This document shows positions 1 to 42,782 of a stretch of 42,782 nt of DNA, one piece after another (position 1 is the stretch's first letter; every line of letters begins with the position of its first letter). The DNA is from Candidatus Schekmanbacteria bacterium (GTDB lineage Bacteria > CSSED10-310 > JACPHN01): positions 1-42,782 of the forward strand of contig JACPHN010000037.1 in the NCBI GenBank assembly GCA_016188575.1, read 5' to 3'. The translations under genes were made by a program, and so were the position numbers. The notes under the pieces were generated by a model. That model was not told where the DNA came from. It saw only the letters and a program-made list of their open reading frames with translations, and ran no database searches.

Positions 1-208
1 CACGCGCCCCCAAAGGCGAGAGCTTGCAGTTCTCCCACGGCGAGTTGCCCGATCGGGACACCTTTTGACAGGGATTTCGCGCCTCCGCCACGGCCTCAGC
101 TCGCTCCACCAAGCGAATCTGCCGCTCGTTGCGCAACTCGTGGGATGAATCGCGCCCCTCCGCGCCGAACCTGCGGCGTGAAGAAGTGTAATGGACGAAA
201 CCGGACAT
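1..208 (-). CDS. Partial open frame running off the left edge, function unknown
   Basis: A minus-strand frame opens at the ATG at 208 (MSGFVHYTSS...) and stays open for 69 codons to the window edge with no stop. About three quarters of its codons end in G or C, as in the real genes of this window, and it is rich in Arg and Glu with two Cys near the edge. I do not recognise the family. No clear Shine-Dalgarno precedes the ATG, and a short plus-strand frame ending at 68 covers part of the same DNA. It could be the 5' part of a gene or a degraded remnant. Confidence 0.3.
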   Translation of the reverse strand, partial: MSGFVHYTSSRRRFGAEGRDSSHELRNERQIRLVERAEAVAEARNPCQKVSRSGNSPWENCKLSPLGAR

Positions 209-1115
209 TCGGCCGACGCCCAATTTGTGCTTACAATCAGATGCCCGGAAGAACCTGGTCAGAAAAGGAAAAATCAGCGCCGCTGCCGGTCTCCGAAGCG
301 ATCTCGAAGGCCTGATAACGCGTTTCCTGGCGTGCTCCGCCGACTTGGCGCCCACGGCGGCGACAGGACGTGCGACGGCAGGAAAGTCGAGCAAGGTCGC
401 GACAGTTTTTCCTGAGCAGGTACAGCCGTGGGTCCTCGACATCTTCGCCGAGGCGATGCGTATGGTCACGATTCAGGCGCAGGCCATCGCCGCGCATGGC
501 AGCAGGCGCCGGCGATCTCGGCGCGCGCGTTCTCCGGGCCGCTGCGGGCGGATTCCGGCTGGGTGCAACGCGGCCGGCCCGCCATTCGCTCCTGGGCCGC
601 GCTAACAGAGCCGAGCTTGGCCGAGGTTTAGTCGCCCGCGGTTCCGGGGGGTCGATGGGCGGACCTGGGCGCGGTTACAGGTCGCGCCGACGCGCTGAAC
701 GCCTTCCACGCGGCCCAGGGATGCGGTATCGGTGCCGGGCCTGTTGCAGCATGCGGCCGAGCGCCCGTGGCACGAGCTGATCGGCTCCGAGGGTCAGCCG
801 CACGGTGCTGATCTGTTACGGATCACAACCCACGCTCAATTCTTGCTCGGGGTGAATTGCGCTGGCGGTTGCGCATTCCTCGTTCCGTTCCGGGCTGCAC
901 CTGGCAGCTCTGGTGAGATAGTCGCTGCTCGAAATACCTACCCTTAAGAGCTCCGTGCCTCCTCCCACTTGCAGCGCGAGGTGTGCCTCAGTCCCGGCAG
1001 GCGAAACTACCAAAGCTGCCTCCGCCTGCTTGCGGAGGGAGAGCTTGGGTGGGGGGGCATCGCTCGCACTGTTCTTTCCCGCCCCTACCCCACCGCAAGC
1101 TCTCCGCGCCCCCGT
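209..1115. other. Gene-poor stretch with no supported gene
   Basis: Several overlapping open frames occur on both strands between about 190 and 1250, but none has a recognisable domain, a ribosome site and consistent codon use together. They are Arg-, Ala- and Pro-rich, as expected of chance frames in GC-rich DNA. The stretch may hold decayed coding sequence. It contains the short palindrome at 1019-1038. It lies downstream of the stop of the minus-strand gene that ends at 1116. Confidence 0.5.
1019..1038. repeat. Short GC-rich palindrome (CCTCCGC / GCGGAGG)
   Basis: A perfect 7-bp inverted repeat with a 6-nt spacer. It is followed by a GAGAGCTTGGGTGGGG-type tail whose imperfect reverse complement appears near 1079-1106. 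Similar CTCC-CCGC/GCGG-GGAG palindromes with G-rich tails occur at 30501, 30577, 32051 and inside the two MITE copies, so it looks like one member of a dispersed family. Confidence 0.5.
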
Positions 1116-2981
1116 TCAGCGGCTCGCGCGCGTTCGCGGCCGCGACAACACGGCGGTGCGGCCGGCGGTGACGGGCTCCGCGGACACCTGGTGATCTCGC
1201 GCTTCGAGCAGGCGGACATCGGTCTCCGACTGCCACTGCCCACCAAATAGGTACTCGCGCAGGAGATCCTGGCGCATTCCTTCGAGGACCGTTCCGGCCT
1301 GGGCCGCGCCCGAACCCGACCCACCCCTGATGTCCCACGACCTGTAGCCGTCGGCGCCAAAGAAGGAGTCCGCGGATCTCATCCCGCCCCCCCGCGCGAC
1401 CACGCGTTCGAGGATCTCGGCGTCGTCTACCGCCAGTCGCCGCGTGACCTCACGATACATGCCGTTTCCCGCGGGTTCGAGCGACACCAGGTTGATCTCC
1501 GCGCGCCGCGGGCGGCCGCTCTCGTCATAGGCCACGGAAATCCCCGAGCGGTGCGCTCCCGCCACCAGCCCCTCGGTATGCGTCAGCCCCCCCAACCCCG
1601 GGTAGGAAACGCTGGTCTCGGCGCCGCCGCCTGTCTCCCAGGTCACGACCTGCTGCCACCGCCCCGGGTCCCCGGGATCTCTGCGGCGCGCAGTCGTCAG
1701 CGCATGACCGTCGGTGGCCGCCGCCCCCAGCACGGAAAGCTCACCCTCCGCCGCCCCCTCGACGCCGGCGATCTCGGAGGACTCCACGCGCACGCCGGCA
1801 AGCCGCGAATCGTTCGCCGTGCCGTTGGCGATTTCGGAGAGCAGCGCGCGGTGGTCGGCCCGTGACAGGTCCAGCTCATACGATTCCGCGGTGCCGTCCT
1901 GCCGCCCGGCTCCGAGACTCAGCCAGGGAGTGCTCAGGCTGCCCGTGAGCCCGCCGGTCGTGCCAACGGTGACGCGAACGCGGTCGGGTGATCCCGCTTC
2001 CCGCTCGAGCTCAAGCGATCTCTGAAGCTGCAGCCCGATGTTTCCGTAGTCATTGCCGGCTGCTGCGCTTGCCGATCCCTGGAGGCTGACCTTCTCCCCG
2101 GGACGGAGCGCCCCGGCGAGCCGCATCGCGTCGCGGCGATCGGCGTCCTGCAGACCAAGCTCCGCGAACCGACTCGGCCCTGACACGTCCTCCTCAGTAA
2201 GCGGCTCGACCTCGCTCCATAGCCTTTCCGGTCCCCGCCCGTACGCCCGGTACGCAGGCATCTCGTCCCGCAGCTCCTGGAGATGACCCACGAGCTCCTC
2301 AACCCGCTCCCCTTCCTGCCGGTACGAATCCGTGCGGCCGAGCGTCGCCATGAAGCGCTCACCGGAATCAATCAGCTTGTCCACCGTGCCGCCGTCGGTC
2401 GCGCCCGCGAGCCGCAGAAAATCAGCCGCAATACCGCTTTCGACGTCAGCGCTCGGCATCACCACGGAGGCGATGAGCGGGCCAAGCTCATCCTCGGTCA
2501 TACGCCCGACGACGTCGTCAAACCCGGCCGGAGTGAGCTCATCGAGCTGCTCGTCGACCTTGACCGACATTCCCAGGTCGAGTCGCTCGTTTACGATGCC
2601 GGAATCCCACCAGCGCTGTGGGTCGTCCGCGGTCAGACTCTCGTACACCGCGTCGGCCACCGCGGCCTCCTGCGGGCTGATCGGCTCGCTGACCGCCATG
2701 AGGGGCCAGGTCTCGGGCTCACCGAGGAACGGGTCGGATTGAGCACTGTCGGCCGGCATATAGGCGTCGGAATCCGCGCCGCCGGTGTCCCAGTCGTCTT
2801 CGAAAATGTCGGTGGTGAAGCCGTCGGCCCATCCGCCACCGCTGTCCTCCTCGGTGGAGACGCCCGCGGGATCTTGCTCATCGTTCCACGAGGTTGCCGG
2901 CTCGGCAGCGTATGGGTCAGTGGCGAACGGGTCGGATGCGAAGTCCTGGCGGCCATAGGAGGCGCCATCGATACTGGACAT
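1116..2981 (-). CDS. Acidic hypothetical protein of about 621 residues
   Basis: I do not recognise this protein. It is a long cytoplasmic-looking chain with no signal peptide or membrane segment. The first ~110 residues are low-complexity and rich in Asp, Ser, Pro and Gly (for example DPFATDPYAAEP), so probably disordered. The remainder is Glu/Arg-rich with predicted helical stretches, then a Gly/Thr/Ser-rich half that could be beta-sheet. I chose the ATG at 2981 (MSSIDGASYG) because GGGAG lies 8 nt upstream. An ATG at 3041 with GAGG 9 nt upstream is equally possible and adds 20 residues. It is transcribed divergently from the ATP-grasp gene. The modular layout would fit a secreted effector or structural protein, but nothing in the sequence proves that. 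Confidence 0.65.
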   Translation of the reverse strand: MSSIDGASYGRQDFASDPFATDPYAAEPATSWNDEQDPAGVSTEEDSGGGWADGFTTDIFEDDWDTGGADSDAYMPADSAQSDPFLGEPETWPLMAVSEPISPQEAAVADAVYESLTADDPQRWWDSGIVNERLDLGMSVKVDEQLDELTPAGFDDVVGRMTEDELGPLIASVVMPSADVESGIAADFLRLAGATDGGTVDKLIDSGERFMATLGRTDSYRQEGERVEELVGHLQELRDEMPAYRAYGRGPERLWSEVEPLTEEDVSGPSRFAELGLQDADRRDAMRLAGALRPGEKVSLQGSASAAAGNDYGNIGLQLQRSLELEREAGSPDRVRVTVGTTGGLTGSLSTPWLSLGAGRQDGTAESYELDLSRADHRALLSEIANGTANDSRLAGVRVESSEIAGVEGAAEGELSVLGAAATDGHALTTARRRDPGDPGRWQQVVTWETGGGAETSVSYPGLGGLTHTEGLVAGAHRSGISVAYDESGRPRRAEINLVSLEPAGNGMYREVTRRLAVDDAEILERVVARGGGMRSADSFFGADGYRSWDIRGGSGSGAAQAGTVLEGMRQDLLREYLFGGQWQSETDVRLLEARDHQVSAEPVTAGRTAVLSRPRTRASR

Positions 2982-3190
2982 GGTTTGGGCTCCCGGTGGG
3001 GGTTGCTCGGAGTAGTTGGCGTCCGGATCTGCACGACTCATGCCAGGGTGCCTCGCCGCTCCCATCGCGCTGTGAATCCAGTTTGGCCGCGGCCCCGGAT
3101 CGTCGCATTCAGGGAATTCGGTGCGCACCGACTCGTTCCCTGAAGCGATTCCCGATGACGCCGGCGCACCCGCGGACTATTCTCTGGTGC

Positions 3191-4741
3191 ATGAAAAAAG
3201 CCGACGACTGGCCTGAACCTGGTTCTGACGCCGAGCGCGCGGCGTACGCGGAGCTTTGCCGGACGATTCCGGTGCTGTTTCGCGTGCTGTCCGCCGACCG
3301 TCGCGCCCCGCAGTGTGTGGTCGTCGTTCCTTCGCTTTCGCTCGACCCCCGTGAGCTCGAGAAGATCTCCGGCGTGTATCATTATGAAGAGCGCATGCTC
3401 GTGAACCTGATGCTTCTCCGGCAGCCCCGCACCAAGCTTGTATACATCACCAGTCAGCCGTTACACCCGATCATCGTCAACTACTATTTGTCCTTGCTGC
3501 CCGGCGTCCCCGCGTCGCACGCCACGGGCCGCCTGGTGATGCTCGACTGCAACGATCGCTCCAGCCTGCCTCTGAGTCTCAAGATTCTGCGCCGGCCGCG
3601 CCTGATGGCACGCATCCGCAAGGAGCTGGAAGGGTTTCCGTTCGCCCACATGACTTGCTTCAACTCCACGGGCTATGAACGTACACTTGCCGTTCGTCTC
3701 GGTTTGCCCCTCTACTCGACGGACCCAGAGCTCATGCATCTCGGCAGCAAGAGCGGGTGCCGTCGCGTGTTTCGGGAGGCGGGAGTCGATTTCCCGTTCG
3801 GGTGCGAGGACCTGTACACCCCGGATGAAATAGCGAGCGCCCTCGCGGAAGTCAGGCGCCACGACCCGGCGGTGCGACTGGCGGTCGTGAAGCTGAACCA
3901 CGGCTTTAGCGGGGAGGGCAACGCGCTCTTTTCGTACGACGGTCTCGGTGACGGCGGCGATCTCGTGTCCCAAATTCGCGCGCGCCTACCGAGTGCCTTG
4001 CGCTACGAGGCGATGACGGAGACCTGGGATTCGTACGCCGCCAAGTTTCGCGACATGGGCGGCGTGGTCGAGACCTTCGTCGGTGCGGCCGGGCGCCGTT
4101 CCCCGTCCGTGCAGTGCCGGGTCAACGCCATCGGGGAAGCGCAGGTGATCTCGACCCACGATCAGTTGCTCGGCGGCGTCTCGGGACAGGTCTTCCTGGG
4201 CTGCACGTTTCCGGCGTCTTCGGCCTACCGACTGGAAATTCAGCAGATCGGCGCGCGCGTCGCCGAGGTGCTTGCCCGCCGCGGAGTCATTGGTCGCTTC
4301 GGGATCGATCTGGTCTCCATCCCGGTCGGCGGCGCGTGGCGGCACTACGCGATCGAGATCAACCTGCGCAAGGGCGGCACGACACATCCCTTTCTCACGC
4401 TGAAGTTTCTCACGAGCGGCCGGCTCAACTGCACGGACGGTCTCTTCTACTCGTCAAGCGGCCGCGCAAAATACTACTATGCCTCCGACACGATTCAGTC
4501 CGATCGCTACCTCGGCCTGCTGCCGGAGGACCTGATCGATCTGGTCGTTTACCACGGTCTGCACTTTCATGGCCCGACCGAGCGAGGCGTCGTTTTTCAC
4601 CTCATCGGTGCGCTATCCGAGTTCGGCAAGCTCGGGCTCGTGAGCATCGGGGATAGCCAGGAAGAGGCGGAAGAGATTCACCGCAGGACGCTGAAGACAC
4701 TGGATGAGGAGACCGCCCATGACACCGCGACGTTTGTCTGA
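3191..4741 (+). CDS. PGM1-like ATP-grasp peptide ligase
   Basis: This 516-residue protein resembles the ATP-grasp ligase family of the pheganomycin enzyme PGM1, which joins amino acids or peptides with ATP through an acyl-phosphate. The N-terminal ~180 residues fit a pre-ATP-grasp domain. The central ATP-grasp fold shows a lysine with a glycine-rich loop (KLNHGFSGEGN) and the metal-binding EINLRKGG segment. The last ~80 residues (HFHGPTERGVVFHL ... FGKLGLVSIGDS) match the PGM1 C-terminal domain. The true substrate cannot be read from sequence. The ATG at 3191 begins the conserved part; an in-frame ATG at 3155 is an alternative, and neither has a strong ribosome site. Its 3' end overlaps the lytic transglycosylase start by 23 nt, so the two are probably co-translated. 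Confidence 0.8.
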   Translation: MKKADDWPEPGSDAERAAYAELCRTIPVLFRVLSADRRAPQCVVVVPSLSLDPRELEKISGVYHYEERMLVNLMLLRQPRTKLVYITSQPLHPIIVNYYLSLLPGVPASHATGRLVMLDCNDRSSLPLSLKILRRPRLMARIRKELEGFPFAHMTCFNSTGYERTLAVRLGLPLYSTDPELMHLGSKSGCRRVFREAGVDFPFGCEDLYTPDEIASALAEVRRHDPAVRLAVVKLNHGFSGEGNALFSYDGLGDGGDLVSQIRARLPSALRYEAMTETWDSYAAKFRDMGGVVETFVGAAGRRSPSVQCRVNAIGEAQVISTHDQLLGGVSGQVFLGCTFPASSAYRLEIQQIGARVAEVLARRGVIGRFGIDLVSIPVGGAWRHYAIEINLRKGGTTHPFLTLKFLTSGRLNCTDGLFYSSSGRAKYYYASDTIQSDRYLGLLPEDLIDLVVYHGLHFHGPTERGVVFHLIGALSEFGKLGLVSIGDSQEEAEEIHRRTLKTLDEETAHDTATFV

Positions 4742-7031
4742 AGGCCGCCGCCGTGCTGCGCTCGGCTTTTGCCCCCTGGTTGCCGTGTTGGTCGCGCTGG
4801 CCAGCAGCCCCCGAGAAGGGGCGGGTGCCGGGCACGAGGCAGTTGTTTCGCTGGCACCTGCCGCCTCCGGGGCGGCGCCGGCCCCGCAGGCTCCGGACCG
4901 CACCGCCTTCTGGGCCGCGCTGCAGAAGGTGCGCGTCGGGCGGGCGAGCGAAGCGCTTGCCGAGCTTGCCGCCGTCAGCACCAACGCCGGCACCACGAGC
5001 GATACGAAGCTTCACGCCTCGATGGCTCTGGGCGATCTTCTGGTGCGCCTGCGGCGTCCGGCGGAGGCGATTGCGCCGCTGGAAAGTGCGGCCGCAACGG
5101 CCTCGCCACTGCAGCCCTACGCCCGGCTGCTCCTCGCGCGCGCACTGATGCGCGCCAGCGTGACTCCGGAGCGCGTTGCGGTGCTGGTCGACGAGCTCGC
5201 TCGCGGTGACCCGGAGAGCCTGGTGACCGAGGAGGCACAGGCGCTGCTGTTCGCAGCGCACGCCCGCAAGAGCGATACGGCCGCCGCCGTCGACGCCGGC
5301 CGCGCCTACCTGGACCGCTACCCCGCCGGGCAGTGGGCGCACGAGGCGCGCTGGGAGGTTGCCATGGCGCGGGAAAAACTGGGCGACCATGGGGCCGCCC
5401 ATGAGGCGTTGGAGCGCATCTGGTTCCAGACTCCGGACAGCCCCTGGGCGCCGGAGGCGCGGGCGCGCCTGCTGGAGCTCCGGACGCGCCATGGTCTCGG
5501 CGCGCGCGTGTTGACCGCGGCGGAGCATGTCGCGTTTGTCGAGGCCCTCAGAGCCAGTGCCCGGCACCGGCAGGTACTCGAGGAAATCGAAACGCTCCGC
5601 GCCCACCACCCCGAGCTCCCGCAGCTCGACCGCTTGCTCTTGCTTGCCGCATCGAGCGCCTACGACCTGGGCCGCAATGAGGCCGCCATCAACGCCGCCG
5701 ACAGCTTGCGCACGGCGTTTCCGCGCTCGCCGTTCGCTCCCGCCGCGGCGCTTGTGGCCATCAAGGCAGCGCGCCGCGATAACGATACGGACGGGGTGCG
5801 CGGCAGATGCCACGTGCTCGCCTCCGAGCATGCAGGACGGCGGGAAGCCGGCGAGGCCCTGTACCAACTTGCAACCTACCTGACCAACGCCGGGTTCGAG
5901 AACGGGTCGGCCGCTCAAGGCAAGAAGCTGATCGCGGAGAGCGCGGCAGTCTACGAGCGCATTCTCGCCTCGACGGGTAGCGACGCGATTGTTCCCGATG
6001 CACTCTGGAAATACGCCTGGCTGGAAATCCGCAGCGGCGAGCGCGCGGCCGGCAGCCGTCACCTCGACGAGCTCCTCGCACGCTTCCCGGGGAGCGCATA
6101 CCGCGGGCCGGCGCTCTTCTGGTCCGGCAAGCTGGCCCAGGAACGGGGCGAGAAGCCGCTGGCGATCAGAACCTGGCAGACGCTGGTAGGTGAGCTTCCC
6201 TGGGGCTACTACGGCCACCGCGCGCAGGAGCTGCTTGCGCTCAATGGCGCCACGCCTGCGCGCATCGGCACCGAGCTGGTCTTTCCCGTGCCGGATCCCG
6301 TGGACCAGCCCCGCGGGCGCTTGCACTACGACCTCGCCGTGCTGCTCCGCGGCGCAGGTCTGTTCGCCCTCGCCGCCGACGAGCTCGCACGTGATGCCGA
6401 CAGCGGCACCGCGCCGGAAACGCGATTCGCCCTCGCGGATCTCCACGCGGGCGCCGGAGAGGCCGCCCGCGCCGCCAGGATCCTCCAGGAGGCCTTCGAG
6501 CCTTTCGTATACGGCGGCGGAAAGGACGTCCCGGCGGCGTTCTGGCGGATTCTATATCCGCTTCCGGACTGGGAGCTCGTGCAAACGGAGTCGCGCACCA
6601 ACGGGCTTGATCCCTGGCTCGTCGCCGCCTTGATCCGCAACGAGAGCGCGTTTGACCCGCGCGCGCGCTCCCCCGTGGGCGCGGTCGGTCTCATGCAGCT
6701 CATGCCGGAGGTGGCGAGCGAGCTGGCGCACAAGCTGGGACTGGCCGCTCCCACCGAAAGCGAGCTGTACGAACCGCCGCTGAGCATTCGCCTGGGCACC
6801 ATGCACTTCGCGGACCTGCTGAAGCGCTTCGCAAACGACCCGACTTCGGCGATCTGCGCGTACAATGCGGGTGCCAAACCGGTCGCGCGCTGGAAGGATG
6901 GAATCCGCGCACGAGACGCCGATGAGTGGATGGAGCTCGTTCCTTTTGCCGCGACGCGTCTGTACGTGAAACGGATTTGGGGGGATGTGCGCGAGTATCG
7001 GCGCATCTACGCGACAGGTGCAGGGAGCTGA
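4719..7031 (+). CDS. slt: Soluble lytic murein transglycosylase (Slt70-like)
   Basis: This 770-residue periplasmic enzyme cleaves the MurNAc-GlcNAc bond of peptidoglycan to give 1,6-anhydro ends. A hydrophobic signal segment lies near residues 14-32. A long alpha-helical TPR-like superhelix, typical of Slt70, fills about residues 60-590. The C-terminal SLT domain carries the catalytic Glu in IRNESAFDP (about residue 642), then GAVGLMQLMP and AYNAGAKPVARW. The ATG at 4719 is preferred to 4704 because GAGGAG lies 7 nt upstream of it. The start lies inside the 3' end of the ATP-grasp gene, which suggests translational coupling and a shared role in cell-wall metabolism. Length is slightly above the E. 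coli enzyme. Confidence 0.9.
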   Translation: MTPRRLSEGRRRAALGFCPLVAVLVALASSPREGAGAGHEAVVSLAPAASGAAPAPQAPDRTAFWAALQKVRVGRASEALAELAAVSTNAGTTSDTKLHASMALGDLLVRLRRPAEAIAPLESAAATASPLQPYARLLLARALMRASVTPERVAVLVDELARGDPESLVTEEAQALLFAAHARKSDTAAAVDAGRAYLDRYPAGQWAHEARWEVAMAREKLGDHGAAHEALERIWFQTPDSPWAPEARARLLELRTRHGLGARVLTAAEHVAFVEALRASARHRQVLEEIETLRAHHPELPQLDRLLLLAASSAYDLGRNEAAINAADSLRTAFPRSPFAPAAALVAIKAARRDNDTDGVRGRCHVLASEHAGRREAGEALYQLATYLTNAGFENGSAAQGKKLIAESAAVYERILASTGSDAIVPDALWKYAWLEIRSGERAAGSRHLDELLARFPGSAYRGPALFWSGKLAQERGEKPLAIRTWQTLVGELPWGYYGHRAQELLALNGATPARIGTELVFPVPDPVDQPRGRLHYDLAVLLRGAGLFALAADELARDADSGTAPETRFALADLHAGAGEAARAARILQEAFEPFVYGGGKDVPAAFWRILYPLPDWELVQTESRTNGLDPWLVAALIRNESAFDPRARSPVGAVGLMQLMPEVASELAHKLGLAAPTESELYEPPLSIRLGTMHFADLLKRFANDPTSAICAYNAGAKPVARWKDGIRARDADEWMELVPFAATRLYVKRIWGDVREYRRIYATGAGS

Positions 7032-7087
7032 CACGCCCGCCTGACTGCCGGGTTGCGGACCACGCAGCGCCCGGGCCCGCTTGTGCT

Positions 7088-8050
7088 TCAGGGGGTCGGC
7101 ACGGCGTTGCGGATCGGCGGCACCGTCCGCAGGTAGTCGTAGATCGCCGCCAGATCCTCCTCTGTCATCCCGCCGTACATGGCCCAGGGCATGGGCGTGT
7201 TGTATCCCGCTTCGGCTGCAAGCCGCATTCGCCCATGTTCGGGTGCGAAAGCCTTGAACGTAGCCACGAAGCGCTGTCGATCCCAGGAGCCGATTCCCGT
7301 CTCGACATCGGGCGTGATGTTCCGGGAGCGGACCGCGCCGGCGGGGGTGCGAAACTCGAACCCACCCGCCAATTCCATCCCGACCACTTTCGCGCCATCC
7401 TTCGCTGGTGTGTGGCACTCGGCGCAGGCCGCGATCTGCACCAGGTACTTGCCGTATGCCACGGGGTCGTTCGGATCGACGGTGCGAGCAGGCGGCGCTG
7501 CCTGCGGTATCGTGCGGACGATGAGGTTCATCGGAAAGGCGAGCTGGCGGTCGGCAACGGCGTTCTCGATTGGCGCCAGCGTCCGCACGTAGGCGATGAT
7601 GGCCTCCAGGTCGCGCGGTGTCAGGTGAGCGTATGCGGGATAAGGCATGATCGGAAAGAGCGCCTCACCGGTGCGCGTCACGCCGGCAGTTATTGCCCGG
7701 GCCAGCTCGCCGTCCGTCCAGCTCCGCAGCGCTGCCGGGGTGATATTGCTCGCGTAGAATTCCCCCGGAAGCCCTGCGTCCTGGCCGAAGAGCTCGCCCC
7801 CCTTGCCCTCCGTGCCCGGAACAATCGGCCCGGCGAACATCGTCCAGTCGCGTTCGGAGTGGCAGTCGACGCACACGGTCACATGGCGGGCCAGATACTC
7901 GCCTCTCACGACGAGCTCGGGATCGCTGCCGACATGCAGGTCGGGCGGCGGGCCAACGTTGGGCAGCGCCAGCCTTACATAGGCAGCTACCCCACCCAGC
8001 ACCGCCGCCAACAGGGCCAACAGTAGCGCGGTAATCTTGAGAATCTTCAC
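7088..8050 (-). CDS. Membrane-anchored diheme cytochrome c
   Basis: This 320-residue periplasmic electron carrier has an N-terminal membrane anchor (residues ~5-27, KITALLLALLAAVLGG) and two class I cytochrome c domains. The heme-binding motifs are CVDCH at 60-64 and CAECH at 209-213. FPIMPY (about 135) and NTPMPW near the C-terminus supply plausible axial methionines. The layout resembles cytochrome subunits that take electrons from periplasmic dehydrogenases, but no dehydrogenase gene is adjacent. The GTG at 8050 is chosen over the longer frame because GGAGG stands 6 nt upstream. It converges on the lytic transglycosylase with a 56-nt gap and no strong terminator. Confidence 0.88.
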   Translation of the reverse strand: MKILKITALLLALLAAVLGGVAAYVRLALPNVGPPPDLHVGSDPELVVRGEYLARHVTVCVDCHSERDWTMFAGPIVPGTEGKGGELFGQDAGLPGEFYASNITPAALRSWTDGELARAITAGVTRTGEALFPIMPYPAYAHLTPRDLEAIIAYVRTLAPIENAVADRQLAFPMNLIVRTIPQAAPPARTVDPNDPVAYGKYLVQIAACAECHTPAKDGAKVVGMELAGGFEFRTPAGAVRSRNITPDVETGIGSWDRQRFVATFKAFAPEHGRMRLAAEAGYNTPMPWAMYGGMTEEDLAAIYDYLRTVPPIRNAVPTP

Positions 8051-8184
8051 TCTCGGCCTCCGACCTGCCGGAAAAGTAACCTCTGGTGCCGCTCGCGCGC
8101 CGCGGTCCGCTGACCGCAGCCCGGCATCGCGTCGATTACGGCACACTAGCATGCGCGCCAGCCTTCCTCAATTCCGGAACGTCG

Positions 8185-8317
8185 CCTGAATCCACCACCG
8201 CATCTTCACCGTCGGCGCGACAGAACCTCCCTCCGCCTTGCTTGCGGGGCGAGGAGAGTGGGGTCGTCGTGATGCGCATTCCGCGCAGCTTGCGGTCGAC
8301 CAGGCGGTGGATTCAGG
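8185..8317 (-). mobile_element. MITE-like inverted-repeat element, copy A
   Basis: A 133-bp element bounded by CCTGAATCCACC and its reverse complement GGTGGATTCAGG. Its reverse complement aligns along its length with copy B at 33475-33614. The shared stretch includes AGCTGCGCGGAA, then GCGCATCACGA and GACCCC with only two mismatches, and a shared internal GC-rich palindrome. It has no coding capacity. Immediately outside the repeats is GTCG on both sides, a possible 4-bp target duplication. It lies between the cytochrome gene and the small orphan at 8390. No transposase that would move it is present in the window. Confidence 0.75.
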
Positions 8318-8389
8318 GTCGCGCCGAGCGGCTGTAGACGAGGCAGGGGCAGCCGCGGAGACGCTGTCCCACGAATAGCGGAAACGCCG

Positions 8390-8914
8390 CTACTTGTCGT
8401 ACTGCGTCAGCTTCGCATGGTAATCGCCATCGCCCTTCCTGGCCATCAGGTTCTTGGACATGCGGTCGATTGCCTCGGAGCTGGCGGAATCGCCCTTGCG
8501 CTCTCGCAATAGCGGCGGGGTGCCGTACGGATTGTAGATATAGCGCTGTCCATCCTCGGTCCGCCCAAAGACAACAGCGTGATTGGATTCATCGTTGAGG
8601 TAATACCGGGGCGGATTGAAGCTGTTGTTGATATTGTCGGGATTGAGCCCATCTCTCTTGTCCCCGACCTCCAGGTATGGGGTCCCGCGCGAGTCTGTTT
8701 TCAGCGGTTCGTCGTTGGGGCCGTGCCCCTCCGCCAGGTACTCGCCGTTGAGGTTCACACCAACGTGGCCGGATTTCCCGTTGCCGATCTTCTCCCAGAC
8801 GTTGTCCGACACCTCGCCGTTGTCGTCCTGGAACCAGTTTTCCGGGTTCCATCCCGACTGCTCTCCGACCTCCTCCGCTTCCGACCGACTCGTCAACCCC
8901 GTGACTTGCTCCAT
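8390..8914 (-). CDS. Small acidic protein with a protease-like HAVVFG segment, unknown function
   Basis: About 174 residues, not confidently assigned. The segment NHAVVFGRTEDGQRYIYNPYG resembles the His-containing strand and turn of papain-like (C39-type) peptidases, but the protein has no cysteine, so a cysteine-protease activity is not supported as read. It is rich in Asn, Asp and Gly with no signal peptide. I prefer the ATG at 8914 (MEQVTGLTS), which has CCGGGA about 8 nt upstream. An ATG at 8938 has a poor site. The frame remains open upstream to a TAG near 9127 with no ATG, GTG or TTG, and that extension reads like protein, so the gene may be 5'-truncated or frameshifted. A secreted effector fragment is one possibility. 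Confidence 0.55.
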   Translation of the reverse strand: MEQVTGLTSRSEAEEVGEQSGWNPENWFQDDNGEVSDNVWEKIGNGKSGHVGVNLNGEYLAEGHGPNDEPLKTDSRGTPYLEVGDKRDGLNPDNINNSFNPPRYYLNDESNHAVVFGRTEDGQRYIYNPYGTPPLLRERKGDSASSEAIDRMSKNLMARKGDGDYHAKLTQYDK

Positions 8915-9180
8915 GCGGGTAATCCCGGACGCCGACATCCCTGTGGTGTTCAGGTTTCCACTTGCGTCGTAATCCCCGGGGCTGGCGAAGGTATGAAAGA
9001 GACCGTCCGAAGCGCGGTCAAGGTGAGCGCCGCGAAAAGTTGCTGGCGCACCGGCGCGCGGGCGCGCCGCGGTAACCGCGACAGGGGCGTTCGGAGCCCC
9101 GATTGTGTACTCCGTGAGAACTTGCTACCATGTCCCTTTCATTGCTGTGTACAGACTGACTGGAAGGCGGAGCTCCCGAG

Positions 9181-10758
9181 ATGAGTAGTAAGGCTACGCG
9201 TGCGCTTGTGGTGCTGGTAACGGTCGTCGGAATGTCGGCCTGTCTTTCCGTGGGTGGGCAGGGCGCGAAGAACGCGGATCGCGCCGGGGAAGCGACGTCC
9301 GAGGCGGTGATCTGGCAGGAACAGGCGGAGCTGGAGGATCCCGCTACGACCTCCTTCGAAGAGACGTTCCTGTCCGAAGCGACGGCCAACCACAGCGTCC
9401 GCCACCTTTTCGAGCTGGAGACAGAAGGCGAGGACGACTCAGTCGAGCTTTTCAAGGCCACTCTGGAGAACGTGGAGGACGTGAAGATGCCCGCGGAGGA
9501 CCCCGCATTCCTCGCGGAAATCAAGAACGAGTGGGCCTCGACTCCGGTGGACGAGCTCCGCACGTACGGCATCCCCGTGGTTATGAACCCGGAAGTGGAA
9601 CGATTGATCTATTACTTCTCCACGGACATGAAAGACCTGATCGAGGCTGCCCTTGGCCGCTCGAGCAAGTATGAGGCGTTCATGCGGGGCATCCTACGTG
9701 AGGAAGGCCTCCCCGAGGACATTGTCTGGATCTGCTTGGTGGAAAGCGCCTTCAAGGACAAGGCGTATTCGTCCGCGGGTGCGAGCGGTTTGTGGCAGTT
9801 CATTGAATCTACTGGTCAGCTTTACGGCCTGGTCCAGAACTACTCGATTGACGAGCGCCGCGACCCCGAGCTCGCGACGCGCGCTGCCGCTCGGTTTCTC
9901 CGCCACCTCTATGGAAAGCTGCATTCCTGGCCGCTCGCGTTTGCCGCATACAATGCCGGCCTGGGACGCGTTGACCGGGCCATTCAGCGTGGCGGCACCG
10001 AGAATTTTTGGGAGCTGTCGGCGAAAAAGTTGCTCCCCGAACAAACCCGTACCTACGTGCCCGCAATCATGGCGGGAATGATCATCGCCAAGAACCCGGC
10101 GCGGTTTGGCTTCAGCCCCGCCTATGAACCGGCCCGGAACGTCGATCGCGTCGAGTTCAGCGAGAGTATCGACCTGGCCGTTCTCGCAGATGCTACGAAT
10201 ATCCCGGCGGCCGACCTGGCTCGGCTAAACCCGCACTTTCGGCGTCCGGCGACGCCTTCAGGTTCGCGAAAATACAACCTCTATCTCCCACGCGGCTCCT
10301 CCGCCTCCTTCCTGACCGCGGCCGCGCGGATTCCCAACGACAAGAAGCACCGCTGGACTGCCCACAGCGTGCGCCGCGGTGAAACCCTTGGGGCGATCGC
10401 TCAGCGCTACGGAATCTCGATCGATGCCATCATGGGGTCGAATGCGATCCGAAATCCCAAGCGCCTGCGTGTCGGTCAAGAGCTGCGGATTCCTCCCCGT
10501 GCGGGGGCGCACCCAGTCACGGTAGCCGCCAAGAGCAACGTCGACGAGCGCCGCTCGACCGCCCGACGTGCGACACCGGCGCAGCCGCCGCGGACCAAGG
10601 CCAGCTCTCAGGTGCACAAGGTGCGCCCAGGCGACACCCTCTACCGCATCGCTCAGCGGTATGGAGTTTCCCTCCCCGAGCTCCGCCGCTGGAACAAACT
10701 GGGTCCCAGATCGTTAATCCATCCGGGAGATTTGCTCACCTTGTTTGTGAAAAACTGA
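9181..10758 (+). CDS. mltD: MltD-like membrane-bound lytic transglycosylase with two LysM domains
   Basis: A 525-residue lipoprotein that cleaves peptidoglycan glycan strands. The N-terminus has a lipobox-like end (VVGMSAC, lipidated Cys21). Residues ~150-310 form the SLT domain with catalytic Glu188 in CLVESAFKDKAYSSAGASG, then LWQFIESTG and AAYNAGLGRV. Two LysM peptidoglycan-binding domains follow, at about 394-438 (RRGETLGAIAQRYGIS) and 478-523 (RPGDTLYRIAQRYGVS). GGAG lies 8 nt before the ATG. Residues 25-125 are an acidic linker not usual for the family. The exosortase gene begins 1 nt after the stop, so the two are surely cotranscribed. Confidence 0.9.
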   Translation: MSSKATRALVVLVTVVGMSACLSVGGQGAKNADRAGEATSEAVIWQEQAELEDPATTSFEETFLSEATANHSVRHLFELETEGEDDSVELFKATLENVEDVKMPAEDPAFLAEIKNEWASTPVDELRTYGIPVVMNPEVERLIYYFSTDMKDLIEAALGRSSKYEAFMRGILREEGLPEDIVWICLVESAFKDKAYSSAGASGLWQFIESTGQLYGLVQNYSIDERRDPELATRAAARFLRHLYGKLHSWPLAFAAYNAGLGRVDRAIQRGGTENFWELSAKKLLPEQTRTYVPAIMAGMIIAKNPARFGFSPAYEPARNVDRVEFSESIDLAVLADATNIPAADLARLNPHFRRPATPSGSRKYNLYLPRGSSASFLTAAARIPNDKKHRWTAHSVRRGETLGAIAQRYGISIDAIMGSNAIRNPKRLRVGQELRIPPRAGAHPVTVAAKSNVDERRSTARRATPAQPPRTKASSQVHKVRPGDTLYRIAQRYGVSLPELRRWNKLGPRSLIHPGDLLTLFVKN

Positions 10759-10759
10759 C

Positions 10760-11443
10760 ATGTCGAATGAGTCCATGGAGCCGGGCACCCCGGCTTCGCC
10801 CGATAAGCCGTGCGAGACCGCGGCTGCGCCCACGGCCCATTCTCCGGGGCGGCGGCGGTGGGCCGTCGATTTTCTCGGGAGGAACTGGATTCTCGTGAAG
10901 TTTTATTCGCTTTTCGGAATCCTGATCGGGGGCTTCTACCTCGTTTCTTTGCATTCGGGGATCAACGAGTTTTTCCAACTCACCTACCCATCGTTCGTCG
11001 CCCGGCAGGTTTGCTGGCTGCTGAACGTTGTCGGGATCAAATCGTCGGTGTATTCCAACCAGGTGCACATGCCGGGTTTCGCCTTCACCATCATCAGCGG
11101 CTGCACAGGCATTTTCGCGATGATGATCTACGCCTCAGCGGTGCTGGCTTACCCGGCGAAGGCGTGGAGCAAGGCCCTGGGCGTGGTGATGGGGGTGCCG
11201 TGTCTGATGGCGGTCAATGTCGTCCGCCTGGTCGCCCTCGGGGCCATCGGCGTCTACCACAGGAAGTACTTCGAGTACTCTCACGAATACCTGTGGCAAG
11301 GCATTTTTATCATCCTGGTCATCGTGCTGTGGATGTTCTGGCGTTGGCTGCTGGTCGATGAGGACTATTTCGACCCTGAACCCGTAGAGCCGGACACCAC
11401 ACACGGACCCGACACGCAGCACGCGTCCTCGGCTGCAGCGTAA
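10760..11443 (+). CDS. Exosortase/archaeosortase-family membrane transpeptidase
   Basis: This 227-residue inner-membrane protein belongs to the exosortase family, cysteine transpeptidase-like enzymes proposed to cleave C-terminal sorting tags (PEP-CTERM and relatives). The predicted catalytic residues are all present: Cys115 in SGCTGIF, Arg156 in NVVRL and His175 in YSHEYLWQG. Hydrophobic segments lie at about 43-64, 105-132, 139-165 and 178-198. The first 35 residues are Pro/Ala-rich and cytoplasmic, and the tail is acidic. The size fits the small single-domain subtypes such as XrtH, but the subtype cannot be fixed by eye. No protein in the window has a recognisable sorting tag, so its substrates lie elsewhere. 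It sits directly behind the LysM transglycosylase. Confidence 0.82.
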   Translation: MSNESMEPGTPASPDKPCETAAAPTAHSPGRRRWAVDFLGRNWILVKFYSLFGILIGGFYLVSLHSGINEFFQLTYPSFVARQVCWLLNVVGIKSSVYSNQVHMPGFAFTIISGCTGIFAMMIYASAVLAYPAKAWSKALGVVMGVPCLMAVNVVRLVALGAIGVYHRKYFEYSHEYLWQGIFIILVIVLWMFWRWLLVDEDYFDPEPVEPDTTHGPDTQHASSAAA

Positions 11444-11515
11444 CTGGTGGATAGCAGGACGCTGCGCGCGCTTCCCGGATTCTCAGCAGCGGACAGGCAA
11501 CACTCGCGTCAGCGG

Positions 11516-11737
11516 TCAGTGCCGCAGCTCCTCGCCCACTTCCTCGAGCAGGAGCCTGGCCTGTGCGTCGAGCATCGACGCTCGGCCCTCGTCACCGCGC
11601 CCCGCAGCGCGCTCCGCGCTGCGCCACAAGTAGGCAACCAAGCCCAACCGGCGGTGCAAAGCCGCGGCCTCATGTTCGAGCCGCATTGAGAAGACCCGCC
11701 AGTCTTCCCAGGATCGAGGTACCTCGGTAGCGATCAT
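11516..11737 (-). CDS. Small hypothetical protein, 73 residues
   Basis: An unrecognised short helical protein rich in Glu, Arg, Ala and Leu with a single Trp-rich patch near the start (SWEDWRVF). It has no signal peptide or membrane segment. It is supported by a strong ribosome site: GAGG stands 7 nt before the ATG. It lies 44 nt downstream of the methyltransferase stop on the same strand and may be the last gene of that unit. It converges on the exosortase gene. Confidence 0.55.
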   Translation of the reverse strand: MIATEVPRSWEDWRVFSMRLEHEAAALHRRLGLVAYLWRSAERAAGRGDEGRASMLDAQARLLLEEVGEELRH

Positions 11738-11781
11738 CTCATCACCTCACTCTGGCAGTCTAACGCGTCGCGTCAGTGCCG

Positions 11782-13035
11782 TCAAGCCGCGTCCACTCTG
11801 CCGTCGCCGCTGGACCTATCGCGGCCGGCCACGGTGCCGTCGGTCCGGGCACCCGGTCGCCGCGCCACGGCGACAAGTCCGAAGCTCAACGCCGGAACCG
11901 CATGGCCCAACTGCCCCAGCCGGCGCATCCACGGAATCTTCTCCGGAAGATTCCACTCGAGCTGTAGCCGATCCACATACTGCCCACCCGCGACCTTGCG
12001 CAGAAGGAGCTCGAGATAGAATCCTTCCAAAGCGAGGAGCTCCAATCGGGCGCCGGAGATGAGCTGCACGAGCTCCCGATAGCTGACCTCGCTCAGGTGA
12101 TCGGGAGCAAAGGGAATGCGGGCTTTCGACATGCGATTGCTCAGCCGTTCCACGTTGGGGGTGGTGATGATCATGACGCCGCCCGGTCGCAAGACGCGAC
12201 GCCACTCTTCGAGCGTCACGCGCGGTTCGGACACGTGCTCGATAACCTCGCCCGCGAACAGGCCGTCGCAGGTTTCGTCGCCGAACGGCAAACGGCCGGC
12301 GTCTCCCGCAGCCCAGTGGTAGTTGCTCGGGGTCTCGGCTTTGCGCTCTCTGAGTACGCCTTCCCCGAAATCAACCGCAAAAACCTGGAATGGCCACGTT
12401 TTTCCCATCTCGCTCAGCAAGCACCGACCACAGCCGACATCGGCAATCCGCTTGGAGCCCGTCGCGGCGAAGTGCCGCGCGAACAACCGCTCGAGAATCC
12501 GCATTTTCGATTCGTGAAGCGTCACGAGGAAGGGGTTCGTGCCCGTCGCCTCCTGATACTCGTGGTCACTGTGCAGCCGCTGGTAAAACCCGACCAACTT
12601 CGCCGGATCGTCGTCCTTCAACACGACGTGGACGTTTTCGGCGATGGCAAGGTGCCGGTCGCGCGTCACCAGCATGAGGTCGCGAACAGGCGCGTATCGG
12701 CAAGCCGGGTTTGCCCAGTAGTCAGAGGACACCAGTGTCTCCCCGGCGCCCCCACCCGTAGCTCCGTCTACCCGGTCGAGGTGGAACTTTACCGAGGAAG
12801 CGTTCACCTCGCGAAAATCCAGTTGCACCACCCCATCGTAGACCTTGCGGTCCAGCGGCAAGATCCAGTATCCGAGGTGGTGCTCGGGATGGATCGGCTG
12901 CCCGAGCGTGTAGACATCTACACAGAAGTTCTCGTGCTTTTTCGAACGGAAATCCAGGCGGAGCTCAAAAGCGCCCTGCCCTTCCTCCATGTTGAGCTCC
13001 CGAAGCTTCGGTTGGGCGACGCGACCACCAAACAT
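11782..13035 (-). CDS. Class I SAM-dependent methyltransferase with an N-terminal extension
   Basis: A 417-residue protein. The first ~170 residues are beta-rich and unassigned; they may bind the substrate. From about 195 there is a Rossmann methyltransferase domain: motif I IADVGCGRCLLSEMG, the acidic loop VFAVDFG, GDAGRLPFGDETCDG, then EVIEHVSEP and WRRVLRPGGVMIITTPN, as in UbiE/COQ5-like enzymes. The basic tail after about 385 looks disordered. The start codon overlaps the stop of the upstream glycosyltransferase by 1 nt (TGATG), so the pair is translationally coupled. That pairing suggests it methylates a lipid-linked or surface glycan, which is an inference. Confidence 0.82.
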   Translation of the reverse strand: MFGGRVAQPKLRELNMEEGQGAFELRLDFRSKKHENFCVDVYTLGQPIHPEHHLGYWILPLDRKVYDGVVQLDFREVNASSVKFHLDRVDGATGGGAGETLVSSDYWANPACRYAPVRDLMLVTRDRHLAIAENVHVVLKDDDPAKLVGFYQRLHSDHEYQEATGTNPFLVTLHESKMRILERLFARHFAATGSKRIADVGCGRCLLSEMGKTWPFQVFAVDFGEGVLRERKAETPSNYHWAAGDAGRLPFGDETCDGLFAGEVIEHVSEPRVTLEEWRRVLRPGGVMIITTPNVERLSNRMSKARIPFAPDHLSEVSYRELVQLISGARLELLALEGFYLELLLRKVAGGQYVDRLQLEWNLPEKIPWMRRLGQLGHAVPALSFGLVAVARRPGARTDGTVAGRDRSSGDGRVDAA

Positions 13036-14069
13036 CAGTCCAATACCTCGCGAATGTGATACGTCGGAGAGCCGCTTGATTCGTAATACGTTCGGATGAC
13101 GAGCTCGGCCAGGAGTCCCATCAGGATAAATTGAAAGCCGACCGTAAAGCTGAAAAACATCACATACAACAACGGATTCCTGTTCAAGTTGAAGGCCATG
13201 AAAATCTTCATCGCCACGGCCAAGATAGCACAGACCGTGCCGGCAACGAGAGCCAAGAGACCGAAGCCGCCAAAAATACGGCTTGGATGTCGGGCAAAGC
13301 GCAAGAGAAATTTGACCGTGATGACGTCCAGGATTACCTTGAAAACGCGGCCGATCCCGTAGTTCGACCTTCCTGAGATGCGCGGGCGATGGTTGACCGG
13401 TAGCTCGGCAATGCGGGCGCCGAGCCAGCTCGTGAGCGCCGGTATGAAACGATGGAGCTCGCCGTACAGGCTGATGCTGCGCACGATGTCACCGCGGTAG
13501 ACCTTGAGCGTGCAGCCGTAGTCGTGCAAGCGGACGCCGGTAACGCGGGAGATCATCGCGTTGGCGATATTGGACGGCAAAGTCCGGCTCCAGTATGCGT
13601 CCTGTCGATCCTTTCGCCACCCCGACACCACGTCGTAGCCTTCTGCGGCCTTCGCGAGCAGGCGCGGGATATCATCGGGGTCGTTCTGTAGGTCGCCATC
13701 CATCGTCACCACCCACGTGCCCCGCGAGGCGTCCAACCCCGCCGCGAGCGCCGCCGTTTGCCCATAGTTTCTCATGAGCCGTAGCGCCACGAGCTGCGGA
13801 TGCCGCTCTTTCAGCTTCCGCAGGACCGCGAAGGTGGAGTCGGCGCTGCCGTCGTCGACGACCACGATCTCAAAGTCCTTGACCGCCCGCTCCAGCACGG
13901 CGCAGGTGGCCGGAATGAGCGCTGCAAGGTTTTCCGACTCATTGTACGCCGGGATGACGACGCTTACCTCGGGTGCGGCTGGCGTCTCGGGCTCTCCGGG
14001 GAGCTCGATTGACCCATTAAACCGGGCGCCCAGTCTCCTTGTCCGAAGGGACGCATGATTCACAAGCAT
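13035..14069 (-). CDS. DPM1/ArnC-like polyprenyl-phosphate glycosyltransferase (GT2)
   Basis: A 344-residue membrane glycosyltransferase of family GT2. The N-terminal catalytic domain shows VSVVIPAYNESENL, VVVDDGSADST and the metal-binding VTMDGDLQNDP, followed by a GWRKDRQD loop as in GtrB/ArnC enzymes that move a sugar from a nucleotide donor to undecaprenyl phosphate. Two C-terminal transmembrane helices follow (FGLLALVAGTVCAILAV and VMFFSFTVGFQFILMGLL). It heads a coupled pair with the methyltransferase, pointing to surface-sugar modification. The ATG at 14069 lacks a strong Shine-Dalgarno; the GTG two codons later is an alternative. Confidence 0.86.
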   Translation of the reverse strand: MLVNHASLRTRRLGARFNGSIELPGEPETPAAPEVSVVIPAYNESENLAALIPATCAVLERAVKDFEIVVVDDGSADSTFAVLRKLKERHPQLVALRLMRNYGQTAALAAGLDASRGTWVVTMDGDLQNDPDDIPRLLAKAAEGYDVVSGWRKDRQDAYWSRTLPSNIANAMISRVTGVRLHDYGCTLKVYRGDIVRSISLYGELHRFIPALTSWLGARIAELPVNHRPRISGRSNYGIGRVFKVILDVITVKFLLRFARHPSRIFGGFGLLALVAGTVCAILAVAMKIFMAFNLNRNPLLYVMFFSFTVGFQFILMGLLAELVIRTYYESSGSPTYHIREVLD

Positions 14070-14091
14070 GGTGGGATCCGTATGCGTTGGA

Positions 14092-14120
14092 TTGAATGGT
14101 CAGCAGAGCCGATGTATAGG
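14092..14120 (+). promoter_or_regulatory. Candidate sigma70-type promoter for the FHA-AAA+ regulator
   Basis: TTGAAT at 14092-14097 and TATAGG at 14115-14120 are separated by 17 bp in the divergent region between the glycosyltransferase and the regulator. Each hexamer matches the consensus at four positions. The leader to the ATG at 14345 would be over 200 nt, which lowers confidence. Confidence 0.3.
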
Positions 14121-14344
14121 TACTCCGCGGCGGCGGCGGTCCGAAGACCCGTCGCGTCGGCCCGCATGAGATTAGCGAGAGTCGGCCCGTCCCGCAAGCC
14201 GGGCCGAGATTCATCGGTCCAGCGCATGCCCGCGCCGAATCGAGCGGAGGCGCGCGACGAAGCGCGCGAGAGGTCGCAGCGGACGCAAGCGGGCGGGCGA
14301 TCCGTGCGGTGAGGGCATCTTCAACAGGCTTGGCTCTGATAGAC

Positions 14345-16306
14345 ATGCGTACGACTACCTTTCGCGTGGAGCTTAGTGATGGCCGCAGCTTCAGCTTCGA
14401 GCTGAATCGGCCCCGGACCATCGTGGGCCGGATCGCCAGCTCCGACCTCGTTCTTGACGATCTCGGCGTGTCCCGAGAGCACGCCTTGATCACCCTGGAA
14501 GGGGACGAGGCACTCGTCGAGGACATGGGGTCGACCAACGGCACGCGGCTCAATGGGCGTTTCGTACGCCAGCGGGAAGTGCTCGCCGACGGCGACGAGC
14601 TGCTCGTCGGCCGCGCGTTGATCCGTGTCCAGATCGGCGGCGCCGAAGCCGTGAGCTTCGTGCCGAGCCGCCCGCTGAGCAGCTCGGCGACCGTCATCAA
14701 GGATCTCAGCGAGATCGCGGAGATCAGCGACTCCGCGCTCAAGACCCTGCAGTACAGCGAAGGTGAAATGCAGCATCGCGAGGACGAGAATCGCGCGCTG
14801 CGGGTGCTTTTTCACTCGAGCCGGACGCTTGACCTGAATCTCGGGCCGGACGAGCTTTCCCAGCGCATCGTCGACCTCGCCGTCCGCGCCCTCGAGCCCG
14901 ACCGGGTACTGCTCATGCTTGGCGAGCCGGGGTCGCGCCCTCAGCCGCGCGTCGTGGTGAACGAAAGCGGCAAGCCGCTACGGATCAACGCGGCGATCAC
15001 CGAGCAGACGCTGCGCGATGGCGCCTCGATCCTCACTCTCGACGATTCGGTCAATGGCGGCGGACTCGAACCGCGCTCCGTCCTGTGCGTCCCGCTGCGG
15101 CTCCAGAGTGCCGCCGCGGGCGATCGCATCGTCGGCTTGCTGTATCTCGACGCACCCGCGAGCTGGCGCGGCTACTCGCCTCGCGACCTCGACCTCGTTT
15201 CGATCATCGCCAACCACGCCGGCGCGGTGCTGGAGAACGCCCGGCTCATGCGCGAGCTGCGGGAGGCCAAGGAGCGCCTGGCGCAGGAAAACGTGCAGCT
15301 CCGCGAAGAGATCCAGGACAAGTTCGCCTTCGCCGGAATTCTCGGGGACAGCGGTGAGATGCAGTCGGTGTTACGCCTGCTCAACAAGGTGGTGCGCGCT
15401 GACACGACCGTCATGCTCACCGGCGAGAGCGGGACGGGCAAGGAGCTCGTGGCGCGCACGATCCACTACAACTCGCCGCGCCGCGAAGAACCGTTCGTCG
15501 CCATCAACTGCGCCGCTATCCCCGAGAACCTCCTTGAAGCCGAGCTCTTTGGCATTGAGAAAGGCGTCGCCACCGGCGTGGACCGACGACCCGGCAAGTT
15601 CGAGCAAGCCGCGGGCGGTACCTTGTTTCTGGACGAGATTGGCGAGATGCCCCTGTCCGTTCAGGTCAAGCTCCTGCGCGTGCTCGAAGAACGCGAGGTG
15701 GTGCGTCTGGGCGGCCGCAGCCCAATCAAGGTTCGCGCCCGGATTCTCGCGGCGACCAATCGCAATCTCACCGACGAGGTGGCAGCAGGGCGTTTTCGCG
15801 AGGATCTGTACTACCGTCTCAACGTCGTTCCCATCCGCCTTCCGGCCATCCGCGAACGGCCCACGGACATCGGCGTGCTCGCCGAGCACTTCCTGTCGGA
15901 GTTTGCCCGCCAGCAGGAGAAGCCGATCCGCGGCTTCACTCCTCCGGCGCTTGCCGCGCTCAAGAGCTACGCCTGGCCCGGTAACGTCCGCGAGCTCAAG
16001 AACGAGATGGAACGCGTCGTCACCGTCTGGGAACCCGTCGGCGAAGGCCGCGAACGCAACCTGATCGCCGAGGAGCAGCTCGCGGACCGGATGCGGGCCG
16101 GCCCCGCCGCGTCGGGTCGTTTCACCGAGGAGCTCGAGGTCGGAGACATCAAGGAAGCCGTAGGGCGCATCGTCGAGCGCGCCGAGGTCTACTTGATACG
16201 GCGCGCGCTCGAAAAAACCCTCGGCAACCGCGTGCGCGCCGCCGAGCTCCTCAACCTCAGCCGCGAAGGTCTGCGCAAGAAAATGATGCGCTACGATATT
16301 TCCTGA
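14345..16306 (+). CDS. FHA-GAF-AAA+-Fis transcriptional regulator with an altered GAFTGA loop
   Basis: This 653-residue protein has sigma54 bacterial enhancer-binding architecture. Residues ~5-95 form an FHA phosphothreonine-binding domain ([24 protein letters not shown]). Residues ~145-300 form a GAF domain, then a short coiled coil. The AAA+ domain has Walker A GESGTGKE (about 360), Walker B LFLDEIG (about 427) and a sensor [11 protein letters not shown] Fis-type helix-turn-helix lies at the C-terminus ([19 protein letters not shown]). The sigma54-contacting GAFTGA loop reads GVATGV (DNA 15563-15580), which loses the key aromatic residue. The ATG at 14345 begins the FHA homology; a GTG at 14309 is possible. 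The FHA domain implies control by Ser/Thr kinases encoded elsewhere. Confidence 0.88.
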
Positions 16307-17865
16307 GCTGCGCGCGCCGTTTTCGCCTCTTCCCCGCAGAGCACCGCGTAGACATCCAGCGGCTCGCTCTTGCCTTTCACCGTCACGCCTGGGATATGGA
16401 CGAAACGTGCTCCAGCGGTCGCGGCGACTGCTCGATAGGTGCTCGCGCTCACGAGCAGCGTGTGCCCTAGCTCCTTCGTCGCGCTCTGCAGTCGCGAAGC
16501 GAGGTTGACCGTGTCGCCGATGACCGTATATTCCAGGCGTTCGGTGCCGCCGACATTTCCCGCCACGACCGCTCCGGTGGCGATGCCGATGCCAATGGCG
16601 AGCGCGGTGCCCTGGTGGTCGCGCTGCGCGGCGTTGAAGCGGTCGAGCGCCTCCAGCATCGCCAGCCCCGCGCGCACCCCACGCGCAGCATGGTCGATTG
16701 CAGGGTTGAGAGGCGTACCGAACACCGCGAGGATCGAATCACCTCCGAACTTGTTCACCATGCCGCTGTGCTGCGTGATGGCCGCGACCATCCCCTCGAA
16801 ATAGCCATTTAGCATCGCAATGAGCTCCTGTGGCGCGGTCCGCTCCGACAGCCCCGTAAAGTCGCGCACATCAGAAAACAGCACGGTGCATTCCGCCGTC
16901 TTGCCGCCGAGCACAGCGCCTTCCTCTACAGCGGCGCGCGCGACTTCGGGCGTTACATACAGGCCGAACAACGACCTCATGAGCTCCCCACGTCGGAGCC
17001 CCTCGGTCATCTGGTTGAATCGCTCGCCCAAATAGCCGATTTCATCGTTGGTCACCACGCTCACCTTCGCCGCGAAATCGCTGTTCTCGACTCGCTTCAT
17101 GGCGTCCCGCAGCTCGTGCAGTGGGCGGACGATGGAACGCGCCACCGAGAGCGCCAGGACGGTGCCGAGCACCATCGCGGCGACGATGACGTAGATCTCG
17201 GAAAGCAGCAGATTGCGCAGGATGGCCTCGGGATTCTGCGCGGTCACCAGCGCCTCTACGCGGGTCCGCGCGATGCGCACGATGATTGACGAGGGATAGA
17301 GGCCAATGAGCAGGAAGACGATGAGAAGGCGGAGAAAAATCGGCACCCGGAAGCCGCCCGATGCTGCCAGCGCGCCGGCGGGAAAGAAGCGAGCCACCAT
17401 GGGTCGCCAGATGAGGTCGCCGACATAATACGTGAGGCCGGTGCTGAGGATGCCTCCGACCCCGAATACGCCGACCGCGGCCTGCAGGAAGGAGCGCCCG
17501 AGGACGAGCCAGGCGAGCAGCGCCGCCAGCGCCCAGACGACGAGGCCGCGCAGCGCCGTGCGCGGTACGTAGTCGAGCACGGCCCGGCGAACCACGACCG
17601 GCACGTGCACGGCATCCAGCCCGGCGGCGAGCTTGACATCCCAGACCTTCACGCGGCGCTCGACAATTACCGCGTCGATTGCGGCAACGAGGAACGCCAG
17701 TGCGATGACACCGGCGCTCAGCACCAGCGACGCTGGCCCCAGCCGCTGCATGGCATCTTGACCGCGCGGAATTGGGGCCAACACGTTGAGGTAGATCATG
17801 GTAACCAGCGCGCCGAGCATGTTCGCGCCGGTCGACCACCAGAAGAAACGTTGCAGGATAGTCAT
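16291..17865 (-). CDS. Membrane class III adenylate/guanylate cyclase with HAMP domain
   Basis: A 524-residue inner-membrane protein predicted to make cAMP or cGMP. Five or six hydrophobic segments fill the first ~240 residues, with an external loop before the last one. A HAMP linker follows (about 235-290, [18 protein letters not shown]). The cyclase domain spans about 325-495, with metal-binding Asp332 in [11 protein letters not shown] and Asp376 in [11 protein letters not shown], then [16 protein letters not shown]. The ATG at 17865 ([10 protein letters not shown]) is chosen because it begins just before the first membrane helix; the longer frame is Arg/Pro-rich and unlikely. Its 3' end overlaps the convergent regulator gene by 16 nt. 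Confidence 0.88.
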
Positions 17866-18085
17866 CGTCCGCTGCTGTCGGCTACTTGGTGGCGCGGTGC
17901 CGCGCAGCCTGCTGCCCACACCGTGGTTACTGGCGCCCGGTGCTCCATAGCGCGCCGGCGATATGAGTCGCGGCGCCCCGTACTCGGAAGTCAAACCAGC
18001 GTACAACCACGGCGACTGGCAAACAAGCCATCTCGGCGCTATGTTCGGCGCTTTCGCGGATCGCATCAGCCCAGGGAGTCAGGTC

Positions 18086-18757
18086 ATGGTCGCGTCGAAA
18101 CGGCGTCTCGTCGAGGCGGTTGTGGAGGGAAATCTCGGGCTGGTGCGAGCGTTGCTCCTGGAAGATCCCGAGGTTGCGGCCGCGAAGGACGCCCAGGGAA
18201 TGTCTGCTCTTCTGGTCGCGCTCTACCACCATCAGCCCGCCATCGCCCACCTGCTGGCGGCGGAGCTCGCGTCGCTGGATCTGTTCGAGGCGGCGGCGCT
18301 CGGCGACGCGAAACGGCTCGACGAGCTCCTCGACGAGGAGCCGGCTAGCGCTTGCGCGTACTCGTCGGATGGCTTTACACCGCTGCACCTGGCCGCCTAC
18401 TTTGGGCGCGAAAGCTGTGTGCGCCGCCTTCTGGAGGCTGAAGCCCCGGTGCACGCGCGGTCACGCAACAGCATGGACGTGACGCCGCTCCACAGTGCCG
18501 CGGCTGGCGGCAGCGGCCCGGTCGTTGCGCTACTGCTGTCCGCCGGCGCCGACCCCAACGCCATTCAGCCCGGCGGCTGGACGCCGTTGCACGCGGCAGC
18601 GCGTCTCGGAGACGTCGAAGTCGTCCGGTTGCTCCTCGACTCCGGAGCGGTGGCGTCCGCGCGTTCCGAGCATGGCAGCACCCCGCGTGACGAGGCGGTG
18701 GCCTACGACCGCGATATCGTCATCCGCCTCCTCGATGAAGCGCTGGGCGAGGATTAA
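18086..18757 (+). CDS. Ankyrin-repeat protein
   Basis: A 223-residue soluble protein made of ankyrin repeats. Canonical units include DGFTPLHLAAYFGRESCVRRLLE, DVTPLHSAAAGGSGPVVALLLSAGADP and GWTPLHAAARLGDVEVVRLLLDSGA, with weaker repeats before and after them. Such scaffolds mediate protein-protein contact and no enzyme domain is present. The ATG at 18086 has GGGAG about 8 nt upstream and begins at the first repeat-like helix (KRRLVEAVVEGNLGLV); a longer frame from 17963 has no such support. It is divergent from the cyclase. Partner unknown. Confidence 0.82.
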   Translation: MVASKRRLVEAVVEGNLGLVRALLLEDPEVAAAKDAQGMSALLVALYHHQPAIAHLLAAELASLDLFEAAALGDAKRLDELLDEEPASACAYSSDGFTPLHLAAYFGRESCVRRLLEAEAPVHARSRNSMDVTPLHSAAAGGSGPVVALLLSAGADPNAIQPGGWTPLHAAARLGDVEVVRLLLDSGAVASARSEHGSTPRDEAVAYDRDIVIRLLDEALGED

Positions 18758-18798
18758 GGGCGACCGGCATCTGTTCGCGGGTGCGCCGCTCCGGGGGC

Positions 18799-18828
18799 TT
18801 TACGTGCGCCGGCAAAACAAGGTATCCT
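18799..18828 (+). promoter_or_regulatory. Candidate promoter upstream of the S51-like peptidase gene
   Basis: TTTACG at 18799-18804 and TATCCT at 18823-18828 are spaced by 18 bp, about 80 bp before the start at 18908. Both hexamers are four-of-six matches to the sigma70 consensus. It could drive the peptidase and possibly the genes after it. Confidence 0.33.
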
Positions 18829-18907
18829 AGGACCCCGGCGTATCGGGCGCCTCGGCCGCCGTCACGCCAGCCTTTTTCCGCATCGAGCCCACGGAGCTCT
18901 GACCCTG

Positions 18908-19831
18908 ATGATTATGAGACCCACTGCCCTTATTTACAGCTCCCACGATCGCTGTGAGTATCTCCATAACGCTTGGATCGTTCAGCGCGCGCTGGAAAGC
19001 TGGCACAACAAAACGATCTTCTACTTGCCATTCTCCATGGGCCGGCCAGATCAACAAGAATACTCATGGGGGACGTTCCGCTGGTATTTGGACTTCTTTC
19101 GGCGCTACGGGCTGGAGGCCCGGACCTTCTTCTGGAACGAGAATCTGTCACGCCGCGACGCCGAGGTGTTTTTCACCATGCTCGCCGATTCCGAGGTCGT
19201 CATTCTCGGCGGCGGCAACACCCATACGGGCTTCGAGCGATATGACGGCATGGGGCTGCGTTTCTTTGGCGATCACGACCTGTTCAACAAGATTCTGCAC
19301 GGACGCCAGGCGCAAGGGAAGCTGACGGCCGGTTTCTCCGCGGGCGCGGCGCAGCTCGGCGACGCTTGCATTCACGACGACTACCACAAGTGTTACGGAC
19401 TGATCTACAACGTCGCCGCCACACTGCATCACGAATGGGGCAGAGACGAAGAGATCTGGGAGCTCGCGCAGAGCCGCGACGATATCCTGGCTTTCGGCCT
19501 TCCCAACGACTCGGGAATCGCCTCCAACCAGGGCGTGCTGCCTTCCGGAAACCGCTGGCAAGTCCTGCAGTTCATCGTCGACCAGTCCTGGGACCGACCG
19601 CGCGACGCCTTTCACATCAAGACCCGCATGGGCATGCGGGTCGAGCACATCTACCGGGACGGCAGAAAGTGGATTTTCGGCGGTGGGGACGCGCTCGTGC
19701 GCGTCATTTCACCGGACTACCGGTATCAGGGCGCATGGATCTTGCAGCCGAACAGCCCCGTCATCTTCGACTACTGGTCGCAGCAACCGTCGGGGTATCA
19801 CAACCTGGGCCACATCCTGTCCTCACACTGA
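18908..19831 (+). CDS. Peptidase S51 / cyanophycinase-like hydrolase
   Basis: A 307-residue cytoplasmic protein of the class I glutamine-amidotransferase-like fold used by S51 peptidases (dipeptidase E, cyanophycinase). The nucleophile elbow is GFSAGAA with Ser144, and the preceding strand ends in ILGGGNTHTGF (about 99-109), both typical of the family. The C-terminal half (FGLPNDSGIASNQG, then GGGDALVRVI) is less familiar. Predicted activity is hydrolysis of an aspartyl or isoaspartyl peptide, and the exact substrate is unknown. GGAG lies 11 nt before the ATG. The histidine-kinase gene starts 39 nt after the stop, so cotranscription is possible. Confidence 0.72.
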   Translation: MIMRPTALIYSSHDRCEYLHNAWIVQRALESWHNKTIFYLPFSMGRPDQQEYSWGTFRWYLDFFRRYGLEARTFFWNENLSRRDAEVFFTMLADSEVVILGGGNTHTGFERYDGMGLRFFGDHDLFNKILHGRQAQGKLTAGFSAGAAQLGDACIHDDYHKCYGLIYNVAATLHHEWGRDEEIWELAQSRDDILAFGLPNDSGIASNQGVLPSGNRWQVLQFIVDQSWDRPRDAFHIKTRMGMRVEHIYRDGRKWIFGGGDALVRVISPDYRYQGAWILQPNSPVIFDYWSQQPSGYHNLGHILSSH

Positions 19832-19870
19832 GCGAGCGCGATTCGAGAACGGGAGCCGAAGGGAGTGGGG

Positions 19871-21481
19871 GTGAGCGAGTCGGAGACGCGGGACGCCGAA
19901 CGGGAGTTTCTGCGCGCTCGAATCTCGGAGCTCGAGGAGCAGCTCGGCGCGGCCCGAGCGGCGGCTGACGACTGTCGCTGCTTTCTCGACGCCATCCCCG
20001 ATGCGGTCCTCATCGTTACTCCTGACGGGCGGATCGAGGATGCGAACGACCAAGCCCATCGCCTGTTCGGTTACAGCCGCGACGAAATCGTCCACCTGGG
20101 GATCGAGCAGCTCCTTCCGGCGCGCTACCGGGAGATGCACGCCGCACAGCGGTCCGACTACGAAAAATCGCCCCACCGGCGGATGATGGGGAAGCATCGC
20201 CTGGACCTCGTGGCGCTACACAAGGATGGCACCGAGATTCACGTCGACATCGGCCTCAGCCCCGTCGTGACTGGCGCCGGGCAGCGCGTCATCACCGCGA
20301 TACGCGACATTTCGCAACAGCGCCGCATGCAGCGCGAGCTCCACCAGGCCAAGAGAATGGAGGCGGTCGGCCGCGTGGCGGCCGGTGTCGCCCACGACTT
20401 CAATAATCTCTTGATGCCCGTCATCGGCTACGCCGAGCTCGTCTACGAGACGCTCGCTCCCGACAGTGCGCTGCGGGCTGACGTCCTCGAGATCGTCCGC
20501 GCGGCGAAACGCGCGCGGGCGCTCACCAAACAGCTTCTCGCCACCGGCCGGCACCAGTCGCTGGATTTGGGCCCGGTCAATCTCAACGAGATCATTTCCG
20601 AGAGCCGGCGCATGTTCCAGGGAATTCTCGGGGACAGCGTCGAGCTCACGATTGCTCTCGACTATGCTCTGGGATGCGTGATCGCCGATGCTTCACAGAT
20701 CGACCAGGTGTTTCTTAACCTGGTCGTCAACGCGCGCGACGCCATGCCGTGCGGCGGGCGGCTCGCGATCGCGACGCGCCGGCTCGCGGTTCCGGACGCG
20801 CACGGGCACGACCATTTTGGCCTCGCCTGTGGCACCTACGCGCACGTAGAGGTAACGGACACGGGCGTCGGCATGGACCCGGAGACTGCCGAGCACATTT
20901 TCGAGCCCTTCTTTTCGACGAAGCGGGTTGGCGAAGGTCACGGGCTAGGGCTGGCGACCGCATATGGGGTCATTACGCAGTGTGGCGGCGCTATCCGCGT
21001 TTTCAGCACGCCGGGCGCCGGCACCGCGTTTCACGTGTTCCTCCCGGCGGCGGACGCCGCGCTGCTGGCGGCCGACGCGCGCAGCGCGCCGGGGCGGCAG
21101 GACGGTCGGGGTGCCATCGCGCTCGTGGTGGACGGCGACCTTGCGGTGGTCGAGATGGCGCGCCGCGTGCTGACCCGGCGGGGCTATCGCGTGCTCGATG
21201 CGTCATCGGTAGTCGAGGGCCGCCGGATTCTCGCCGAACACGATGCCGTGGTAGAAATCCTCATCGCTGACCTGCTGATGCCGGATGCGGATGGGGTGGC
21301 CGTGCGTGCCGAGCTGCTCCGCACGAACCCTGAGCTCAAGACGCTATTTCTCTCGGCGCATCCGAGCACCGAGCTCGGCAGTAGCACGCAGCGAGCTGGG
21401 GATGCGTTTCTCGTCAAGCCGTTCACGCTCATGCAGCTTGAAGCCGCGCTGAGCGGGGTCGTCGGGGAGGCTGAGCCGTGA
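19871..21481 (+). CDS. Hybrid sensor histidine kinase (PAS-HisKA-HATPase-REC)
   Basis: A 536-residue soluble kinase with no membrane segment, so it senses a cytoplasmic signal. A short coiled coil (residues ~8-35) leads to a PAS domain (~36-145, FLDAIPDAVLIVTPDG). The phosphoacceptor His175 is in GVAHDFNNLL. The ATPase domain has an N box (NLVVNARDAMP), G1 (DTGVGMDP), F box (IFEPFFSTK) and G2 (GHGLGLATAYG). The C-terminal receiver has Asp467 in LIADLLMPDADG, though its acidic pocket reads VVDGD rather than VVDDE. The GTG at 19871 has GGGAG 5 nt upstream; a GTG at 19865 overlaps that site. No separate output regulator is adjacent. Its stop overlaps the next gene by 4 nt. Confidence 0.88.
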   Translation: MSESETRDAEREFLRARISELEEQLGAARAAADDCRCFLDAIPDAVLIVTPDGRIEDANDQAHRLFGYSRDEIVHLGIEQLLPARYREMHAAQRSDYEKSPHRRMMGKHRLDLVALHKDGTEIHVDIGLSPVVTGAGQRVITAIRDISQQRRMQRELHQAKRMEAVGRVAAGVAHDFNNLLMPVIGYAELVYETLAPDSALRADVLEIVRAAKRARALTKQLLATGRHQSLDLGPVNLNEIISESRRMFQGILGDSVELTIALDYALGCVIADASQIDQVFLNLVVNARDAMPCGGRLAIATRRLAVPDAHGHDHFGLACGTYAHVEVTDTGVGMDPETAEHIFEPFFSTKRVGEGHGLGLATAYGVITQCGGAIRVFSTPGAGTAFHVFLPAADAALLAADARSAPGRQDGRGAIALVVDGDLAVVEMARRVLTRRGYRVLDASSVVEGRRILAEHDAVVEILIADLLMPDADGVAVRAELLRTNPELKTLFLSAHPSTELGSSTQRAGDAFLVKPFTLMQLEAALSGVVGEAEP

Positions 21482-22776
21482 GCCGGCTGGCCGCGGCGTT
21501 GACGACGCCGCCACCCGCGTCGCGGGTCGCGCTTGCGGTGCTCACCGTTCTCATCTGGATCGGGCTGGCCGCGGCCTGGCTGACGACGCTGTTGGACCGC
21601 CACGTGCGGCGTGTGAAGCTGCCGTTCCCGCGCAATCTCGAGGAGCTGCGCGACCGGCAGGACTGGTGCATCGCCCGGCTGCGCGCGGCCGGCGCCATAC
21701 CCGCCGGCGCCGCGGTGCGCGCTTTCCGCGCCACGCCGTTCGCCGCCGGTGAAGCCTTCCGCTCGCACATGGCCCGCATCGACCTGGAGCTGTCCGTCGA
21801 CGGCACCGACCGCGTCTTCTCCTGCCTCGCCAAGTTTGCGCCGATCGTCGGCACGCTGCGTGATCACGCTGTGTACGTGTTGCAGGATAACGCCTCCAAG
21901 GAGTGCGGGTTTTACCTTCACCACGCCGCCGAGATTGCCGATGCGGCGCCGCGGCCTTTCTTCGCCCAGGCGCACAAGGCCAGCGGCCACCTCTGCGTGC
22001 TGCTCGAGCATCTGGCTGCCGCGGACCACTACGGCGAGCACGACGACTTCGACGACGAGATCGCGCTGCTCGCGATTCGTCAGATGGCCCGCTGGCACGC
22101 TCTGCACTGGGGACTGCAACGCGCTTCCGCGCAGTGGGTGCCGGCGATTCCCCCCGTTGTGATCGACTACTTCGCGCGGCAATTCCGCGGCGAAGGAGCG
22201 GGAATCATGCGCCGCTTGATGGCGATGTGCTGGCGACAGGCCGTGTCGGGGCCACAGACGTTGGTGCACGGAGACGCGCGGATCGGCAACTGGCTCTTCG
22301 CGGACGGTCGCGCGGTCATGATCGACTGGCAGGCCATCCGCAGCAACCGCGCCGCCTGGGACGTGGCGTACTTCATCATGCTCAGCCTCGGAGCCGAGCG
22401 CCGCAAGGTCCTCGGCCCCATGCTGCAGGCCGCCTATCATGAGGAGCTTGTCGCGCACGGGGTAAGCGGATACTCGCTCGCAGATCTCGAGGAGGACTGC
22501 CGCTACGCGGAGTTTCTCATCTTTCTCTTTCTCTCGGCGCCGATGCTCAGCGGCGAGGCCAGCGTCGGGGAGGGGCACGAAGAGCGGCTCCTGCGCGAGG
22601 GGCTGCCGTGGAAGCTACGCGTGGAGGCGTGGCTGGCGGAGGCGGACTACGAGTGGCTCGCCAGCCGCTCGGGAATCGCCGCGGGCGCGCTGCGCGAGGC
22701 GTTTCTGAGCCAGTGGCAGCGCGGCCACTGGAACCAGGGTTTCACCACGGCACAGGCCATGGCGAGGTCGCGATGA
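21478..22776 (+). CDS. APH-fold small-molecule phosphotransferase with N-terminal membrane helix
   Basis: A 432-residue kinase of the aminoglycoside-phosphotransferase/ecdysteroid-kinase-like group. A single N-terminal membrane helix (about 16-36, VALAVLTVLIWIGLAAAWL) is unusual for the family. The ATP lysine is probably Lys119 (CLAKF). The catalytic loop is LVHGDARIGNWLF (Asp266, Asn271) and the metal-binding site is MIDWQAIR (Asp283). The phosphorylated substrate is unknown. The GTG start overlaps the kinase stop (GTGA), and its own stop overlaps the next ATG by 4 nt (ATGA), giving a tight three-gene operon. Position between a sensor kinase and a glycosyltransferase suggests a role in making a surface glycolipid, which is an inference. 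Confidence 0.8.
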   Translation: MSRLAAALTTPPPASRVALAVLTVLIWIGLAAAWLTTLLDRHVRRVKLPFPRNLEELRDRQDWCIARLRAAGAIPAGAAVRAFRATPFAAGEAFRSHMARIDLELSVDGTDRVFSCLAKFAPIVGTLRDHAVYVLQDNASKECGFYLHHAAEIADAAPRPFFAQAHKASGHLCVLLEHLAAADHYGEHDDFDDEIALLAIRQMARWHALHWGLQRASAQWVPAIPPVVIDYFARQFRGEGAGIMRRLMAMCWRQAVSGPQTLVHGDARIGNWLFADGRAVMIDWQAIRSNRAAWDVAYFIMLSLGAERRKVLGPMLQAAYHEELVAHGVSGYSLADLEEDCRYAEFLIFLFLSAPMLSGEASVGEGHEERLLREGLPWKLRVEAWLAEADYEWLASRSGIAAGALREAFLSQWQRGHWNQGFTTAQAMARSR

Positions 22777-24827
22777 TTGCGGTGCTGGCGCTTACGGCCA
22801 TCATTCTGGTGATGTCCGCGGCGTCGCTCGCCACGGTCTTGCGGACACGCCGCGACGTTCCCGTGCTGGCTGAGACGGCAGCGCCGACGCCGGCAACCGG
22901 ATGGCCACGCCTCTCGATCGTGGTCCCGGCCTGCAACGAGGTGGATTCGCTGCGGCCAGCAATGCAATCGCTGCTCGCCGAGGACTACCCGAACCTCGAG
23001 GTCGTGCTCGTCGACGATCGCTCGACGGACGGTACCGCGGCAGTCGCCGACGCGCTGGCGGCCGGCGACGCGCGTGTGCGCGTGCTGCACGTGGAGACGC
23101 TGCCGGCGGGATGGCTCGGCAAGGTGCATGCTCTGCATGTCGGCGTGCAAGCCGCCACGGGCGACTGGATCGTGATCACCGATGCGGACGTGGTCTACGC
23201 GCGCGGCACCCTGCGCAAGGCGGTTGGTTACGCGCTGGAGCGGCGGCGCGACTTCGTGACCATGTGGCCCGAGCTCACCGGCGGCGGGCCCGTCCTGCGC
23301 CTGGCATACGCTGGTTTTGTGACCGCCGTCCTCTTGACCATTCGCGCCTGGGAGATTCCAGACGCAAAAAAGGCCGCCTGGACTGGTATCGGCCACTTCA
23401 TGTTGCTCCGCCGCGAGGCCTTCGAGCGCACCGCCGGGTTCTCCTGGCTGCGCATGGAGGTTGTCGACGATGGGGCGCTCGGCCTGATGATGAAGCGCTC
23501 CGGCGCGAGCTGCGAGTTCCTGAACGGCGCCGGACAGCTTCGCCTCACCTGGTATCCATCCTTTCGCGCCATGGCGGACGGTTTGGCCAAGAACATGTAT
23601 GGGGCCGTTGCCCACTATCGGGTGGCCCGACTCGTGCAAGTGTCCGCTTTTCTGGGCGCCTGCCAACTGCTGCCGCTCGCCGCGGCGGCAAGCGCTCCCG
23701 GATTGACTGCGGCGTACTTCGCGCTGACCGCGGCGACCGGCGCCGCCGCGGCGAGCTGGCTGCGGCTGCCGATCAGCAGCGGCTTGGGGTTATGGCTCGG
23801 CACCTGGCTGCAGCTCTATTGCCTCTGGCTGTCGGCGTACCGGTGCCTTCGCGACGGTGGCATCACGTGGCGGGGAACGCGATACCCGTTGGCGGCGATG
23901 CGCGCTGGGTTACGAGTGGCGGGAGCGGCAACGAGCGGGCCGGCCGCGAAGTCATTTTCCTTGCCCTCCGGGCGCGAGATCGAGGTGGTCAGCGCGGACG
24001 AGGCGCGCATCCTGGTGCAGGAGCTGTGGCGCGAAGGCGGCTACGTGCGCCATGGTTTGCGCCTCGAACCGGGGGCGGTCGTGGTCGACGCCGGGGCCAA
24101 CATCGGCGTTTTCACGATCTGGGTCGACGAGCACCTCGGCGGTAATGCCCGCGTCCTGGCCTTCGAACCCGTCGCCGACGTGCACCGCCTACTCGCGCGC
24201 AACCTTTCCTACGCCCCGGAGCGGCTGCGGGCCTTCGCTTTTGGGCTATCGGACCATGACGAGAACCAGGAAATCCGGTTCCACCCGCGCATGACGCTGT
24301 GGTCAACGCGCGATGGAACGATGGACGAGACCCGTCGCGATGAGCTGCGGCGCTCGTCCGGGCGCATGCTGACGCAGCTCGCTGCCCACCTGCAGGAACA
24401 GGCGACGTGGTCGGAGCGGATTGCCGGCAAGGTACTCGCCAGGCTGCCCCGGCCACTCGGGCGCCGACTCGCGGCAGGCGCGGTGGCGTCGATGTCGGAA
24501 GTCCAGTCCGTGGCGTGTCGCTTTCGGCCGCTCGGAACAGTGCTCGACGAGCTCGGCATCGACCGGGTGGACTTGCTGAAAATCGACACGGAAGGCGACG
24601 AGCTGCGGATCTTGCAGGGAGTGGGGGAGGCGCGTTGGCCCCGCATCAGGCAGGTCGCGCTGGAAGTCGATGGCAGCGGACCGGAACGGGCCGGCGCCGC
24701 GGTGGCCTTCCTGGAGGCTCGCGGCTTTCGCGTGGCGACCGAGGCACAACTCATCGTGGGCGTGACGTACGCGGAGCTCGGCTGCCAGCGCCACCAGCCA
24801 ATTGGGGTGTACGCCCGACGCGAGTGA
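22773..24827 (+). CDS. Membrane GT2 glycosyltransferase fused to an FkbM methyltransferase
   Basis: A 684-residue two-enzyme fusion. Residues 1-385 are a membrane GT2 like HpnB-type enzymes: an N-terminal helix, LSIVVPACNEVDSL, VLVDDRSTDGT, the metal-binding ITDADV at 135-140, a GIGHFMLLRR acceptor segment, and two or three C-terminal helices (about 288-350). Residues ~395-684 are an FkbM-family SAM methyltransferase with VVVDAGANIGVFTIW (437-450), LAFEPVADVH and DLLKIDTEGDEL. The order suggests that a sugar is transferred and the product O-methylated. The ATG at 22773 overlaps the upstream stop. The junction near 385-395 shows no stop or frameshift, so the fusion is real in this sequence. 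Confidence 0.85.
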   Translation: MIAVLALTAIILVMSAASLATVLRTRRDVPVLAETAAPTPATGWPRLSIVVPACNEVDSLRPAMQSLLAEDYPNLEVVLVDDRSTDGTAAVADALAAGDARVRVLHVETLPAGWLGKVHALHVGVQAATGDWIVITDADVVYARGTLRKAVGYALERRRDFVTMWPELTGGGPVLRLAYAGFVTAVLLTIRAWEIPDAKKAAWTGIGHFMLLRREAFERTAGFSWLRMEVVDDGALGLMMKRSGASCEFLNGAGQLRLTWYPSFRAMADGLAKNMYGAVAHYRVARLVQVSAFLGACQLLPLAAAASAPGLTAAYFALTAATGAAAASWLRLPISSGLGLWLGTWLQLYCLWLSAYRCLRDGGITWRGTRYPLAAMRAGLRVAGAATSGPAAKSFSLPSGREIEVVSADEARILVQELWREGGYVRHGLRLEPGAVVVDAGANIGVFTIWVDEHLGGNARVLAFEPVADVHRLLARNLSYAPERLRAFAFGLSDHDENQEIRFHPRMTLWSTRDGTMDETRRDELRRSSGRMLTQLAAHLQEQATWSERIAGKVLARLPRPLGRRLAAGAVASMSEVQSVACRFRPLGTVLDELGIDRVDLLKIDTEGDELRILQGVGEARWPRIRQVALEVDGSGPERAGAAVAFLEARGFRVATEAQLIVGVTYAELGCQRHQPIGVYARRE

Positions 24828-25103
24828 CGATATTGGTCACACGTGTGCCGATTATTGCCACACCGCGCTCGCGATAGCGGCGGTGAGGGCGGGCGGCGGT
24901 GTTGGCTCGGTTGCGGGGTGAAGCGTTTTTTGCGGCTCGCGAACGAGGTCCCTTGCAACGCTCGCCGGGCGGTGCAATTGGTCTTGGAGTTGCATGGTTC
25001 GGCTGGTCTGCGCGCGTTTCGCGAGGAGGAACCGATGCGGGCTCCGGGTTGTCCGAGATGGCTCACGGCGGCCGTCTCCAGAGAAAGAGAGTAGGCGGCA
25101 AGT
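24828..25103. other. 276-bp gap before the prepilin operon
   Basis: There is no supported gene here. A short frame at 24843-25094 has no ribosome site or recognisable content. The gap probably holds the promoter of the prepilin operon, including a sigma54-like match at 24978-24994, and ends with a purine-rich stretch (GAGAAAGAGAG) before the ATG at 25104. Confidence 0.5.
24978..24994 (+). promoter_or_regulatory. Candidate sigma54 (-24/-12) promoter for the prepilin operon
   Basis: TTGG at 24978-24981 and TTGC at 24990-24993 place the invariant GG and GC exactly 10 bp apart, as in -24/-12 promoters. The remainder of the -24 element (TTGGTC) is weaker than the TGGCAC consensus. Pilin genes are often sigma54-dependent, which fits. 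No activator site was identified. Confidence 0.35.
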
Positions 25104-25607
25104 ATGCTCATCACTCGCATGCAGCCGCGCCGCGGCGGTTTCACCCTCTTTGAAGTACTCGTCGTGCTGATGATGGTGTCCATTGTGGCGGGGATGAGCG
25201 TGCTCACGTTGACGGCCTACGCGCAAACGTATCAGCTCGACCTCGCCGCTCAGGAAATCATTACGCAGTTGCGGCTCGCCCGCTACCACGCCTCGTCGGA
25301 GCGGGCGCGACGCCGGCTGACGTTCGTGATGCCGCGGACCATCATCGTGGAACGGGAGTCGGTGCTCGGCGGCTGGACACTCGAACGCACGGCGCTGATG
25401 CCCGCGCACGTGCGCTACCGCGCCGGCTCGAGCACGTTCACCAGCGACCAGGTGGTGGTGTCGACGGCCGGGGTCGCTGATCGGCTCGGGGAGCTGGAGA
25501 TCGAGTACGTCGCAAACGCGGAACGGGTTGCATGCGTGCGTATCGACACGCTGGCAGATGCTGCAACGGCGCGCATGGAACGTCGGGAAGGAGAGTGCCC
25601 GCCATGA
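25104..25607 (+). CDS. FimT/GspH-like minor prepilin
   Basis: A 167-residue type IV prepilin. The class III leader is MLITRMQPRRGG, cleaved by prepilin peptidase between Gly12 and Phe13 (GG/FTLFEV), with the conserved Glu at mature position 5. A hydrophobic assembly helix runs to about residue 33. The rest (QLDLAAQEIITQLRLARYHA) matches the FimT/GspH pattern of minor pilins that prime pilus or type II pseudopilus assembly. The purine-rich run GAGAAAGAGAG precedes it. It is first in a five-gene operon, and its stop overlaps the next ATG by 4 nt. Confidence 0.85.
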   Translation: MLITRMQPRRGGFTLFEVLVVLMMVSIVAGMSVLTLTAYAQTYQLDLAAQEIITQLRLARYHASSERARRRLTFVMPRTIIVERESVLGGWTLERTALMPAHVRYRAGSSTFTSDQVVVSTAGVADRLGELEIEYVANAERVACVRIDTLADAATARMERREGECPP

Positions 25608-26167
25608 GCCGCTTGCTCCGCACCGCGCGCGGCGAGCGCGGTTTCACGATTCTCGAGACGCTCATCGCGCTGGTCATCCTGTGCATCGCCACCGGGTCGA
25701 TCGCCGCGCTGTATCCCCAGGCCATGGGACGGATCAGCAACACGGAACGTCGGTCGCTCGCCGTCGTGCTCACCAACCAGTACATGAACCGCATCGAGAC
25801 GACCCGCTTCACAGACATTGCCGCCATCACCAACAACGCGGCGCTGCCCAAGGATCATCCGCTCTACGGACCGTGCGCCACCTTCGACCCGTGCGAGGCG
25901 GACGGCAGTGGCACTATCTTCCACGATTTTGGCACGGTAGGTGGCGATCCCCTGACCGGCTCACCGCCGCCCGACCCGACCTACCACGACTTCCGCGTGG
26001 CCGTGACGGTGCAGGTGAATATGCCCCCCACGGTGATGGGAGACATCAGGACGGTGACGATCAGGACGAACTGGTTGTTCCCCGGGATCGACCCGGACCA
26101 CGACAATCTGCCGCGGGTACAGGTGCAGCGGCGGATCGTATCCTTTGCGGCAGCAGGTCGTCCCTGA
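25604..26167 (+). CDS. PilV-like minor prepilin
   Basis: A 187-residue prepilin. The leader MSRLLRTARGERG is followed by FTILETLIALVILC: cleavage after Gly13, mature Phe1 and Glu5. The hydrophobic helix extends to about residue 35. The globular part includes two Cys close together (GPCATFDPCEAD) that could form a disulfide, and ends with beta-strand-like segments. The position between FimT- and PilW-like genes fits PilV. GGAAGGAG lies upstream and the ATG overlaps the previous stop (ATGA). The longer frame starting at 25532 lies inside the upstream gene and is not used. Confidence 0.84.
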   Translation: MSRLLRTARGERGFTILETLIALVILCIATGSIAALYPQAMGRISNTERRSLAVVLTNQYMNRIETTRFTDIAAITNNAALPKDHPLYGPCATFDPCEADGSGTIFHDFGTVGGDPLTGSPPPDPTYHDFRVAVTVQVNMPPTVMGDIRTVTIRTNWLFPGIDPDHDNLPRVQVQRRIVSFAAAGRP

Positions 26168-26180
26168 GAGAGGTGTGAAC

Positions 26181-27890
26181 GTGCAAGATAGGATCCCCCG
26201 CGCGACCGCAGCGGCCTTCGCTCTTCGGCGCCGCGACGCCGGCGTCACGCTGATCGAGTTTCTCGTAGGTCTCCTGCTGTTCTCCGCGGTATCACTCGTG
26301 GCCTTCGAGCTACTGAAGCTGTCGCGGGCAGCAGTCCGCAAGGGCGGCACCACGTCGGACTTGCAGCAGCAGGGGCGCCTGAGCTTCGTCGAGCTTGCCC
26401 GGCTGATTGGTCGCATGGGCGATGGCACCGAAGACACCGTCGCGTCCAATCTGATGCGCAACCGCGACCAGCCTATCGTCGTGTTCGCCGACGACTACAC
26501 GCTCGTGTTCACCGCGGACCTGGACGAAGAGGTAACCATCCGCGCCACCGACGTCTCGTCGACCGCCGCCGTCGAGGACACCGGCCCATTGACGACGGCG
26601 GACGTCCAGCTCATGCACCCTGATGACATTGCGGGACGTTGGTACTACTGGTATCTGGCCGGGCCCAATGGCAGGCTCGACGGGCTCACCAATAGCGACG
26701 ACCCGCTGGTGCATCCCGGCGCGAACGGCGTGTGGTACCAGTGTACGCCGGGTACCTGCAGCGCCGCGGAGCTGGCGGCGTGTGCGGTGGCCCAGCCGGG
26801 ACTGACCGCGGCGGAGCGGACGTGTGATGACCTCGCCGGTAACGGTGGGACGGCCTGGTTCGACACGCGGGATCGCGCCGGCAACTACGAGTACTCGCTC
26901 AAGGCCGGTGCCAACCGTATTTGGGGTGACGGCGACGAGCTGTGGGTACATCCAGGGCACGACGGCGTGTGGACTGCCGGCGGCGGCATTGATGCCAACA
27001 TGACCGGCGCGGGCCCCGACATCACGTGGGGGTCGAGCGACGACCTCACCGGTCCTGGCAGGACCAACGGGGGGCAGAGCTGGCACTGGGGACCCGCGAC
27101 GGGTGCCGCCGTAACGCAGCGTGATCCGGCGGACGGCCGCAACTGGGACCTCACGGGCGCCGAGACGATCGTCGTCACCATGGACCGCAATGGCGACGGG
27201 CAGGTCGACTATTCCGACCGCTGCGCCGAGCGCAACTTCCGCACCTTCGCGATCGGCTACTACATCAACAGCAAGGCTCCCGCCGACTTCGTCACCATCG
27301 CCTGCGGCGTGCGCGGCCCGGTCGCGGACCCGAATGGCGACCTCGTCCCGCCGGTTTTCCAGTACTGGCTCAACGAGGACATCGACGGCGATGCGGTTTT
27401 TGCGGCGCCGGAAATCGACTTCAACCAGAACGGCGAAGTCGACATCGCGCTGCTGGGGGATCACGGGAGCTGCACGGGCTGCGTTGCGGCCAACGGCATT
27501 CTCGAGCAGGGCGAGATCTTCTTGCTCGTGGCGGGTCTCGATGGGATCGTCGGTGGCGCCGCCGCTCCGGATGCCGTTGGCTCGGCACCTGGCGGCGCGG
27601 TTCCAGACGAGATGGGAGGGCCGACGGCGGCGACCGCGTTCTCGTCAGGCGCCACCTATCGCGATCGGCGCGTGCCCTGGTACTACCGAGAGAAAATAGA
27701 CCGTATCACCGTCGAGCTGACCATGGAGGCCGCGGAACCCGACGGTACGCGCCCGCTGGCGGACGGCTCGGGCGACGTGTATCCCTATTTCCCGAGTGTC
27801 ACATACAAGGGCGTCATCCGGCCCCAGGCGCTGCAGCGCGTCGGCCTCGGTGGCATGGCGCCCGCGACCACGATCATTCCGCCATCGTAG
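26181..27890 (+). CDS. Large PilW-like minor prepilin with calcium-loop-like motifs
   Basis: A 569-residue prepilin, far longer than usual PilW proteins. The leader ends DAG/VTLIEFLVG, with cleavage after Gly21 and Glu at mature position 5, followed by a hydrophobic helix. The large globular part has EF-hand-like loops: DRNGDGQVDYSD at 335-346, DIDGDAVFAAPE at 400-411 and a weaker DFNQNGEVDIAL at 413-424. A VHPGxxGVW motif occurs twice (LVHPGANGVWY and WVHPGHDGVWT). The GTG at 26181 is chosen because GAGAGG lies 7 nt upstream. The calcium role is inferred from loop geometry. It probably sits at the pilus tip with the PilV- and PilX-like proteins. Confidence 0.83.
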   Translation: MQDRIPRATAAAFALRRRDAGVTLIEFLVGLLLFSAVSLVAFELLKLSRAAVRKGGTTSDLQQQGRLSFVELARLIGRMGDGTEDTVASNLMRNRDQPIVVFADDYTLVFTADLDEEVTIRATDVSSTAAVEDTGPLTTADVQLMHPDDIAGRWYYWYLAGPNGRLDGLTNSDDPLVHPGANGVWYQCTPGTCSAAELAACAVAQPGLTAAERTCDDLAGNGGTAWFDTRDRAGNYEYSLKAGANRIWGDGDELWVHPGHDGVWTAGGGIDANMTGAGPDITWGSSDDLTGPGRTNGGQSWHWGPATGAAVTQRDPADGRNWDLTGAETIVVTMDRNGDGQVDYSDRCAERNFRTFAIGYYINSKAPADFVTIACGVRGPVADPNGDLVPPVFQYWLNEDIDGDAVFAAPEIDFNQNGEVDIALLGDHGSCTGCVAANGILEQGEIFLLVAGLDGIVGGAAAPDAVGSAPGGAVPDEMGGPTAATAFSSGATYRDRRVPWYYREKIDRITVELTMEAAEPDGTRPLADGSGDVYPYFPSVTYKGVIRPQALQRVGLGGMAPATTIIPPS

Positions 27891-27906
27891 GCAAGGAGGT
27901 AAGCAG

Positions 27907-29652
27907 ATGACCAGCATGCGCGGACACGCATTCGCCCATCTCCTCGAGCGCTTGAGGCACGACCAGCGCGGAGTCGCGCTGTTGCTCACGCTCATGGTGC
28001 TGACCATCGTGCTCATCGGCGCGATGGCGCTGACTCTGAATTCGATGACGGAAAGTACCGTCGTGATGGCCACGGATGCCTCGGAGGGCGCGTTGAACGC
28101 CGCCCAGAGCGGCATCGCCAGCGCCCTGAGCTGGATCAACAACACGCCGAGCGGCGTGGTTTCCGGCACCGAGCCGGTAGACGTGACGGACGAGGTCAAC
28201 GATTTCATTGGAATTCAGAACGACGATGAGTCGCACGGTGGAGCATACCCGCAGAGCCTCTTCTCGGTAGTCGTCGACCCGCGCAACGCCAACCAGAACA
28301 GCTCGTCAAAGTACTACCTCATTCGCTCGACCGGAAAATACACGTCCGCTCCCGGCAAGACCTCGCTTCGCCAGCTCGAAGCGGTGGTCGAGCAGCTCAA
28401 CTTCGCCGGCTACTCGTATTTTACGACGTACGAGCTTTCCTCCCTGGGCGGCACGATCTGGATCATCGAGCGCGACAGCTTCGACGGTCCGGTGCATACA
28501 AACGACCAGTTCCACATCAAGTCGACTGCTACCGGGCCGATTTTCAGTACCCGCGCCAAGGTGACCTCCGTCGCCACGGACTACGTCAAGTACAGCCCGA
28601 GTCAGCCGGCAGTCCAGTTCAACGGCGGCTATGAGTTCGGCGTGGAGCCGATCCCGTTGCCGGAGAACACCGCGAAGCTCAACGCGTACGCGTCGGGCGG
28701 CATTCTCCTGACTGGCGACACGTACCTCACGTTCTACGTCGACCCGACAGGGCCCGATCCCGTGCCGATGGTCATGATCGAGAATCGGGACTTTTCCACC
28801 AAGCCGCAGTGCACCGACCGCGTTACCGTGGCCGGAGCGGTTCCTCCGCTGTTACCCGGTACCAACTTCATCTGCCGCTGGCCGCTGCTGGATCCGTGGC
28901 GCCATGACAGCTCCACGCAGGGGGCACCTGGGACTGCGAATGGCATCATCGCCGTGCAGAACGGCAGCTTGCGGGTGTCCACGCATCTCTTCTACCCGAG
29001 CGGCCCCGATCCGCGCGACGCGACGTGGTGGGGAACCTGCCCCAACGGCAGCGGCACGACTGGACCTGGTTGCTGGGACACGGTAGGGGGCAACGGCAGC
29101 AACGTTTGCCCGTGTAACAATCTTGTGACGACCCCCTCTACCCCCGACCTGGTTCCCGGCTTGCTCGGGCAGGTCACGCTGGCGTCGGACCAGTCCATCT
29201 ACATCGATAACGACGTCACGTACTATGACGCGCCGCCGGCGGGAACCTCGGTTCTCGGCATGGTGGCGTCCCAAAACATCCTGTTTACGGACAACGAGAC
29301 GACCACTGCGCCGGCGGGCGGCAACGACACCTTGACGGTCCAGGCGGTACTGATGGCGCTCGAAACGTCGATTCAGGCGCACAACTGGGCGGCTCGGGGG
29401 ACGGGAATCCTGAATCTGCTCGGCGGGCTGATTCAAGAGCGACGCGGGATCGTCGGGACGTTCTCGGGAAGCACGGTGGTGTCGGGCTTCGTCAAGAATT
29501 ATCAGTACGACGCGCGACTCGCCAACACGCCCCCGCCGTATTTCCCGACCACCGGCATCTACACGTTCATGAACGTTCGGGAACGCGAGATGCCGCTGTT
29601 GATCGACAACGGCGACGGTACGTACGCCGACATTCTCGTCGACTCTTTCTGA
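27907..29652 (+). CDS. PilX-like pilus assembly protein, 581 residues
   Basis: The N-terminus (RLRHDQRGVALLLTLMVLTIVLIG) is the PilX pattern: basic, QRG, then a hydrophobic helix without Glu at position 5. The extra ~520 residues form a large exported domain rich in Gly, Thr, Asn and Tyr. The segment IERDSFDGPVHTNDQFHIK resembles the uncharacterised DUF4900-type domain often fused to such N-termini. Six or more Cys between about 310 and 420 could make disulfides. AGGAGG stands 7 nt before the ATG, 16 nt after the PilW-like stop. It probably acts in the minor-pilin tip complex, and adhesive function is only inferred. Confidence 0.82.
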   Translation: MTSMRGHAFAHLLERLRHDQRGVALLLTLMVLTIVLIGAMALTLNSMTESTVVMATDASEGALNAAQSGIASALSWINNTPSGVVSGTEPVDVTDEVNDFIGIQNDDESHGGAYPQSLFSVVVDPRNANQNSSSKYYLIRSTGKYTSAPGKTSLRQLEAVVEQLNFAGYSYFTTYELSSLGGTIWIIERDSFDGPVHTNDQFHIKSTATGPIFSTRAKVTSVATDYVKYSPSQPAVQFNGGYEFGVEPIPLPENTAKLNAYASGGILLTGDTYLTFYVDPTGPDPVPMVMIENRDFSTKPQCTDRVTVAGAVPPLLPGTNFICRWPLLDPWRHDSSTQGAPGTANGIIAVQNGSLRVSTHLFYPSGPDPRDATWWGTCPNGSGTTGPGCWDTVGGNGSNVCPCNNLVTTPSTPDLVPGLLGQVTLASDQSIYIDNDVTYYDAPPAGTSVLGMVASQNILFTDNETTTAPAGGNDTLTVQAVLMALETSIQAHNWAARGTGILNLLGGLIQERRGIVGTFSGSTVVSGFVKNYQYDARLANTPPPYFPTTGIYTFMNVREREMPLLIDNGDGTYADILVDSF

Positions 29653-29705
29653 GCCCAGGGCCAGAGCGCGCCACGGGGATACTGAGCTCCGCTGGGGGGG
29701 TACAG

Positions 29706-30407
29706 ATGGACCTTGCAAAGGAAGCGAAAGAGGCTCTGGAGTCCGGCGACGCCCTGCGCGCGTACCGCCTGATGAAGTGGCTCGAGAAGAGCAAGGGTGA
29801 GCTCGGCGAGGACGGCGAGGCGCACGGTGGCAATGGTCAGGACCTGCGGTCCGCGCTGGATGAGCTGCCACCGCCGGAAGGGAGCGAGCCACGGCGATCC
29901 GGCCGCGGCTCCTCCGGGCGGATACCGGTGGTCACGGCCGACGAAGGTGGACCGCAGGCGCGATTGGACGCCGCCGAGGAAGAGACGCAGCCCCGAGGCC
30001 ATGGGAAGGCAGCGGAAAAGGCGAGGAAGGGAAAGGCGGCGGCCGGCAAGCAGCGCCAGATGGTTGGCCCCGTAGAGATCCTGCTGTTTCTGGGGGCGCT
30101 TGTGCTCCTCGGAGTCTGGGTGCTCCTGCCGGAGGAGCAAGCGCCACAGGCGCCCGTGTTTGCGCCTCCGATCGTGCGCCCCGAGGCGCGGATAGACCCT
30201 GTCGGAGCCGATGGGAAACCGATCGCGGGGCCAGGAAGCAGTGCTGGGGAAAACGCCCCACCATCCACGTTCAACCTCCGGCATCCTGCGCGCACGGCCG
30301 ACTCGTTCGCGGAGGAGGACGAAACGCTCGGCGCTCCCAGCGAAGAAGAAGAGGCGGCGACGAGCGAGCCGACGGTGCCGCTAGCCGAGCCCGCCGAGGA
30401 AATGTAG
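29706..30407 (+). CDS. Single-pass membrane protein at the end of the prepilin operon, unknown function
   Basis: A 233-residue unrecognised protein. A helical N-terminus (MDLAKEAKEALESGDALRAYRLMKWLEKS) reads like one TPR-type hairpin. Then comes a charged, disordered linker, one transmembrane helix at about 119-138 (VGPVEILLFLGALVLLGVWVLL) and an acidic Pro-rich periplasmic tail. A G-rich run lies just upstream of the ATG. It starts 53 nt after the PilX-like stop and precedes a large hairpin, so it probably closes the operon. It may tether pilus components, but nothing in the sequence proves this. Confidence 0.7.
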   Translation: MDLAKEAKEALESGDALRAYRLMKWLEKSKGELGEDGEAHGGNGQDLRSALDELPPPEGSEPRRSGRGSSGRIPVVTADEGGPQARLDAAEEETQPRGHGKAAEKARKGKAAAGKQRQMVGPVEILLFLGALVLLGVWVLLPEEQAPQAPVFAPPIVRPEARIDPVGADGKPIAGPGSSAGENAPPSTFNLRHPARTADSFAEEDETLGAPSEEEEAATSEPTVPLAEPAEEM

Positions 30408-30500
30408 GCGGGGCTGTTGCGGCGTTGAGGCATGGCGGAAAAGCGCCACACCCACTCTCGCAGGTATTCTGAAGGGCCAAAGCAGCCCACACCTCTCCCT

Positions 30501-30518
30501 CACCCCGCTCGCGGGGTG
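30501..30518. repeat. GC-rich palindrome CACCCCG / CGGGGTG
   Basis: A perfect 7-bp inverted repeat with a 4-nt spacer, flanked by CCTCTCCCT and a G-run. It belongs to the same dispersed family as 1019-1038 and 30577-30600. Confidence 0.5.
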
Positions 30519-30576
30519 CGGGTCACGGCGGGGGGAAAGTGCAGCGCGCTCACTCTTTCTGTCCCCCAACGCGCTG

Positions 30577-30600
30577 CCTCCTACCGCTTGCGGGGGGAGG
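30577..30600. repeat. GC-rich palindrome CCTCCTACCGC / GCGGGGGGAGG
   Basis: An imperfect inverted repeat around a TT centre, resembling the internal palindrome of MITE copy B. It is the second such copy in this intergenic region. Confidence 0.45.
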
Positions 30601-30625
30601 AGCACGATCGCGCCTATCGCCGCCT

Positions 30626-30669
30626 GGCGGAATAGCGCCAGAGCGGCGCCGATCTGGCGCTATTCCGCC
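30626..30669. repeat. Perfect 17-bp inverted repeat with a 10-nt loop
   Basis: Arm GGCGGAATAGCGCCAGA at 30626-30642 is repeated exactly in reverse complement at 30653-30669. No T-run follows on either strand, so it is not a classic terminator, though the transcript would form a very stable hairpin downstream of the prepilin operon. It could be a repeat-element end pair, an RNA-stabilising hairpin or a protein-binding site. Confidence 0.75.
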
Positions 30670-30817
30670 GCCGAGAGCGGCTTGTGCGCTACCCGGCGCC
30701 TGGAAAAATCCGCTTGGCGACGCCATTCCTCACGCCTCTTGCCGCCGCGGACCCGGCATTGATCTGGCCCCGTTCTTGCAACTCCATGAAAGTGGTCCCA
30801 CTGGATGGAGGTGCTTG

Positions 30818-31951
30818 ATGACGCTCGCAAACCTGCTCCTGGCTTCCCGACTCAAGATCGCCGCTGCCGCGGCGGCGCTCGCGATGGCGCTTGGCGCTTC
30901 AACCGCCGCCTTTGCCACCGTCCCGTGCATTGCCTTCGTGCACGGCCACCGTGCCGATTCTTCGCTGACCACCGATAGCGCCTGGTCCGCGGGATCACAG
31001 GCTACCGGCACTACCAATAACTACTGGTACGAGGGCCCGGGGGTTTCCGCCTACAGCGATTCGATGTTCAACTCCGCCACGAATGGCTACGCGGTCAGCT
31101 ATGCGCTCATCAACTACAACAGCCTCAGTTACTACTACTACGACGCCGCCAAGGAAGTTGCCGATAACCTGAACAGCAACTGCCAATCCAACAGTTGGAT
31201 CGTGAGCCACTCCGAGGGTGGCCGGGTAGTCGCCTTCATCATGGGCAACGCCGTCTCGGGAGATCCGTACTACAATTACGGCGGCCACAACTTCGCCGGC
31301 GTCCGCAGCCGCTACAACACCTGGTTCGCCATCGCGGCCCCGCTGGATGGCACCGCCGCCGCCGAATCCCTGTGCGGCAACTCCTCCTGGTCCTGCGACG
31401 CCATGGCGACAGTCTACGAGTGGTTCTCAGACAACACCTGCGACAATGGCACCAAGAGCCTGCAGCACAACTGGGCGCCCCAGTGGGAAAACGGCTCCCG
31501 CGTCAGCACCTACTTGGTCAGCGGTTACGAGGCGATGGTCACCTCCGGCTGTCTCGAGGGCGAGGACGACGGCGTCATCGAGTACGCTTCCAGCTTCTTC
31601 TGCAATGACCATCCGGACGATAGCAACAGCGTTGGCTACGATCGGTTCTGCTCCAGCCTCGAAGACGTCGAGACCGGCACGTTTGACGGCTGCGGCGATA
31701 ACCCGAGCAACAAGTGCAAGGGCAGTCAGAAGCAGCGCACAGGCTACAAGAACTACGATGCAGGACATGAAACGCATAACGACAACCGCAGCCACCTGGA
31801 CCGCGGCGACAACCGGCGCGCTGTTGCTGACGGGTACTGGAGCAGCAGCAGTTGCTATCCCATTACCGATGATTCCTGCGACTTCGGCTGGTCGGGCAGC
31901 GCTGCCAGCGAGATCGGCTGGTTCGTGAGCAACGGATCTACCACGCCGTAA
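30818..31951 (+). CDS. Secreted alpha/beta-hydrolase-like (lipase-like) protein
   Basis: A 377-residue exported protein. The signal peptide is clear (LKIAAAAAALAMALGASTAAFA, cleavage near residue 33). The mature part starts with CIAFVHGHRADSS, an oxyanion-type HG, and has a nucleophile-elbow-like WIVSHSEGGRVVAF with Ser132. EDDGVIEYASS resembles the acid-residue region of lipases, and His residues near the end (GHETHNDNRSHLD) could complete a triad. It is rich in Cys, Tyr, Asn and Ser, as expected of a disulfide-bonded extracellular protein. The elbow is SHSEG rather than GxSxG, so activity should be treated as likely but unproven. GGAGG stands 6 nt before the ATG and a terminator follows. 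Confidence 0.68.
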   Translation: MTLANLLLASRLKIAAAAAALAMALGASTAAFATVPCIAFVHGHRADSSLTTDSAWSAGSQATGTTNNYWYEGPGVSAYSDSMFNSATNGYAVSYALINYNSLSYYYYDAAKEVADNLNSNCQSNSWIVSHSEGGRVVAFIMGNAVSGDPYYNYGGHNFAGVRSRYNTWFAIAAPLDGTAAAESLCGNSSWSCDAMATVYEWFSDNTCDNGTKSLQHNWAPQWENGSRVSTYLVSGYEAMVTSGCLEGEDDGVIEYASSFFCNDHPDDSNSVGYDRFCSSLEDVETGTFDGCGDNPSNKCKGSQKQRTGYKNYDAGHETHNDNRSHLDRGDNRRAVADGYWSSSSCYPITDDSCDFGWSGSAASEIGWFVSNGSTTP

Positions 31952-31987
31952 CCACGGGCGCGAGCAACTCCAGACGGACCACCAGCA

Positions 31988-32028
31988 TGCGGGCGGGCCA
32001 GTGCGAACGGCCCGCCCGCACTGTTTTC
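31988..32028 (+). terminator. Rho-independent terminator after the secreted hydrolase gene
   Basis: A 12-bp perfect stem (arm from 31988 TGCGGGCGGGCC, pairing to 32020) with a 9-nt loop at 32000-32008, followed by CTGTTTT. It lies 36 nt beyond the stop codon at 31951. Confidence 0.75.
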
Positions 32029-32050
32029 CCTGAATACCCCCGACCTCACC

Positions 32051-32066
32051 CCCCCGACGGCGGGGG
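32051..32066. repeat. GC-rich palindrome CCCCCG / CGGGGG
   Basis: An inverted repeat with a 4-nt spacer, followed by AGGGACAGAGGGGG, which resembles the tail of the MITE copy B core. It lies just after the terminator and before the next gene. Confidence 0.45.
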
Positions 32067-32171
32067 AGGGACAGAGGGGGCTGTGGATAGAGGATTCTGC
32101 CCGCCATTGCCGGGTGAGCAGCGCTGGACATAAGCTTGCCGAATCAACCACCCATACGGAGGCTCCCCGCG

Positions 32172-33452
32172 ATGGCTCGACGCCTCGCTCCGCCGCGCCG
32201 GCGGGCGCTCATCACCGCCGCGATCTTCGCCGCCGTCATCGGCGCAACAGTGGCCATCCTCGCCTTGCACATCCGGGCCAACCCCCAGACCCCGGAGCTC
32301 GCCGATCAGGCTCGCCGCGCCGCGCTCCCAGCCGCCAGCCGCGCCCCCGATCCGCCGCCCTCGGACCAGCCCGGCACCGATCCCAGGCGCGCCGGCGCGC
32401 GGTATGGTCGCGTCGACGACGTCTTCAAGCGAGGGCCCCGCGACGTGGCGCAGTTCTACGCACAGCAGGCCGCGGACTATCGGCGGCAGGCGCGCTATCC
32501 CAAGTACAACGAACCCCTCAGCCCGGACGGCACGGATCCGCTCGCCAACGACAACGCCAGAGTGCGCCGCGAAAAATCCGCGGGCGATTCCGAGGGTTTC
32601 GGCCCCGTATTGGTGCTCAACGGCCCGATGTCCAACGTCGTCTTTCCGGGCCCCGTCGTGGTGACCGCATGGGTGCAAGAACAAGATGCCGTGCTCCCCA
32701 TGATCATCCAGGCGGACTTCGACAAGGGACCTCCGAACCCCCTGCCCAAGCAGCGCGTCGCCTTTCGCGACGACGGACGCAACGGCGACGAGGCGGCAAA
32801 CGACAACATCTACACCTGGCAGCTTGCACCACAGACGCCCGAAGAAGCTCGCCGCTGGGACGGCATGCACAACCTCTACGTCACGGCGACCATCACGGAC
32901 GCGGAGCACACCCAGATCTTCTCCTCGATCGGCTGGCAGTACAGCACGCCTGCGGGCGCCAACCTCACGGGAAACTATCGCGACGCGGCGCGGGATGGCA
33001 GTCTGCTGATCGAATCCGAGGTCCGCGTGGACCTTCCGGGGCGGTATCACTTGCAACTGGCGTTGTTTGCCCAGAACGGCACACCACTTGTCTGGGCACA
33101 GAACGAAGCGGTGGCCGCGTTTTCGTCTCCCGGCACCTACTGGATCCCGATCACGGTTTACGGCATCTTGCTTGCGGACAGCAAGATCAGCGGCCCCTAC
33201 GTGGTCAAGCGCATCTGGCTGCGCAACGTCTCGGAGATCCCGGCGCGGGTGACCACGATGTTGGAGAACGTGCATGTCACGCGGCCGTACTCGTGGGAGG
33301 ATTTCACCACTGTGCCTTTCAACGACCCTGTCGACCTGAGCAAGGCGGAGTTCGCGGAGAAAGAGCGTGATGCGATCCTGGCGGAGCTTGGTAGCGAGAC
33401 CGCCAACTACGGTGCGGAGGCGCAACCCAGCCCGGCTGCGGGCGGGCCGTGA
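32172..33452 (+). CDS. Membrane-anchored periplasmic protein with a choice-of-anchor-X-like beta domain
   Basis: A 426-residue protein with a basic N-terminus and one signal-anchor helix (about 11-33, ALITAAIFAAVIGATVAILAL), then a Pro-rich linker and two beta-rich regions. The segment FRDDGRNGDEAANDNIYTW matches the DDGxxGDxxxxDGxYT pattern of choice-of-anchor-X/Ig-like domains. The second half (SLLIESEVRVDLPGRYHLQLALF) looks like another beta-sandwich. No catalytic motif is seen. The ATG at 32172 has GGAGG 9 nt upstream. It heads a run of close or overlapping genes (PPIase, YIP1, NUDIX, orphan), so it is probably an envelope binding or structural protein. Confidence 0.68.
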   Translation: MARRLAPPRRRALITAAIFAAVIGATVAILALHIRANPQTPELADQARRAALPAASRAPDPPPSDQPGTDPRRAGARYGRVDDVFKRGPRDVAQFYAQQAADYRRQARYPKYNEPLSPDGTDPLANDNARVRREKSAGDSEGFGPVLVLNGPMSNVVFPGPVVVTAWVQEQDAVLPMIIQADFDKGPPNPLPKQRVAFRDDGRNGDEAANDNIYTWQLAPQTPEEARRWDGMHNLYVTATITDAEHTQIFSSIGWQYSTPAGANLTGNYRDAARDGSLLIESEVRVDLPGRYHLQLALFAQNGTPLVWAQNEAVAAFSSPGTYWIPITVYGILLADSKISGPYVVKRIWLRNVSEIPARVTTMLENVHVTRPYSWEDFTTVPFNDPVDLSKAEFAEKERDAILAELGSETANYGAEAQPSPAAGGP

Positions 33453-33474
33453 GCGGCGCAAGACCGCGCCGCCG

Positions 33475-33614
33475 CCTGAATCCACCGCCTGTCCGGCTGC
33501 GAGCTGCGCGGAAGGCGCATCACGAAGACCCCCCACCGCACCTCCTCCCGCCTGCGGGGGGAGGGACGGAGGATGGCACTGTCACGCCGACGGCGAACAG
33601 GCGGTGGATCCAGG
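33475..33614 (+). mobile_element. MITE-like inverted-repeat element, copy B
   Basis: A 140-bp element with 17-bp terminal inverted repeats, CCTGAATCCACCGCCTG on the left and CAGGCGGTGGATCCAGG on the right, with one mismatch. It matches the reverse complement of copy A at 8185-8317, most strongly in the first ~60 bp. The centre carries a CCCGC/GCGGG palindrome with a GGGAGGGACGGAGG tail. Flanking tetramers GCCG and GCAG would be a degraded target duplication. It begins 26 bp after the GTG at 33449 and ends 23 bp before the ATG at 33638. Confidence 0.78.
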
Positions 33615-33637
33615 GCAGGGTCACCCGCGCCGCAGGA

Positions 33638-34726
33638 ATGGCCGCGGCGGTCTTCGTGATCCTGCTAGCTTGTCGGCAGCCCGAGGGCAACGAGGATGCA
33701 GCGGCGCCAGGCGCCGTGCCCGCCGCCCGGCGGCCGCCCGCGCCCGCCGCACCTGAGCGCTCCATGCAACTTCCCGTGCACGACCTCGACGCGATTCCCG
33801 TCAGCGCCTATCGCCTGCTTCGATGGATTCGCGAGGTCCCTGCACCGACTCCCCTTCTTCGTGCCGGCGGCACGACGGTCTCCGCCGGTGTGCTGCAGCG
33901 CGCACTCCAGGTATTCGATGAGACCTTCGCGCGTCAGGGGTTTTCGGCCGCGCCGGACGAGCACACCGCGGCTTACGTCAAGTCGCTGCTGGCGGACCGC
34001 ATCCTGCAGGCGACGCTGGCGGACGAAGCGCGGCGGCGGGGGCTTTCCGTCCAGGAGGCGGACCGGCAGGAGCTCGCCTGGCGCCTTTTGACCCAAATCC
34101 GCGGCCAGACGCCCAACCTGGTGCCCCCAAAGGCCGAGCTGCTCGATCGCGCCGCCGAAGCGCTGCTCGCCGACGCGCTGCTCGCCGCCGTCGCCAGCCC
34201 TGGCGAGGACGAGCTGCGTGCCTTTTTCGCTTCCATCAGGCCACCGCTGGAGCTTCGCGATGGCGTGCGGATCAGCGATGTGATCATGCCTGTGCGGCAG
34301 TGGCCCGAGACTACCGAGGCGCAACGTGCTGATGTTGCGGCCGCGGCCAGAGCCCGTGCCGAACGCCTGGCGGCCGCGCTGCGCGCAGGTGCGGCACGCG
34401 GCCTTGCGCCGGCGGCGCGTCCCCCTGACCTGGCCAAAGACGACCTCCTGAAGGTGGGTTGGTTCGACGTCGATCGCATGCCGGCGCCGCTCGCGCGAGC
34501 CTTTCGCAACGCTGAAATGGGCGCTATTCTCGGCCCCATCGAGGACGCGGATGGCTTCCACGTAATCCGCCTTTGGGAGCGTCGCGCCGGAAAGCGACTC
34601 GAGCTCGACGACGCGCGTGAGCTCGCAGCGCGGCGTTGGCGGGACCAGTACCGCGAGCAAACGAGCAAGAAACTGTTTCGAGAGGTCGCTCAGGATGGCC
34701 GAGTCGTGCTCTACGCCCCGCGCTGA
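33638..34726 (+). CDS. PpiC/parvulin-type peptidyl-prolyl isomerase lipoprotein
   Basis: A 362-residue protein (if started at 33638) resembling SurA/PrsA-type foldases. The N-terminus MAAAVFVILLAC is a short lipoprotein signal ending at a lipobox Cys12, then a Pro/Ala linker. A helical SurA-like N-domain (LLADRILQATLADEARRRGLSVQ) precedes a parvulin domain (RISDVIMPVRQWP, KVGWFDVDRMPAPLARAF, AILGPIEDADGFHVIRLWE). It should assist folding of exported proteins. The start is uncertain: the frame is open back to a GTG at 33449 that overlaps the previous stop, but MITE copy B lies between them. Without that element the basic MSGARPRRR would directly precede the hydrophobic signal segment. Confidence 0.78.
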   Translation: MAAAVFVILLACRQPEGNEDAAAPGAVPAARRPPAPAAPERSMQLPVHDLDAIPVSAYRLLRWIREVPAPTPLLRAGGTTVSAGVLQRALQVFDETFARQGFSAAPDEHTAAYVKSLLADRILQATLADEARRRGLSVQEADRQELAWRLLTQIRGQTPNLVPPKAELLDRAAEALLADALLAAVASPGEDELRAFFASIRPPLELRDGVRISDVIMPVRQWPETTEAQRADVAAAARARAERLAAALRAGAARGLAPAARPPDLAKDDLLKVGWFDVDRMPAPLARAFRNAEMGAILGPIEDADGFHVIRLWERRAGKRLELDDARELAARRWRDQYREQTSKKLFREVAQDGRVVLYAPR

Positions 34727-35534
34727 GACGCCCGCTGGCGCCGCCGCGAATGCCGAGCTCCGCAGCGTGCTCATGCCGACGTCTCCTGACGGCCCGCCGG
34801 CCGGGGACCTGTACCGCAACGCCCTGGCGCGGCTTGCGACCATTCTCTTCTTCCCGAGGCAGACGTTTCAGTCGATCCGGTCCCACCCGACGATCGCCGT
34901 CCCCATCGCCGCCTGGGCGCTGGCCGGAGCTCTGCTCAACGTTGTCTCGACTCCGCGTATCGACTGGGATGCCGTAATCCGGGCCAACATCCAGTCTCTT
35001 TCCCTGTCGATGCCCGAGGCGGAGATTCAGAGGCACATCGCCGATGCTTCCCGCTATGGAATCGAGTCTACCGTCATGAGCACTCTCATCTCCATGCCCC
35101 TCGGCTATCTCATCATGGGTGCGGCTTTGTGGGTGGCGCTCGGCTTGCTCGGAAAGCTGACCGATCTCAAGACCGCGGTGTCCGTCATGGTGCACTCGCA
35201 GGCACCCCAGGCCGCGGCGATGTTGCTGTCCATTCCCGTGGTGCTGCGCGTGGACAAGATCGGACCCGAGCTCGTGCGCACGGGATCCTATCTGCCATCG
35301 AACCTCGCAGCCGTATTTGGCACGAGCGCTGGCGGCCCCCTGCTGCAAACACTCTTGACCAGCGTGGATTTGTTCAGCGTCTGGTCGGCCATCCTGCTTG
35401 CGTTCGGTCTCGTCACCGCGATGGGCTTGCGGGCGCGGCAATCGGCGCAAGTCGTGGTGATGCTCTGGGCATCATGGGTGACGGTCAAGGCCTTGCTCAC
35501 CGTCCTCAATCTCCTTGCCGGCGGCCGGGCATGA
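34695..35534 (+). CDS. YIP1-family integral membrane protein
   Basis: A 279-residue polytopic protein. After a ~35-residue soluble start comes RNALARLATILFFPRQTFQSIRSHPTIAVPIAAW, the typical opening of bacterial YIP1-domain proteins (a soluble amphipathic helix before the first membrane helix). About five hydrophobic segments follow, with an external loop of charged residues around WDAVIRANIQSLSLSMPEAEI. Function of bacterial YIP1 proteins is unknown. The ATG at 34695 lies inside the PPIase gene (32-nt overlap) with GAGG 9 nt upstream. Its stop overlaps the NUDIX start by 4 nt. Confidence 0.78.
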   Translation: MAESCSTPRAETPAGAAANAELRSVLMPTSPDGPPAGDLYRNALARLATILFFPRQTFQSIRSHPTIAVPIAAWALAGALLNVVSTPRIDWDAVIRANIQSLSLSMPEAEIQRHIADASRYGIESTVMSTLISMPLGYLIMGAALWVALGLLGKLTDLKTAVSVMVHSQAPQAAAMLLSIPVVLRVDKIGPELVRTGSYLPSNLAAVFGTSAGGPLLQTLLTSVDLFSVWSAILLAFGLVTAMGLRARQSAQVVVMLWASWVTVKALLTVLNLLAGGRA

Positions 35535-36049
35535 CGACGAACGAGCTATTTCCCTTGGTTGACGCCGCAGGAAATGTGGTCGGCAGCGTCGAGCGACGCG
35601 TCGCGCACGCAAACCGGACGCTCCTTCATCCGGTCGTGCACTGCCTGGTGCTGAACCGCCGGGGCCACGTCCTGATGCAGAAGAGAAGCACAACCAAAGA
35701 CATCCAGCCTGGCAAGTGGGATACCTCCGTGGGCGGCCACCTGTGTTACGGTGAAGATGTGCTCGCGGCGTTACGCCGCGAGGCGGCCGAGGAGATCGGT
35801 CTCCGGGTCGATGACCACGGGGTGCGCTTCCTCTACCGCTACATTCAGCGCTCCGAGGTGGAGAGTGAGCTCGTCTCCACGTTCTTTTGCTGCGCCGAAG
35901 GGCCATTTGTGCCGCAGGCGTCGGAGATCGACGCAGTGCGGTTTTGGACGCCCGAGGAGATCTCCGAGCATCTCGGGAGCGGCCTTTTCACGCCGAATTT
36001 CGAGGATGAGTGGGCGAGGTATCGCCGCTATTGCGAGGATGGAGCGTGA
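35531..36049 (+). CDS. NUDIX hydrolase
   Basis: A 172-residue cytoplasmic protein with a complete Nudix box at about 69-91: GHLCYGEDVLAALRREAAEE followed by IGL, matching G-x5-E-x7-REUxEExGU. The N-terminus (FPLVDAAGNVVGSVERRVAH) and HPVVHCLVLNRRGHVLMQKRS resemble the YfcD/isopentenyl-diphosphate-isomerase-like subgroup, which hydrolyses nucleoside or prenyl diphosphates. Substrate is not determinable. The ATG overlaps the YIP1 stop (ATGA), and the stop overlaps the next GTG (GTGA). Confidence 0.88.
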   Translation: MTTNELFPLVDAAGNVVGSVERRVAHANRTLLHPVVHCLVLNRRGHVLMQKRSTTKDIQPGKWDTSVGGHLCYGEDVLAALRREAAEEIGLRVDDHGVRFLYRYIQRSEVESELVSTFFCCAEGPFVPQASEIDAVRFWTPEEISEHLGSGLFTPNFEDEWARYRRYCEDGA

Positions 36050-36429
36050 GCGAATCTGGGGAACTCGAGCTACAACCCAGCCTGCTCGTCACCGCGCTGG
36101 AGGCCGCCGTCAAGCTGCGGCGCGACTGGCTACAACGTGACCGTGGACCGTTCCGCGTGCCGGCGGTTTCGGAATGGAGCGAACAAAAACAGGGCCTCGA
36201 CCACGCGATTGCCACGCAGGCGGACAGGCTGCTGAAAGGGCGGTTGACGCCGTCCGTCCTGCGGTTGCTCAACGAGGCTATCGAGGTGCTTAACGAAGCG
36301 GCCGGGACGACGGCGTACCGCCTCTGGGGTGAGCACTTGCAGCGGTGGGACGACACTTCGGGGGCCTGGACCGAGATCGGACCGGTGGGCTCGGATTCGC
36401 CGTCGGGTCGAGTTGACGATAGATCCTGA
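36046..36429 (+). CDS. Small hypothetical protein, 127 residues
   Basis: An unrecognised soluble helical protein (SLLVTALEAAVKLRRDWLQRD, then VLRLLNEAIEVLNEAA) with three Trp and no membrane segment. The GTG start overlaps the NUDIX stop by 4 nt, which supports real translation; GGATGGAG precedes it. The last ~10 codons overlap the promoter of the MarR gene. It is probably the final gene of the operon that starts at 32172. Confidence 0.62.
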   Translation: MSESGELELQPSLLVTALEAAVKLRRDWLQRDRGPFRVPAVSEWSEQKQGLDHAIATQADRLLKGRLTPSVLRLLNEAIEVLNEAAGTTAYRLWGEHLQRWDDTSGAWTEIGPVGSDSPSGRVDDRS

Positions 36430-36439
36430 TCCGTATAAT
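36413..36439 (+). promoter_or_regulatory. Promoter of the MarR-family gene
   Basis: TTGACG at 36413-36418 and a perfect TATAAT at 36434-36439, spaced by 15 bp (slightly short). The -10 lies within an inverted repeat, as expected for a repressor-controlled promoter. Transcription from it would start near 36446, downstream of the ATG at 36440, so it decides the MarR start. Confidence 0.6.
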
Positions 36440-36445
36440 ATGGAT
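36429..36445. promoter_or_regulatory. Candidate MarR operator overlapping the -10 box
   Basis: ATCCGTATAATATGGAT is an imperfect 17-bp palindrome (14 of 17 positions symmetric). It covers the -10 hexamer of the promoter in front of the MarR gene. Autorepression is inferred from this position. Confidence 0.5.
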
Positions 36446-36469
36446 ACGAATCATCTGGAGCTGACGAGG

Positions 36470-36913
36470 GTGGCGCACGCAGATCCGACCGATTGCCCAT
36501 ACTACTTGATGACGCGCGCGAGCCTAGCCGCGACGTCAGAGCTCAAGCGCGCGCTGGCGGCTGCGGACCTCGCGGTCGTGCGCCCGGCGTACCTGGGGGT
36601 GCTGTTTTGCCTGGCCAAGGAGGACGGCCAGCGCGTCGTGGACCTGGGCAGAGGCGCGGGCCTCGAGCCGTCGACGATGACGGGCTTGCTCGACCGCATG
36701 GAGCGGGACGAGCTTATCGAGCGCCGCCCGGATGAAGAGGATCGCAGGGCGTTGCGCATTTTTCTGACAGAGCGATCGCGCCAGGCACTTCCACAGATCG
36801 CGGAAGCTCGTGACTCGTTGCTGGCCAAGTTGCTCGCGGGAGTTTCGCCGGTCGAGCTCATCGCCGCACGGCGGACGCTGGCAGCGGTGCTGGAAAACGC
36901 GAGTCGGGACTGA
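36470..36913 (+). CDS. MarR-family transcriptional regulator
   Basis: A 147-residue winged-helix regulator. Helical dimer segments flank the DNA-binding domain: the recognition helix region is LEPSTMTGLLDRMERDELIERR and the wing carries the conserved DEEDRRALRIFLTERS. Length is normal for MarR. The GTG at 36470 has GGAG 9 nt upstream. An upstream ATG at 36440 directly follows the -10 box and would not be in the transcript. It probably represses its own promoter through the palindrome at 36429-36445. Other targets and the inducing ligand are unknown. It converges on glgC with a 30-nt gap. Confidence 0.85.
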   Translation: MAHADPTDCPYYLMTRASLAATSELKRALAAADLAVVRPAYLGVLFCLAKEDGQRVVDLGRGAGLEPSTMTGLLDRMERDELIERRPDEEDRRALRIFLTERSRQALPQIAEARDSLLAKLLAGVSPVELIAARRTLAAVLENASRD

Positions 36914-36943
36914 CTTCGCCCGCCGCCGCCGCCGCGCCCGCCG

Positions 36944-38197
36944 CTACGGCTCGATGACGGTCTCGGGCTCGATGATTGCGTCCTTCGCCACCACGACGAT
37001 TCCATCGCGGACGCACCAGGCGTCGCCGTTCACCTCGGTTCCCAGCGGAAACGGCCGAATCCTCACATTGGCGCCGATGCGTGCGTTCTTGTCGATGATC
37101 GCCCCTTCGATATCGCAACATGGCCCGGTGCCAAGGCGAACCGGCATGCGGTGGCTGTCCTCGCTCTCGTAGTAATCCGCTCCCATGACCACGCAGTTGC
37201 GAATGCGGCAGCCGTGGCCCACGTGGCTGCGCAGGCCGATGATGGAGCTCGTTACCGAGGAGTTGATGACGCGGCAGCCGTCCGCCAGGAGCACGCCGTC
37301 CAGGGTGCTGGACGTGACGATGGAGCCGGGCAAGAACCGCGGCCGCGTGTAGATCGGCTGCTGGTTGTCATAGAAGCTGAAGGGCGGATTGTGAGCCGCC
37401 ATGAGCAGGTTGGCTTCGTAGAAAGCACGCATCGTCCCGATATCCTCCCAGTATCCGGAGAATTCGTGGGCGCGGACGTCGAGCGTGTCGATGGCGCGCG
37501 GAATCAGGTCGGCTCCGAAGTCATCGATACTGCGGTCCTCGAGAAGTTTCCGCAGCATCGCCGTCTTGAAGGCGTAGATGCCCATGGAACCCTGGTAGGG
37601 GCGGTCGAGCCCGCGCCGGCACACGAAGCGTTCCAGCACCGCCGGATCACGCGTCTTTTCGACGAACGCGGTGATTCGGCCACGGTCGTCGCACTGCAGG
37701 AGCCCGAAACGCGAAGCGTCCGCCTCCGGCACGGGATAGGCGCCGACCGTGATGTCCGCGCTATCCCGAAAGTGCTGGGCCAGCATCTTCGCGTAGTCCA
37801 TCCGATACAGGTGATCTCCAGCGAGGATGAGCACGTCGGTGGCGTCGGAGGATTCGATTTCCACGAGCTGCTTGCGGACCGCGTCCGCCGTTCCCTGATA
37901 CCAGTCCGAGCTCTGCGTTGTTTGTTCGGCGGCCCAGATCTGTATCCAACCGCGGTGGAAGACGTCGAAGTTGTAGCTCTGCGTGATGTGGCGGTGTAGC
38001 GATACGGAGTTGAACTGGGTGAGAATGGCGATCTCGTAGAGCCCGGAATTGATGCAGTTGCTGATGGGAATGTCGATGAGGCGGTATTTACCGCCGATCG
38101 GCACCGCGGGCTTGGAACGCATCCGGGTCAGGGGATAGAGGCGATTGCCGCGCCCGCCACCAAGGATCACAGACAGAACTCTGCGATTGTCGCTCAC
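36944..38197 (-). CDS. glgC: Glucose-1-phosphate adenylyltransferase (GlgC)
   Basis: A 417-residue enzyme that makes ADP-glucose from ATP and glucose-1-phosphate, the first committed step of bacterial glycogen synthesis. The N-terminal nucleotidyltransferase domain has the signature GGGRGNRLYPLTRMRSKPAVP, then KYRLIDIPISNCINSG and the catalytic-region LAGDHLYRMDY. SGYWEDIGT binds the sugar phosphate. The C-terminal left-handed beta-helix runs from about 290 (LPGSIVTSSTLDGVLLADGC). GGAGGT stands 6 nt before the GTG start. It lies 36 nt downstream of the solute-binding gene on the same strand and may be in that operon. No other glycogen gene is in the window. Confidence 0.93.
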   Translation of the reverse strand: MSDNRRVLSVILGGGRGNRLYPLTRMRSKPAVPIGGKYRLIDIPISNCINSGLYEIAILTQFNSVSLHRHITQSYNFDVFHRGWIQIWAAEQTTQSSDWYQGTADAVRKQLVEIESSDATDVLILAGDHLYRMDYAKMLAQHFRDSADITVGAYPVPEADASRFGLLQCDDRGRITAFVEKTRDPAVLERFVCRRGLDRPYQGSMGIYAFKTAMLRKLLEDRSIDDFGADLIPRAIDTLDVRAHEFSGYWEDIGTMRAFYEANLLMAAHNPPFSFYDNQQPIYTRPRFLPGSIVTSSTLDGVLLADGCRVINSSVTSSIIGLRSHVGHGCRIRNCVVMGADYYESEDSHRMPVRLGTGPCCDIEGAIIDKNARIGANVRIRPFPLGTEVNGDAWCVRDGIVVVAKDAIIEPETVIEP

Positions 38198-38233
38198 CTT
38201 TGCACCTCCGCCGCCACGCTTCTACCGCTACCG

Positions 38234-39331
38234 CTATTGCACGCCGCGAATGAGCTCGTTCATGGTCGCCCCCGCCGGCAAGGGCAGCACCGCGGTGATC
38301 GATTCCGGGATTCCGGCGAGCTCGAGCACGCGAGGGTCGTTTTGGACTCCGAGCAGACCGGAGCGAAAGCCGTGCTTCTCCCAGGCCAGGCGCTGAATCT
38401 CCGGATCCTTTAATGCCTCGATGAGCTTCTTGCCGCGACCGGTCATTGCGATCAGAGGATGCTCGGACCACACGGTCGGTTTCGGGTAGAGGATCCGGAT
38501 CTTCTCGCGCAACGTCTGGCGGAATTCCTGATGGTCGATGAAAAACTCGACGAGCTGGCTCTCGTACCCGGCGATGATCGGCCTTGCCCCGATGCCGGTC
38601 TTGAGAAAGGACTGGAACAGGTCACCGGAGGAGCTCTCCAGATGTCCGAGGCGCGCGTAGTAGCTTTTCAGCCGCGGCAACAGCGCCGGCAGATCCTGCT
38701 CCGTAGCTACGTTTCCGCCGTTGAGCATGTTGGCGACGAGGCCGGCGAAGACCGCGCCGGAGCTGCTCCGCGACGGGTCCGTCGTGAAGATGCTGATTTT
38801 TCCGAAGAGCTCCGCAACGCCGATATCTGACCACTTTTTCTCCTCGGTGATGGCCGCGATGAGACCCGAGAAATCAGTGACGTAGTGGGCCGTCCCCTCG
38901 TCGGACACGAATCCGGCCTTGGTGAGCGCGTCTGCGACGGGCGCCCAGGCATACAGTACGATGGGGCTGTTGAAGATGGTCTCTTCGCCCTCGATGTGAG
39001 CCCCGCGGGCGCGAAAAATCTCCGCGGCAGTCTGGCTGGATGGCCAGACGCAGTCTTTTCCATCCAGCGACAGAGACGTCACCATCTCGATGCTGCCGGC
39101 CTTGCTCCCGTCGATGCTCAGGCCGTATTTCGCGGCGAGAAGCTGTTTCACGGCCGGATCGTCGAGAAAGCCGGACTTTTCGCCGCCGACATAAGCGCGG
39201 ACAGTTTCGGCGGCGGCCGGGGAGCCGCCGGTGCCGCTCGAAGTCACGGCGCTCTTTTCCCGCACCTGAAGGACGATCACCGCGGCGATGACGCCCACGA
39301 GAATGACGACACCGAGGAGCTTCTTAGCCAT
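38234..39331 (-). CDS. Membrane-anchored periplasmic solute-binding-like protein
   Basis: A 365-residue protein with an uncleaved-looking N-terminal helix (KLLGVVILVGVIAAVIVLQV) and no lipobox, then a periplasmic-binding-protein-like domain. Segments CVWPSSQTAAEI, SRSSSGAVFAGLVANMLNGG and ARPIIAGYESQLVEFF resemble matching parts of the solute-binding half of the VWA protein two genes upstream, so the two look paralogous. No ABC permease or ATPase is encoded nearby, so transport is doubtful and a sensing or assembly role is possible. AAGGAG is 6 nt before the ATG, which overlaps the end of the XpaC-like gene by 8 nt. Confidence 0.78.
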   Translation of the reverse strand: MAKKLLGVVILVGVIAAVIVLQVREKSAVTSSGTGGSPAAAETVRAYVGGEKSGFLDDPAVKQLLAAKYGLSIDGSKAGSIEMVTSLSLDGKDCVWPSSQTAAEIFRARGAHIEGEETIFNSPIVLYAWAPVADALTKAGFVSDEGTAHYVTDFSGLIAAITEEKKWSDIGVAELFGKISIFTTDPSRSSSGAVFAGLVANMLNGGNVATEQDLPALLPRLKSYYARLGHLESSSGDLFQSFLKTGIGARPIIAGYESQLVEFFIDHQEFRQTLREKIRILYPKPTVWSEHPLIAMTGRGKKLIEALKDPEIQRLAWEKHGFRSGLLGVQNDPRVLELAGIPESITAVLPLPAGATMNELIRGVQ

Positions 39332-39953
39332 GATGTTCTCCTTCGCTCTGGATGGGTCCTTCGAGCATGAGCATTTCCTCGAAGGCGCGGGCATCCGCGC
39401 CGAGCTCGGCCAGATCGCGATCGATGAGGCGGCTGACCTGAGAGTCGAACGCTTGCCGGCCGAGTTTCAAGATATTCTCGATTTGCTCGAGTCGATCTCG
39501 CTGCTCGGTCGTGGCGTGAGGCAACGCGCTCAGCTCGGTGTATTTTCGAGCGATGCCGAGTGTCCGGCCCACGTAGATGCCCAAAAAGTCCGCCAGAGCC
39601 GCACGCGCGTGTTGATCGGCACCCACGCGCTCGAGCGCGTTCTCGACGGACGCGGCGATTCTTTGCATGTTGTCAGCTACTGCCGGCTTGAGCGAGCTCC
39701 TGGCGAGGCCTCGCAGCGCGGCGGCGTCCCGTTGCGCTGCGGCGAGCGCGCGTTCGCAGTCGGGAGGGGGCACCGCGGCGGGAGACGCCGGGAGCAGGAG
39801 CTGAAGCGCCACAAGCACGCTGCCCGCCAGGACCGCATCGAGCCAGATCGGCATGGTCGTCGCCACATAAAGTCCGACAAAGGCGGCGGCTGCCGACAGC
39901 CCGCTCAGCAGCTCCCTGGCGAGGCCATGCCATGTGGATGGAGAAGATGCCAC
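39324..39953 (-). CDS. XpaC-like membrane protein (BCIP-hydrolysis family)
   Basis: A 209-residue protein resembling XpaC, named for 5-bromo-4-chloroindolyl phosphate hydrolysis, whose real function is unknown and which is often linked to TelA-type toxic-anion-resistance genes. Two adjacent N-terminal membrane helices (about 15-33 and 38-54, ELLSGLSAAAAFVGLYV and LDAVLAGSVLVALQLLL) are followed by a long helical cytoplasmic region (ASVENALERVGADQHARAALADF, then KLGRQAFDSQVSRLIDRDLAELG). It sits 5 nt after the VWA gene and overlaps the next gene by 8 nt, so all three are co-translated. No telA is in the window. Confidence 0.72.
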   Translation of the reverse strand: MASSPSTWHGLARELLSGLSAAAAFVGLYVATTMPIWLDAVLAGSVLVALQLLLPASPAAVPPPDCERALAAAQRDAAALRGLARSSLKPAVADNMQRIAASVENALERVGADQHARAALADFLGIYVGRTLGIARKYTELSALPHATTEQRDRLEQIENILKLGRQAFDSQVSRLIDRDLAELGADARAFEEMLMLEGPIQSEGEHHG

Positions 39954-39958
39954 GATCG

Positions 39959-41602
39959 TCAGTTGAATCCTTTTGCCTGCCGGAACGCCCCGATCAGGTC
40001 CTTTTGCCCGTCGAACACCTTGCCGAAGGCTTGCTTGGACAGGCGTTCGAGCTGCGCCGAGTCGGCGCTTCCGAACATGATCGAGAAGACCGGGATATCT
40101 CTCGCGAACGGCAGGGTGTCCAGCTTCTCCTGGAGAACGGGCAGGGTCTCCGCCGACTTGCCGTCGGTCATGAGAATGATTGCAGGGAAGTATTCCGCGA
40201 GCCGATCGGCATAAGCGTTGATCTCGTCCAGCGCCTGCGCCGTGGCGCGGTAGATGTCCGTACCGCCGCTCGGGGATATGCGCAGGACCTCCCGCAGCAG
40301 ACCCGCGAGCATGGCGGGGTCGTTGCCTTCCTTGCGCAGGATTGCCATCGGCACGTGGCTAAAGGGAACGACGATGTGCACGTCGCGCGGAGAGGCCTGG
40401 ATCATATATCGGCGCGCCTGCTCGGGATCGAGCAGGATGCGCATGGCCGCCTCCAGTTGCCGCTCGCCATCTCCGGCCATGCTCCCGGAGTAATCCAGGG
40501 CGTAGACGGTCAGCGATGGTTTGCGGAGCGCCGTCTGGTAGAGGTTGAGCGCCTCCTGCACGACATCGCGCGGCGGCGTCGGGACAGACGCGATCACGCG
40601 GTTGACGTCGATGCACCACTCCGGGTTGAAAACGGCGGGATCGGGATTGTCGACGCCAAGGCCCAGCAGTGAGGCGCGGCGCCCGAGCGACTCGATTTCT
40701 CGACGAACCTCCGCGCTGGACAGATAGCGCTGCAGCTCCAAAAAGACCTGTTCCTTGGCGGCATCTGCGTGGTCGACGTACCCCAATGGGTGGTCGGCGA
40801 CCATCAGGCCGTCGGCGGGGTATACCGCGCAAAGCGGTTCCTTGCCCGCCTGCACCAGCTCGCGATTGGCCTCGATGACGAGAGATTCGTAGTTGAACAT
40901 CGCGTCGTACTGGTCATACCCACTGACGATGAGATCCTTGAGCCATCCCGAGCTGCCGGAGGAACGCTCGACGTGCGAGAGCAGCCGCCGGACGGCATCA
41001 TGCAGCAGCGGATCCTGCAGATGCTGGTGCGTCAGCACGTCGGGGCTGCCGGCGAGGGCGTGGAGGAACCCCAGATAGGCGGCCGCCCCCGAGTTGCTTT
41101 GCGTGGCGGAAGTCATGGCGAAGTTGAGCTTGCCGGCGTCGGCCGCAGCCAGGATATCGGCGATGACGACGGGCTTGCCTACCCACCCGAGCTCTTCGCA
41201 AAGCGACTTCCTGATGGCGAGCACGACGGGGGATCGGGCCACGCTCGCCGCATGCTTGACCACTTTGGTCCGGTCACCGAGCTCGATCCAGAGTGAGTTT
41301 GCGGGCCAGACCGAGTCGGCCTCCATGGTCTTTCCCTTTTCGAGCTCAAGGGCAATATCGACGCTCCCCTTGTAGGTCATCTCGATAGTGACGCCGCTCT
41401 TCGCAGCGAAGCGCTCGACGATAGGCTGTAGAGCGGTGTTCTCGGATCCTGAGAGCACGCGCAGTGGCCGGGCAGTCGCGCTCGCCGCGTCTCGGGAAGT
41501 CCCGGAGGAAGCGGGAGCGCCTGCGTCGTCGCGACCGCCGCATGCGAGGATTGCGACACTGACAAGCAGCGCAGAGGCGAGACAAGTCGCTCTTCGTGGC
41601 AC
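39959..41602 (-). CDS. Lipoprotein with solute-binding domain fused to a VWA domain
   Basis: A 547-residue exported protein. The lipobox is VAILAC with Cys21. Residues ~45-340 resemble a type II periplasmic binding protein (LRVLSGSENTALQPIVERFAAKSG, DSVWPANSLWIELG, TSATQSNSGAAAYLGFLHA). Residues ~360-547 form a von Willebrand A domain with an intact metal-ion adhesion site: DYSGS at 370-374, Thr448 in SGGTDIYRA and Asp480 in LMTDGKS. VWA domains bind partner proteins through this metal. The GTG at 41602 has GGAGG 5 nt upstream. It heads the operon with the XpaC-like and second binding-protein genes; the coupling suggests one envelope complex. Confidence 0.82.
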   Translation of the reverse strand: MPRRATCLASALLVSVAILACGGRDDAGAPASSGTSRDAASATARPLRVLSGSENTALQPIVERFAAKSGVTIEMTYKGSVDIALELEKGKTMEADSVWPANSLWIELGDRTKVVKHAASVARSPVVLAIRKSLCEELGWVGKPVVIADILAAADAGKLNFAMTSATQSNSGAAAYLGFLHALAGSPDVLTHQHLQDPLLHDAVRRLLSHVERSSGSSGWLKDLIVSGYDQYDAMFNYESLVIEANRELVQAGKEPLCAVYPADGLMVADHPLGYVDHADAAKEQVFLELQRYLSSAEVRREIESLGRRASLLGLGVDNPDPAVFNPEWCIDVNRVIASVPTPPRDVVQEALNLYQTALRKPSLTVYALDYSGSMAGDGERQLEAAMRILLDPEQARRYMIQASPRDVHIVVPFSHVPMAILRKEGNDPAMLAGLLREVLRISPSGGTDIYRATAQALDEINAYADRLAEYFPAIILMTDGKSAETLPVLQEKLDTLPFARDIPVFSIMFGSADSAQLERLSKQAFGKVFDGQKDLIGAFRQAKGFN

Positions 41603-41865
41603 GCCACCCTCCCTGAATGCTGGTGGAGCTCGCTATCGCCCGCCGGGCCGGCGGCTCCAGTGCAAGCATAGAGGCAGGTGTGGATCGTGTCAACGTGGCC
41701 GAGGAGAACAAATCGCCCGCTACCATCTGTCACCTCAGCGCGGACCGCCTCCTGGCAAGACCCCGGCTTTCGCCGGGAGGCATCATCGCCGACATGACGA
41801 TATTGCGGCGGCCGCGTGGATCAGCCGGGCGATTTGGGAGAAACCTCGGAGGTGTCAGCAGATCG
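41603..41865. other. Upstream region of the VWA operon
   Basis: No supported gene. It must contain the promoter of the minus-strand operon, but I see no convincing hexamers. A small hairpin CCCGGC/GCCGGG with a TTTC loop lies at 41762-41777 and has no T-run. Confidence 0.45.
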
Positions 41866-42123
41866 CTACGCCCGCCGGGAGCCGCGGAGAAAACGATGGC
41901 GCGCGAGTAGGAAAGCCATGATCGCTTTCGCGTGGTTGGGAAGCCCCGGGGAGTCGAACACCGGCGTGCGTTCGGGAGCCCTGCTCGAAACCGCGTACGG
42001 CGAGATCGCCGCGTCCATCCGCGCGGCGCCGCGCGTGTGCACGGACGAGACGGGCTCGTGCTCGAGCGGTACCCGCACCTCGTTGTAGGTCCTTTGTAAT
42101 CCCCTGGTGACGCTCTTTGCCAT
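41866..42123 (-). CDS. Possible 85-residue protein, unknown function
   Basis: A minus-strand frame from an ATG at 42123 (MAKSVTRGLQRTYNEVRVPLE...) to a stop at 41866. It reads like protein more than the longer frame from 42585 that contains it, but there is only a weak GGGA close to the ATG and no recognised family. It has no signal peptide. It may be chance. Confidence 0.28.
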   Translation of the reverse strand: MAKSVTRGLQRTYNEVRVPLEHEPVSSVHTRGAARMDAAISPYAVSSRAPERTPVFDSPGLPNHAKAIMAFLLARHRFLRGSRRA

Positions 42124-42693
42124 CGTTCCCAGACGCTCTCGCAAGATCCTCGAGTCCTTATCAGGCCACGAATAATGGACCGTTAGAGAAGACGATAGGA
42201 TGGACGACGGGCTCGGATTGTGGGCCCGGGCCAAGTCGGTGGCCCATTCCAAGTGAGAAGAAGCGGCCGACTTCTGGAATGTGTTGAGAAGCGAAGCGCC
42301 GGCACCAACCGATAGGGCCCTGACCCCGCACCGTCGTGCGCTGATGATTGTGGTGCATGCCTGCATCCGCTTCGACCGCCTGCAGGGCAGATCATTCCAA
42401 CATCCGCCACCACAATCACTCACCGCGGCGGTGGGTCCAGGGGTTTTCCATGGCCTTGACAACTGCGATCGCGCCTGGTATGCGATCTCATACCGGCCGG
42501 GGGTACATTCGCGCCGGGAGGTGGAACGTCTGCAGCGCGTTCGCACGACCTCGAACGCAGAGGCGAGGGAGGACCATGATGGCAAGACAGAGTGGCGTAG
42601 ACCGACGGCTGAAAGTCTCCAGCATCTCCCTGCATGGCGCTGTCTTACATCGTAGCGCGCTGCTGCTAGCTCTGCTTTTCACCCCCCCCCGCG
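42124..42693. other. Gene-poor stretch of lower GC content
   Basis: I see no supported gene. Open frames on both strands lack ribosome sites and recognisable content. By eye, 42100-42400 is less GC-rich than the rest of the window. A run of nine C residues lies at 42682-42690. Confidence 0.4.
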
Positions 42694-42782
42694 CTACATG
42701 CTCTTGAGCCCGTAGATCATCTCGTATCGCACGCCGACCGGATCATCACCTACATCGAGGGGTTGCCGGCCGGGGCCTTCGG
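42694..42782 (-). CDS. 3' end of a minus-strand gene running off the right edge
   Basis: The last 28 codons of a minus-strand frame that enters from the right edge and stops with TAG at 42696-42694. The readable end (PVGVRYEMIYGLKSM) has codons like the real genes here. It is too short to assign. An open plus-strand frame over the same bases (DRIITYIEGLPAG) lacks a start codon. Confidence 0.42.
   Translation of the reverse strand, partial: EGPGRQPLDVGDDPVGVRYEMIYGLKSM

Follow-up and report, generated by a model that had tools for sequence, protein, structure and literature searches.

Organisation of the locus

The window analysed here, a 42,782-nucleotide stretch of a Candidatus Schekmanbacteria contig (JACPHN010000037.1), carries a cassette of three genes on the minus strand that had been picked out in a preliminary description made from the DNA letters alone. 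The first gene (SBP-VWA, 39959..41602) encodes a lipoprotein of 547 amino acids with a signal peptide, an SBP_bac_11 domain and a C-terminal VWA domain; the second (39324..39953) encodes a 209 amino-acid protein of the XpaC family (Halogen_Hydrol), assigned from Pfam and hydropathy; and the third (SBP2, 38234..39331) encodes an N-terminally anchored type II periplasmic binding protein of 365 amino acids. The stop and start coordinates confirm the close packing that had been claimed for these genes: SBP-VWA stops at 39959 and the GTG start of xpaC is at 39953, leaving a gap of 5 nt, and the xpaC stop at 39324 and the SBP2 ATG at 39331 give an overlap of 8 nt. Because a clear ribosome-binding site, GAAGGAGAAC, precedes this ATG and the 8-nt overlap results from its use, we take 39331 to be the likely start of SBP2, replacing the start at 39394 of the listed ORF. 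All three ORFs are intact.

A promoter-like sequence, TTGACA-17-TATGCT, is present on the same strand at 41665..41693, some 60 nt upstream of the SBP-VWA start. It agrees with the consensus at 10 of 12 positions; as about 0.8 such sites are expected by chance in the region, we regard this as a weak promoter call. On the other side, glgC (ADP-glucose pyrophosphorylase, 36944..38197, minus strand) begins 36 nt after SBP2 and is a possible read-through neighbour that lies outside the conserved module.

Properties of the three proteins

The SBP_bac_11 domain of SBP-VWA, at residues about 48-307, scores 79 bits against a Pfam cut-off of 25; a fold search assigned this part to the type II periplasmic-binding-protein fold, and the sequence profile of the protein reaches ModA. 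At the N-terminus the invariant Cys21 lies within the lipobox ILAC-G (ILAC|GG). VWA models score just below their curated Pfam cut-offs (25.1 against 27 for the best), and all five MIDAS residues (D370, S372, S374, T448 and D480) are present, giving the DxSxS, T and D metal site that marks VWA domains of the MIDAS type. D370 and S374 are found in 30 of 30 relatives, position 372 is S or T, and T448 and D480 are found in 29 of 30, the remaining sequence having a gap. Together, the domain score, the lipobox and the five metal-site residues bear out the earlier assignment of this protein as a lipoprotein with a binding domain and an intact VWA metal site. The same architecture is seen, at 28-30% identity, in what NCBI terms 'Substrate-binding and VWA domain-containing protein' (for example Variovorax WP_162570944.1), although that name covers only one component and has no function attached to it.

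The second protein scores 37.1 bits with Halogen_Hydrol, above the cut-off of 29.8, and its Lachnospiraceae orthologues score 43-118 bits; identity between the window protein and a Lachnospiraceae protein is weak, at about 18-26%. Hydropathy analysis places hydrophobic helices at residues 15-33 and 36-54, followed by a helical tail of approximately 155 amino acids. The preliminary description of an XpaC-like two-helix protein with a long helical part is upheld by the Pfam score and the two helices, the membrane topology being a prediction.

SBP2 has a single hydrophobic helix at its N-terminus (residues 5-23, from hydropathy) that would serve as an anchor. Beyond weak chance matches, no Pfam family was detected in the 13 members scanned; however, the predicted model (pLDDT 84), for which the alignment contained no plasmid-derived sequences, is a two-lobed type II periplasmic binding protein that matches sulfate-, ferric- and thiamin-binding proteins with a Z score of about 23 over about 270 residues. 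With its start moved to 39331, the gene fits the second, membrane-anchored binding protein that had been recognised at this position.

The binding domains of SBP-VWA and SBP2 align with each other, profile to profile, at E 2e-18 and, judged on that sequence comparison, are homologous. Common to both are the motifs GSE(K), GS, SNSG, SSS/GSS and YE, which are conserved across 30-32 proteins. By analogy with oxyanion-binding relatives, these motifs suggest a putative ligand pocket, placed in the cleft. Since the domains are homologous and have these motifs in common, we infer that SBP2 and the binding domain of SBP-VWA bind the same or a similar anion.

Conservation of the cassette in other bacteria

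We assembled 32 loci including that of the window, each with a strong SBP2 match, from a collection seeded with one Lachnospiraceae locus plus plasmid matches. The loci were annotated with local profiles, and the neighbours of some Lachnospiraceae loci were assessed by eye rather than by family search. The genes for SBP-VWA and SBP2 lie in one cluster at 31 of the 32 loci, which span several phyla, and in the remaining one the contig ends first; the adjacency in related genomes that had been put forward as a check is accordingly seen for the binding-protein genes. Of the 31 SBP-VWA genes, one is frame-broken; the other 30 are complete, or truncated only where the contig ends. Where the contig permits, the pair is accompanied by a small membrane protein, either XpaC-like or its counterpart. 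Two arrangements occur: in Bacillota and in the window the genes run VWA-XpaC-SBP2(-TelA), while the order SBP2(-TelA)-VWA-membrane protein is found in Betaproteobacteria, Actinomycetota, Deinococcus and one further phylum.

The third protein outside Bacillota has no match to the XpaC family in Pfam. Comparison of Bacillota XpaC with the Actinomycetota/Betaproteobacteria counterpart gave hhalign values of 92-93%, which supports homology between them, albeit modestly. For the helical membrane protein of the most distant branch the corresponding values were 43% and 20%; homology to XpaC is not established here, and this protein may be perhaps a topological equivalent only. The binding proteins of that more distant branch are clearly homologous to those of the window (hhalign E 1e-21 for SBP and 3e-56 for SBP-VWA), and TelA is absent among the profile matches near its three-part loci.

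In trees of SBP2, VWA and XpaC the window sequences group with those of Bacillota with 97-100% support, on long branches, and the common gene order points to the same grouping. Recent transfer from Lachnospiraceae was ruled out, because the GC content across the region is 61-69% and identities are only 42-48%.

The cassette is uncommon. A broad survey gave two strong matches in 386 genomes, one of them the window's own; in one phylum it was found in 6 of 149 genomes, and one sample of 299 Lachnospiraceae genomes contained 13 strong matches along with one decayed copy. The more distant branch came to light through weaker matches, in a group of 9-13 Mb genomes, in some genomes without assignment and on Miltoncostaea and Thiodictyon plasmids. 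Several of these loci combine SBP-VWA and an anchored SBP with a protein that has a hydrophobic N-terminus and a long helical tail. Two Lachnospiraceae copies (L102 and L106) are frame-broken or fragmentary, which suggests that the cassette is being lost in places in this family.

Linkage to TelA

XpaC and TelA are widespread stress proteins, TelA being a cytoplasmic protein tied to resistance to envelope-active compounds and tellurite. In Bacillus subtilis, xpaC-yaaN(telA) belongs to the core sigma-W regulon (PMC3498285), and XpaC-like and telA1 genes respond in a study of CesSR-dependent envelope stress in Lactococcus (PMC3139573). For Listeria, the sensitivity of a telA-homologue mutant is reported to be raised 4-fold to nisin and 2-fold to tellurite (PMC12791056), and TelA has been proposed to form sub-membrane structures (PMC7824862).

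The association of XpaC with TelA to which the preliminary description had pointed is present in most relatives: telA adjoins the cassette in 24 of the 32 loci (two of the copies, in L104 and L120, are partial) and is the usual fourth gene completing the operon. It does not extend to the window, as TelA was found neither there nor in the window's genome (9.2 Mb, 93.8% complete). Compared with the XpaC-TelA operons of Bacillota (B. subtilis xpaC-yaaN, Listeria lmo1966-1967 and Lactococcus llmg_1115-1116), the common elements are an XpaC protein above the Pfam cut-off and, in the cassettes of relatives, TelA; the window differs in that two homologous binding proteins are added, one of them fused to VWA, and in that TelA is undetected in the genome. 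The orf53-telA-telB-telC genes of Lactococcus cremoris, linked to tellurite tolerance (PMC13109727), are likewise a presumed four-gene operon with TelA. Among the proteins scanned around the cassettes of the window and its relatives there was no TerD, TerB or TerC.

The versions of the cassette without adjacent telA show which parts form its core. Each of the six Lachnospiraceae genomes with a cassette of this kind encodes a full-length TelA at another place; this is only suggestive of a link in trans, and weak on its own. A Deinococcus plasmid copy also lacks telA, as far as the plasmid sequence itself is concerned. Because TelA was not found in a 94%-complete genome, the module of the window may act without it, may use another partner, or may have its telA in the missing 6%.

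The window copy could also be a relic of a TelA cassette that has lost telA and is now decaying or neutral, as the TelA result and the decayed L102 and L106 copies would allow. We think this unlikely, as none of the three window ORFs is broken, the conserved residues of the MIDAS and the pocket are retained, and other bacteria keep three-gene modules in which telA is not adjacent.

Absence of transporter genes and other explanations

The preliminary description had also stated that no ABC permease or ATPase is nearby. This holds: the ABC ATPase signature motif is missing from all frames of the window, and the scanned neighbours of the cassette in the window and in its relatives include neither a permease nor an ATPase of the SBP-type ABC kind. 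The exceptions in the flanks are, in L062, an ABC2-type membrane gene on the opposite strand and, close to the decayed copy of L106, an unrelated ORF resembling a permease. On this neighbourhood evidence an ABC-importer operon was rejected, since neither the permease nor the ATPase is there, and as to whether ABC genes normally complete the operon in relatives, it is telA that occupies this place.

The two proteins could nevertheless be orphan binding proteins serving a transporter encoded elsewhere in the genome. The nearest folds of both domains are those of ABC-importer binding proteins, and both retain the conserved putative pocket motifs. The type II fold is common to SBP2, the SBP part of SBP-VWA and proteins such as sulfate Sbp, ferric FbpA/FutA and ModA; but identity to these is about 8-18%, and the window set has no cognate permease or ATPase. 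In addition to the lack of importer genes in the flanks scanned and of an ATPase signature in the window, what regularly accompanies the binding proteins is a VWA domain together with XpaC or TelA, not transporter genes, and two differently anchored binding proteins per locus would be unusual for an importer; we therefore regard this explanation as improbable. There is precedent for this type of fold in a role other than transport, since one of the structural neighbours, the solute-binding protein of PDB 6lkg, is titled as mediating two-component signal transduction, although its partner is a two-component system and none is seen beside the window cassette.

It is very unlikely that the cassette is a metal- or oxyanion-loading system with VWA in the role of a co-chaperone, as is the case for VWA proteins linked to MoxR or chelatases: almost every member has the full set of MIDAS residues and the VWA region has weak matches to chelatase subunits, but this domain follows a lipobox and lies outside the cytoplasm, and the flanks scanned contained no AAA+ partner of the MoxR or chelatase type. 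An anti-phage defence system (PADLOC matched neither the three proteins nor TelA of two relatives), a phage origin (no phage match) and an RNA element (the window has no match in Rfam) were dismissed.

A possible envelope sensor

Because the genes stay together in distant bacteria without a transporter, it is probable that they encode one membrane sensor and not an importer. We give roughly even odds to the more specific reading that the module is an envelope sensor or scaffold that has no part in transport and has TelA as its detachable partner in the cytoplasm. SBP-VWA, as a lipoprotein, and SBP2, through its membrane anchor, would stand outside the cytoplasmic membrane, where both binding domains would take the same or a similar small ligand, probably anionic. 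Ligand-dependent closure might then bring SBP-VWA and SBP2 together, with VWA as the docking part, at whose metal site a partner's acidic group would be held. In the membrane, the two-helix XpaC protein would join this complex with its long helical tail facing the cytoplasm; of the three proteins, it alone is expected to have a large domain exposed on that side. In most relatives, where TelA is present, it would be the likely partner of the XpaC tail, and the putative output would be a response to envelope stress. The envelope-complex model proposed earlier stands as regards a clustered module without ABC importer genes in the flanks scanned; the complex, the ligand and the direction of the signal are those parts that we infer.

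In this cassette XpaC and TelA are joined by a VWA domain and two binding proteins that face outward, which suggests a small extracellular ligand as the input and offers a four-protein complex that can be tested. A search of the literature, which did not extend to a 2012 paper on Ter systems (10.1039/c2mb25239b) or to Collins 2010, found no description of such a cassette. More tentatively, and with some doubt, SBP-VWA, the two-helix protein and SBP2 could be an old, self-standing sensor class of several phyla to which TelA was added as an output arm in some lineages, the window copy without TelA maybe reading a phosphorylated or oxyanion metabolite linked to storage carbohydrate.

Neighbouring genes

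Glycogen genes adjoin cassettes that have no adjacent telA: glgC in the window, and a glycogen phosphorylase gene in two further loci (L095:10429-12891 and L102:4921-7194), with L114 repeating L095 (GlgP 98.8% identical). In a post hoc comparison by BLAST, no glycogen genes were found near the telA-bearing loci. Genes for polyphosphate kinase and CorA lie just upstream of one Lachnospiraceae cassette (L002:2983-5948), and the Sphaerotilus cassette has a gene for a PhoX phosphatase in the corresponding position (L003:3563-5485); a link of the cassette to phosphate is possible. Elsewhere in the window, inspection by eye picked out a plus-strand gene for a membrane protein resembling the exosortase/archaeosortase family (10760-11443) and two plus-strand ORFs with type IV pilin-like N-terminal segments (26145-29652).
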